DNA of 35,361 nt from a bacterium (GTDB lineage: Bacteria > Patescibacteriota > Gracilibacteria > UBA1369 > GCA-2718715), in the NCBI GenBank assembly GCA_018662325.1, contig JABJGM010000011.1:1-35361 (forward strand), read 5' to 3'. Made by a program: the position numbers and the translations under genes. The notes under the pieces are model-generated. The model saw only the letters and a program-made list of their open reading frames with translations. It did no database searches and was not told the DNA's origin. Shown piece after piece: positions 1-35,361 of the stretch (the first letter of the stretch is position 1; every line of letters begins with the position of its first letter).

Positions 1-274
1 GGGAAGAGAAGTTAAAGTATTTTGAGGCTGAAGAGAATTTAGAAAGGTTAACGAAAGCCGGATTTAACGGATACCACCTATCCCAGATAGTAGTAAATGC
101 AGGCTGGGAAGAGAAGTTAAAGTATTTTGAGGCTGAAGAGAATTTAGAAAGGTTAACGAATGCTGGATTTGAAGCAAGCCACCTATCCCAGATAGTAAGA
201 AATGCAGGCTGGGAAGAGAAGTTAAAGTATTTTGAGGCTGAAGAGAATTTAGAAAGGTTAACGAAAGCCGGATT
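1..274 (+). repeat. 105-bp coding tandem repeat, 2.6 copies in window
   Basis: Direct repeats begin at 1, 106 and 211, so the period is 105 bp (35 codons). Copies 1 and 2 differ at nine bases, eight of them in five codons that change the amino acid. Copy 3 equals copy 1 for its first 64 bases. The array continues beyond the left edge. Confidence 0.95.
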
Positions 275-344
275 CACCTTCAATAAAATAGCAAAAACTG
301 CTCAAACAAAAAAATGGAAAACTGCATTTGATAGCGTAAAATAA
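3..344 (+). CDS. Tandem helical-repeat protein, C-terminal part (5' end outside window)
   Basis: This is an open reading frame entering from the left edge and ending at TAA 342-344. It encodes two complete 35-residue repeats and a third that degenerates into the C-terminal cap. Counting Trp as residue 1, a unit reads W-EEKLKYFEAEENLERL, then T-x-AGF, then a variable stretch, then HLSQIV-x-NAG. The units at 1-105 and 106-210 match at 96 of 105 bases. The differences change residues 19, 23, 24, 25 and 32. The third copy matches the first exactly for 64 bases (211-274) and then diverges into a Lys-rich tail. The layout resembles TAL-effector-like (BAT-type) repeats, with I-x-x-N-A-G where those have I-A-x-N-x-G-G, and also resembles mTERF-type helical repeats. 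Both families bind nucleic acid, but binding here is inference only. Start codon and total repeat number are unknown. Confidence 0.85.
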   Translation, partial: EEKLKYFEAEENLERLTKAGFNGYHLSQIVVNAGWEEKLKYFEAEENLERLTNAGFEASHLSQIVRNAGWEEKLKYFEAEENLERLTKAGFTFNKIAKTAQTKKWKTAFDSVK

Positions 345-357
345 ACTATTAAAATAG

Positions 358-391
358 AAAAAAAGACCCCCACAAACCGAAGGGTCTTTTT
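358..391. terminator. Bidirectional intrinsic terminator
   Basis: An inverted repeat AAAAAGACCC / GGGTCTTTTT with a loop of about 12 bases has an A-run on the left and a T-run on the right. It can therefore end both the repeat-protein gene (plus strand) and uvrA (minus strand), which converge here. Confidence 0.85.
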
Positions 392-408
392 AATATAAAA
401 TAATTAAA

Positions 409-3294
409 CTAAATCAATTTCTTTAACCAATGAGCAGTGTAGCTGCTTGGGTGTTTAGCAACTTCTTCTGGAGTTCCTTCGACTAGAATTTCTCCACCTT
501 TGTCACCACCCTCTTGTCCAATATCAATAATGTGATCCACACATTTTACAACATCCAAATTGTGCTCGATTGTTAAAACCGTGTTACCTTTATCAACTAG
601 CTTCTGAAGTACTTCTAAAAGTTTAGCCACGTCTCCAAAATGCAGCCCTGTGGTTGGTTCATCTAAAACATAAAGTGTTTTACCAGTTGAACGCTTAGAA
701 AGCTCTGTGGCTAATTTAACACGCTGTGCTTCACCACCTGAAAGAGTATTCGCAGATTGACCTAAATGAATATATCCAAGTCCAACTGCATTTAATGTTT
801 CCATTTTTCTTTTTATCGATGGAACTGCAGCAAAAAAGCTCATTGCTTCTTCTACTGTCATTGCTAAAATATCTGAAATGTTTTTACCTCTGTATGCAAC
901 TTCCAAAGTTTCTCTATTGTATCTTTTCCCATTACAAGTTTCACATTGCACATAAATATCTGGCAAAAAGTGCATTTCAATTTTCTTAGTTCCATCTCCA
1001 GAACAATCCTCACATCTTCCACCTTTAACATTAAAAGAAAATCTCCCTGCATTATACCCACGAACTTTTGCTTCTGGAGTAGCTGCCAATAAATTTCTAA
1101 TATCCGTAAAAACACCAGTATAAGTAGCCGGATTCGAACGCGGAGTTCTTCCAATTGGAGATTGATCAATATTTATTACCTTATCAACATTTTCAAGTCC
1201 TTTAATTTCTTTGTGCTCACCTGAAACAGCTCTACTTCGAGAGTTTGTTTCTAACATAACTTCTTTTAGCAAAATATCATTTACTAAAGTAGATTTACCG
1301 GAACCTGAAACTCCAGTTACAGCAATAAATTTTCCAAGAGGGAACTTAACATTTATATTTTTCAGATTGTTTTGAGAAGCCCCAAGAACTTCTAAAAATT
1401 TTCCATTCCCTTTTCTTCTTTTTGTTGGAACTGGCATATCTTTTTTACCACTTAAGTAAGCACCAGTATCAGTGTTATCGGATTCTAAAAGTTCTTTTGG
1501 TGTACCCTCAAAAATCACTTCTCCACCATGTTTTCCAGCTCCAGGTCCAATGTCTATAATGTAATCCGCTGCCAGCATAGTGTCAGAGTCATGCTCTACC
1601 ACAATTACAGTATTTCCAAGATCTCTAAGCTCAACTAAAGTTTTAATTAGTTTGTCGTTATCATTTTGATGAAGTCCAATTGACGGTTCATCAAGCACAT
1701 ACAAAACTCCACTAAGTTTTGATCCAATTTGTGTAGCCAAACGAATTCTTTGGGCTTCACCACCAGATAAAGTGTTAGCCGATCTACTTAGTGTTAAATA
1801 AGAAAGACCTACATCCATTAAGAATTTCAAACGATCAGAAATTTCTTTTAAAATCATTTTGGCAATCACAGCTTGAGTTTTATCAAGTTTAACATTAGTA
1901 AAGAAATCTAAAGCTTTTTCTACTGAAAAATTAGTGACATCAATAATATTCTTTCCACCAATCAAAACACATAAAATTTCTTTTCTTAATCTTTTCCCTT
2001 CACAACTTGGACATACTTGTTCATTCATATATTCTTCAAAACGTTTTTTTGAAGTCTCTGAGTCAGCCTCAGCATGACGTCTCATTAAATTTGGAATTAC
2101 TCCTTCGTATTTTGTCCGATAAACAGATCCACGCATTTTTGAAGTACTTGGAACTCTTAAATCATATTCAATATCTTCAGTTCCATAAAAAAGTAAAGTT
2201 TTTTGCTCTGGGCTTAATCTTTTAAATGCAATATTCATTGGAATTTCATTAGCCACACACACAGCTTCAAGTAAAGCATAATACCAGCCCGTAGCCGAAT
2301 AACTGTTAGCCCATGGCAAAATAGCGCCTTGCGACAAAGATAAAGTTTGATTAGGCACCAATAAATTAACATCAATTACTTGCTTATAACCAAGTCCGTG
2401 ACAGTCCTGACAAGCTCCATGTGGAGAATTAAAAGAAAACATTCTTGGTTCTAAATTCGATAAAGAATTCAAGCCTTCTACAGCCTCAAAATTTTCCGAT
2501 AATCTTAGTTCTTCTTGGGTATCATGATTTAAAATAATTACATCTCCTTCCCCAAACTTTGCAGCCGTTTGCATAGAATCTGCAAGTCTTGTTTTATTTG
2601 GATTTGGAACTTCAACTGTTTCTCCAAAATTATTTTCTTCAAAACTCGACTCATAATTTTTCACAACCAATCTATCTACCACAATTTCCAGAGTATTATG
2701 CTTTTTTGGATCAATTTCAGGAATCTCTAAAATAGAATGAATTTGTCCATTCAACCTTACTCTCACAAAACCTTCTTTTTTAATCTCATCTAAAACCTTT
2801 TCATGCTGACCCTTTCTACCTTTTACAACAGGAGCCAATAATATAATTTTTGTGCCTTGGGTAAGTTCAGTAACCTTTTCTACCATCTGACTCACCGATT
2901 GTCTTTCAAGAGGTTTACCAGTTTTAGGATCATGAGGAACCCCAACTTTGGCAAACATTAATCTTAAATAATCATAAATTTCCGTTACAGTACCAACTGT
3001 CGACCGCGGATTTCTACTCGCAGTTTTTTGATCAATCGAAATAGCAGGCGAAAGCCCATCAATCTGATCTACATCAGGTTTTTCAGACAATTGTAAAAAC
3101 TGTCTTGCATATGCAGACATACTTTCTACATATCTTCTTTGTCCTTCTGCATAAATAGTATCAAAAGCTAAACTCGATTTACCAGAACCTGAAAGTCCAG
3201 TAATCACAGTAAGTTTATTTTTGGGAATTTTTACTTCTATATTTTTTAAGTTGTGCATTCTTGCACCCTTAACATGTAAAAATTTGTTAGACAT
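409..3294 (-). CDS. uvrA: UvrA, excinuclease ABC subunit A
   Basis: UvrA is the damage-recognition ATPase of nucleotide excision repair; it loads UvrB at lesions. At 961 residues it has normal length. Visible are Walker [10 protein letters not shown] (33-41) and a second GVSGSGKST (661-669). There are two LSGGEAQR signatures (the first at 509-516), and Walker B/D-loops DEPSIGLH and DEPTTGLH. Two zinc modules are kept: C295/C298 with C428/C431, and C761/C764 with C784/C787. The two cysteine pairs that normally bracket the insertion domain are absent: near 119-131 the sequence reads [13 protein letters not shown], and near 268-276 NFEAVEGLN. The gene diverges from the ComEC-like gene across 40 bp and converges on the terminator at 358-391. 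The ATG at 3294 has a -10 box 24 bases upstream. Confidence 0.97.
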
Positions 3295-3318
3295 TTTTTA
3301 ACTTTTATTAACCCCTCC

Positions 3319-3346
3319 ATTATACACTTTAAACATGAAAAAACAA
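3319..3346 (-). promoter_or_regulatory. Predicted uvrA promoter
   Basis: On the minus strand, a -10 TATAAT (3324-3319) lies 16 bp from a -35-like TTGTTT (3346-3341), which sits inside the start of the divergent gene. GGAGGGG at 3317-3311 lies 16 bases before the ATG, too far for a normal ribosome site. No LexA-type operator was recognised. Confidence 0.55.
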
Positions 3347-4147
3347 CACAAAACCCTTTTTATCATTACAATAAGCTTAATTCTTTTAATTGGATTTCGT
3401 TATTATCATTTAACAAAATACAAAGGAATAATTGTTGTCTTTTTCAATACTAAGGAGGGGGATGCTATTTTGATTCGCAATACAGACTTTTGTTCAATAT
3501 TAATTGATGGGGGATCGGACTACGCAATGTTAGATTCTTTGTATAAATATCTACCTTTTAATAAACGAGATTTTGATCATGTTTTTGTTTCTCATCCACA
3601 CCACGATCATATCCATGGTTTGAATTTGATATCTAAACGTTTTGAAATTCAAAATTTATATTATCCATTTTTACCATTTCAAAAAGAATCTTTAGATGAT
3701 TTAAAAGATTTAAGTAAAAACAAATTTGAGGTAAACCAAGAGATCAAAGATATAAAAGCTTGTGAGTTAGATTTTAAAGTATATAAAGTTCCTCTTGAAA
3801 AAGATGAAAAAGACTTGAATCTGCATAGCCTTGTGATTGAAATTTATGATAATCAAGAATTTATTTTTTTCGCTGCTGGAGATATTTATCAAGAGCAAGA
3901 AAATTACTTAATGCAAAATCGTAATTTAAAAAATGTTTATTTATTTAAATCCAACCATCACGGGTCAAAAACCTCAAATTCTAAAGAGTTTCTAGAATTT
4001 TTGAATCCTAAGGTTACTGTTGTTACAGCAGGTTATGCAAATCGATTTAAGCACCCTCACCAAAAAGCAATTCAAAATATAGCTCAACACTCTAGGTTAG
4101 TATTAAGAACTGATGTAGAAGGTGAAATTTTAATTCAGCCACCTTAA
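3335..4147 (+). CDS. Membrane-anchored ComEC-type metallo-beta-lactamase-fold hydrolase
   Basis: One N-terminal membrane segment (about 7-23) is followed by a metallo-beta-lactamase fold. Visible metal ligands are SHPHHDHIHGL (86-96), GD (182-183), SNHHGS (207-211) and HPH (240-242). This matches the C-terminal extracellular domain of the competence protein ComEC/Rec2, but the OB-fold and multi-helix pore of full ComEC are missing. At 270 residues it is a stand-alone, exported or surface-tethered version. In the family this domain is thought to act on incoming DNA. Whether this copy is a nuclease, phosphodiesterase or other hydrolase cannot be told. It diverges from uvrA and ends 2 bp before the convergent wall-protein gene. 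No Shine-Dalgarno sequence precedes the ATG. Confidence 0.8.
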   Translation: MKKQHKTLFIITISLILLIGFRYYHLTKYKGIIVVFFNTKEGDAILIRNTDFCSILIDGGSDYAMLDSLYKYLPFNKRDFDHVFVSHPHHDHIHGLNLISKRFEIQNLYYPFLPFQKESLDDLKDLSKNKFEVNQEIKDIKACELDFKVYKVPLEKDEKDLNLHSLVIEIYDNQEFIFFAAGDIYQEQENYLMQNRNLKNVYLFKSNHHGSKTSNSKEFLEFLNPKVTVVTAGYANRFKHPHQKAIQNIAQHSRLVLRTDVEGEILIQPP

Positions 4148-4149
4148 AC

Positions 4150-5784
4150 TTAATCTTTTTTACGAGTTAGTCTTCTGGAGCCTAAAATAGACATAGCTAA
4201 TAAAGCTAAAGTTCCAGCAGGACCAGTTTCTGGCAAGAAGAGTTTAAAAACTGAACCCGTTGATTCATTGTTGTTAGTATCTTTTGCTGTAACTTTAATA
4301 TTATAAAATTCAGCATCTAAATCTAAATCTTGAATGAAAATAGGATCCGTCTGATCTTTCGAAATTTGAGTATATGCAAAATAACTATCTGAATCTTTTG
4401 CGAAATATAATTCATATTTATCAAGATCATCATCTAAATCTACTGATGGATCAAAAGATATTTCAAGGTTTATAAGAGCTTCATCAATAAATCTAGCGTT
4501 AAGGTTTCTAACGTCAGCTGGGCTTGTTTTATCTTCAATTATCTCAACAGGAGTATCTTCTTTTCCTTCATTGCTCTCATGAGGATTAACACCTTTAAAT
4601 TCTTTTGTTTTATTAGAATCAGAGGCGGAACCTTTGTCAATTCCCTCTACATTTTGAATTAGTATTTGGTAGTCATCCTCAGTTAAACCTTCTAATACCA
4701 ATAAGAATTTCGTAGGATCATTTGGATTTGCTAAAACATCTTCAATACTAATAATTTTATTTGGATTTGATTTTAAAACTATATTTAAGTTTTCTTTGAT
4801 ATTATCCTTTTTAAGAATTTCGTCATTAAAAATTATCTCAACTCCTTTAAAATCAAGTACGTTTACTTCTGAAATTTCAAATTCTTTAAGAGAAGCTAAG
4901 TCTTCAGTTCTAAATGTTAAAGATTTATTTGTTAATTCAATTTGATCTTTTGATTCAATATCTTTGATCTCTAATTCATATTCAAATCCACTTTTTAAAG
5001 TAGAAGTTCTAAGAGTTAAGGTTTTGTCATCAGTAATGGTGAATTTATGAATTTCAATACTTGAGTCATCAAACGTTTCTTTAAGAATAAAGTTTTCTTC
5101 TGAAAGATTTGAAAAATCCATCATAGTTGAGAATTCTATTTTTAAAAATTTATTGTTGATAGCATTCGCCGAAGAAATTTCTGGGATAGTCAAAAGACTT
5201 GGATCAATTTTCATAGATACTTCATCTGATAAAAATTCAGAATAATCATCGTTTGCTTTAGCAACAACAGAAAAAAAGTAATCTACATTTTCTTCTAAAT
5301 TAGAGATTTGAACAGAGGTTTTTCCTTCTGTATCTTTTGGTGGCATGTTGTAGACATCATCTGCAGTTTCCACTTTAGAAGTTCCGTACAAAACAAAGTA
5401 AGTTTCTACTCCGCTGATTTCATCGAAAGATATTTCAATTGTGTCTAATGATTTAGCTTCTGTTTTTAGATTTTCAACTCTTGGAACAACTTCAAACCCA
5501 ATAGAACTTGATTCTTCTTTTAACTCTGAATCATCAGGAATCGTTTGAAGGTCAATACTAGAACCCTGGTTAGATCCTGGTAAAGGAAGTTCAATAGACG
5601 CTTTACTTGAAGCCCCAAAAGGATTAGAGATTGGAATTGCTTTGGGTTCAGGTGTCTTAATTGAAAAGCTTGGAGGTCCATCGTTTACGGCAAAAGCATT
5701 TAAACTGCTTAAAGTACTAAAAACAGCTACAATAAGTAGTTTAACTGCAAATTTCTTTGTAAATAAATTTCTCTTTTTTATCAT
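4150..5784 (-). CDS. Secreted Fn3/Ig-like protein with LPETG-type sorting tail
   Basis: A signal peptide (about 1-32) leads into a low-complexity Ser/Pro stretch. A fibronectin-III-like domain (about 98-193) follows, then one or two Big_5/SbsA-type Ig-like domains (about 195-390), an acidic linker, and a second Fn3-like domain (about 424-512). The C-terminus is LPETGPAG, a hydrophobic run, then SRRLTRKKD. That is the motif, membrane span and basic tail of a sortase substrate, so the protein is probably anchored at the cell surface. No sortase gene is in the window. The function is probably adhesive or structural, inferred from domain types. The gene is monocistronic, with a good promoter at 5805-5833 and convergence on the ComEC-like gene. 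Confidence 0.8.
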   Translation of the reverse strand: MIKKRNLFTKKFAVKLLIVAVFSTLSSLNAFAVNDGPPSFSIKTPEPKAIPISNPFGASSKASIELPLPGSNQGSSIDLQTIPDDSELKEESSSIGFEVVPRVENLKTEAKSLDTIEISFDEISGVETYFVLYGTSKVETADDVYNMPPKDTEGKTSVQISNLEENVDYFFSVVAKANDDYSEFLSDEVSMKIDPSLLTIPEISSANAINNKFLKIEFSTMMDFSNLSEENFILKETFDDSSIEIHKFTITDDKTLTLRTSTLKSGFEYELEIKDIESKDQIELTNKSLTFRTEDLASLKEFEISEVNVLDFKGVEIIFNDEILKKDNIKENLNIVLKSNPNKIISIEDVLANPNDPTKFLLVLEGLTEDDYQILIQNVEGIDKGSASDSNKTKEFKGVNPHESNEGKEDTPVEIIEDKTSPADVRNLNARFIDEALINLEISFDPSVDLDDDLDKYELYFAKDSDSYFAYTQISKDQTDPIFIQDLDLDAEFYNIKVTAKDTNNNESTGSVFKLFLPETGPAGTLALLAMSILGSRRLTRKKD

Positions 5785-5804
5785 TGTATTTGTTTTATCT
5801 AATC

Positions 5805-5833
5805 ATTATATCATTTTTAAAACAAAATTACAA
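5805..5833 (-). promoter_or_regulatory. Extended -10 promoter of the wall-protein gene
   Basis: On the minus strand, TTGTAA (5833-5828), 17 bp, then TATAAT (5810-5805) preceded by TGA. The -10 ends 20 bases before the ATG and no Shine-Dalgarno sequence lies between them. Confidence 0.7.
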
Positions 5834-5844
5834 CAACTAAAGCT

Positions 5845-7083
5845 CTATTTTTTACTTACCTCTAGTTCTAAAATTTGAGATTTATTGGCATCCATCTTTG
5901 TGATTTTGAAAACCAAATTATATAATTTAACCTCCTCATTTGTCTTAGGAAATCTTTTAAGGATATCTAGAATTATAAATGAGATATTTTCTTGATTCTC
6001 ATAATCTGGTATTTCAATTTTAAATAGATCTTCAATTTCAGAAACTGTTGTAGATGGACTTAGAGAATATCGATTTTTAGCAATTTTTTTAACAGTAAGT
6101 TCATTTTCATCACTTTCGTCAGAGATATCTCCTACGATTTCTTCTAGAATATCTTCCATTGTAATTAAACCATCAACTCCACCAAATTCATTGTATACAA
6201 TTGCCAAGTGTTGCTTTTTTTTCTTGAATTGTTTGAATAGGCCATAAACAGTTTTGGTTTTTGGAATTCTAAATGCATCTAAGATTTTTAACTCACCAAT
6301 AGTTTTATCTAAGTTATTTTGATCAATTGAAAGTTCCAGTAACATTTTCACAGTTACATATCCTTCTATGTGATCTATATCTTCTTTATAAATTGGAATT
6401 CTAGAAAATCCTTCATCCATACACTGGCTTATTAAATCTCGTAAGGTAGTTTGAGTAGAAGCAGCAAAGATTTGAGTTCTAGGAGTCATTACATCTTCAA
6501 CTAAGATGTCGTTGAATTCTAAAACATTTTCAATGAATTCTTTTTCATGTTTTTCTAAAGTACCCTCATTAGCACCTAAAGAAACCATAGCTTTTACTTC
6601 TTCCTCTGAAACACTTTGAATATGATTACCAGTAAGTTTCATTAAAGCTTTTTCAAATAGCCATACAAGTGGATAAAATATGTATTCTATCGCCATTAAA
6701 GGATATACTACAAACTGGGCAATCTTCACACTGTGTTTTGCAGCGAATGACTTTGGCAATATTTCACCAAAAATTAAAAGAGCAAAAGTCATAACCCCAG
6801 TTGCAAGTCCTACTCCGTAGCTTCCAAAAACATCTGTAAAGAATACTGTAGCATATGCTGAAGAACCAACATTTGCTAAGTTATTACCAATTAAGATAAC
6901 TACTAACATTTTATTTGGATTTTCTTTAAGCTTTGCAATCAAACCTGCTCCTCTAGTTTTTTGTGCCTGTAAAGCTTTTACTTTTGCAGGAGAAATTGAA
7001 TAAAGTGCAGTTTCCGAAGAGGAGAATATAGCTGATAGTATTATCAGCAAGACTAAATTAATGACGGCGGGAAGAACTTCCAT
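5845..7083 (-). CDS. CNNM/CorC-type (DUF21-CBS) transporter
   Basis: The layout is that of the HlyC/CorC/TlyC (CNNM) family, membrane proteins linked to Mg2+/Co2+ efflux. An N-terminal DUF21 membrane domain (about 1-170) opens with the typical FSSSETALYSISPAKV. Next is a CBS pair (about 195-320, starting EDVMTPRTQIFA and ending GGVDGLITMEDILEEIVGDI), then a C-terminal CorC_HlyC domain (about 335-412). The length of 412 residues is normal. The gene starts 17 bp after the dsbB stop and has no obvious promoter of its own, so it is probably the last gene of the thioredoxin-dsbB transcript. The older name hemolysin C is a historical label; transport is the better-supported role in the family. Confidence 0.9.
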   Translation of the reverse strand: MEVLPAVINLVLLIILSAIFSSSETALYSISPAKVKALQAQKTRGAGLIAKLKENPNKMLVVILIGNNLANVGSSAYATVFFTDVFGSYGVGLATGVMTFALLIFGEILPKSFAAKHSVKIAQFVVYPLMAIEYIFYPLVWLFEKALMKLTGNHIQSVSEEEVKAMVSLGANEGTLEKHEKEFIENVLEFNDILVEDVMTPRTQIFAASTQTTLRDLISQCMDEGFSRIPIYKEDIDHIEGYVTVKMLLELSIDQNNLDKTIGELKILDAFRIPKTKTVYGLFKQFKKKKQHLAIVYNEFGGVDGLITMEDILEEIVGDISDESDENELTVKKIAKNRYSLSPSTTVSEIEDLFKIEIPDYENQENISFIILDILKRFPKTNEEVKLYNLVFKITKMDANKSQILELEVSKK

Positions 7084-7100
7084 GTTTAAAATGTTAATTT

Positions 7101-7634
7101 TTAATTATTTTTTTGTATCTTATTGTATAAATTTACTATAAATATGTGTAAAAAGCAAGTTAAAGCCATTACAGGTATGGTAATATACCCATATTCTAAC
7201 ACCCAATTGTCTGAACAATTAACTCCTTGCCCAGTAATTGAACAAGGTAGAGGGTTTGGTGTGAATTGCAAATAAAGGTGATAAAGTGAAATTGCAGAGC
7301 CTATACCACTAAGCATTAAAAAATAAGATGAATCTAATTTTTCTTTTCTTACTAAACTTAAAGTTGATATAAATAGCATTGGATACATAAATATTCTTTG
7401 CCAATAGCATAGACTACATGGATGAAAGCCAATTACTACTGAATAAAACAGGCTTCCCAAGAAAGCTGATACACTAAAAAATAGGGTTACAAAAAGATAA
7501 TTATCTACATATAAAAACCAAAGATTTTTTATTTTATTTCTAAAAAAGAAAGCTATTATAAAAAGTGCAAGCAATACATGCCCTAAGAGAGTCAGATTGC
7601 TGATTAAAAAATTATAATTATATAAATATTCCAT
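7101..7634 (-). CDS. dsbB: DsbB/BdbC-type disulfide bond formation protein
   Basis: This is a small membrane protein with about five hydrophobic segments. The family's first redox pair CSLC (C73/C76) lies in the typical HPCSLCYWQRIFMYP context, and a second extracellular pair is C131 and C140 (PCSITGQGVNCSDN). DsbB reoxidises an exported thioredoxin-fold oxidase and passes electrons to quinone. The gene begins 2 bp after the stop of the thioredoxin-like gene, so the two almost certainly form an oxidase/re-oxidase pair. The protein has 177 residues, including an extra hydrophobic segment before the first redox pair. No Shine-Dalgarno sequence is visible, so translational coupling to the upstream gene is likely. 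Confidence 0.9.
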   Translation of the reverse strand: MEYLYNYNFLISNLTLLGHVLLALFIIAFFFRNKIKNLWFLYVDNYLFVTLFFSVSAFLGSLFYSVVIGFHPCSLCYWQRIFMYPMLFISTLSLVRKEKLDSSYFLMLSGIGSAISLYHLYLQFTPNPLPCSITGQGVNCSDNWVLEYGYITIPVMALTCFLHIFIVNLYNKIQKNN

Positions 7635-7636
7635 AA

Positions 7637-8008
7637 TTATTCGTTAGATGGTAATTGACACCCAGTTTTTTCAGCTAGGACTTCTAATTCTAAAATTCCA
7701 GTTTGAACACTTCCGTCACCAAAGAACCAAGTAGGATAATTTTCAATTTCAGCATCAATACAAGCTTGAGTTTGAGATCGATCTGGATTTGAACACTCTA
7801 TATATGGAAGATATTTTTTAGATGATCCAAATATAGATTTTTGATGCTGACAAGCTGGACACAGGAAAGATCCATAGAAGATACTTTCTTTTTCAGCTAA
7901 ACATTTAGTAAAGTCATCTAAAGGTCCAGGCATATTTGCCAAATAATTAATTCCAAATCCCATAGCTAGAACTAAAGCTATAACTATTCCTAAAACATTT
8001 TTATTCAT
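7637..8008 (-). CDS. Membrane-anchored thioredoxin-like (DsbA-type) protein
   Basis: An N-terminal hydrophobic anchor (about 5-24) precedes a short thioredoxin-like domain. The redox motif is CPAC (C50/C53) and the cis-proline motif is YPTW (P92). Further cysteines at 72, 83 and 117 give a pattern like the thioredoxin domain fused to VKOR homologues (CPxC, then EC, then a later Cys, then YPTW). At 123 residues it is small. It lies directly upstream of dsbB, so it probably acts outside the membrane as the thiol oxidase that DsbB recharges. Its own promoter lies at 8032-8059. The oxidase role is inferred from family and context. Confidence 0.85.
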   Translation of the reverse strand: MNKNVLGIVIALVLAMGFGINYLANMPGPLDDFTKCLAEKESIFYGSFLCPACQHQKSIFGSSKKYLPYIECSNPDRSQTQACIDAEIENYPTWFFGDGSVQTGILELEVLAEKTGCQLPSNE

Positions 8009-8031
8009 TTGTAAGAGTTACTTTTAATGAA

Positions 8032-8059
8032 ATTATATCAGAACTACTCGTAACGTAAA
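8032..8059 (-). promoter_or_regulatory. Promoter of the thioredoxin-dsbB unit
   Basis: On the minus strand, TTTACG (8059-8054), 16 bp, then TATAAT (8037-8032) with an upstream TGA. It overlaps the 3' end of the permease gene and its -10 ends 23 bases before the ATG at 8008, so this unit can be transcribed separately from the export operon. Confidence 0.65.
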
Positions 8060-9288
8060 GTTTTAATAGGATCTTTTTTACTCGCTGATAAAGCAGGGTA
8101 AATACCAAATACAAGACCAATTAAAGTTGAAACAGTAACTGATAAAACTATTGCATACCATGGAAAGAAGAATACCCAGTTAAGACCTGGATTTAAGGCA
8201 ATGATAATTTTTCCAGCTAGGAATGAAATAAACAAGCCAATAAAAACTCCAAGTAAGCCACCGCTTAAGGTAAGAGTTATTGCTTCAAATAAAAATTGAT
8301 TTCTAATATCAGAAATAGTTGCACCTACAGCTTTTCTAATTCCAATTTCCTTAGTTCTTTCTGTTACAGAAACAAGCATTACATTCATAATTCCAATACC
8401 TCCAACGAGCAAAGAAATAGCTGCCACTGAAACTAATAAAATAGATAAAACATCTGTTATGGTTGAAATTCTTTCCAAAGCTTCTTCTTGAGATTGAATA
8501 TGAAAATCATCGTCTTCGCCTTCTTCAATATCATGTAGATCTCTTAGGGTAATTTCAACATCTCTGATGGCAGTTTTCACATTTTCAGGGGAGTCTGCTC
8601 TTGCCCAAATTGAATTGTAGAAGTCTTGATTAAGCAAATAAGTCATTGCAGTTGAATAGGGGATTAAAACAAGCTTATCAACGTTTAAAAAAGCCTTTGC
8701 TCCAGTTTTTTCAATAACTCCAACAACCGTAAACTTTCTATTTTTCATAGTTATTTTCTTTCCAATCGGATTGTTATTTCCAAATAAATTTTCAGCAACT
8801 TCGGTACCAATAACTACAATCTGGGATTTAGAACGCACATCTCCAGATGAAAAAGCATTACCTTTTCCTATATTTATATCTAGAAGTCTTATAAAAACTT
8901 CACCAACTCCAAAAGTTGTAGGTGAAAATGTTTCATTTTCAAAACTCACACTCCCGGGGACTAAGACGTTCGGAGAAACTTCTTTGATAAAAGGTACATT
9001 TCTTTTATTTGTAATGGCATCAAGCTCTCTTTTCTTTAGAGACTCTGTAAATAAATTACCAAAATCACTTGGCCCTTTTGGGTCTTTACCAGGAAGGATT
9101 TCAAAACTTTCACCACCAATCCCTTTGATCTCAGAAACAATTAAATTTGTTGCTCCTTGGGTCATAGCCATAATTACAATGATCGAGGCAATACCAATTA
9201 CAATACCTAGTATAGTTAATAAACTTCTTGATTTGTGAAGAATCAATGCTTTTAGGGCTGTTCTAATTAAAAGTATATTTTTTTTCAT
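8044..9288 (-). CDS. MacB/FtsX-type ABC transporter permease
   Basis: This is a MacB-family permease of 414 residues. An N-terminal membrane helix (about 20-42, RSLLTILGIVIGIASIIVIM) is followed by a large extracytoplasmic MacB_PCD domain (about 45-275). Three C-terminal helices form the FtsX domain (about 280-405), which contains the typical VTERTKEIGIRKAVGA segment. In this family the permease does not form a channel; ATP-driven motion across the membrane pushes substrate through a partner adaptor. It is last in a five-gene operon, 6 bp after its probable ATPase (9295-10011). The substrate is unknown; peptides, lipoproteins and antibiotics are known for relatives. Confidence 0.92.
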   Translation of the reverse strand: MKKNILLIRTALKALILHKSRSLLTILGIVIGIASIIVIMAMTQGATNLIVSEIKGIGGESFEILPGKDPKGPSDFGNLFTESLKKRELDAITNKRNVPFIKEVSPNVLVPGSVSFENETFSPTTFGVGEVFIRLLDINIGKGNAFSSGDVRSKSQIVVIGTEVAENLFGNNNPIGKKITMKNRKFTVVGVIEKTGAKAFLNVDKLVLIPYSTAMTYLLNQDFYNSIWARADSPENVKTAIRDVEITLRDLHDIEEGEDDDFHIQSQEEALERISTITDVLSILLVSVAAISLLVGGIGIMNVMLVSVTERTKEIGIRKAVGATISDIRNQFLFEAITLTLSGGLLGVFIGLFISFLAGKIIIALNPGLNWVFFFPWYAIVLSVTVSTLIGLVFGIYPALSASKKDPIKTLRYE

Positions 9289-9294
9289 AACAAA

Positions 9295-10011
9295 TTATTT
9301 ATTAAAGTCTTTAGAGCTTCTTCTTTTTTGAACTTTTTTGTCACTTACTAACAATCCATCTTTTAAGCGAATAATTCTTTCTGCATGACTTGCAGTCTCA
9401 GTTTCGTGAGTAATAAGGATTATTGTATGTTCTTTGTTTTTATTTAAGTCTTCTAAAACCTGCATAACCTTTTGACCTGATTTCGAATCTAAATTACCAG
9501 TCGGTTCATCTGCAAAGATAATTTTTGGGTTATTTACCAGGGCTCTAGCAATAGCTACTCTTTGTTTTTCACCACCAGAAAGTTTAGTTATTTTAAAGTT
9601 AGTTCTATGACTTAAACCAACATCTTCAATGCATTTTTTTGCAATTTTATCCCATTTTTCTTCAGGAACATCCGAGTACATCAAAGGAAGTTTCACATTT
9701 TCTATAACATTTGACTTTGAAAGTAAATTAAATGATTGAAACACAAAACCTACAGATTTATTCCTAAGTTTAGCTAGTTCTAAATCATCAAATTCAGTGC
9801 TGGCTTTCCCATCAAAAATAAATTCACCATGGGTATGACGATCTAAAAATCCTAAAATATGTAAAAGAGTTGATTTGCCAGATCCACTTGGACCCATAAT
9901 TGCAACAAATTCTCCTTTATTAATTGTAAAATCCACACCATTTAGAGCTTTGGTAATTATTCCCTCCGTATCAAAGTGTCGACATAGATTTTTTATTTCA
10001 ATTAATTTCAT
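9295..10011 (-). CDS. ABC transporter ATPase, MacB/LolD type
   Basis: This cytoplasmic nucleotide-binding subunit has Walker A GPSGSGKST (40-48), a Q-loop in FVFQSFNLL, the signature LSGGEKQRVAIARAL, Walker B IIFADEPTGNLD, and an H-switch in ITHE. The DEPTGNLD form is typical of the LolD/MacB/FtsE branch. At 238 residues it has a short basic C-terminal extension (KKVQKRRSSKDFNK). It lies 2 bp after the second ATPase gene and 6 bp before the MacB-type permease, so it most likely powers that permease. Confidence 0.93.
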   Translation of the reverse strand: MKLIEIKNLCRHFDTEGIITKALNGVDFTINKGEFVAIMGPSGSGKSTLLHILGFLDRHTHGEFIFDGKASTEFDDLELAKLRNKSVGFVFQSFNLLSKSNVIENVKLPLMYSDVPEEKWDKIAKKCIEDVGLSHRTNFKITKLSGGEKQRVAIARALVNNPKIIFADEPTGNLDSKSGQKVMQVLEDLNKNKEHTIILITHETETASHAERIIRLKDGLLVSDKKVQKRRSSKDFNK

Positions 10012-10013
10012 TT

Positions 10014-10676
10014 TTATTTGTTAGTTTTTCCATCAGTCATGCTAATTACTTTATTCGCATATTTAGTATACTCGATCTCATGAGTGATTAATAATATTGT
10101 TTGTCCTTTTTTATTTAGCTCTTTAAATAAATCTAAAACTATTTTCGAGTTAAAAGTATCTAAGTTTGAAGTAGGTTCATCTGCAAATAAAATTTTAGGC
10201 TCATTTGCAATGGCTCTAGCCACTGAAACTCTTTGTTGTTCACCGCCAGAAAGTTGAGATGGCAAATTATCAGCTTTTGATTTTAATCCAACTTTTTCAA
10301 GAGTATTGACAGCAATTTCATAGGCTTCTTTTGTTGGCACTCCTTGCATTAAAAGTGGCACCATAATATTTTCACTCGCTGAAAGTTCAGGCAGCAGTGC
10401 ATAATCTTGAAAAACATAACCCAAGTTATTTAGCCTAAACTGAGTTTTCTCACTGCTAGTCATACTATGAGTATTAATTCCATCAATGAAAAGCTCTCCA
10501 GAGTCAAATTCATCAAGTAATCCAAGTTGATATAACAATGTAGATTTACCAGCTCCGGATTTACCCGTTAGGGCTATAAAATCTCCCTTTTTCATTTCAA
10601 AATCAATCCCTTTTAAAACAGGTACATCAATAATGCCATTGTGGTATGTTTTAAAAATTTTGCTAGCTTTAATCAT
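10014..10676 (-). CDS. ABC transporter ATPase, LolD type
   Basis: This is the second ATPase of the operon: Walker A GKSGAGKST (about 38-46), Q-loop YVFQDYALLPE, signature LSGGEQQRVSVARAI, Walker B ILFADEPTSNLD and ITHE switch. It clearly differs from the adjacent ATPase (DEPTSNLD against DEPTGNLD), so it is not a recent duplicate. Because it sits 10 bp after the FtsX-type permease (10687-11937), it is the likely partner of that protein. The length, 220 residues, is normal for LolD-like subunits. Confidence 0.92.
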   Translation of the reverse strand: MIKASKIFKTYHNGIIDVPVLKGIDFEMKKGDFIALTGKSGAGKSTLLYQLGLLDEFDSGELFIDGINTHSMTSSEKTQFRLNNLGYVFQDYALLPELSASENIMVPLLMQGVPTKEAYEIAVNTLEKVGLKSKADNLPSQLSGGEQQRVSVARAIANEPKILFADEPTSNLDTFNSKIVLDLFKELNKKGQTILLITHEIEYTKYANKVISMTDGKTNK

Positions 10677-10686
10677 AAAATTTGGA

Positions 10687-11937
10687 TTAATCTCTACCTA
10701 GTATTGCATCTAAAGTATTTTTTGAGGTAATAATTTTTGCTGGAATATAACCAGCTAAAACAGTTGCAATCAATAAAATTATAACTCTATTTAAAGTTCC
10801 ACTAAAGGTTACAGCTAAAATACCGTCTGAAAATGGAAAGTCGATTGGATTGGCTACAAAAAATGGAACCAAGTAAAAAAACAAAATAAAAATACCAATT
10901 CCCGAACCAACAAAAGCAAAAATAAAAGATTGAATAACGTAGCTCACTTCGATTGATCTGGAGTCTATCCCTATTCCTTTTAAAATTCCAATATATCTTT
11001 TTCGGGTTAAGGCATTAATAAAAATCACAATAAACACTGTGATGGTAGCCACCATTAGTCCTATTGATCCAATTACATTACCAAGTATCGAAAATGTAAG
11101 TTGAATATCTTTAAAGAAGCTTCCTTGTGATTCCTCCCAGGTTTGAAATTGGGCATTATCTTTAAATTCTGAGTTTTTAAAGTGGTCAGTAATTTCTTTT
11201 GGAGAAACTTTATTATCTAATTTAGCTAAAATTTCATTAGCTCCAGCATTAGGTCTGTTTAAAATTCCTCGCAGCTGAGAATCTAGCATAAAGATTCTTG
11301 AAGAAACTAGTTCAACCTTACTTTTAACAATACCTTTAACAGTAAATTCTTTTTTTACATCATTAATTTTTAGTCTTACTTTGTCTCCAACTTCAACATT
11401 TTTTAAAGTAGTTGCTCCAGGCTCTACAACTCTAGAATACTTTTCAAGCAACTTACTACCAATTAAAATTTCATTTGAACTGCTTTCATCTAAATAGTCT
11501 CCCTCTATTACAATTTTTGATAGATTGGTGATTTGATCCTCTTTTAAAGGATTAATTCCAGCAACCGTAACACTTAAAGAGTCATTTTTATCTAATAAAT
11601 TATAGTCATTCCTGTAGTTAGCTTCAATTTTACCTGAGCTTAAAACTCTAGAAGAAACATTTTCTACACCCTGCAGAGATTTAAGTTCATTTATAATGTT
11701 TGGAGATTGTTGTATGTAACTTTGAGTTTCTAAAGTTTTAAAAATTACATCAGAAGAATATCCTCTTCTAACTCCTTGGCTTGAGCCTTCAACTAAACCA
11801 ATTAAAATTCCAGAAACAAAAACTAAGTTTAAAAAAGTTAAGGTCATCACAAAAATTATCAAGGCGTTACTCCAAAGGCTAGCTCTTTGTATTTGTTTTA
11901 AACCTAAAAATAAACCAGTTTTTAAAATTTTATTCAT
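10687..11937 (-). CDS. FtsX-type ABC transporter permease
   Basis: The permease has an N-terminal membrane helix, a large extracytoplasmic domain, and three C-terminal helices. The FtsX motif is ALTRKRYIGILKGIGID. It resembles DevC/LolC/MacB permeases but is clearly different from the other permease of this operon. I place the start at the ATG at 11937. It overlaps the adaptor stop by 8 bases (ATGAATAA) and is preceded by GGAAGAAG, one of the few Shine-Dalgarno-like sequences in the window. A longer reading frame starting with TTG at 11979 would run 50 bases into the adaptor gene and add a Lys-rich segment, which is less likely. Product is 416 residues; the substrate is unknown. Confidence 0.88.
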   Translation of the reverse strand: MNKILKTGLFLGLKQIQRASLWSNALIIFVMTLTFLNLVFVSGILIGLVEGSSQGVRRGYSSDVIFKTLETQSYIQQSPNIINELKSLQGVENVSSRVLSSGKIEANYRNDYNLLDKNDSLSVTVAGINPLKEDQITNLSKIVIEGDYLDESSSNEILIGSKLLEKYSRVVEPGATTLKNVEVGDKVRLKINDVKKEFTVKGIVKSKVELVSSRIFMLDSQLRGILNRPNAGANEILAKLDNKVSPKEITDHFKNSEFKDNAQFQTWEESQGSFFKDIQLTFSILGNVIGSIGLMVATITVFIVIFINALTRKRYIGILKGIGIDSRSIEVSYVIQSFIFAFVGSGIGIFILFFYLVPFFVANPIDFPFSDGILAVTFSGTLNRVIILLIATVLAGYIPAKIITSKNTLDAILGRD

Positions 11938-13675
11938 TTTCTTCTTCCATGTATGTAATAACTTTCTCACCTTCTTCAAGACCCGAAGTCACTTCGATTT
12001 TAGCATCGAAAGATTTTAATCCGGTCTTAATATCTCTTTGTTCAATCATACCATTTTCTAATAAGATTTTCACTTTAGAGTCAGTTACAGCTCTAGAAGG
12101 GATAAATAATACATTTTCACGTTTATCGGTCAAAATATCAATGTTGGCAGTCATTCCGCTTTTAACAAGATTTGTATCCGATGTAATTTGAAGTAATACT
12201 TCATAAACAGGAACTCCTTCAATTAAATTGGCAGACTCAGAAATTTTTACAACTTCTGCTTCAAAAATTAAATCAGAGCTTAAAGCATCTAAATCAAAAC
12301 TAGCAGTGTCACCAATTTTAATTTTAGCAATGTCTGACTCAGGAATGTTTGCAGTAATCTCAAAGTTTCCTTCAGAAATTAGCTCTGCAACTTCAGTGTT
12401 TGAAAAAGCAATTTCACCTTCATCGATATCTATTTTCGTAATCAAGCCATCAAAAGGAGCTGTGATAATTCTTTTATTTATTTCAGAATTAATATCCGCA
12501 ACAGCGGCATAAGCTGCTCTAGAAGAAGCTTTTTGACTTTCAAGTGCTATTTCTTTTTGTGCAATTAGTTGCTCTTGAGCATATATAGCTGAACTCGAAG
12601 CTCCAGATTTTACATTCTCTAAGGATGCCTCTGATTCAACTCTAGTTAGTGTAGCGTTTTCAAAAGCAATTTTCTTTGTTGCTAACAAAGAATCATTTGT
12701 TCTTTCTAAAGAAGATAGCGTTACTTGATTAGAAACTAAAGTAGCAAAGTCAGTGTTAAGACTTTGAAGGTTCGTATTTATTAAAGTTTTTTCAGTACTA
12801 TCAATACTTGTAGTATAAGCAATGGCTGAATAAGCATCAACTAATGAAGAGGCTGCATCTTTTAGCTTTGATGTTAATGCAATTACTTTCGATTCATCCT
12901 CTGAGTTATTAAAGTTAATAATTTCATTGTATAAACCTGAGTTCAAACCAGTGATAACAAGGTTTGAATATCTTTCAGCGTTATCTGTGTTAAAAAACAA
13001 TCTCATGAATTTAGCTTTTTTAATTGAAATTTGCGTAGATTCATTGCTTGATCCATAGAAATTTTCATATTGAATATCAGTTAAATCAAGAATTCCTTGG
13101 TAAACTTTTGAATTTATTAATTTAAGAGAAGCGAAGTTTTTACTTACTTGATTTTTAAACTCAGTATCGTTTTGTTCAATTTGTCTTTCAACTTCAGTTC
13201 CAGCTCTTTCTTCTTTTTGAATTGTTGATTTTAGTTGCTCTTCAGCTAATCTAACTGCAGATGGCTTTGCGCCTCCTTTTAAATCTTCTAATTTTGCTTT
13301 TTCAGCATCTAGTAATCTTTCGGCTTCTTTTTCTCTTAGTTTTTCAACTTCATATCTTGCAAAATTTTGAGATCTTCGAGCGAAATAAGTATCAGCATTT
13401 AAAGAAATTAATTTTTCACCTTTTTTCACCTGTTGATTCTCTGCAACATGTATTTTTTGTACTTTTCCACTTCCTTCAAAAGCTAAAGATGCAATATTTC
13501 TAGATTCAACTGTACCAGTCAAAGACACTTCTTGTCTAAGATCAGCTCTTTCTACAGTTTGAGTCTCAACTTTAGACTCTTTATTAGAGGGTTTAAAAAC
13601 AAGAATTAAGAAAAGGATTGCCACACCCCAAATGATTTTCTTTTTATGATTTCTGTAGATTTCTTTGAATTGCAT
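11930..13675 (-). CDS. HlyD/MacA-type membrane fusion (adaptor) protein
   Basis: The N-terminal anchor (about 13-27) is followed by a first half-barrel with a lipoyl-like motif (about 45-95: TGTVESRNIASLAFEGSG, then VKKGEKLISL). A long helical hairpin region occupies about 100-400. The second lipoyl half begins ITAPFDGLITKIDIDEGE, and beta-barrel and membrane-proximal domains run to the end. At 581 residues it is well above the roughly 370-400 usual for MacA; the excess lies in the coiled-coil region, which contains an inserted helical segment (about 165-330). It is the first gene of the export operon and probably forms the extracellular funnel for one or both permeases. No TolC-like outer membrane channel is present in the window, which fits a single-membrane cell. 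Confidence 0.9.
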   Translation of the reverse strand: MQFKEIYRNHKKKIIWGVAILFLILVFKPSNKESKVETQTVERADLRQEVSLTGTVESRNIASLAFEGSGKVQKIHVAENQQVKKGEKLISLNADTYFARRSQNFARYEVEKLREKEAERLLDAEKAKLEDLKGGAKPSAVRLAEEQLKSTIQKEERAGTEVERQIEQNDTEFKNQVSKNFASLKLINSKVYQGILDLTDIQYENFYGSSNESTQISIKKAKFMRLFFNTDNAERYSNLVITGLNSGLYNEIINFNNSEDESKVIALTSKLKDAASSLVDAYSAIAYTTSIDSTEKTLINTNLQSLNTDFATLVSNQVTLSSLERTNDSLLATKKIAFENATLTRVESEASLENVKSGASSSAIYAQEQLIAQKEIALESQKASSRAAYAAVADINSEINKRIITAPFDGLITKIDIDEGEIAFSNTEVAELISEGNFEITANIPESDIAKIKIGDTASFDLDALSSDLIFEAEVVKISESANLIEGVPVYEVLLQITSDTNLVKSGMTANIDILTDKRENVLFIPSRAVTDSKVKILLENGMIEQRDIKTGLKSFDAKIEVTSGLEEGEKVITYMEEENE

Positions 13676-13696
13676 GTTGCTTTTGGTTATCGTTTT

Positions 13697-13705
13697 ATTG
13701 TATCA
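13697..13705 (-). promoter_or_regulatory. Extended -10 of the export operon
   Basis: TGATACAAT is read on the minus strand, with TACAAT at 13702-13697 ending 21 bases before the adaptor ATG. No convincing -35 is seen, and there is no Shine-Dalgarno sequence in the short leader. Confidence 0.5.
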
Positions 13706-13785
13706 TATATAGAATAGAATTAAAAGTATTAAATATATCTTTTACAATAAGATTTTATTCTAAATGTTTAAAAGTAAAAATCAAG

Positions 13786-14130
13786 ATGATTAGATTTATC
13801 ACCAATATTGTAAACTTAAAATTAGCTATCGAAAAAAGTTTTAAAGATAGTGAGTTTAGGCTGTTAAGTATTCTAGTTACATCGTGTCTGATGATCGGAA
13901 CAGTATTTTATAGAATTGTTGAGGGGTGGTCATGGTTAGACTGTTTATATTTTTCGGTAGTAACTCTAACAACTGTAGGCTATGGTGATTTAAACCCTAC
14001 AACATCCTTGTCAAAAGTTTTTACTATGATATATATATTAATTGGTTTAGGCCTATTTTTAGTTTTTGTAAACACGCTTTCAAGAAGGCTTTTTAATGTA
14101 AATATGGATAAACCAATTTCTAAAGATTAA
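13786..14130 (+). CDS. Two-transmembrane K+ channel
   Basis: This is a minimal ion channel of 114 residues: TM1 (about 25-43), a pore helix (about 52-60), the selectivity filter TTVGYGD (62-68) and TM2 (about 78-96). The TVGYGD filter identifies K+ selectivity. No RCK/TrkA regulatory domain or voltage sensor is present, so it resembles the KcsA-type two-helix pore. A functional channel would be a tetramer. Its stop overlaps the convergent glycosyltransferase stop by 11 bases. The start is the ATG at 13786, with no Shine-Dalgarno sequence. The promoter is probably within the 110-bp divergent region shared with the export operon. Confidence 0.9.
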   Translation: MIRFITNIVNLKLAIEKSFKDSEFRLLSILVTSCLMIGTVFYRIVEGWSWLDCLYFSVVTLTTVGYGDLNPTTSLSKVFTMIYILIGLGLFLVFVNTLSRRLFNVNMDKPISKD

Positions 14131-15367
14131 ACTTCTTCTTCAGAATATTTTTTACAAATCTTACTAATTTAATTTCTGTATGTTCTTTTTTAAAAGGATT
14201 TTTAATAAAAGCTTTTATTGGGTCTAAAATTGAATCGTTGTCTAAATACACTAAGTTGAAACTCTTTATAGCTAAGCGTATTTCTTTTTCATTTTGAGAA
14301 TCTAATAAATAATTTACCTTTTTTGCTATTTCTTTGTGATTGCCACATTCGGCAACCAAATTGGGGTTTAATTTTTGAATTTCATGAGATATTTGGCTTG
14401 CTTTTGTACATATAACAGGAAGTTTAAACCTCATCATTTCATTGATTCTATTTCTCGCTCCAAGTTGACTTTCATATATATCTAAATCACATACGATCCC
14501 AAGATCACAAAATTCAATTAAGGATTTAATGTCCAGGTAATCAATAAATCCAATATGAAATATTGAGCCTAATAAGTTTTTATTTTTTGCAATCTTCATG
14601 AAATTTTCATATTTTGTATTTCCAAAGCAATTTTCTTTCTTGCCTGTTAAAATTAAAACCAATTTTGGATTTTTCTTTTTAGCTAGTGCAAAAGAAGATA
14701 TTAAACACTCTTCATCAACCCAGTTGTTAAAGCTTCCAAGGAAAAGTAATTTTTGACTATCTTCAGGTATGTCCAGCCCGAGCACTTTTTTGTTATAATA
14801 ATTATCATACTTACTCACCTGAGCATTCTCAATAACCGAAACTAGATTTTTGCCAATATTTTTATATCCAGAACAACCTAATATACTTTGCTGACCAATT
14901 ACTGAGTATTTTTGAGCAAGACTTACGCTAGTGATAAAATCTGCTGTTTTAATAATTCTTTTTTGACGTCGGTTTATAAGATAAGAGCGAAAATCATTTT
15001 TTTCTACTTTGCATTGAGCTTGAAGTTCATAAGGTAGGGTTCCATTTAGATCAGAAATTCTATAAAAATTTCCTGGTATTTTGGAACAAAGATAAGAGGT
15101 ATAGTTGTTAACTGAAACAAGGAAGCTTGGCTTAAGTTTTTTTATTAAATTTTTTATATCAGAAAATTTTTCATAAAACTCAATTCCTTTAACCTTCGGA
15201 AATTTATTGTTTTTATAATTCTTTTTACTATCCAATAGAATTACCTTAGGCTTTAATTCCTTTAAGCCTTCAATAAATTGAATTGACCTTAGACTATAAG
15301 CGTTCATTTTTAATGTTTGCTTTGTGAGCAAAGGTCCATTGGCAACTAAGATTATTTTCTTTTCCAA
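14120..15367 (-). CDS. GT-B (GT4-like) glycosyltransferase
   Basis: This looks like a GT-B fold glycosyltransferase. The N-terminal beta strand is KKIILVANG. The C-terminal nucleotide-sugar half begins LLFLGSFNNWVDEECLI and continues with LVLILTGKKEN, IFHIGFIDYLDIKSLIEFCDLGI, and an ExxxxGARNRINEMMRFKLPVI region like the donor-binding EGFG/E loop of GT4 enzymes. The probable start is TTG at 15367, inside the end of the upstream gene (16-base overlap). The next Met is residue 21, which would remove the first strand. It is the last gene of a three-gene cluster with two membrane proteins, so a role in envelope glycan or glycolipid synthesis is likely but not proven. The sugar and acceptor are unknown. 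Confidence 0.75.
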   Translation of the reverse strand: MEKKIILVANGPLLTKQTLKMNAYSLRSIQFIEGLKELKPKVILLDSKKNYKNNKFPKVKGIEFYEKFSDIKNLIKKLKPSFLVSVNNYTSYLCSKIPGNFYRISDLNGTLPYELQAQCKVEKNDFRSYLINRRQKRIIKTADFITSVSLAQKYSVIGQQSILGCSGYKNIGKNLVSVIENAQVSKYDNYYNKKVLGLDIPEDSQKLLFLGSFNNWVDEECLISSFALAKKKNPKLVLILTGKKENCFGNTKYENFMKIAKNKNLLGSIFHIGFIDYLDIKSLIEFCDLGIVCDLDIYESQLGARNRINEMMRFKLPVICTKASQISHEIQKLNPNLVAECGNHKEIAKKVNYLLDSQNEKEIRLAIKSFNLVYLDNDSILDPIKAFIKNPFKKEHTEIKLVRFVKNILKKKFNL

Positions 15368-16083
15368 GGAATAAATAGGTTAGTTTTTTTAGCATACTCA
15401 TCAAATCCATTTTTCTTTGATAAATACCTTTCGCTCATAGGTATACCAGAAACTTTTATAATTAAAAAGCTGATTAGAATTGGTGTGATCAATCCAATTG
15501 CAGAAAACCCATTGATTAGCCAGATTCCCCACCATAGAACAACCTCACCAAAATAATTTGGATGACGGCTTAACGAATACAATCCTTTGTTACAAATTTT
15601 CCCTTTGTTTTCAGGATTGCTTACAAATTTTTTAAGTTGATTATCCGAAGCAATCTCAAACGCAAAGCCAAATGCAAATATAAAACAACCAGCAATTACA
15701 TTCCAGTTGCTAATATGAATGCTTTCTAAATTCCAAAAAGTCGCAGACATTAAAAAAGCTAAAACTAATTGCAACAAGAATACCTTTGATACTTTTGACA
15801 AAGTATTTTTACTTGTTTTAACTAAATCAACATACCTTTGGTCTTGAGATTTTTTTTTCAAAAATCGCAATCCAATATGAATGAAAAGCCTTAATCCCCA
15901 AATTAAAACAAATAAAACTGCGAGTGATTCAGAGTTGAATACTAATGAATTTAAACCAGAAAAGTTCAAACAGAAAAGTAAGATATTTATTCCCCACAAT
16001 ACATCCGCGATATCATATCTATCATTTTTAGCGGCATAAGTTATTGAAACGATGTTTATAAAAGCAATTAATATTAATATCAT
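15352..16083 (-). CDS. DUF1295-family membrane protein (steroid-reductase/ICMT-like fold)
   Basis: This is a polytopic membrane protein of 243 residues with roughly six or seven helices. The family signature NKGLYSLSRHPNYFGEVVLWWGIWL is seen in pieces: SLSRHPNYFGE (about 186-196), then ERYLSKKNGFDEYAKKTNLFIPW at the end. DUF1295 relatives resemble 3-oxo-5-alpha-steroid 4-dehydrogenase and isoprenylcysteine methyltransferases and are usually found near lipid-modifying genes. The actual reaction here is unknown. It overlaps the DUF2177 gene by 4 bases (ATGA) and the glycosyltransferase by 16, so all three are one transcript. Confidence 0.85.
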   Translation of the reverse strand: MILILIAFINIVSITYAAKNDRYDIADVLWGINILLFCLNFSGLNSLVFNSESLAVLFVLIWGLRLFIHIGLRFLKKKSQDQRYVDLVKTSKNTLSKVSKVFLLQLVLAFLMSATFWNLESIHISNWNVIAGCFIFAFGFAFEIASDNQLKKFVSNPENKGKICNKGLYSLSRHPNYFGEVVLWWGIWLINGFSAIGLITPILISFLIIKVSGIPMSERYLSKKNGFDEYAKKTNLFIPWKRK

Positions 16084-16478
16084 AAAATTTTACTACCAAT
16101 TAAATATGAAACTGTACATACTGCACAACCTAAAACTGTTCCCCATGCTATATCAACTAATGACATATCCAAAGGCCAATTTCTGATTACAGCCAGGTTC
16201 GTTAGGTCATAAGTCATATATGCAAAGAATCCAAGTAAGGCTCCGTTGAAAGCAGCCATTTTAATATTTTTTTGGATAATTGCCGGATGAACTACAAAGT
16301 ATAATAAACCTGCCACAAACAACAAATAAAATACTATGGCTGCCGACCAGTTTACATCGTCTGCTTTTAAATCTTTGAGTTTAGCATTGTAAAAATTTAA
16401 AGCAACGACTCCAAGCCAAGTCAGATCAATTATTAAAAAGGTTAAGAAAGAACCTAGGTACCACAATATATATTTCAT
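16080..16478 (-). CDS. DUF2177-family membrane protein
   Basis: A 132-residue protein with four predicted helices. It starts with WYLGSFLTFLIIDLTWLG and contains GALLGFFAYMTYDLTNLA and DIAWGTVLGCAVC, patterns of the DUF2177 family of integral membrane proteins. Its function is not known to me. In other bacteria members often sit with DUF1295 proteins and fatty-acid or cyclopropane-lipid genes, and here it likewise precedes a DUF1295 gene. Its stop is TGA within an ATGA overlap, one of the direct signs that UGA is a stop codon here. It is first in its operon, with an extended -10 at 16502-16510. Confidence 0.85.
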   Translation of the reverse strand: MKYILWYLGSFLTFLIIDLTWLGVVALNFYNAKLKDLKADDVNWSAAIVFYLLFVAGLLYFVVHPAIIQKNIKMAAFNGALLGFFAYMTYDLTNLAVIRNWPLDMSLVDIAWGTVLGCAVCTVSYLIGSKIL

Positions 16479-16501
16479 AATTGTATTTAATTATTTAATT
16501 A

Positions 16502-16510
16502 ATTGTATCA
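16502..16510 (-). promoter_or_regulatory. Extended -10 of the DUF2177-DUF1295-glycosyltransferase operon
   Basis: TGATACAAT is read on the minus strand (TACAAT at 16507-16502), ending 23 bases before the ATG. It is the same nine bases as at the export operon. A TTTGGT at about 16529-16524 is a weak -35 candidate. Confidence 0.5.
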
Positions 16511-16698
16511 TGTTTACGCAAATACCAAATTTTTTTTTGTCATTGAACTAGGGATTAAAGCTCCTTAATATACACAAGTATTTTAATTCAATCTATCTAT
16601 AATGTTGAAAATAAACTTGATTAAAATTAAAAAGGTTGTATATGGGTATTTTTTCCTAGTTTAAAAAAGTGTAGAATTAATGTGTATAACATCATTCT

Positions 16699-17049
16699 AT
16701 GGACTTAAAAAAGTTACAACAAAGCATTTATAATCTTAAAAAAGAAAGAGGATATAATCTCAAGGATATATATTTGGAGTTTTGTTATCTTCAGGAAGAA
16801 GCCTCTGAAGCGTTTAACGCTTATCATAAAAAGAAGCCAGACTTGGATTTAGAATTAGCAGATGTTGCCATTTATCTATTTGGATTATCTGAAATGTTAG
16901 GGATTAATTTAGAAGAAGCTATTTTGAAAAAACATCACATTAATAATAATCGAAAGTACGAGTTAATTAATGGAGTTCATGTTAGAACAAAAGAGGCAGA
17001 CTTAGATATAAGTCCAAGTGAGATTAAGGAAAAATATAATTTAAATTAA
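16699..17049 (+). CDS. MazG-like nucleotide pyrophosphohydrolase
   Basis: A small all-helical protein of 116 residues with the metal-binding pattern of the MazG/all-alpha NTP pyrophosphatase group: EExxE at 33-37 (QEEASEA) and ExxD at 52-55 (LELADVAIYL). Such enzymes hydrolyse (d)NTPs to the monophosphate and pyrophosphate, often as a house-cleaning step. The C-terminal HHINNNRKYELINGVHVR segment is like single-domain MazG-type proteins. The natural substrate is unknown. It is followed after 4 bases by the SLH-protein gene, so they are probably co-transcribed. A -10-like TAGAAT (16672-16677) lies 21 bases before the ATG, and a TTGATT-16-TATATG pair lies further up at 16617-16644. Confidence 0.8.
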   Translation: MDLKKLQQSIYNLKKERGYNLKDIYLEFCYLQEEASEAFNAYHKKKPDLDLELADVAIYLFGLSEMLGINLEEAILKKHHINNNRKYELINGVHVRTKEADLDISPSEIKEKYNLN

Positions 17050-17053
17050 TATA

Positions 17054-18688
17054 ATGAAAAAACTATTAGCAATTTTATTTGTTTTTGTTTTTACAAATGT
17101 AGGGTATGCAAGTTTTACGGATGTAAAATGGGATACTTTATATAAAGATGGAATCAATCTTTTACAGGAAAACCAAATTGTAAAAGGTTACGCCGATGGG
17201 TCTTTTGGTGTAGATAAAAATATTTCAAGAGCAGAAATGTTAAAGATATTAATAGAGTCTAAATTTCTAGTTGAACAAACCGATCCAAGCGAATTAGATG
17301 AATATCAAAATAAACAGTGTTTTGAAGATGTTAACTCAAGTGATTGGTTTGCAAAATATGTTTGTTGGGCTAAAGAAAATCAATGGATTAAAGGTTATAA
17401 TAATGGAAAAGAATTTAGGCCAAGTAATTCAGTTACTTTAGTAGAAGCAATAAAAATGACTTTGAAATCAGGTGAATTAGATTACGAACAAACAAGTAGA
17501 TGGTATAAAGGAGTTGTTGATAAGGCTAGTAGTCATAATTTAATCCCTTTTGATACAGATTACTTTCATTACAATCTCCGTAGAGATCAAATGGCAGATA
17601 TGATTGGTCGTTTAATCAATTTTAAGAGTGACTCTTTAGATGATTACTTAAAGGATAGAAAAGATATGATTGTTTCTTGGGACACTTTAAAAGTAAAAGA
17701 TAATTTAGTTAATCAGATTTCTAGTGATTGTTTGACTCCAAATTATTATAGAATGATTCATCAAACTTTATATAATTTTTATGATGAAAATCAATCTTGT
17801 ATTTCACTAGTTTCAGTTTACAATTCAAGTTTAGATGAAATAGAAGATCCAATTTATGATCATACTTTTTATAAAGAAATGAGTTATTTTACAGTTTTTT
17901 ACAAAACTAATATTCAAGATCAAGACTTAGTCGACCAAATATTGAGTTCAGTTGTTTTTTATGACGATGATCAAGACAGTTTTGAGAAGAACTCAAAATC
18001 TGCAGACTATCACAGCAAAAATGGAATTTATTACGTAAACCTTCCTAATCAAATAAAAGATTTCAACGTTGTTGAATATCCAATTTTCACAGATAGTGAT
18101 GAATACAAAGCAGAAAGTTTTGAAGGTCAAAAAGAGCAGTGGAGATTAGAAGCTGAAGATAGATTCGATATTCAGTCTTGTAATGAGTACAACTTTCCAG
18201 CTTTTATGTTGTTTAAAATTAAATCTTTTTATGAGTACTGCCAAGAGTTAAAGGAAAACATAAACAATCAAACTCCAAATGATCAGGCCGAACAAGCTCA
18301 AGCCTCTTTAAAGCAGGAAGAGGATTTATATTGCAATCAAGACCCTGAAAAATTAGAGGACGAAAGTCTTAAGTTTCCAGTAAGAGATGAATACTTGAAT
18401 CTTGGAGTATTAGGCGAAATATTTACCGCTTACAGATGTCCTAACACTTCAAGGTTAAATGAAATTGAAAACGTTGATAAATATACTTATCAAAAATCAA
18501 TGCAAATCGATCTTTTAAATCCTGCTGAACCAGAATTAATTGATTTATTTCAAATTATAGGTTTTCAGTGTCAGGAGAATATAGAAGCTGAAAAATGTTC
18601 AGTCTTTGAAACAAAGGAGTCTGAAATATCAGTTGATTCTTTATTTAAACTGGAAGGTTACATCGAAAAATTTAAAAGCGCAGAATAA
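17054..18688 (+). CDS. Secreted S-layer-homology (SLH) domain protein
   Basis: A signal peptide (about 1-19) leads into SLH repeats. The first (about 20-66) contains LLQENQIVKGYADGSF and ISRAEMLKILI. The second (about 88-133) contains CFEDVNSSDWFAKYVCWAKE and IKGYNNGKEFRPSNSVTLVEAIKM. A weaker third (about 145-190) contains HNLIPFDTDYF and LRRDQMADMIGRL. SLH domains bind secondary cell-wall polymers, so the protein is probably held at the cell surface. The remaining roughly 350 residues are acidic, Gln/Asp-rich and Cys-containing, and I do not recognise the fold. It is second in a unit with the MazG-like gene and ends at a clear terminator (18692-18715). Confidence 0.85.
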   Translation: MKKLLAILFVFVFTNVGYASFTDVKWDTLYKDGINLLQENQIVKGYADGSFGVDKNISRAEMLKILIESKFLVEQTDPSELDEYQNKQCFEDVNSSDWFAKYVCWAKENQWIKGYNNGKEFRPSNSVTLVEAIKMTLKSGELDYEQTSRWYKGVVDKASSHNLIPFDTDYFHYNLRRDQMADMIGRLINFKSDSLDDYLKDRKDMIVSWDTLKVKDNLVNQISSDCLTPNYYRMIHQTLYNFYDENQSCISLVSVYNSSLDEIEDPIYDHTFYKEMSYFTVFYKTNIQDQDLVDQILSSVVFYDDDQDSFEKNSKSADYHSKNGIYYVNLPNQIKDFNVVEYPIFTDSDEYKAESFEGQKEQWRLEAEDRFDIQSCNEYNFPAFMLFKIKSFYEYCQELKENINNQTPNDQAEQAQASLKQEEDLYCNQDPEKLEDESLKFPVRDEYLNLGVLGEIFTAYRCPNTSRLNEIENVDKYTYQKSMQIDLLNPAEPELIDLFQIIGFQCQENIEAEKCSVFETKESEISVDSLFKLEGYIEKFKSAE

Positions 18689-18691
18689 AAC

Positions 18692-18715
18692 AAAAAGGCC
18701 CAAGTGGCCTTTTTT
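18692..18715. terminator. Bidirectional intrinsic terminator
   Basis: AAAAAGGCC, a five-base loop (CAAGT), then GGCCTTTTTT. It ends the SLH-protein gene on the plus strand. With its A-run read from the other side it also ends the phosphatase gene, whose stop codon begins at its edge (18714). Confidence 0.9.
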
Positions 18716-19250
18716 AAATTTCTATAATCGTAATACTTGCATTTGGGATTTCTTTCATTGTGAAATATTCATCCAGCCCAGATCCATTATGAGCACATAA
18801 AAAAGCTTTTAAAAAAAGACAATGGCTAACAACTAGAATGTTTTCAAAATTTAAATCACTTAAAGATTCATGAAATTGTTTTGCTCTTTTTAAAAGATCT
18901 TCGCAACTTTCACCATTTTTTGGATATCGAAATGAGTCTAATGTCTCTTTATTCCATTCAAATTCATCTTGATAAAATCCTTCATACTCTCCAAAAAATC
19001 TTTCTCTTAACTGCTCTAAGTATTCAACATTTGATTCAAATTTCAATTGACTAAGAATTCCGTCTAAAGTTTCGCGTGTTCTAGCTAAATCAGAACAGAA
19101 AATTCTATCAAATTTAATATTTTCTATCCTTTCACCTGTTTTAATAACTTGTTTTCTTCCATTCTCAGTAAGTTTTCCAGGAAGGTGACCTGCAACAAAA
19201 CCCGAAACATTGTCGAATGTTTCTCCGTGTCTAACTAAATAGATTTTCAT
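18714..19250 (-). CDS. Histidine phosphatase superfamily protein (phosphoglycerate-mutase-like)
   Basis: The product has 178 residues with the phosphohistidine motif LVRHGET (H8) at the N-terminus, the ERFFGEYEGF segment bearing the acidic catalytic region, and the second histidine in VVSHCLFLKAF. These define the histidine phosphatase (dPGM-like) superfamily; the substrate is not predictable from sequence. The start is the ATG at 19250, directly before the first beta strand KIYLVRHGE. A longer open frame reaching 19343 runs through a tRNA gene and is rejected. Only 17 bases separate the tRNA-Ser 3' end from this ATG, so the gene is probably transcribed from the tRNA promoter and released by tRNA processing. 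Confidence 0.9.
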   Translation of the reverse strand: MKIYLVRHGETFDNVSGFVAGHLPGKLTENGRKQVIKTGERIENIKFDRIFCSDLARTRETLDGILSQLKFESNVEYLEQLRERFFGEYEGFYQDEFEWNKETLDSFRYPKNGESCEDLLKRAKQFHESLSDLNFENILVVSHCLFLKAFLCAHNGSGLDEYFTMKEIPNASITIIEI

Positions 19251-19267
19251 AATTTTAAAATAAAAAA

Positions 19268-19357
19268 TGGCGGAAAGGAAGGGATTCGAACCCTTGGTAC
19301 CCTTGCGAGTACAACTCCTTAGCAGGGAGTCCCGTTCAGCCACTCCGGCACCTTTCC
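19268..19357 (-). tRNA. tRNA-Ser, anticodon GCU
   Basis: A 90-base tRNA on the minus strand. The acceptor stem is GGAAAGG/CCTTTCC, followed by discriminator G and an encoded CCA. The anticodon stem ACTCC/GGAGT holds the loop CTGCTAA (anticodon GCT, reading AGC/AGU). It has the long variable arm of class II tRNAs and a GGTTCGAATCC T-arm. Confidence 0.97.
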
Positions 19358-19367
19358 ACGTATGAAA

Positions 19368-19396
19368 AATATATCAAAACAAATTCCCCATGTAAA
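19368..19396 (-). promoter_or_regulatory. Promoter of tRNA-Ser(GCU) and probably the phosphatase
   Basis: On the minus strand, TTTACA (19396-19391), 17 bp, then TATATT (19373-19368) with an upstream TGA. It is placed so that transcription would begin a few bases before the tRNA 5' end. Confidence 0.7.
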
Positions 19397-19410
19397 GCTT
19401 TAAAACAAAC

Positions 19411-19440
19411 TTGATGGATAGGTCGGTTTATGTATATACT
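19411..19440 (+). promoter_or_regulatory. Predicted promoter of the Nudix gene
   Basis: TTGATG (19411-19416), 18 bp, TATACT (19435-19440). The -10 ends 23 bases before the ATG at 19464, and the leader is A/T only, without a Shine-Dalgarno sequence. Confidence 0.55.
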
Positions 19441-19463
19441 TATTTAAAAAATAAATAAAAAAT

Positions 19464-19871
19464 ATGAATCAAGAAGCATTTTATAGAACCTCAGTCAAAG
19501 CTTTAATCAAAAATAAAGAAGGAAAAATTTTGCTTTCAAAAGACGGGATTGATGGTTATGACTTCTTAGGAGGAGGATTAGATCACGGTGAAACCCTTGA
19601 AGAGGGGCTAAAAAGAGAAGTTTTAGAAGAAACAGGCTTACACGTTAAAAAAATATCTTACAATCCAAGTTACTACATGACTTTTTATTCCACTTTGAAT
19701 TCAAGATGGTCTGCATATATTCTTTTAGAATGTGAACTAGAGGATTTAAACTTGACTCCATCCAGCGAATGTATTGCTTTAGAATTTTTTTCTCCCCAAG
19801 AAATTTTAGATAATCCAAAGTGTTATGAGGCCACCAAAAAAGTTGCCAAGTTAATGCTTCAAGAAAAATAG
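19464..19871 (+). CDS. Nudix hydrolase
   Basis: A single-domain Nudix protein of 135 residues. The Nudix box is complete: G37, then E43, then R51-E52-V53-L54-E55-E56-T57-G58-L59, matching GX5EX7REUXEEXGU and giving the Mg2+-binding glutamates. Such enzymes cleave nucleoside diphosphates linked to another moiety (for example oxidised nucleotides or sugar nucleotides); the substrate here is unknown. It is monocistronic and ends 17 bases before the convergent stop of the large unrecognised gene, with no visible terminator between them. Confidence 0.92.
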   Translation: MNQEAFYRTSVKALIKNKEGKILLSKDGIDGYDFLGGGLDHGETLEEGLKREVLEETGLHVKKISYNPSYYMTFYSTLNSRWSAYILLECELEDLNLTPSSECIALEFFSPQEILDNPKCYEATKKVAKLMLQEK

Positions 19872-19888
19872 CTTCCTAGAAGTACAAT

Positions 19889-22800
19889 CTACAATGCCTC
19901 TTGACCACAAACGGGAATTTCTTCAGGAGTCACTTTTTCTCTCATTAAATCATCTTGACTTCTTAATAATTTTCCACCGTACATGAAATATGTTCGGCGC
20001 ATCTGACTTTCAGAAAATACTATTTGCATCCTACTTCCTTTTTCTGTTTTGTATATTAAATTTAACTTTCTAACAAGGGGATTACTTATGAATGATCGTA
20101 AATCCTTATTTTTAATATACCTAAGAACTAAAGGTAGTTCTTGCATAATTTCTTCATTTAAGTAACCTCTTCTCTTTAGAGCTTCACAAGTTTGAGCAAA
20201 TGAATTTTGGGCTTTATATCCTAATCTTAAGTTTTGAACTGATGATCTTAAAAGAGAATCAATATCATTTTGATTTAAATAATTTGAACCATTAAATCCT
20301 CCAATAAGAGTTGAAAATTGAAAAATCCAATTTTGCATTACAGAGTACAATATTTTTCCAGTTCCTCTATTATGAGTACTTAAAGTCATTCTGTGAGCTA
20401 TCCAATTGTTTTCAGGATCAAAAACTTCATCGTTAATGAGTGCTAGTTCTGTAAATTGATTAAGTGTTTCTTGTAGCTGTCTTCCTGTTTCAGCAACAGA
20501 CACAGCTTCTGAATCAAAATACGTATCTAAGAGTTCCTCCTGAGCTTCTTTAATATCTTGATTGTAAATTGATATTTGATCACTTCTTTGAGATAAGTAT
20601 AATCTTAAATCTTCCTCAGGTGTTTGTGAGTGTTTGACTATTCTACATATATCAAAAACAATTCTCATATAATTTGATTCGTTAACCCTAAAATTGCTTT
20701 CATTAAGTATAGTCATGATATTTCCAGACTTAAACCTTTTAATAAAAGCAAATTCTTGAGGGTCAATTTGTACATTAGGATTTCTATTAAAACTTTCAAT
20801 TTTACTGTCAATGTAATGCTCAATTGTAGCAAATAATGTTGAGACTCTATGATTATCACTAATCCTAATAAATCTTTGAAGGTAATCTGTAAAAAAAGCT
20901 AGCTCATAGTAGTTTTCATATGAATTAAATACATCATCCAAGTGACTTATTGACTCGCTTGGTCCTCTATTGATCTCTTTAATTCTACGAATATCATCAT
21001 CTGATTTTTGGCAAAATGCAAGTAACACTGGTCTTGATTCAATTTCTCTTATAACTTGAAGGTAAGCAGGGTTGTTTTTATGTTGTATATAAATTTCTCG
21101 AGTCGATATTAAACGACCAAATGTTGAGTTAATCTCAAGTGCTCCTCTTGACGTTGTAACTCCTATTATTCCACCAAAATATTCTTGTACATGTGCATAT
21201 GATAAAGCTGAGGATCTTTTAATTTCAATTAGGTGAATGTTTTTTATCATTGATGCTATAAGTGGTGATTCCTCCCCTGTATTTCGAATTGAGTCACGGA
21301 CTTCAGAATCTGGTTCTAAGGGTGACGCAAAGGTGGCGCTATCCGATTTATAGATATAAGAAGATGACAAGTCTTGAAAAATCATATCACGTCTAGATTT
21401 GAATTCTAATAACGTTTCTCTTAACACCTCAGTTGAAAAAATTATACGCGTTAATTGGTTCTCTTCAGAGTTTCTACGGATTTGAAACACAAAATCTTCC
21501 TCGGTTATATCATTAATTATTTTTAATCTATCAAGATTTGTTAATGACGCTAAGTCGATATCTAAATTACGTGTTGTATTCAGTTTGTTTACAAAAAAGT
21601 CTAATTTGTTATAAAGATCACTAATATTTCTACACTCCAAGCTTGTTTGATCAGGCATTTCTTTTTGACGTAAATTTAAAATTTGGTTACAAATAAAATT
21701 CTGAGTTTCTAAATTAATAGCTGTGATTGTTCCGTATTGAAATTTTCCACTTGCAATGTCAATCTCTGCAATAGAATCATCAATCATTTGCAAGCATAAT
21801 TCTTTTTCAACCTCCATTAAGTTTCCAGTTCTGTTTTCAATTTGATTTATAAAATCTTCAAAATGTCTTTCGGGAGTTGTACTTCTTGTAATTATTTTAA
21901 TTAAACAATTTGGATTTTGTTCTTTGTATGCATCAATTTTTCGCGAAAAATAATATTCTTCAAGTCCATTAAAACCGTTAAAGGCACTTAAAACCCTATT
22001 AATAAAAGACTTTTTTAGAACGGGAATCATTGTGGTTGGTCTAATTCTACGAGGGTTAATTCCAAGCATTTCCAGTATAATCATGTAAGTGTATGTTTTT
22101 TCGTTTATTCTCTGTGCATTCTCTCTTACAACTTCCCTGTAATTACGACTACTAGATGCAGATCCACTAGCACTTGTGCTTCCCCCAAGCTTTGAAACTA
22201 CATGATTTAATAAGTACTCTAAATTTTGTGATATCTCATGAGTATCTGGGAGTTTATCGATTTGAACTAATTGTGTAAAACCCTCGCAATCAGATTTAGG
22301 ATTAAATACAACACCTTTATCTTTAAAAGGATTACCAGTCTTTAAAGGATTACCTTGTTCATCAGATATAAGATTTCTCACTGAGGGTCTAAGTCTTTCT
22401 ATTGGTACATATCTTTTTTTTATTATTTTATAAAAAAAACTTTCCAGAAGCTCTTTTGGTCTTAAATAATGAAGAATCATTGGATCTTGAAATTGGATTT
22501 TTTCCCCAGGTGAAATGTTATTCAAGTCAGAATCTACCCACTCTCCATTAACTTGAACTTTACATCTATAAGCTTGGGGATTAGCTTTAAGATACCTAAG
22601 AATAATCGAGTTTTGATTGTTATTTTCAATTTCTCTAGTTTCATAGTTTGCAATAAACCCAATGTGTGAGTTTACAGAGTTTGTTTTTCTAGACATTTGA
22701 CTAATTTGCCGATTCATACCTGATCCAGGGTTAAACAGTAAAACAGGTCCTCTTTGAGATAAAACATCACCAACACCTCTATAAAATGCATTGTTTAATG

Positions 22801-23200
22801 GAATATGTCTATTGTGATGATTTAAGGGAATTGTGTTTCTTCTATAACCCTTTTTGATAAGATGAGTTATAGATGCAGCAACTTCAATTTGTTTGGATTT
22901 CAAACCAGTATGTCTTATTTGCCAGGCACTTAATCTTGATTGGGTTAAAAAAGTTTCTAAAAATTCTCTTCCGTATTCCATTTCCATATATTTTACCACC
23001 ATAGATGCACATTTATCTGCATTTCTTCCTTTTTCAATTAATATAGGTTTGTTTTTTGATGTAATAAAGTCCCCAAGAGAGTAAAATCTTGTAAATGGAC
23101 TATCTAACCTTGGTGCTCTTTCAATTTCAGCTCTCGCAACCTCAAAAAAAGATGGTTGATCTTGGTGTTGACTGTTTAAGGATTCTTTATTTTGGTCCAT
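19889..23200 (-). CDS. Large protein of unknown function (about 1100 residues)
   Basis: I do not recognise this protein. From the ATG at 23200 it has 1103 residues, is hydrophilic, and has no signal peptide or clear membrane span, so it is probably cytoplasmic. A mixed N-terminal part (about 1-338) contains motifs such as GPVLLFNPGSGMN, LNHHNRHIPLNN and IQFQDPMILHYLRPKELL. A Ser-rich linker (about 340-351, GSTSASGSASSS) separates it from a long, mostly helical part rich in Asn, Arg and Glu. The ATG at 23200 is preferred over a longer frame from GTG at 23257, because a strong promoter (23220-23248) lies inside that extension. The gene is alone on its strand. The length and strong promoter argue against a spurious frame. 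Confidence 0.8.
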   Translation of the reverse strand: MDQNKESLNSQHQDQPSFFEVARAEIERAPRLDSPFTRFYSLGDFITSKNKPILIEKGRNADKCASMVVKYMEMEYGREFLETFLTQSRLSAWQIRHTGLKSKQIEVAASITHLIKKGYRRNTIPLNHHNRHIPLNNAFYRGVGDVLSQRGPVLLFNPGSGMNRQISQMSRKTNSVNSHIGFIANYETREIENNNQNSIILRYLKANPQAYRCKVQVNGEWVDSDLNNISPGEKIQFQDPMILHYLRPKELLESFFYKIIKKRYVPIERLRPSVRNLISDEQGNPLKTGNPFKDKGVVFNPKSDCEGFTQLVQIDKLPDTHEISQNLEYLLNHVVSKLGGSTSASGSASSSRNYREVVRENAQRINEKTYTYMIILEMLGINPRRIRPTTMIPVLKKSFINRVLSAFNGFNGLEEYYFSRKIDAYKEQNPNCLIKIITRSTTPERHFEDFINQIENRTGNLMEVEKELCLQMIDDSIAEIDIASGKFQYGTITAINLETQNFICNQILNLRQKEMPDQTSLECRNISDLYNKLDFFVNKLNTTRNLDIDLASLTNLDRLKIINDITEEDFVFQIRRNSEENQLTRIIFSTEVLRETLLEFKSRRDMIFQDLSSSYIYKSDSATFASPLEPDSEVRDSIRNTGEESPLIASMIKNIHLIEIKRSSALSYAHVQEYFGGIIGVTTSRGALEINSTFGRLISTREIYIQHKNNPAYLQVIREIESRPVLLAFCQKSDDDIRRIKEINRGPSESISHLDDVFNSYENYYELAFFTDYLQRFIRISDNHRVSTLFATIEHYIDSKIESFNRNPNVQIDPQEFAFIKRFKSGNIMTILNESNFRVNESNYMRIVFDICRIVKHSQTPEEDLRLYLSQRSDQISIYNQDIKEAQEELLDTYFDSEAVSVAETGRQLQETLNQFTELALINDEVFDPENNWIAHRMTLSTHNRGTGKILYSVMQNWIFQFSTLIGGFNGSNYLNQNDIDSLLRSSVQNLRLGYKAQNSFAQTCEALKRRGYLNEEIMQELPLVLRYIKNKDLRSFISNPLVRKLNLIYKTEKGSRMQIVFSESQMRRTYFMYGGKLLRSQDDLMREKVTPEEIPVCGQEAL

Positions 23201-23219
23201 TGTTATATTTAATCTACTT

Positions 23220-23248
23220 ATAATAACATAAAATTGATAAAATGCCAA
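23220..23248 (-). promoter_or_regulatory. Strong promoter of the large unknown gene
   Basis: On the minus strand, TTGGCA (23248-23243), 17 bp, then TATTAT (23225-23220) with an upstream TGT, i.e. an extended -10. It lies 19 bases before the ATG at 23200 and fixes that start as the more likely one. Confidence 0.7.
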
Positions 23249-23351
23249 ATGACACACATAGTTTATGTATTTAATAGTCTAAATCAAGAATATAAATTTT
23301 TTATGATTTAAATCTCACACTTATCAATTTAAAGACACCTTTAAAACACTT

Positions 23352-23360
23352 TGTTATAAT
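23352..23360 (+). promoter_or_regulatory. Extended -10 upstream of the pterin dehydratase gene
   Basis: TGTTATAAT, with TATAAT at 23355-23360, lies 22 bases before the ATG at 23383. No good -35 is seen (AT-rich TTTAAA repeats precede it). Confidence 0.6.
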
Positions 23361-23382
23361 AGATTAAATTAACAATTAATTT

Positions 23383-23625
23383 ATGCATACTTGGACTGAA
23401 ATAAACAACAAACTCCAAAAAGAATTTCAATTTGAAAACTTTCTTAAGGCCCTAGATTTTGTAAACAAAGTAGGTCAGATTGCCGAGCAGTCTCAGCATC
23501 ACCCAGATATTCAAATTCATTCTTACAATAAGGTTTTAATTGAAACCCAAACCCATGATCAAGGACACGTTGTGACTCAAAAAGATCATGATTTAGCCAA
23601 TTTAATTGATTCCTTAAATGCCTAA
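23383..23625 (+). CDS. phhB: Pterin-4a-carbinolamine dehydratase
   Basis: A compact 80-residue member of the PCD/DCoH family, which dehydrates 4a-hydroxy-tetrahydropterin. The family motif is present: FVNKVGQIAEQSQHHPDI with HHP at 39-41, then the YNKVLIETQTHDQGHVVTQKDHDLA segment bearing the third histidine (H58) and the Thr/Asp region. It is slightly shorter than the usual 95-105 residues because the N-terminal strand is reduced. No aromatic amino acid hydroxylase is present in the window. It overlaps the next gene by 8 bases (ATGCCTAA), so the two are translationally linked. Confidence 0.92.
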   Translation: MHTWTEINNKLQKEFQFENFLKALDFVNKVGQIAEQSQHHPDIQIHSYNKVLIETQTHDQGHVVTQKDHDLANLIDSLNA

Positions 23626-23905
23626 AAGACCTTGGAACCTACCAACCCTACCAGTTAGAACTTTTGGAAAAAAGTCAGGCAAAGATATTGATAAATTTTC
23701 AAAAATAAAAGTTCCAACAATAGAATTTCAAAATATGCAAGTAATGCAAAATGCGGTGGCAGTCATGAATTTAAAAACCCTGCAAACACTTGATGCAGGG
23801 GATCATATTATCTATCTGTTTGATTTGGAAAAATATAAAACTTTAAGCGAAAAGGATGTACTTTATTTATCAGATTTAAGAGATAAAAAAATTATTTCAA
23901 TTTGA
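23618..23905 (+). CDS. Shortened flavin-reductase-like protein
   Basis: The 95 residues look like two ends of a flavin-reductase-like (FMN-binding split-barrel) protein. The N-terminus RPWNLPTLPV is a typical opening of that family. From about residue 16 the GKKSGKDIDKF segment and then AVAVMNLKTLQTLDAGDHIIYLFDL match its second half. The middle part (roughly 55-60 residues in full-length relatives, carrying most of the FMN site) appears to be missing in frame between about residues 13 and 17. That comparison is from memory of the family, not an alignment. It may be a remnant or a reduced protein with another use. It ends with TGA, 3 bases before the convergent CcdA-type gene. Confidence 0.6.
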   Translation: MPKRPWNLPTLPVRTFGKKSGKDIDKFSKIKVPTIEFQNMQVMQNAVAVMNLKTLQTLDAGDHIIYLFDLEKYKTLSEKDVLYLSDLRDKKIISI

Positions 23906-23908
23906 TCT

Positions 23909-25150
23909 CTAAACAAAAACTAGCAGCTCTCTATGGAAAATCAAAATATATCCAAGCGCTAGCATCAATAGTCCTCCAATTAAATTAGAAGCTTTAGAGT
24001 ATTTAGTAGTTAATCCAAGCTTATCTAAGCTATATAAAGCCACCATAAATACAATTAAGTCATCAATCATATAAGCTAAAATATACAGGGACATATAAAA
24101 TTGTTTACCCCAAAAGCTGATATAGTTTATGTCTAAGATTTTTGTAAATACTTGAGGAATTCCAATTGAACAAGCAAATTCAATTACATTGATTGAGAGT
24201 GCAATTCCAATAATTCCAAGAGCTGTCATCAGCCCAAATTCCTTGGAAACAATAGATTCAATTTTTGATTTAGTTTTCTTTTTAGTTTCATTTGAAGTTA
24301 TTTTACAACCCCCATCTTTTTGAATAAATTCCCATAAAAAGAACGTACCAGCCCCAATTGCGATTGTACCAACAACTGGTGTAATAATTGCATCTAATCC
24401 TACGAAATCCCATACAGTCATCCACAGATTTAAAATCATTGCATACATTATGGCTTGAGCAGCCAAGAACAATCCAATTACTTGCCAAAGCTTTTTCTTG
24501 TCTCCAATCTTAGAAAGAATCAAAATGAAGGTAACAAGCACCCACATGGCACATGGATTAAAACCATCTACCGCACCTAAAATAAAAGACATTACCGGCA
24601 ATGAATATTTTTTTACATCAAAGCTTTCCATAAAGGGAACTTTGATATAAAAAGGTTGATATTCCATACTATCTGCAGAACAGCCTTTATCTACGCTACA
24701 GCCCTCGCCACCTTTGGAAACCTTACTAGGATCGTAGTTTTCTAAAAACTCTTCAAATGAAAGGTTTTGTGAAGGCTCTGCCTTATTTAAAATATCCAAA
24801 TACATTCTCCCAGTTGTTTCACTTCTTTCAAAACCTTCAATTAGTTGTCCATTAATTAATGTGATAGGAGTAACTTTTGAAATACCTTCTAGATCTGTAA
24901 TTTTATCAAACATTTCTTTGTGCTGGAGGGTTTTAATCTCCCGATAATTAATTTGTAAGTCATCTCTTTTGTTCTCTAATTCATCAAAAAATTTCTTTTG
25001 CGCCTGGCAGTGAATACATTCCGAACGTTCTAAAACATCAATCAAAATCTTGCTTTCATCAATTACTGGTAGCTCAGCAAAACTCACATTTAGAGCTCCT
25101 AAAAGGAAAAAACTGCTAATTACTAATTTTTTAAAAATATTTTTGAACAT
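23909..25150 (-). CDS. Thioredoxin-fold plus CcdA/DsbD-type thiol transporter fusion
   Basis: A signal peptide (about 1-25) is followed by a glutaredoxin/thioredoxin-like domain (about 33-125) with CIHC (C45/C48) and a cis-Pro loop VTPIT (P95). A linker with an extra pair C151/C157 follows, then a CcdA/DsbD membrane domain (about 183-413). In that domain C200 (in GFNPCAMW) and C327 (in EFACSIGIP) are the expected intramembrane redox pair. The arrangement suggests electrons move from the cytoplasmic thioredoxin pool across the membrane to the external CIHC domain, a reducing counterpart to the DsbB/thioredoxin-like pair near 7-8 kb. The role is inferred from the family. A clear promoter lies at 25174-25202. 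Confidence 0.88.
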   Translation of the reverse strand: MFKNIFKKLVISSFFLLGALNVSFAELPVIDESKILIDVLERSECIHCQAQKKFFDELENKRDDLQINYREIKTLQHKEMFDKITDLEGISKVTPITLINGQLIEGFERSETTGRMYLDILNKAEPSQNLSFEEFLENYDPSKVSKGGEGCSVDKGCSADSMEYQPFYIKVPFMESFDVKKYSLPVMSFILGAVDGFNPCAMWVLVTFILILSKIGDKKKLWQVIGLFLAAQAIMYAMILNLWMTVWDFVGLDAIITPVVGTIAIGAGTFFLWEFIQKDGGCKITSNETKKKTKSKIESIVSKEFGLMTALGIIGIALSINVIEFACSIGIPQVFTKILDINYISFWGKQFYMSLYILAYMIDDLIVFMVALYSLDKLGLTTKYSKASNLIGGLLMLALGYILIFHRELLVFV

Positions 25151-25173
25151 CTTTTTAATTTAAATATCATAGT

Positions 25174-25202
25174 ATTATATCACATTTAAAAACTAGTGTC
25201 AC
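25174..25202 (-). promoter_or_regulatory. Extended -10 promoter of the CcdA/DsbD-type gene
   Basis: On the minus strand, GTGACA (25202-25197), 17 bp, then TATAAT (25179-25174) with an upstream TGA. The -10 ends 23 bases before the ATG. Confidence 0.7.
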
Positions 25203-25271
25203 TTTTAAAAGTCAGTGGTCTTAACACAAATTTGACAACCGCTTTTCTAAAACCGCAATCCAAGATTAATC

Positions 25272-25304
25272 AAAAAAAGCTAGCAGTAATGCTAGCTCTT
25301 TTTT
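25272..25304 (-). terminator. Intrinsic terminator of the ABC exporter gene
   Basis: The perfect stem AGCTAGCA / TGCTAGCT (25278-25285 with 25290-25297) has a four-base loop and is followed by seven T on the minus strand. The exporter stop codon (25292-25294) lies inside the stem. A T-run also follows on the plus strand, so it could work both ways. Confidence 0.9.
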
Positions 25305-27037
25305 AAATCCTTATAATTTTTCATTAGCTCTCCAAAGCATTTTTCTTTTTGAATTTCAGCATAAGTTCCGTGAAATACAACTTTTCCATTTTCGAACATA
25401 TATATGTAATCAAATAAGCTTAAAAGATTTAATTTATGTAAAACTGAAATCACAGTTTTATCGCTAAATTCTTTGATTATTGATTTATAAACCTTCATTT
25501 CGTTTGTAGAATCCAGTGAAGAAGTTGGTTCATCAAGTAGTAAAACCTCTGAGTTATAAGCCGCTAAAAGCCCTCTGGCTACAGCTAATCTTTGTTTTTG
25601 ACCACCCGAAAGGTTAACACCTTTTTCAGCTAAATTTGAATTTAATCCTTTTGGTAAGAAAGGAATAACTTCATCAAAGCGGGACATTTTAATTACTTTT
25701 TCAATCAATTCTTTTGGATACTCAATGCCAAAAGTAATATTGTATTCTACAGTATTTTCAAATATTTCTGGATCTTGAGGAATTAAAGTTGTTTTTTCGC
25801 AAAGACCAGCAAAGTGATGAATTTTTTGATTGTTAACATAAAGCTCAGCTGAATTTGGTATTTCAAGAGATTTAAGAATTTTTAAAAATGTAGATTTACC
25901 AGATCCAGATCCTCCAATTAAAGCAATTTTTTGACCTTGCAGCATCTTAAAATTAATCCCATTTAAGTTATAATTTTTATCTTCCTTCGTATATTTAAAG
26001 CATAAATTTTTAATCTCCATGGATTTCAAAGAGTTTTTAGCTAAAACTAAACACTCTTGCTCGCCTACAATTTGGGCATTTTCAATCACATCTATAGATT
26101 TTAAATCTAGAGAGTAGTGCATTAATCGGTTCATTTGCCACCCCACATCATAAAGTCTGAATTCCAAGGTTCGAAGGTATTGGTAAAGAATAAAAACATT
26201 ACCAATTAAAAGTTGATTATTTATATTTTTCCAAATATATCCAAAGAAAACTATGTATATTACAGTTGTTAGAAAATTTGAAAATATCAACCACTTTTTT
26301 TCACCGGTAATAACTTGTTTATCATAAGTATCATAAATTTTATTTAATTTTTTTTCGACATGCTCTTTGGCTCTTTTGGTGAGATGTAAAGTTAATACCG
26401 TTGAAATATTACTTATATAATCAATAAAAACTGAACTAGCACTATGTTTTTTCTCGTTAACCTTTAACTTTAAAGGAATAATTTTTTTATCATAGTAATT
26501 GATAATTAAAAAACTTAAACAAATAGCTACCAATAAGATCAATGAAAGCTGCCAATCAAAATAGATAATCGTTCCAAATGCAAACAAAAGTCCAATTGCG
26601 GTATCTAGATACATAAAAGTTGATTCCGAAAAAGAGAACAAGGCATCAGTTGCTTTTTCAACTCTAGATAATGTATCGCCTGAGTGACGTTCTTTATGCC
26701 ATTTAAGAGGTAGTCGATTTAACTTATCAAAAATTGCATTTTTAAAGTTGTTTGAAATCTTTAAGGCAAGTTTGCTTTGAGTTGTTATACTTGGAAATTG
26801 TGCCACCCAAGATAAATAATACAAGCCATTTGCAGCAATAAAATACCAATACCAAATTTCTTTAAATCTCTCTACATCACTTTGGAGTAAATTAATTGCC
26901 ATCCCAATTACAATTGGAATCATCAAAAAGAATAATTCCTTTATAAGTAACCCAATCTCAGCTAAAAAATATTTTAATTTATTTTCACCTAAATATTTAA
27001 AAGTATATTTATATAAGTGAATAATTGGCTTAAGCAT
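25292..27037 (-). CDS. ABC exporter, fused membrane and ATPase domains
   Basis: A half-transporter of 581 residues in the ABCB/MsbA class. The ABC type-1 membrane domain with six helices (about 25-320) includes the HSGDTLSRV coupling-helix segment near 118-126. The ATPase domain (about 340-575) has Walker A GGSGSGKST (375-383), Q-loop LIPQDPEIF, signature LSGGQKQR (476-483), Walker B VLLLDEPTSSLD (498-509) and the switch histidine in SVLHKL. It would act as a dimer to export a lipid, peptide or drug-like substrate, which is not identifiable here. It is transcribed alone from 27058-27086 and ends in the terminator that overlaps its stop. Confidence 0.93.
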   Translation of the reverse strand: MLKPIIHLYKYTFKYLGENKLKYFLAEIGLLIKELFFLMIPIVIGMAINLLQSDVERFKEIWYWYFIAANGLYYLSWVAQFPSITTQSKLALKISNNFKNAIFDKLNRLPLKWHKERHSGDTLSRVEKATDALFSFSESTFMYLDTAIGLLFAFGTIIYFDWQLSLILLVAICLSFLIINYYDKKIIPLKLKVNEKKHSASSVFIDYISNISTVLTLHLTKRAKEHVEKKLNKIYDTYDKQVITGEKKWLIFSNFLTTVIYIVFFGYIWKNINNQLLIGNVFILYQYLRTLEFRLYDVGWQMNRLMHYSLDLKSIDVIENAQIVGEQECLVLAKNSLKSMEIKNLCFKYTKEDKNYNLNGINFKMLQGQKIALIGGSGSGKSTFLKILKSLEIPNSAELYVNNQKIHHFAGLCEKTTLIPQDPEIFENTVEYNITFGIEYPKELIEKVIKMSRFDEVIPFLPKGLNSNLAEKGVNLSGGQKQRLAVARGLLAAYNSEVLLLDEPTSSLDSTNEMKVYKSIIKEFSDKTVISVLHKLNLLSLFDYIYMFENGKVVFHGTYAEIQKEKCFGELMKNYKDLKKS

Positions 27038-27057
27038 AATAATTTGTTTATCTTTTT

Positions 27058-27086
27058 ATTATACATGTTTTGTTTTATTTTGTAAA
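27058..27086 (-). promoter_or_regulatory. Promoter of the ABC exporter gene
   Basis: On the minus strand, TTTACA (27086-27081), 17 bp, then TATAAT (27063-27058). The -10 ends 20 bases before the ATG at 27037, and the leader holds no Shine-Dalgarno sequence. Confidence 0.7.
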
Positions 27087-27087
27087 A

Positions 27088-28329
27088 CTACTTTATTCCA
27101 TATATAAATTTATAAAAATCATTTACATTTATTCTTGCAAGCTCCTTAAAATATTCATCGTTAATTCCAGACTTAAATAGAAGAAGAAGTCTATGATCGA
27201 CTAATTCTTTGTATAGAGCAAATCTTTCTTGGTTTGTAATACCATTGTAGTCTTGTAAGATGGAATGTGCTATGGAGTTACTCCTTTGAACAACATCAAA
27301 CCTTGCAAGTAAATCTAAGTCTTCCGCCCCTACTTTAAGTTGAGTATTAATGAATTTAATTTGTAAAATTTGTATTTTTTCTATGAACATATCAGCATTT
27401 GTAATTTTATGACTAGGTTTTTTAAAAGAAATATTTGTTTTCAATTCCAAAAGTTCATGAATTCTAATGTAATTATAATTAAAAATATCTTCTTGATTAT
27501 TTAAAATACTAATATCAAAGATTAATTTTGTTTTTAATTTTTCAATTTCAAAAATTTCTAGAAAATTGTCTTGATTAAGTAAGCTTATTGTCTTAATTGT
27601 TTGTAAGTTTTGAATTTGTTTTTTTATAATCAAACTAGCACTATTAAACTCCTGTAAAAGTTTTTTATTTGAGGGCTCTACTAATTTAAGACTAAATTCT
27701 ATTTCCTCTTTAAGTTCAGTAAGTTCTTCAATTGATAGTTCTGACAAATCAAAAGTAGAGTTTTCCATTTTTTCTAAAATGAGAACTTTAATTCTTAGTA
27801 AAGTCGGATGAATATCTGAAGTTCTGTTCGATTCATTTAAGGGATCAAAAACTTGCTCGCAAATTCTTTTTATAGATTTTAAAATATATGTAAGTTCCAA
27901 TTTATCAAATTCCTCTTCGATTTGTTTAAGCTCTTCGATTAACTCTTTAGTTTGTTGATCTTGTAATAGGGAAAAGTGAACCTTTCTAATAGTTCCATCA
28001 ACATCCTTCATTATTATATAAGGAGAATTTTCTTCAATTTCATGAACTCTATACTCATTTAGAGATTGGGTTCTAAAGTTTAGAAGATTGAATCTTAATC
28101 TGTATAGACCTTTTTTTTTCAGCTGCTTTTCAAAATCAAATACTTTTTTTTCTTCGATTTTATCCATTAATGCACTTCTAACTGCATCTATTGTAAATTG
28201 TATTTCGTGTATTTCATTTTTAAAGATAAATTTTTCACCATTTTTCCCTTTATATTTATACCCGTCAAAAATATCATCTAAACCAAAACCTGTTTTAGCT
28301 CTTATAACTGAATCAAATGATTGTTGCAT
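27088..28329 (-). CDS. Helical protein of unknown function (413 residues)
   Basis: I do not recognise this protein. It is hydrophilic, Leu/Ile/Glu/Lys-rich and mostly helical, without a signal peptide or membrane span. The N-terminal part (about 1-130) could be a small mixed domain (DGYKYKGKNGEKFIF; VHEIEENSPYIIMKDVDG). From about 130 on there are long charged helices with coiled-coil character (LIEELKQIEEEFDKLE). It lies between the deoxynucleoside kinase and the ABC exporter on the same strand, with 51 and 50 bp gaps and its own candidate -10 (TATTAT, 28351-28346), so it is probably monocistronic. No function is proposed. Confidence 0.75.
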   Translation of the reverse strand: MQQSFDSVIRAKTGFGLDDIFDGYKYKGKNGEKFIFKNEIHEIQFTIDAVRSALMDKIEEKKVFDFEKQLKKKGLYRLRFNLLNFRTQSLNEYRVHEIEENSPYIIMKDVDGTIRKVHFSLLQDQQTKELIEELKQIEEEFDKLELTYILKSIKRICEQVFDPLNESNRTSDIHPTLLRIKVLILEKMENSTFDLSELSIEELTELKEEIEFSLKLVEPSNKKLLQEFNSASLIIKKQIQNLQTIKTISLLNQDNFLEIFEIEKLKTKLIFDISILNNQEDIFNYNYIRIHELLELKTNISFKKPSHKITNADMFIEKIQILQIKFINTQLKVGAEDLDLLARFDVVQRSNSIAHSILQDYNGITNQERFALYKELVDHRLLLLFKSGINDEYFKELARINVNDFYKFIYGIK

Positions 28330-28380
28330 TCTAATACTTATGTAAATAATAGATAAACTCTACACCTAAAAACTAAAATG

Positions 28381-28983
28381 TCAAGTCAAGCTCGTCTGTA
28401 TTTTATTAAGTAATAGTTTTTTATCTTCTTTGTTGTTTACAAAGTCTAGGTTGTTTACATCAATTACAAGTAATTTGGACCAGGAATAGTTTTTAAAGTA
28501 CGTTTCATATCTATTGTTTAGGTCTACCCAGTAGTTTTCATCTTGTGAAGTTTCATAGTCTCTACCTCTTTTTTTAATTCTTTTGATAGCATTTTCTGGT
28601 GATATTTGTAAGTAAACCATTAAATCAATAGGTCTTATATTTTTATAAAAATTTTGATACACATCTAAATATATTTCAAATTCAAAATCTTCAAGCATTC
28701 CTTGTTTATAAAGCATTTGAGCAAAAATTCGATCTTCTACAATACCTCTATCAATACAGGATTTACTAAATTCTTTTGAGGATTGATACATAGAAAATCT
28801 TTTACTTAAGAAATAAATTTGCATAGCAAGAGAATATTTCTTTTTATCCTTGTAGTAATTTTCAAGCAAATTAGTATCAACAAATGGTTCGTAAAAAACC
28901 GTAAAGTTTAATTCTTCTTCTAATATTTTACAAAGTGAACTTTTACCTACCCCCACCACACCAGCAATATTTATAACAGTCAT
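28381..28983 (-). CDS. Deoxynucleoside kinase
   Basis: This is a deoxynucleoside kinase (dCK/dGK/dAK family) of 200 residues, which makes dNMPs from salvaged deoxynucleosides. It shows a P-loop GVVGVGKSS (8-16), the catalytic EPF (32-34), the DRGIVEDRIFAQML helix (78-91) corresponding to the DRS/ERS motif, and a lid region IKRIKKRGRDYE (about 133-144). The exact base preference cannot be read off. It diverges from nrdAB, so salvage and de novo dNTP supply share one 278-bp control region. Its promoter carries five 11-bp repeats upstream (29020-29074). Confidence 0.88.
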   Translation of the reverse strand: MTVINIAGVVGVGKSSLCKILEEELNFTVFYEPFVDTNLLENYYKDKKKYSLAMQIYFLSKRFSMYQSSKEFSKSCIDRGIVEDRIFAQMLYKQGMLEDFEFEIYLDVYQNFYKNIRPIDLMVYLQISPENAIKRIKKRGRDYETSQDENYWVDLNNRYETYFKNYSWSKLLVIDVNNLDFVNNKEDKKLLLNKIQTSLT

Positions 28984-29005
28984 AATAAAAATTATTTACA
29001 TATAC

Positions 29006-29014
29006 TTTATATCA
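29006..29014 (-). promoter_or_regulatory. Extended -10 of the deoxynucleoside kinase gene
   Basis: TGATATAAA is read on the minus strand, with TATAAA at 29011-29006 ending 22 bases before the ATG. The -35 position (about 29034-29029) falls in the direct-repeat array and has no good match to TTGACA, consistent with an activator-dependent promoter. Confidence 0.55.
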
Positions 29015-29019
29015 AAAAT

Positions 29020-29074
29020 TTTTAAAAAAATCTTAAAAAAATCTTAAAATTTTCTTAAAAAAGTCTTAAGAATT
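29020..29074. promoter_or_regulatory. Five 11-bp direct repeats, PhoB/PhoP-box-like
   Basis: On the plus strand, TCTTAA recurs exactly every 11 bases at 29031, 29042, 29053 and 29064, each followed by a 5-base A/T-rich spacer. TTTTAA at 29020 continues the phase. Read towards the kinase gene this is TTAAGA-N5 repeated, the geometry of response-regulator boxes of the OmpR/PhoB family (B. subtilis PhoP uses TTAACA-N5). The array spans the -35 region and upstream of the kinase promoter. The phased A-tracts would also bend the DNA. Confidence 0.6.
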
Positions 29075-29204
29075 TCAACTGAAATTTTTGTCAATTCTTA
29101 ATTTTGTTTACATTTAAAATCATTATAAATATTCAATTCGCATACACTAAGTCAGTCCTCAGATTATGATTAATCAAAAATAAATAAGTGTCTATATGAA
29201 GTAG

Positions 29205-29231
29205 TTGATTTTATAAAAAACACAATATAAT
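29205..29231 (+). promoter_or_regulatory. Predicted nrdAB promoter
   Basis: TTGATT (29205-29210), a short 15-bp spacer, and TATAAT (29226-29231). The -10 lies inside the first NrdR-like box and ends 30 bases before the ATG. Confidence 0.5.
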
Positions 29232-29268
29232 GTATATCTACACTCTTTTTAACCACAATATATGGCTA
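29220..29268 (+). promoter_or_regulatory. Two NrdR-like boxes over the nrdA promoter and start
   Basis: Box 1 (29220-29235) contains ACACAATATAATGT and fits the NrdR consensus acaCwATATaTwGtgt at about 14 of 16 positions. Box 2 (29253-29268) contains CCACAATATATGG, about 11 of 16, and overlaps the ATG at 29262. The two are offset by 33 bases, about three helical turns, as in known NrdR operators. No nrdR gene is present in the window. Confidence 0.55.
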
Positions 29269-31880
29269 CTTATAAAATTCAAAAAAGATCAGGAGCTGTC
29301 GTTGATTTCGATAAAGAAAGGATAGGAGTTGCGATTTCTAAAGCAATCGAATCTATTGAAAACTACGACCATACAGACCAGAACTTACCACTTAATTTAA
29401 CTAAAGAAATTAATTCTGAATTAGAAAAACATTTCTTCTTACAAGATAAAATTCCGTCAGTTGAAGATATTCAAAACTTAGTTGAAGAAAAGTTAGTAGA
29501 AGCAAACTGCTTCGAAGTTGCAAAAAGCTTTATTTTATTTAGAGCACAAAGAACAAAACTAAGAGCCCATAAAAGAATTTTTGAACTTGAAAATATAGAT
29601 CAAAATAGAACTAAAGTTTTCAAATTTGATGGAGCACAGGGTATTTACAATGAAGCAAAACTCAGAAACACTTTTGCTATTGCTGCCAAGGGGGTAGAAG
29701 ATGAATGTAAATTTGAAGATCTGATCAAAGTTTTTAATATTACTTTAATTGATGGACTAAAAACCCAAGATATCCTTCGTAACCTTAGAAAAGCTGCTAT
29801 TGATTTGATTTCAGTAGAAAACTCAAAATGGCAATTAGTTGCAGGAAGACTTTTCACAATGGAATTCTACAAAAAAGCTTGTCGGTCAAGAAACATGACC
29901 TTTGATGATATTTACAGTCCTGAAAGCTTTAAAAAGCATTTTGATGATTATATTCAAAAAGGATTATATTCTACAAAATTTTACGAGAACTATACTGAAG
30001 ATCAAATTTTAGAAGCAGCCACTTGGATTAATAAAGAAAGAGATTTTGAATACGGATATTCAACTTCATTAGCTTTTAACAAAAGATATCTGTTGAATCC
30101 AAATAAGAAATTCCATGAGCTCCCTCAGGAAATGTACCTAGCGGTTGCACTTTTCTTGGCTATCCCAGAAAAACAAGAAGATAGAATGAAAGTGGCTCAA
30201 AAAATTTATGAAGTAACTTCTTCACAAAAATTAAGCCTTCCAACTCCAACTCTTTTAAATGCTAGAACTAATTTCCACCAGCTTTCAAGCTGCTTTAAAT
30301 TGAATGTTGATGATGATTTAAGGTCGATCTACCACAATATTGAAAATATGGCTCAGATCTCTAAATTTGGAGGCGGAGTAGGTGTTTATATGGGACATAT
30401 TAGATCAAGAGGAGCTTCAATTAGAAAAGTTGAAAATGCTTCTGGTGGAGTAATTCCTTGGATAAGAGTAATCAATGACACTGCTTGTGCGGTAAACCAG
30501 CTTGGTGCTCGTCTTGGAGCTATTTCTCCAACTTTGGATATTTGGCACAAAGACATTCATGACTTTTTAGAAATGCAGACTGAAACAGGAGACATTCGAT
30601 CAAAAGCATTTGATGTATTCCCAGCAGTTTCGGTTCCAGATGTTTTTATGCAAAGAGTAAAAAATAATGAAAACTGGACTCTTTTTGACCCATGTCAGAT
30701 TAAAAGTGTAACCGGAAAAAAATTAGAAAATCTTTTTGACCAAGAATTTACAGACTTCTATTTAGAGTGCGAACAAAATCCAGCACTTACATTAAAAGAA
30801 ACTATTCCAGCTAAAGAGTTAATGAAAGCTATGATGAAAACTCAAGTAGAAACCGGAATGCCGTATGTTTTCTTTAGAGATACTGTAAATAGATTAAATC
30901 CTAATGCACATGCTGGAAATATTTATTCAACTCAGCTTTGTACTGAAATCTGCCAAAACACTAGCCCTTCAACTTACGAGTCAGAAACCATCGAAGGAGA
31001 TAATGTAGCAATTAGATACAAAACAGGGGATTCAGTAGTATGTAACTTAGCTTCAATCAATATGGCTAAAGTTAACACTCAAGAAGAAATTGATAAGGTT
31101 TTCCCAGTTGCCATGCGTGTATTAGACAATGTGATTACTCTAAATTACTATCCAATTGAAGAATCAAAGCTTACTTCTCAAAAATACCGTTCTGTTGGAC
31201 TTGGGTTCCTAGGTCTAGCTGAGTACTTAGCCTGCAATCAATTAGCTTACGACAGCCAGCAAGCTAGAACTCATGTAGACGAACTATTTGAAAGATACGC
31301 TTTTGCAGGTCTAAAAGCTTCTAACGAATTAGCAATACAAAGAGGTGCTTATGAACTTTTCGAAGGCAGTAAATGGCAAGAAGGTATACTTTTTGGAAGA
31401 GACAAATCTTGGTATCAAGAAAATGCTAAAACAGATTTAAATTGGTCTGAATTAATAGATTCAATTTCATCTCAAGGTACGCGTTTTGCTTATCACTTTG
31501 CTCCAGCTCCAAATACATCTACTTCAGGTGTAGTTGGAACAACAGCAGGTTTGCTTCCGATTTATAAAAAACTTTTTGTAGAAACTAATGTAATCGCTCC
31601 TACAGTAATGGTGGCCCCAAATCTTTCTCAGCAAAATATGTGGTATTACAAAGAATACAAAAACATGCAAATGCCAGAAGTAATCGATATGATTGGAACA
31701 ATCTACAAATGGATCGATCAATCAATTTCATTTGAGTGGATGATGAACCCAGAAAAGACTTCTCCAGCTGATTTATACAATTGGTATTTCCAAGCTTGGG
31801 AAAATGGAATCAAGACGGTATACTACCTTCGATCTCTATCTGGAGAAATTAAAGAGGATTGCGAAAGCTGCTCAGGATAA
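29262..31880 (+). CDS. nrdA: Ribonucleotide reductase class I, large (alpha) subunit
   Basis: NrdA reduces ribonucleoside diphosphates to deoxy forms with a radical from NrdB. Visible are an N-terminal ATP-cone (about 1-100), the large-subunit N-domain (about 118-210), and catalytic cysteines C344 (in LSSCFKL), C560 (in QLCTE) and C594 (in VVCNLAS). The substrate-site segment GGGVGVYMGHIRSRG (370-384) and the C-terminal redox pair C867/C870 (CESC) are also present. At 872 residues it is longer than the E. coli enzyme (761). The residue two before the radical cysteine is Gln558 where class I and II enzymes I know have Asn. It is followed after 15 bases by nrdB. Two NrdR-like boxes precede it. 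Confidence 0.96.
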   Translation: MATYKIQKRSGAVVDFDKERIGVAISKAIESIENYDHTDQNLPLNLTKEINSELEKHFFLQDKIPSVEDIQNLVEEKLVEANCFEVAKSFILFRAQRTKLRAHKRIFELENIDQNRTKVFKFDGAQGIYNEAKLRNTFAIAAKGVEDECKFEDLIKVFNITLIDGLKTQDILRNLRKAAIDLISVENSKWQLVAGRLFTMEFYKKACRSRNMTFDDIYSPESFKKHFDDYIQKGLYSTKFYENYTEDQILEAATWINKERDFEYGYSTSLAFNKRYLLNPNKKFHELPQEMYLAVALFLAIPEKQEDRMKVAQKIYEVTSSQKLSLPTPTLLNARTNFHQLSSCFKLNVDDDLRSIYHNIENMAQISKFGGGVGVYMGHIRSRGASIRKVENASGGVIPWIRVINDTACAVNQLGARLGAISPTLDIWHKDIHDFLEMQTETGDIRSKAFDVFPAVSVPDVFMQRVKNNENWTLFDPCQIKSVTGKKLENLFDQEFTDFYLECEQNPALTLKETIPAKELMKAMMKTQVETGMPYVFFRDTVNRLNPNAHAGNIYSTQLCTEICQNTSPSTYESETIEGDNVAIRYKTGDSVVCNLASINMAKVNTQEEIDKVFPVAMRVLDNVITLNYYPIEESKLTSQKYRSVGLGFLGLAEYLACNQLAYDSQQARTHVDELFERYAFAGLKASNELAIQRGAYELFEGSKWQEGILFGRDKSWYQENAKTDLNWSELIDSISSQGTRFAYHFAPAPNTSTSGVVGTTAGLLPIYKKLFVETNVIAPTVMVAPNLSQQNMWYYKEYKNMQMPEVIDMIGTIYKWIDQSISFEWMMNPEKTSPADLYNWYFQAWENGIKTVYYLRSLSGEIKEDCESCSG

Positions 31881-31895
31881 CTAATATAAAACACT

Positions 31896-32930
31896 ATGAA
31901 TTTTCAAAAAAACAAAATTTTCAACCCCGCTGCTGATGATTCAATTTCAAAAAGAACCATCATTAAAGGAGAGTCCACAGGACTCTTCAACCTTGGTGAG
32001 GTAAAATACTCTTGGACAAAACAAATGTACCAAGTGATGGTTGGTAACTTCTGGGTACCTGAAAAAGTATCAGGACTCACAGATGATGGAGCTCAATATA
32101 AAAATCTTACAGATAATGAAAAAAGAGCCTATAAAGGAATTATTTCTTTCTTAACTTTCTTGGATAGTATCCAAACTGTTAACCTTCCAAATCTTTCAGA
32201 TTTTGTAACTTCTTCAGATGTAAACTTACTTCTTTCGATTCAATCTTTCCAAGAAGCAATTCACTCTCAATCATATACAACAATCCTTGAAACAGTAGTT
32301 TCAGCTACAGAAAGACATGAAATTTACTACTATTGGAGAGACGATGAAGTTCTCTTAAATAGAAATAAATATATTGGACAAATCTATCAAGATTTCCTTG
32401 ATGAACAATCCGATAGAAATTTCTTTAGAGCCTTAATTGGAAACTTTTTACTAGAAGGACTTTACTTCTACAATGGATTTGCTTTCTTTGACACTTTGGC
32501 ATACAACTCCAAAATGATTGCAACTTCAAGAATGATTAACTACATTCGAAGAGATGAACTAACTCACGTAGCACTTTTTGCAAACATCATCCGAGAAATC
32601 AAAAAAGAGTTCCCTGAAATGTATGATGAAAGCTTAATTATCAAAATGACCAAAGCCGCAGTTGAGCAAGAAATCAAGTGGTCTCATCATATTCTCGGAA
32701 ACACAGTTCCTGGAATCACTAAGAATTCTACCGAAATGTATACAAAATACTTAGCAAATATTCGATTAAATATGCTTGGAATAGCTCCAATCTACCCAGA
32801 TAACAAAGAAAACCCATACTTGCACCTTCAAAAAATGCAAGACAACAACTCCGAAAAGACTAACTTCTTTGAATCCACAGTAGTAAACTACACCCAAGCC
32901 TCTTCCATGAAAGGCTCATGGGACTTCTAA
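31896..32930 (+). CDS. nrdB: Ribonucleotide reductase class I, small (beta) subunit
   Basis: NrdB is the ferritin-like radical-generating subunit. Metal ligands are visible: D90 (FLDSIQ), E120 and H123 (QEAIHSQSY), E187 (FLLEGLY), E221 and H224 (RRDELTH). Tyr127 occupies the radical-tyrosine position of the EAIHSxSY motif, so this is a tyrosyl-radical type rather than the Phe-bearing class Ic. At 344 residues it has normal length. It is in an operon with nrdA (15-base gap) and followed by two tandem hairpins. Confidence 0.96.
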   Translation: MNFQKNKIFNPAADDSISKRTIIKGESTGLFNLGEVKYSWTKQMYQVMVGNFWVPEKVSGLTDDGAQYKNLTDNEKRAYKGIISFLTFLDSIQTVNLPNLSDFVTSSDVNLLLSIQSFQEAIHSQSYTTILETVVSATERHEIYYYWRDDEVLLNRNKYIGQIYQDFLDEQSDRNFFRALIGNFLLEGLYFYNGFAFFDTLAYNSKMIATSRMINYIRRDELTHVALFANIIREIKKEFPEMYDESLIIKMTKAAVEQEIKWSHHILGNTVPGITKNSTEMYTKYLANIRLNMLGIAPIYPDNKENPYLHLQKMQDNNSEKTNFFESTVVNYTQASSMKGSWDF

Positions 32931-32956
32931 CCCAACCTTTCATTAGAATCAAAATA

Positions 32957-32987
32957 AAACACCTCTTGTATAGTAGTGGTGTTTTTA
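32957..32987 (+). terminator. Intrinsic terminator of nrdAB
   Basis: The stem AACACC / GGTGTT (32958-32963 with 32978-32983) has a 14-base loop and is followed by T residues. It starts 26 bases after the nrdB stop. Confidence 0.7.
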
Positions 32988-32990
32988 AAT

Positions 32991-33020
32991 AAAAAAAACA
33001 CCTCATAAAAGGGTGTTTTT
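32991..33020. terminator. Second hairpin, terminator for tRNA-Ser(UGA) and back-up for nrdAB
   Basis: AAAACACC, an eight-base loop, then GGGTGTTTTTT, repeating the stem sequence of the hairpin just before it. An eight-base A-run on the left becomes a T-run on the minus strand, right after the tRNA 3' end (33023). It can terminate transcription from both sides. Confidence 0.8.
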
Positions 33021-33022
33021 TG

Positions 33023-33112
33023 TGGCGGAGAGACAGGGATTCGAACCCTGGAGACCGTTGCCAGCCTAACGGTTTTCAAGACCGTCGCATTCGACCACTC
33101 TGCCATCTCTCC
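33023..33112 (-). tRNA. tRNA-Ser, anticodon UGA
   Basis: A 90-base class II tRNA on the minus strand. The acceptor stem is GGAGAGA/TCTCTCC, followed by discriminator G and an encoded CCA. The anticodon stem ACGGT/ACCGT holds the loop CTTGAAA (anticodon TGA, reading UCA). It has a long variable arm and a GGTTCGAATCC T-arm. A plausible -10 (TAATAT, 33132-33127) lies upstream. It appears to be a single-gene unit ending at the hairpin 32991-33020. Confidence 0.97.
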
Positions 33113-33171
33113 ATAAATGTAAGGTAATATTATCGAAATTTTTTTTAAAAGTCCATAGAATTTTTAAAATA

Positions 33172-33229
33172 TTAAATTTCTATTAAATATTTAATAAAAA
33201 TTTTAAGAAAATTTTAACTTTTTTTAATA
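33172..33229 (+). promoter_or_regulatory. TTAA-type repeats upstream of the orphan regulator gene
   Basis: TTAA-led hexamers start at 33172, 33183, 33191, 33203, 33214 and 33224, so the spacings are 11, 8, 12, 11 and 10 bases. TTAAGA at 33203 is the same hexamer as in the kinase-gene array, in the same orientation relative to its gene. A -10-like TATAAA at 33239-33244 ends 22 bases before the ATG. The match is looser than at the kinase promoter and the region is very AT-rich. Confidence 0.4.
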
Positions 33230-33266
33230 TTAGACCTGTATAAATAAATTAAGGTAATCAAACTTT

Positions 33267-33914
33267 ATGAAATTTATAGTATCTAAACAAGTACAGAAAA
33301 GCTTAGAAAAAGACTTTCCAGAAGAATATTTTTTTGAGGGAGCACAGTCTTTCTTAAACTTAAATAAAGCCAAAGCAATGACTTTAAGTTATTTAATCAT
33401 AGAAGATAATATTCTAGAAAATATAAATATTTTAAATTCTATGCAAGATAAAAATCCACATTTAAAAATCATTCTTTATTATGATCCTATCTATTTAAAA
33501 CTTGATAAAGTTTTAAATTTACCAGTATCGCTACCATTTGCAAAAAATAATGATTTTGAAAAGTTTTTAGATTTTTTAATTGTTTTAAAAAGAAGAATTC
33601 AAAGAAATCCAATTAAGAAAAATTTTTACCAATCGGGATTTTTTCTAGATATTGAACAAAAATTACTTACCAAGGACTTAAAGCAGGTAAGATTATCGGA
33701 AATTGAATTTAAATTACTGCATTCTCTAATGTTGAGAAATGGAAGGGTTGTTTCAAAGCAAACTTTACTTGATGAGGTTTGGAATTATCATTTATTTACT
33801 AATACAAAAACTCTAGAGGTTCATATATCTAGGCTAAGGAAAATTCTTAAAAAAAATTTCAATGTAACGCCAATTCAAACTATATATAAAACTGGCTATA
33901 TGCTTGAGATCTGA
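33267..33914 (+). CDS. Orphan OmpR/PhoB-type regulator with degenerate receiver
   Basis: The C-terminal winged helix (about 118-215) is of the OmpR/PhoB type: LSEIEFKLLHSLMLRNGRVVSK, then TKTLEVHISRLRKIL as the recognition region, then IYKTGYMLEI as the wing. The N-terminal roughly 110 residues have the length and strand pattern of a receiver domain but lack the acidic pair (FIVSKQ where IVDDE is usual). D47 (YLIIEDN) and K93 (PFAKN) might correspond to the phospho-Asp and conserved Lys. No histidine kinase is in the window. It is therefore a pseudo-receiver regulator, perhaps phosphorylation-independent. Its promoter carries TTAA repeats, so self-control is possible. It ends with TGA and overlaps the protease stop by 19 bases. 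Confidence 0.85.
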   Translation: MKFIVSKQVQKSLEKDFPEEYFFEGAQSFLNLNKAKAMTLSYLIIEDNILENINILNSMQDKNPHLKIILYYDPIYLKLDKVLNLPVSLPFAKNNDFEKFLDFLIVLKRRIQRNPIKKNFYQSGFFLDIEQKLLTKDLKQVRLSEIEFKLLHSLMLRNGRVVSKQTLLDEVWNYHLFTNTKTLEVHISRLRKILKKNFNVTPIQTIYKTGYMLEI

Positions 33915-35080
33915 TCTTTTATAACGTCTTTGGCTTTTTCTAATTGTGAGTCTATATTGTTTAAAATATCTGTTTCTGTAATGCTAATTTCAAAATCTGG
34001 AGTTAAGCCTATTTTGTCAACATCTCGACCATTAGAGGTAAGCCATTTTGCAATTGTAAGTTTTAAAGAAGATCCATTTGTGAATTCTAGTAGCTGTTGG
34101 ATTGTACCTTTTCCATAGGTTTGATTACCAACTAAGATGGCTTTATTATAATCCTGAAGAGTACCAGCAACAATTTCTGATGCGGATGCAGATCCTTGGT
34201 TTATTAAAATAACTAAAGGTATATCTTTAAATATAGGTTTACTGTTCGTGAATTTGGCTTCAGAGTTATTATTTGCATCAAGTACTTGCAGTGCAACCTT
34301 TTCAGGACCAATAAAGTAAGAAATTAGATTCTGTGCAATCTGTAGATAACCTCCACCATTAAATCTTAAATCTAATATTAATCCTTTACTATCAGCAAGC
34401 AAAGCGTCTAAACCAGCTTCGTAAAATTCTTTAAGGGTATCATCTGAAAATTGATTAACGGCTATGTAAGCAATTTTATCATCTAGTTCTTTATAGTTTA
34501 CAGATTCTAGTTTAATTTCATCTCTTATGATAGTAACATCAAAAGGTTCATCAGCTTCTTCTCTATAAATCGTCAAGGTAACACTAGTACCTTTTTTACC
34601 ACGAATTTTCATAACTGCATCAGTAACGCTCAAGCCTTCTGTTGACTCGCCATTAATCGCAATTATTTTATCTTTAGCTACTAATCCTGCTTTGATAGCA
34701 GGGGATGATTTAAGAGGAGATTCGATCATTATAAAGCCATCTTGTTTTGTGACGGCAGCCCCAATCCCATGGATTTCGCTATCTAATGATTGTGAAAATT
34801 CTTTAAATTCGTCCCTTGTTAAGTAAATTGAATAAGGATCGTTTAAAGAAGAAACAACACCTTTAATTGCATAATTTTCAGCTAAATCGTTTTCAATTTC
34901 TTTTCTGTTAAAATACTTATCATTAATTAAATCCCATACTTCGTTTAAGTGGTCTAATTCTAATTGTTTTTTTTCTTGTGATATTTCTACTGGTTTTTCA
35001 TGATTCATACCCGTTTCAAGTCCAATTAAAAATGAAAAGATTATCGATAAAATTACTGCAGCTTTTTTTGTTGTTGTCAT
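33896..35080 (-). CDS. S41 C-terminal processing peptidase (Ctp/Prc family)
   Basis: An exported serine protease of 394 residues. A membrane anchor or signal (about 7-23) precedes an N-terminal helical part with the typical YVRE-like region (SSLNDPYSIYLTRDEF, 77-92). A PDZ domain follows (about 100-188, with GIGAAV and KAGLVAKDKIIAINGES), then the S41 core. The catalytic triad is visible as S299 (GSASASE), K324 (YGKGT) and Q328, with the spacing seen in CtpB (Ser, Lys 25 later, Gln 4 after). Family members trim or degrade exported proteins from their C-terminus. It starts 6 bases after the helicase stop, so the two are probably one transcript. Confidence 0.94.
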   Translation of the reverse strand: MTTTKKAAVILSIIFSFLIGLETGMNHEKPVEISQEKKQLELDHLNEVWDLINDKYFNRKEIENDLAENYAIKGVVSSLNDPYSIYLTRDEFKEFSQSLDSEIHGIGAAVTKQDGFIMIESPLKSSPAIKAGLVAKDKIIAINGESTEGLSVTDAVMKIRGKKGTSVTLTIYREEADEPFDVTIIRDEIKLESVNYKELDDKIAYIAVNQFSDDTLKEFYEAGLDALLADSKGLILDLRFNGGGYLQIAQNLISYFIGPEKVALQVLDANNNSEAKFTNSKPIFKDIPLVILINQGSASASEIVAGTLQDYNKAILVGNQTYGKGTIQQLLEFTNGSSLKLTIAKWLTSNGRDVDKIGLTPDFEISITETDILNNIDSQLEKAKDVIKDQISSI

Positions 35081-35086
35081 ATTTAA

Positions 35087-35361
35087 TTAATCATAGAGTT
35101 TTTCAAGGGGAGCAACTGAAAGTGCAAGTTTTTTGATTCCATAGCTTTTATTATCAAAGCTAACAGTTACAACTCCTCCAACTAAATTTATTATAGCACC
35201 ATTTCCAAAAACTGGGTGAATTACTCTGTCTCCAATTTTTAAATTTAGTTCACTAGCCGGAGCTGAATTGTTTTCAACAGGGATTTTGATATTTGCTAAA
35301 TCTTCTGCCTTAAGCTTGCTATGTGATCTGTTTTGAAGAGATTTTCCATCAATTAAGAATA
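35087..35361 (-). CDS. uvrD: UvrD/PcrA-type DNA helicase, C-terminal end (5' part outside window)
   Basis: The last 91 codons of a frame entering from the right edge on the minus strand, with stop TAA at 35089-35087. The end matches the Tudor-like C-terminal domain of UvrD/PcrA helicases: GDRVIHPVFGNGAIINLVGG, then VTVSFDNKSYGIKKL, then APLEKLYD. In PcrA/UvrD this domain contacts RNA polymerase. The helicase motifs lie outside the window, so UvrD cannot be separated from PcrA. The frame has no stop up to the edge. Confidence 0.85.
   Translation of the reverse strand, partial: FLIDGKSLQNRSHSKLKAEDLANIKIPVENNSAPASELNLKIGDRVIHPVFGNGAIINLVGGVVTVSFDNKSYGIKKLALSVAPLEKLYD

Follow-up and report, generated by a model that had tools for sequence, protein, structure and literature searches.

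The window, a stretch of 35,361 nucleotides, is contig 13 of a genome of 980,408 bases in 14 contigs (70% A+T). It carries a deoxynucleoside kinase (dNK) gene, the divergently transcribed ribonucleotide reductase genes nrdA and nrdB, and an orphan OmpR/PhoB-type regulator gene (Table 1). A phased array sits between the dNK gene and nrdAB. Read 5' to 3' on the minus strand, the units CTTAAG, TTTAAG, TTTAAG, TTTAAG and TTTAAA are separated by the 5-bp spacers ACTTT, AAAAT, ATTTT and ATTTT, and the last unit is followed by AATTTTTGA and TATAAA. On the plus strand four units read CTTAAA or CTTAAG (29032, 29043, 29054 and 29065), and the fifth, TTTAAA at 29021, is in phase with them. The -10 hexamer TATAAA starts 9 nt past the last unit, and the proposed kinase promoter has no recognisable -35 apart from the array. 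The first-pass annotation had described five phased 11-bp repeats that cover the -35 region beside an extended -10, with the look of an activator-dependent promoter; the five units do lie at exact 11-bp steps, beyond what shuffled sequence yields, and the promoter has the described form. OmpR/PhoB-type operators consist of direct 6-7-bp repeats at 10-11-bp steps, with the last repeat over the -35 region at a fixed distance from the -10. The kinase array shows all of these features, and its unit spacing and -10 distance support the tandem-repeat geometry that had been proposed for it.

Table 1. Features of the window discussed in the text, in order of position.
Feature	Position	Strand	Basis
ComEC C-terminal metallo-beta-lactamase domain, separate gene	3335..4147	+	TIGR00361, E = 6.9e-31
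Deoxynucleoside kinase (dNK), 200 aa, gene downstream of array	28381..28983	-	PF01712, E = 8.7e-48
Extended -10 TGA-TATAAA, proposed kinase promoter	29006..29014 (-10 = 29006-29011)	-	sequence
Proposed activator-site array, five 6-bp units, 11-bp steps	29021..29070	-	sequence, genome scan, matrix
Array unit TTTAAA, last before the -10	29021-29026	-	sequence
Array unit TTTAAG	29032-29037	-	sequence
Array unit TTTAAG	29043-29048	-	sequence
Array unit TTTAAG	29054-29059	-	sequence
Array unit CTTAAG	29065-29070	-	sequence
Two NrdR-box-like 16-mers, 17-bp spacer	29220..29268 (29220-29235; 29253-29268)	+	sequence
nrdA, class I ribonucleotide reductase alpha, ATP-cone	29262..31880	+	PF02867, PF03477
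nrdB, ribonucleotide reductase beta	31896..32930	+	PF00268, E = 4.4e-70
Degenerate array before the type B regulator gene	33182..33244	+	sequence, matrix
Orphan OmpR/PhoB-type regulator, type B	33267..33914	+	PF00486, E = 4.5e-23

The first NrdR-like box upstream of nrdA overlaps a TATAAT -10, and the second spans the nrdA start codon, which is an unusual position. Against the NrdR consensus, box one matches at 14 of 16 positions and box two, a weak match, at just 11 of 16. An NrdR gene is present in the genome (C5:65781). In other bacteria, NrdR binds pairs of boxes with 14-17-bp spacers (PMC12051234). The nrdA gene is probably under NrdR rather than the array; because it has its own NrdR-box-like region and the genome encodes NrdR, separate control of the kinase and the reductase is suggested. 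Apart from tRNA, no Rfam RNA was found in 28300-33400. A homologue of dNK was found in one of 58 relatives (G003), where the array is absent upstream of the gene. The closest named homologues are distant and belong mainly to Balneolales/Bacteroidota, which suggests that dNK was gained horizontally; they do not help with the promoter.

The concern that phased runs of this kind might be common by chance in A+T-rich DNA was met by two results. Three phased TTAAGA units with at most 2 mismatches occur at a single place in the whole genome, the kinase array. In addition, when the 278-bp intergenic stretch was dinucleotide-shuffled 3,000 times, the observed scores for three, four and five phased units (18/18, 23/24 and 28/30) were never matched (shuffled maxima 16, 20 and 23). 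The array is therefore real and does not reflect A+T richness alone. Three phased bare TTAA units barely exceed the reversed control over the genome (12 hits per strand versus 8); thus, spaced TTAA alone is not distinctive, but the full run of hexamers is. A pattern of two units plus a -10 gave 28 hits in the whole genome, mostly intragenic and fewer than in the reversed control, and it still returned comF, a comM-like gene and comEC. Four or five phased TTAA units before the SHMT gene (C3:75043) were excluded because their -10 spacing differs.

The same site was found at competence genes in other members of the order, which comprises small-genome bacteria. Among the genomes compared there was no relative from the genus and there were three from the family; the search, for three TTTAAG units at 11-bp steps with at most 2 mismatches and a reversed control alongside, covered 89 genomes of the order. 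Two relatives from another family than that of the window's genome, G066 and G067, gave 36 hits against 2 and 18 against 2, respectively, and several other members of family f14 showed a milder excess. According to Pfam, the arrays of G066 and G067 precede comEC (PF03772, 6e-49 and 2e-47), comF (two), dprA (PF02481, two), comM/yifB (PF01078), recA (two), ssb (two) and dnaB, and also genes for lamin-tail-domain proteins. Reading by eye placed further arrays of the two genomes before REP-type transposase-like and antitoxin-like genes (L145, L168, L147, L157, L162, L153). In both genomes the last unit is followed by GTnnGnnTGnTAnnnT, giving the layout TTTAAG-10 nt-TAnnnT with TG before it (TGnTAnnnT); the TA lies exactly 10 nt past the last unit at 27 sites. 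This layout is that of an extended -10 with the array replacing the -35, as at promoters of PhoB-class activators.

Arrays elsewhere in the order precede ssb (G037), dprA (G060), comM (G027, G063, G064 and G065), comEC (G068) and recA (G070); the genes in G037, G060, G064, G065, G027 and G070 were identified by reading the start of the protein. A RadA/Sms-like gene in G001, from the window's own family, is also preceded by an array. Of 52 genomes, 22 have phased TTTAAG-like units before dprA at P <= 0.05, and 16 of these also at P <= 0.01. Strong TTTAAG runs were rare beyond the order in a class-wide search. The first-pass annotation had proposed a small regulon. Membership of the array in a regulon is supported, but the regulon is neither small nor private, since the site recurs at competence and recombination genes order-wide.

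We built a matrix of 44 positions only from the G066 and G067 sites and ran it over 366 kb of the present genome; these stretches, about 37% of the genome, were chosen for their TTAA-array hits, and thus the ranks are not unbiased. The kinase array was the top site in the 366 kb with 28.0 bits, compared with a maximum of 21.8 bits over 300 shuffled intergenic sets (mean of maxima, 13.5). The second intergenic locus was comF (17.8 bits; 0.11 sequences expected at >=17 per shuffled set). The comM-like gene, with a YraN-family gene behind it, scored 14.2 bits, and a moderate site before dnaG also scored 14.2. The promoters of dprA (7.1 bits), comEC (6.6) and the gene for the ComEC C-terminal part (6.1) are individually weak and rank within the top 6-9% of the 198 promoters, comEC and the C-part within the top 7-9%. 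Taken together, the five competence promoters (comEC, ComEC C-part, comF, comM-like and dprA) differed from 194 others with P = 3.6e-6; this value is partly circular and somewhat flattering because TTAA hits had guided both the choice of stretches and the first notice of comF, dprA and the comM-like gene, while comEC and its C-part had been selected for their function regardless of the motif. In this genome, dNK, comF, the comM-like gene and comEC all have 9 nt between the last unit and the -10. The weak site directly before the ComEC C-part gene (about 3286-3326) consists of a small number of TTAA-like units in 10-11-bp steps and a TATAC.

Some of these genes have features of their own. The ComEC channel is encoded on another contig (C4:82506). 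The comM-like gene (L080:1565-2653), located before the YraN-family gene, encodes a degenerate YifB relative (TIGR00368, E = 0.007) that has lost most of the ATPase signature and carries a CPCG...CRC motif. A thymidine kinase gene (L076:782-1468) lies directly upstream of comF, a second case of salvage beside competence.

We propose, with a probability of about 0.7, that the array is the activator operator of a regulon for competence with nucleoside salvage among its functions. Regulator monomers would bind in a head-to-tail row along one side of the helix, each unit taking up 11 bp. With its final unit over the -35 region, the array would let the bound protein recruit RNA polymerase to an extended -10 without a -35 of its own. 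At a near-equal distance from the -10, this operator would control comEC, comF, dprA, comM/yifB, ssb, recA, dnaB and radA order-wide, and dNK would have joined the regulon in this genome. The link to the kinase comes from one genome because the only other relative with dNK among those searched, G003, has no array before it. Without a kinase, deoxynucleosides derived from imported DNA could not return to the dNTP pool. Once uptake is switched on, deoxynucleosides from imported and degraded DNA would be re-phosphorylated by dNK, whereas the divergent nrdAB, responsible for de novo synthesis, would stay under NrdR; dNK probably belongs to the DNA-uptake programme. A Saccharibacterium can grow without its com genes (PMC10633639); although that is a different species, the finding speaks against a general role in feeding.

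The distribution of the site also bears on what the regulon is for. The targets include recA, ssb, dnaB and a radA-like gene, and dnaG scores 14.2 bits here, as might be expected of an SOS-like repair or replication programme. We consider such a programme improbable, as the targets repeated most often across genomes are comEC and comF, which belong to uptake proper, together with dprA and comM. In pneumococcus and similar competent bacteria, recA, ssb and dprA lie within the competence regulon, so these genes fit competence as well. Two further explanations would do without a specific protein or without any function. The A and T runs of the array return with an 11-bp period, and in a genome with 70% A+T they might form phased tracts of intrinsically curved DNA, a kind of UP-like element. 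However, A-tract bending would not require the G and the TpA step of the conserved TTTAAG, the spacers vary, no 11-bp peak of AAATTT was found in intergenic DNA, and in other genomes the hexamer, at a constant distance from the -10, singles out one functional group of genes; curvature is accordingly given little weight. Slightly less probable still is a recent 11-bp tandem duplication, in effect a functionless minisatellite produced by slippage. Two adjacent spacers are identical (ATTTT), but the others diverge while the hexamer is kept, and because the spacers are unlike the array is not a perfect minisatellite. Moreover, the array shares its promoter geometry with sites in other families, and a matrix trained outside the genome ranks it first.

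The protein that would read the proposed competence operator is less certain than the operator itself. The first-pass annotation had suggested the type B regulator (33267), the only one of its type in the window, as a possible reader, with control of its own gene. The genome encodes a second orphan Trans_reg_C protein, type A, at C6:46429, so the choice is no longer limited to 33267. The 33267 protein gave no receiver-domain hit, whereas its winged helix is intact, with the PhoB winged helix as the best PDB match (E = 1e-11). Its receiver is degenerate: the acidic pair after strand 1 (FIVSKQ) and the Lys before PF (SLPF) are missing. The receiver of type A is also degenerate, with LFLP where Asp is expected, and many f14 members have no receiver; for both regulators of this genome the degeneracy was judged by eye from a poor receiver alignment. 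The type B gene is preceded by a tRNA-Ser gene and followed by S41 peptidase and uvrD genes. This neighbourhood is kept in relatives, with synteny in G003 and a peptidase-like neighbour in G009 and G022.

Each of G066, G067, G071, G027 and G058 encodes exactly one Trans_reg_C protein. In the first four it is type A and groups in the tree with C6:46429 and not with 33267, although the fork between A and B is weak (54/78) and both regulators of this genome are on long branches. The type A promoter in this genome has no array (-7 bits). Relatives with about 15 such arrays have type A as their sole Trans_reg_C protein. On this correlation, and if a single protein family reads the arrays order-wide, type A would most likely be the reader, with odds slightly better than even; the remainder, beyond the smaller share of 33267, goes to both proteins or neither. 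That 33267 instead reads the kinase array and its own promoter as a self-controlled regulon is a less likely arrangement, to which we give roughly one chance in four. The TTAA repeats noted earlier before its gene are present at 10-11-bp steps (ATTAAA 33182, TTTAAT 33192, TTTAAG 33202, TTTAAC 33213 and TTTAAT 33223) and are followed after 10 nt by TATAAA (33239-33244); they include TTTAAG-N5-TTTAAC and TTTAAT. Type B genes of family f7 likewise have TTTAAG/TTTAGG units upstream at 11-bp steps, and the winged helix of 33267 is, as stated, intact. On the other side, the array-rich genomes have no type B, and G003 has both type B and dNK yet no array. The promoter of 33267 ranks sixth of 198 with 10.2 bits, which is in the chance range, as about 2.9 sequences are expected at >=10 bits in shuffled intergenic DNA; self-control is thus possible but weak. 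If type A is the reader, 33267 may be one of its targets or a second reader, a paralogue that reads similar sites.

The operator resembles several known ones. In Helicobacter pylori, HP1043/HsrA has the experimental consensus TTTAAG-5bp-TTTAAG and activates transcription in vitro, and its two domains were modelled head-to-head (PMC8345958). The likeness extends to the position over the promoter and to an orphan OmpR/PhoB activator with a degenerate receiver that acts free of phosphorylation; the differences are that HP1043 has two hemi-sites and many housekeeping genes as targets, compared with three to five units and competence genes here. Orthology is not indicated, and the proteins are no more than distant relatives: the phmmer hit to 2HQR covers the winged helix only (E = 8.9e-6), a weaker match than to PhoB, SaeR and others. 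PmrA/BasR binds CTTAAG-5bp-XTTAAT half-sites head-to-tail (PMC3973317). These half-sites equal the unit of the kinase array and share its orientation, but PmrA has two of them, depends on phosphorylation and serves polymyxin-resistance genes. The head-to-tail arrangement proposed here follows PhoB and PmrA because the HP1043 study models the domains head-to-head.

The E. coli PhoB box consists of 11-bp direct repeats with the unit CTGTCAT; a tandem-binding winged-helix activator occupies them across the -35, some 10 nt upstream of the -10. The kinase array has the geometry of this pho box, whereas PhoB has an intact, phosphorylated receiver and controls phosphate genes. The first-pass annotation had placed the array close to the TTAACA boxes of Bacillus PhoP. 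Both are 6-bp TTAA-type repeats at 11 bp, but the unit here is TTTAAG(A)/CTTAAG, the half-sites of HP1043 and PmrA fit better, and TTAACA pairs have no 11-bp preference here, none at 11 bp being found in 366 kb of the genome. The competence regulons of ComX/SigX, TfoX/Sxy-CRP and ComK have the same targets (comEC, comF, dprA, ssb and recA), with a class of regulator and an operator unlike the one here. Because neither regulator of this genome has an intact phosphorylation pocket, activity would be set by the level of the protein or by a ligand, as for HP1043. The fuller picture, in which a phosphorylation-independent, HP1043-like OmpR/PhoB orphan reads the TTTAAG arrays and in this lineage couples DNA uptake to deoxynucleoside salvage, making imported DNA a nucleotide food, is put forward tentatively, as slightly short of an even chance.

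Tandem OmpR/PhoB sites are known, and so are competence regulons. Neither a described competence operator for such bacteria nor a competence regulon with the present operator was found in the literature searched, which lay mostly outside subscription journals and preprints. Natural competence has been shown in Saccharibacteria, and the extent of its activity across Patescibacteria is a question raised by the authors; no response regulator or transcription factor was found in the text of that paper (PMC10633639). If the order belongs to the Patescibacteria radiation, a sequence-defined operator with a one-candidate regulator would make competence control directly testable. If the kinase belongs to the regulon, DNA uptake would be tied to nucleotide supply, which bears on the long-debated purpose of competence.

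In G066, G067, G071 and G027 the type A genes adjoin a glyS-like gene and a gene for a protein with sigma-70 region 4 and HARE-HTH. The arrays might in fact be read by this sigma-region-4/HARE protein or by some other protein. The sigma-70 region 4 and HARE-HTH protein (L199:222-1304, for example) stands beside type A in many f14 genomes. Upstream of many type A genes order-wide, at about 100-170 bp, there is an inverted repeat resembling CTGTTGT-N6-10-ACAACA followed by CACTTTT (L199, L205, L206, L212 and others), possibly an operator or a terminator.
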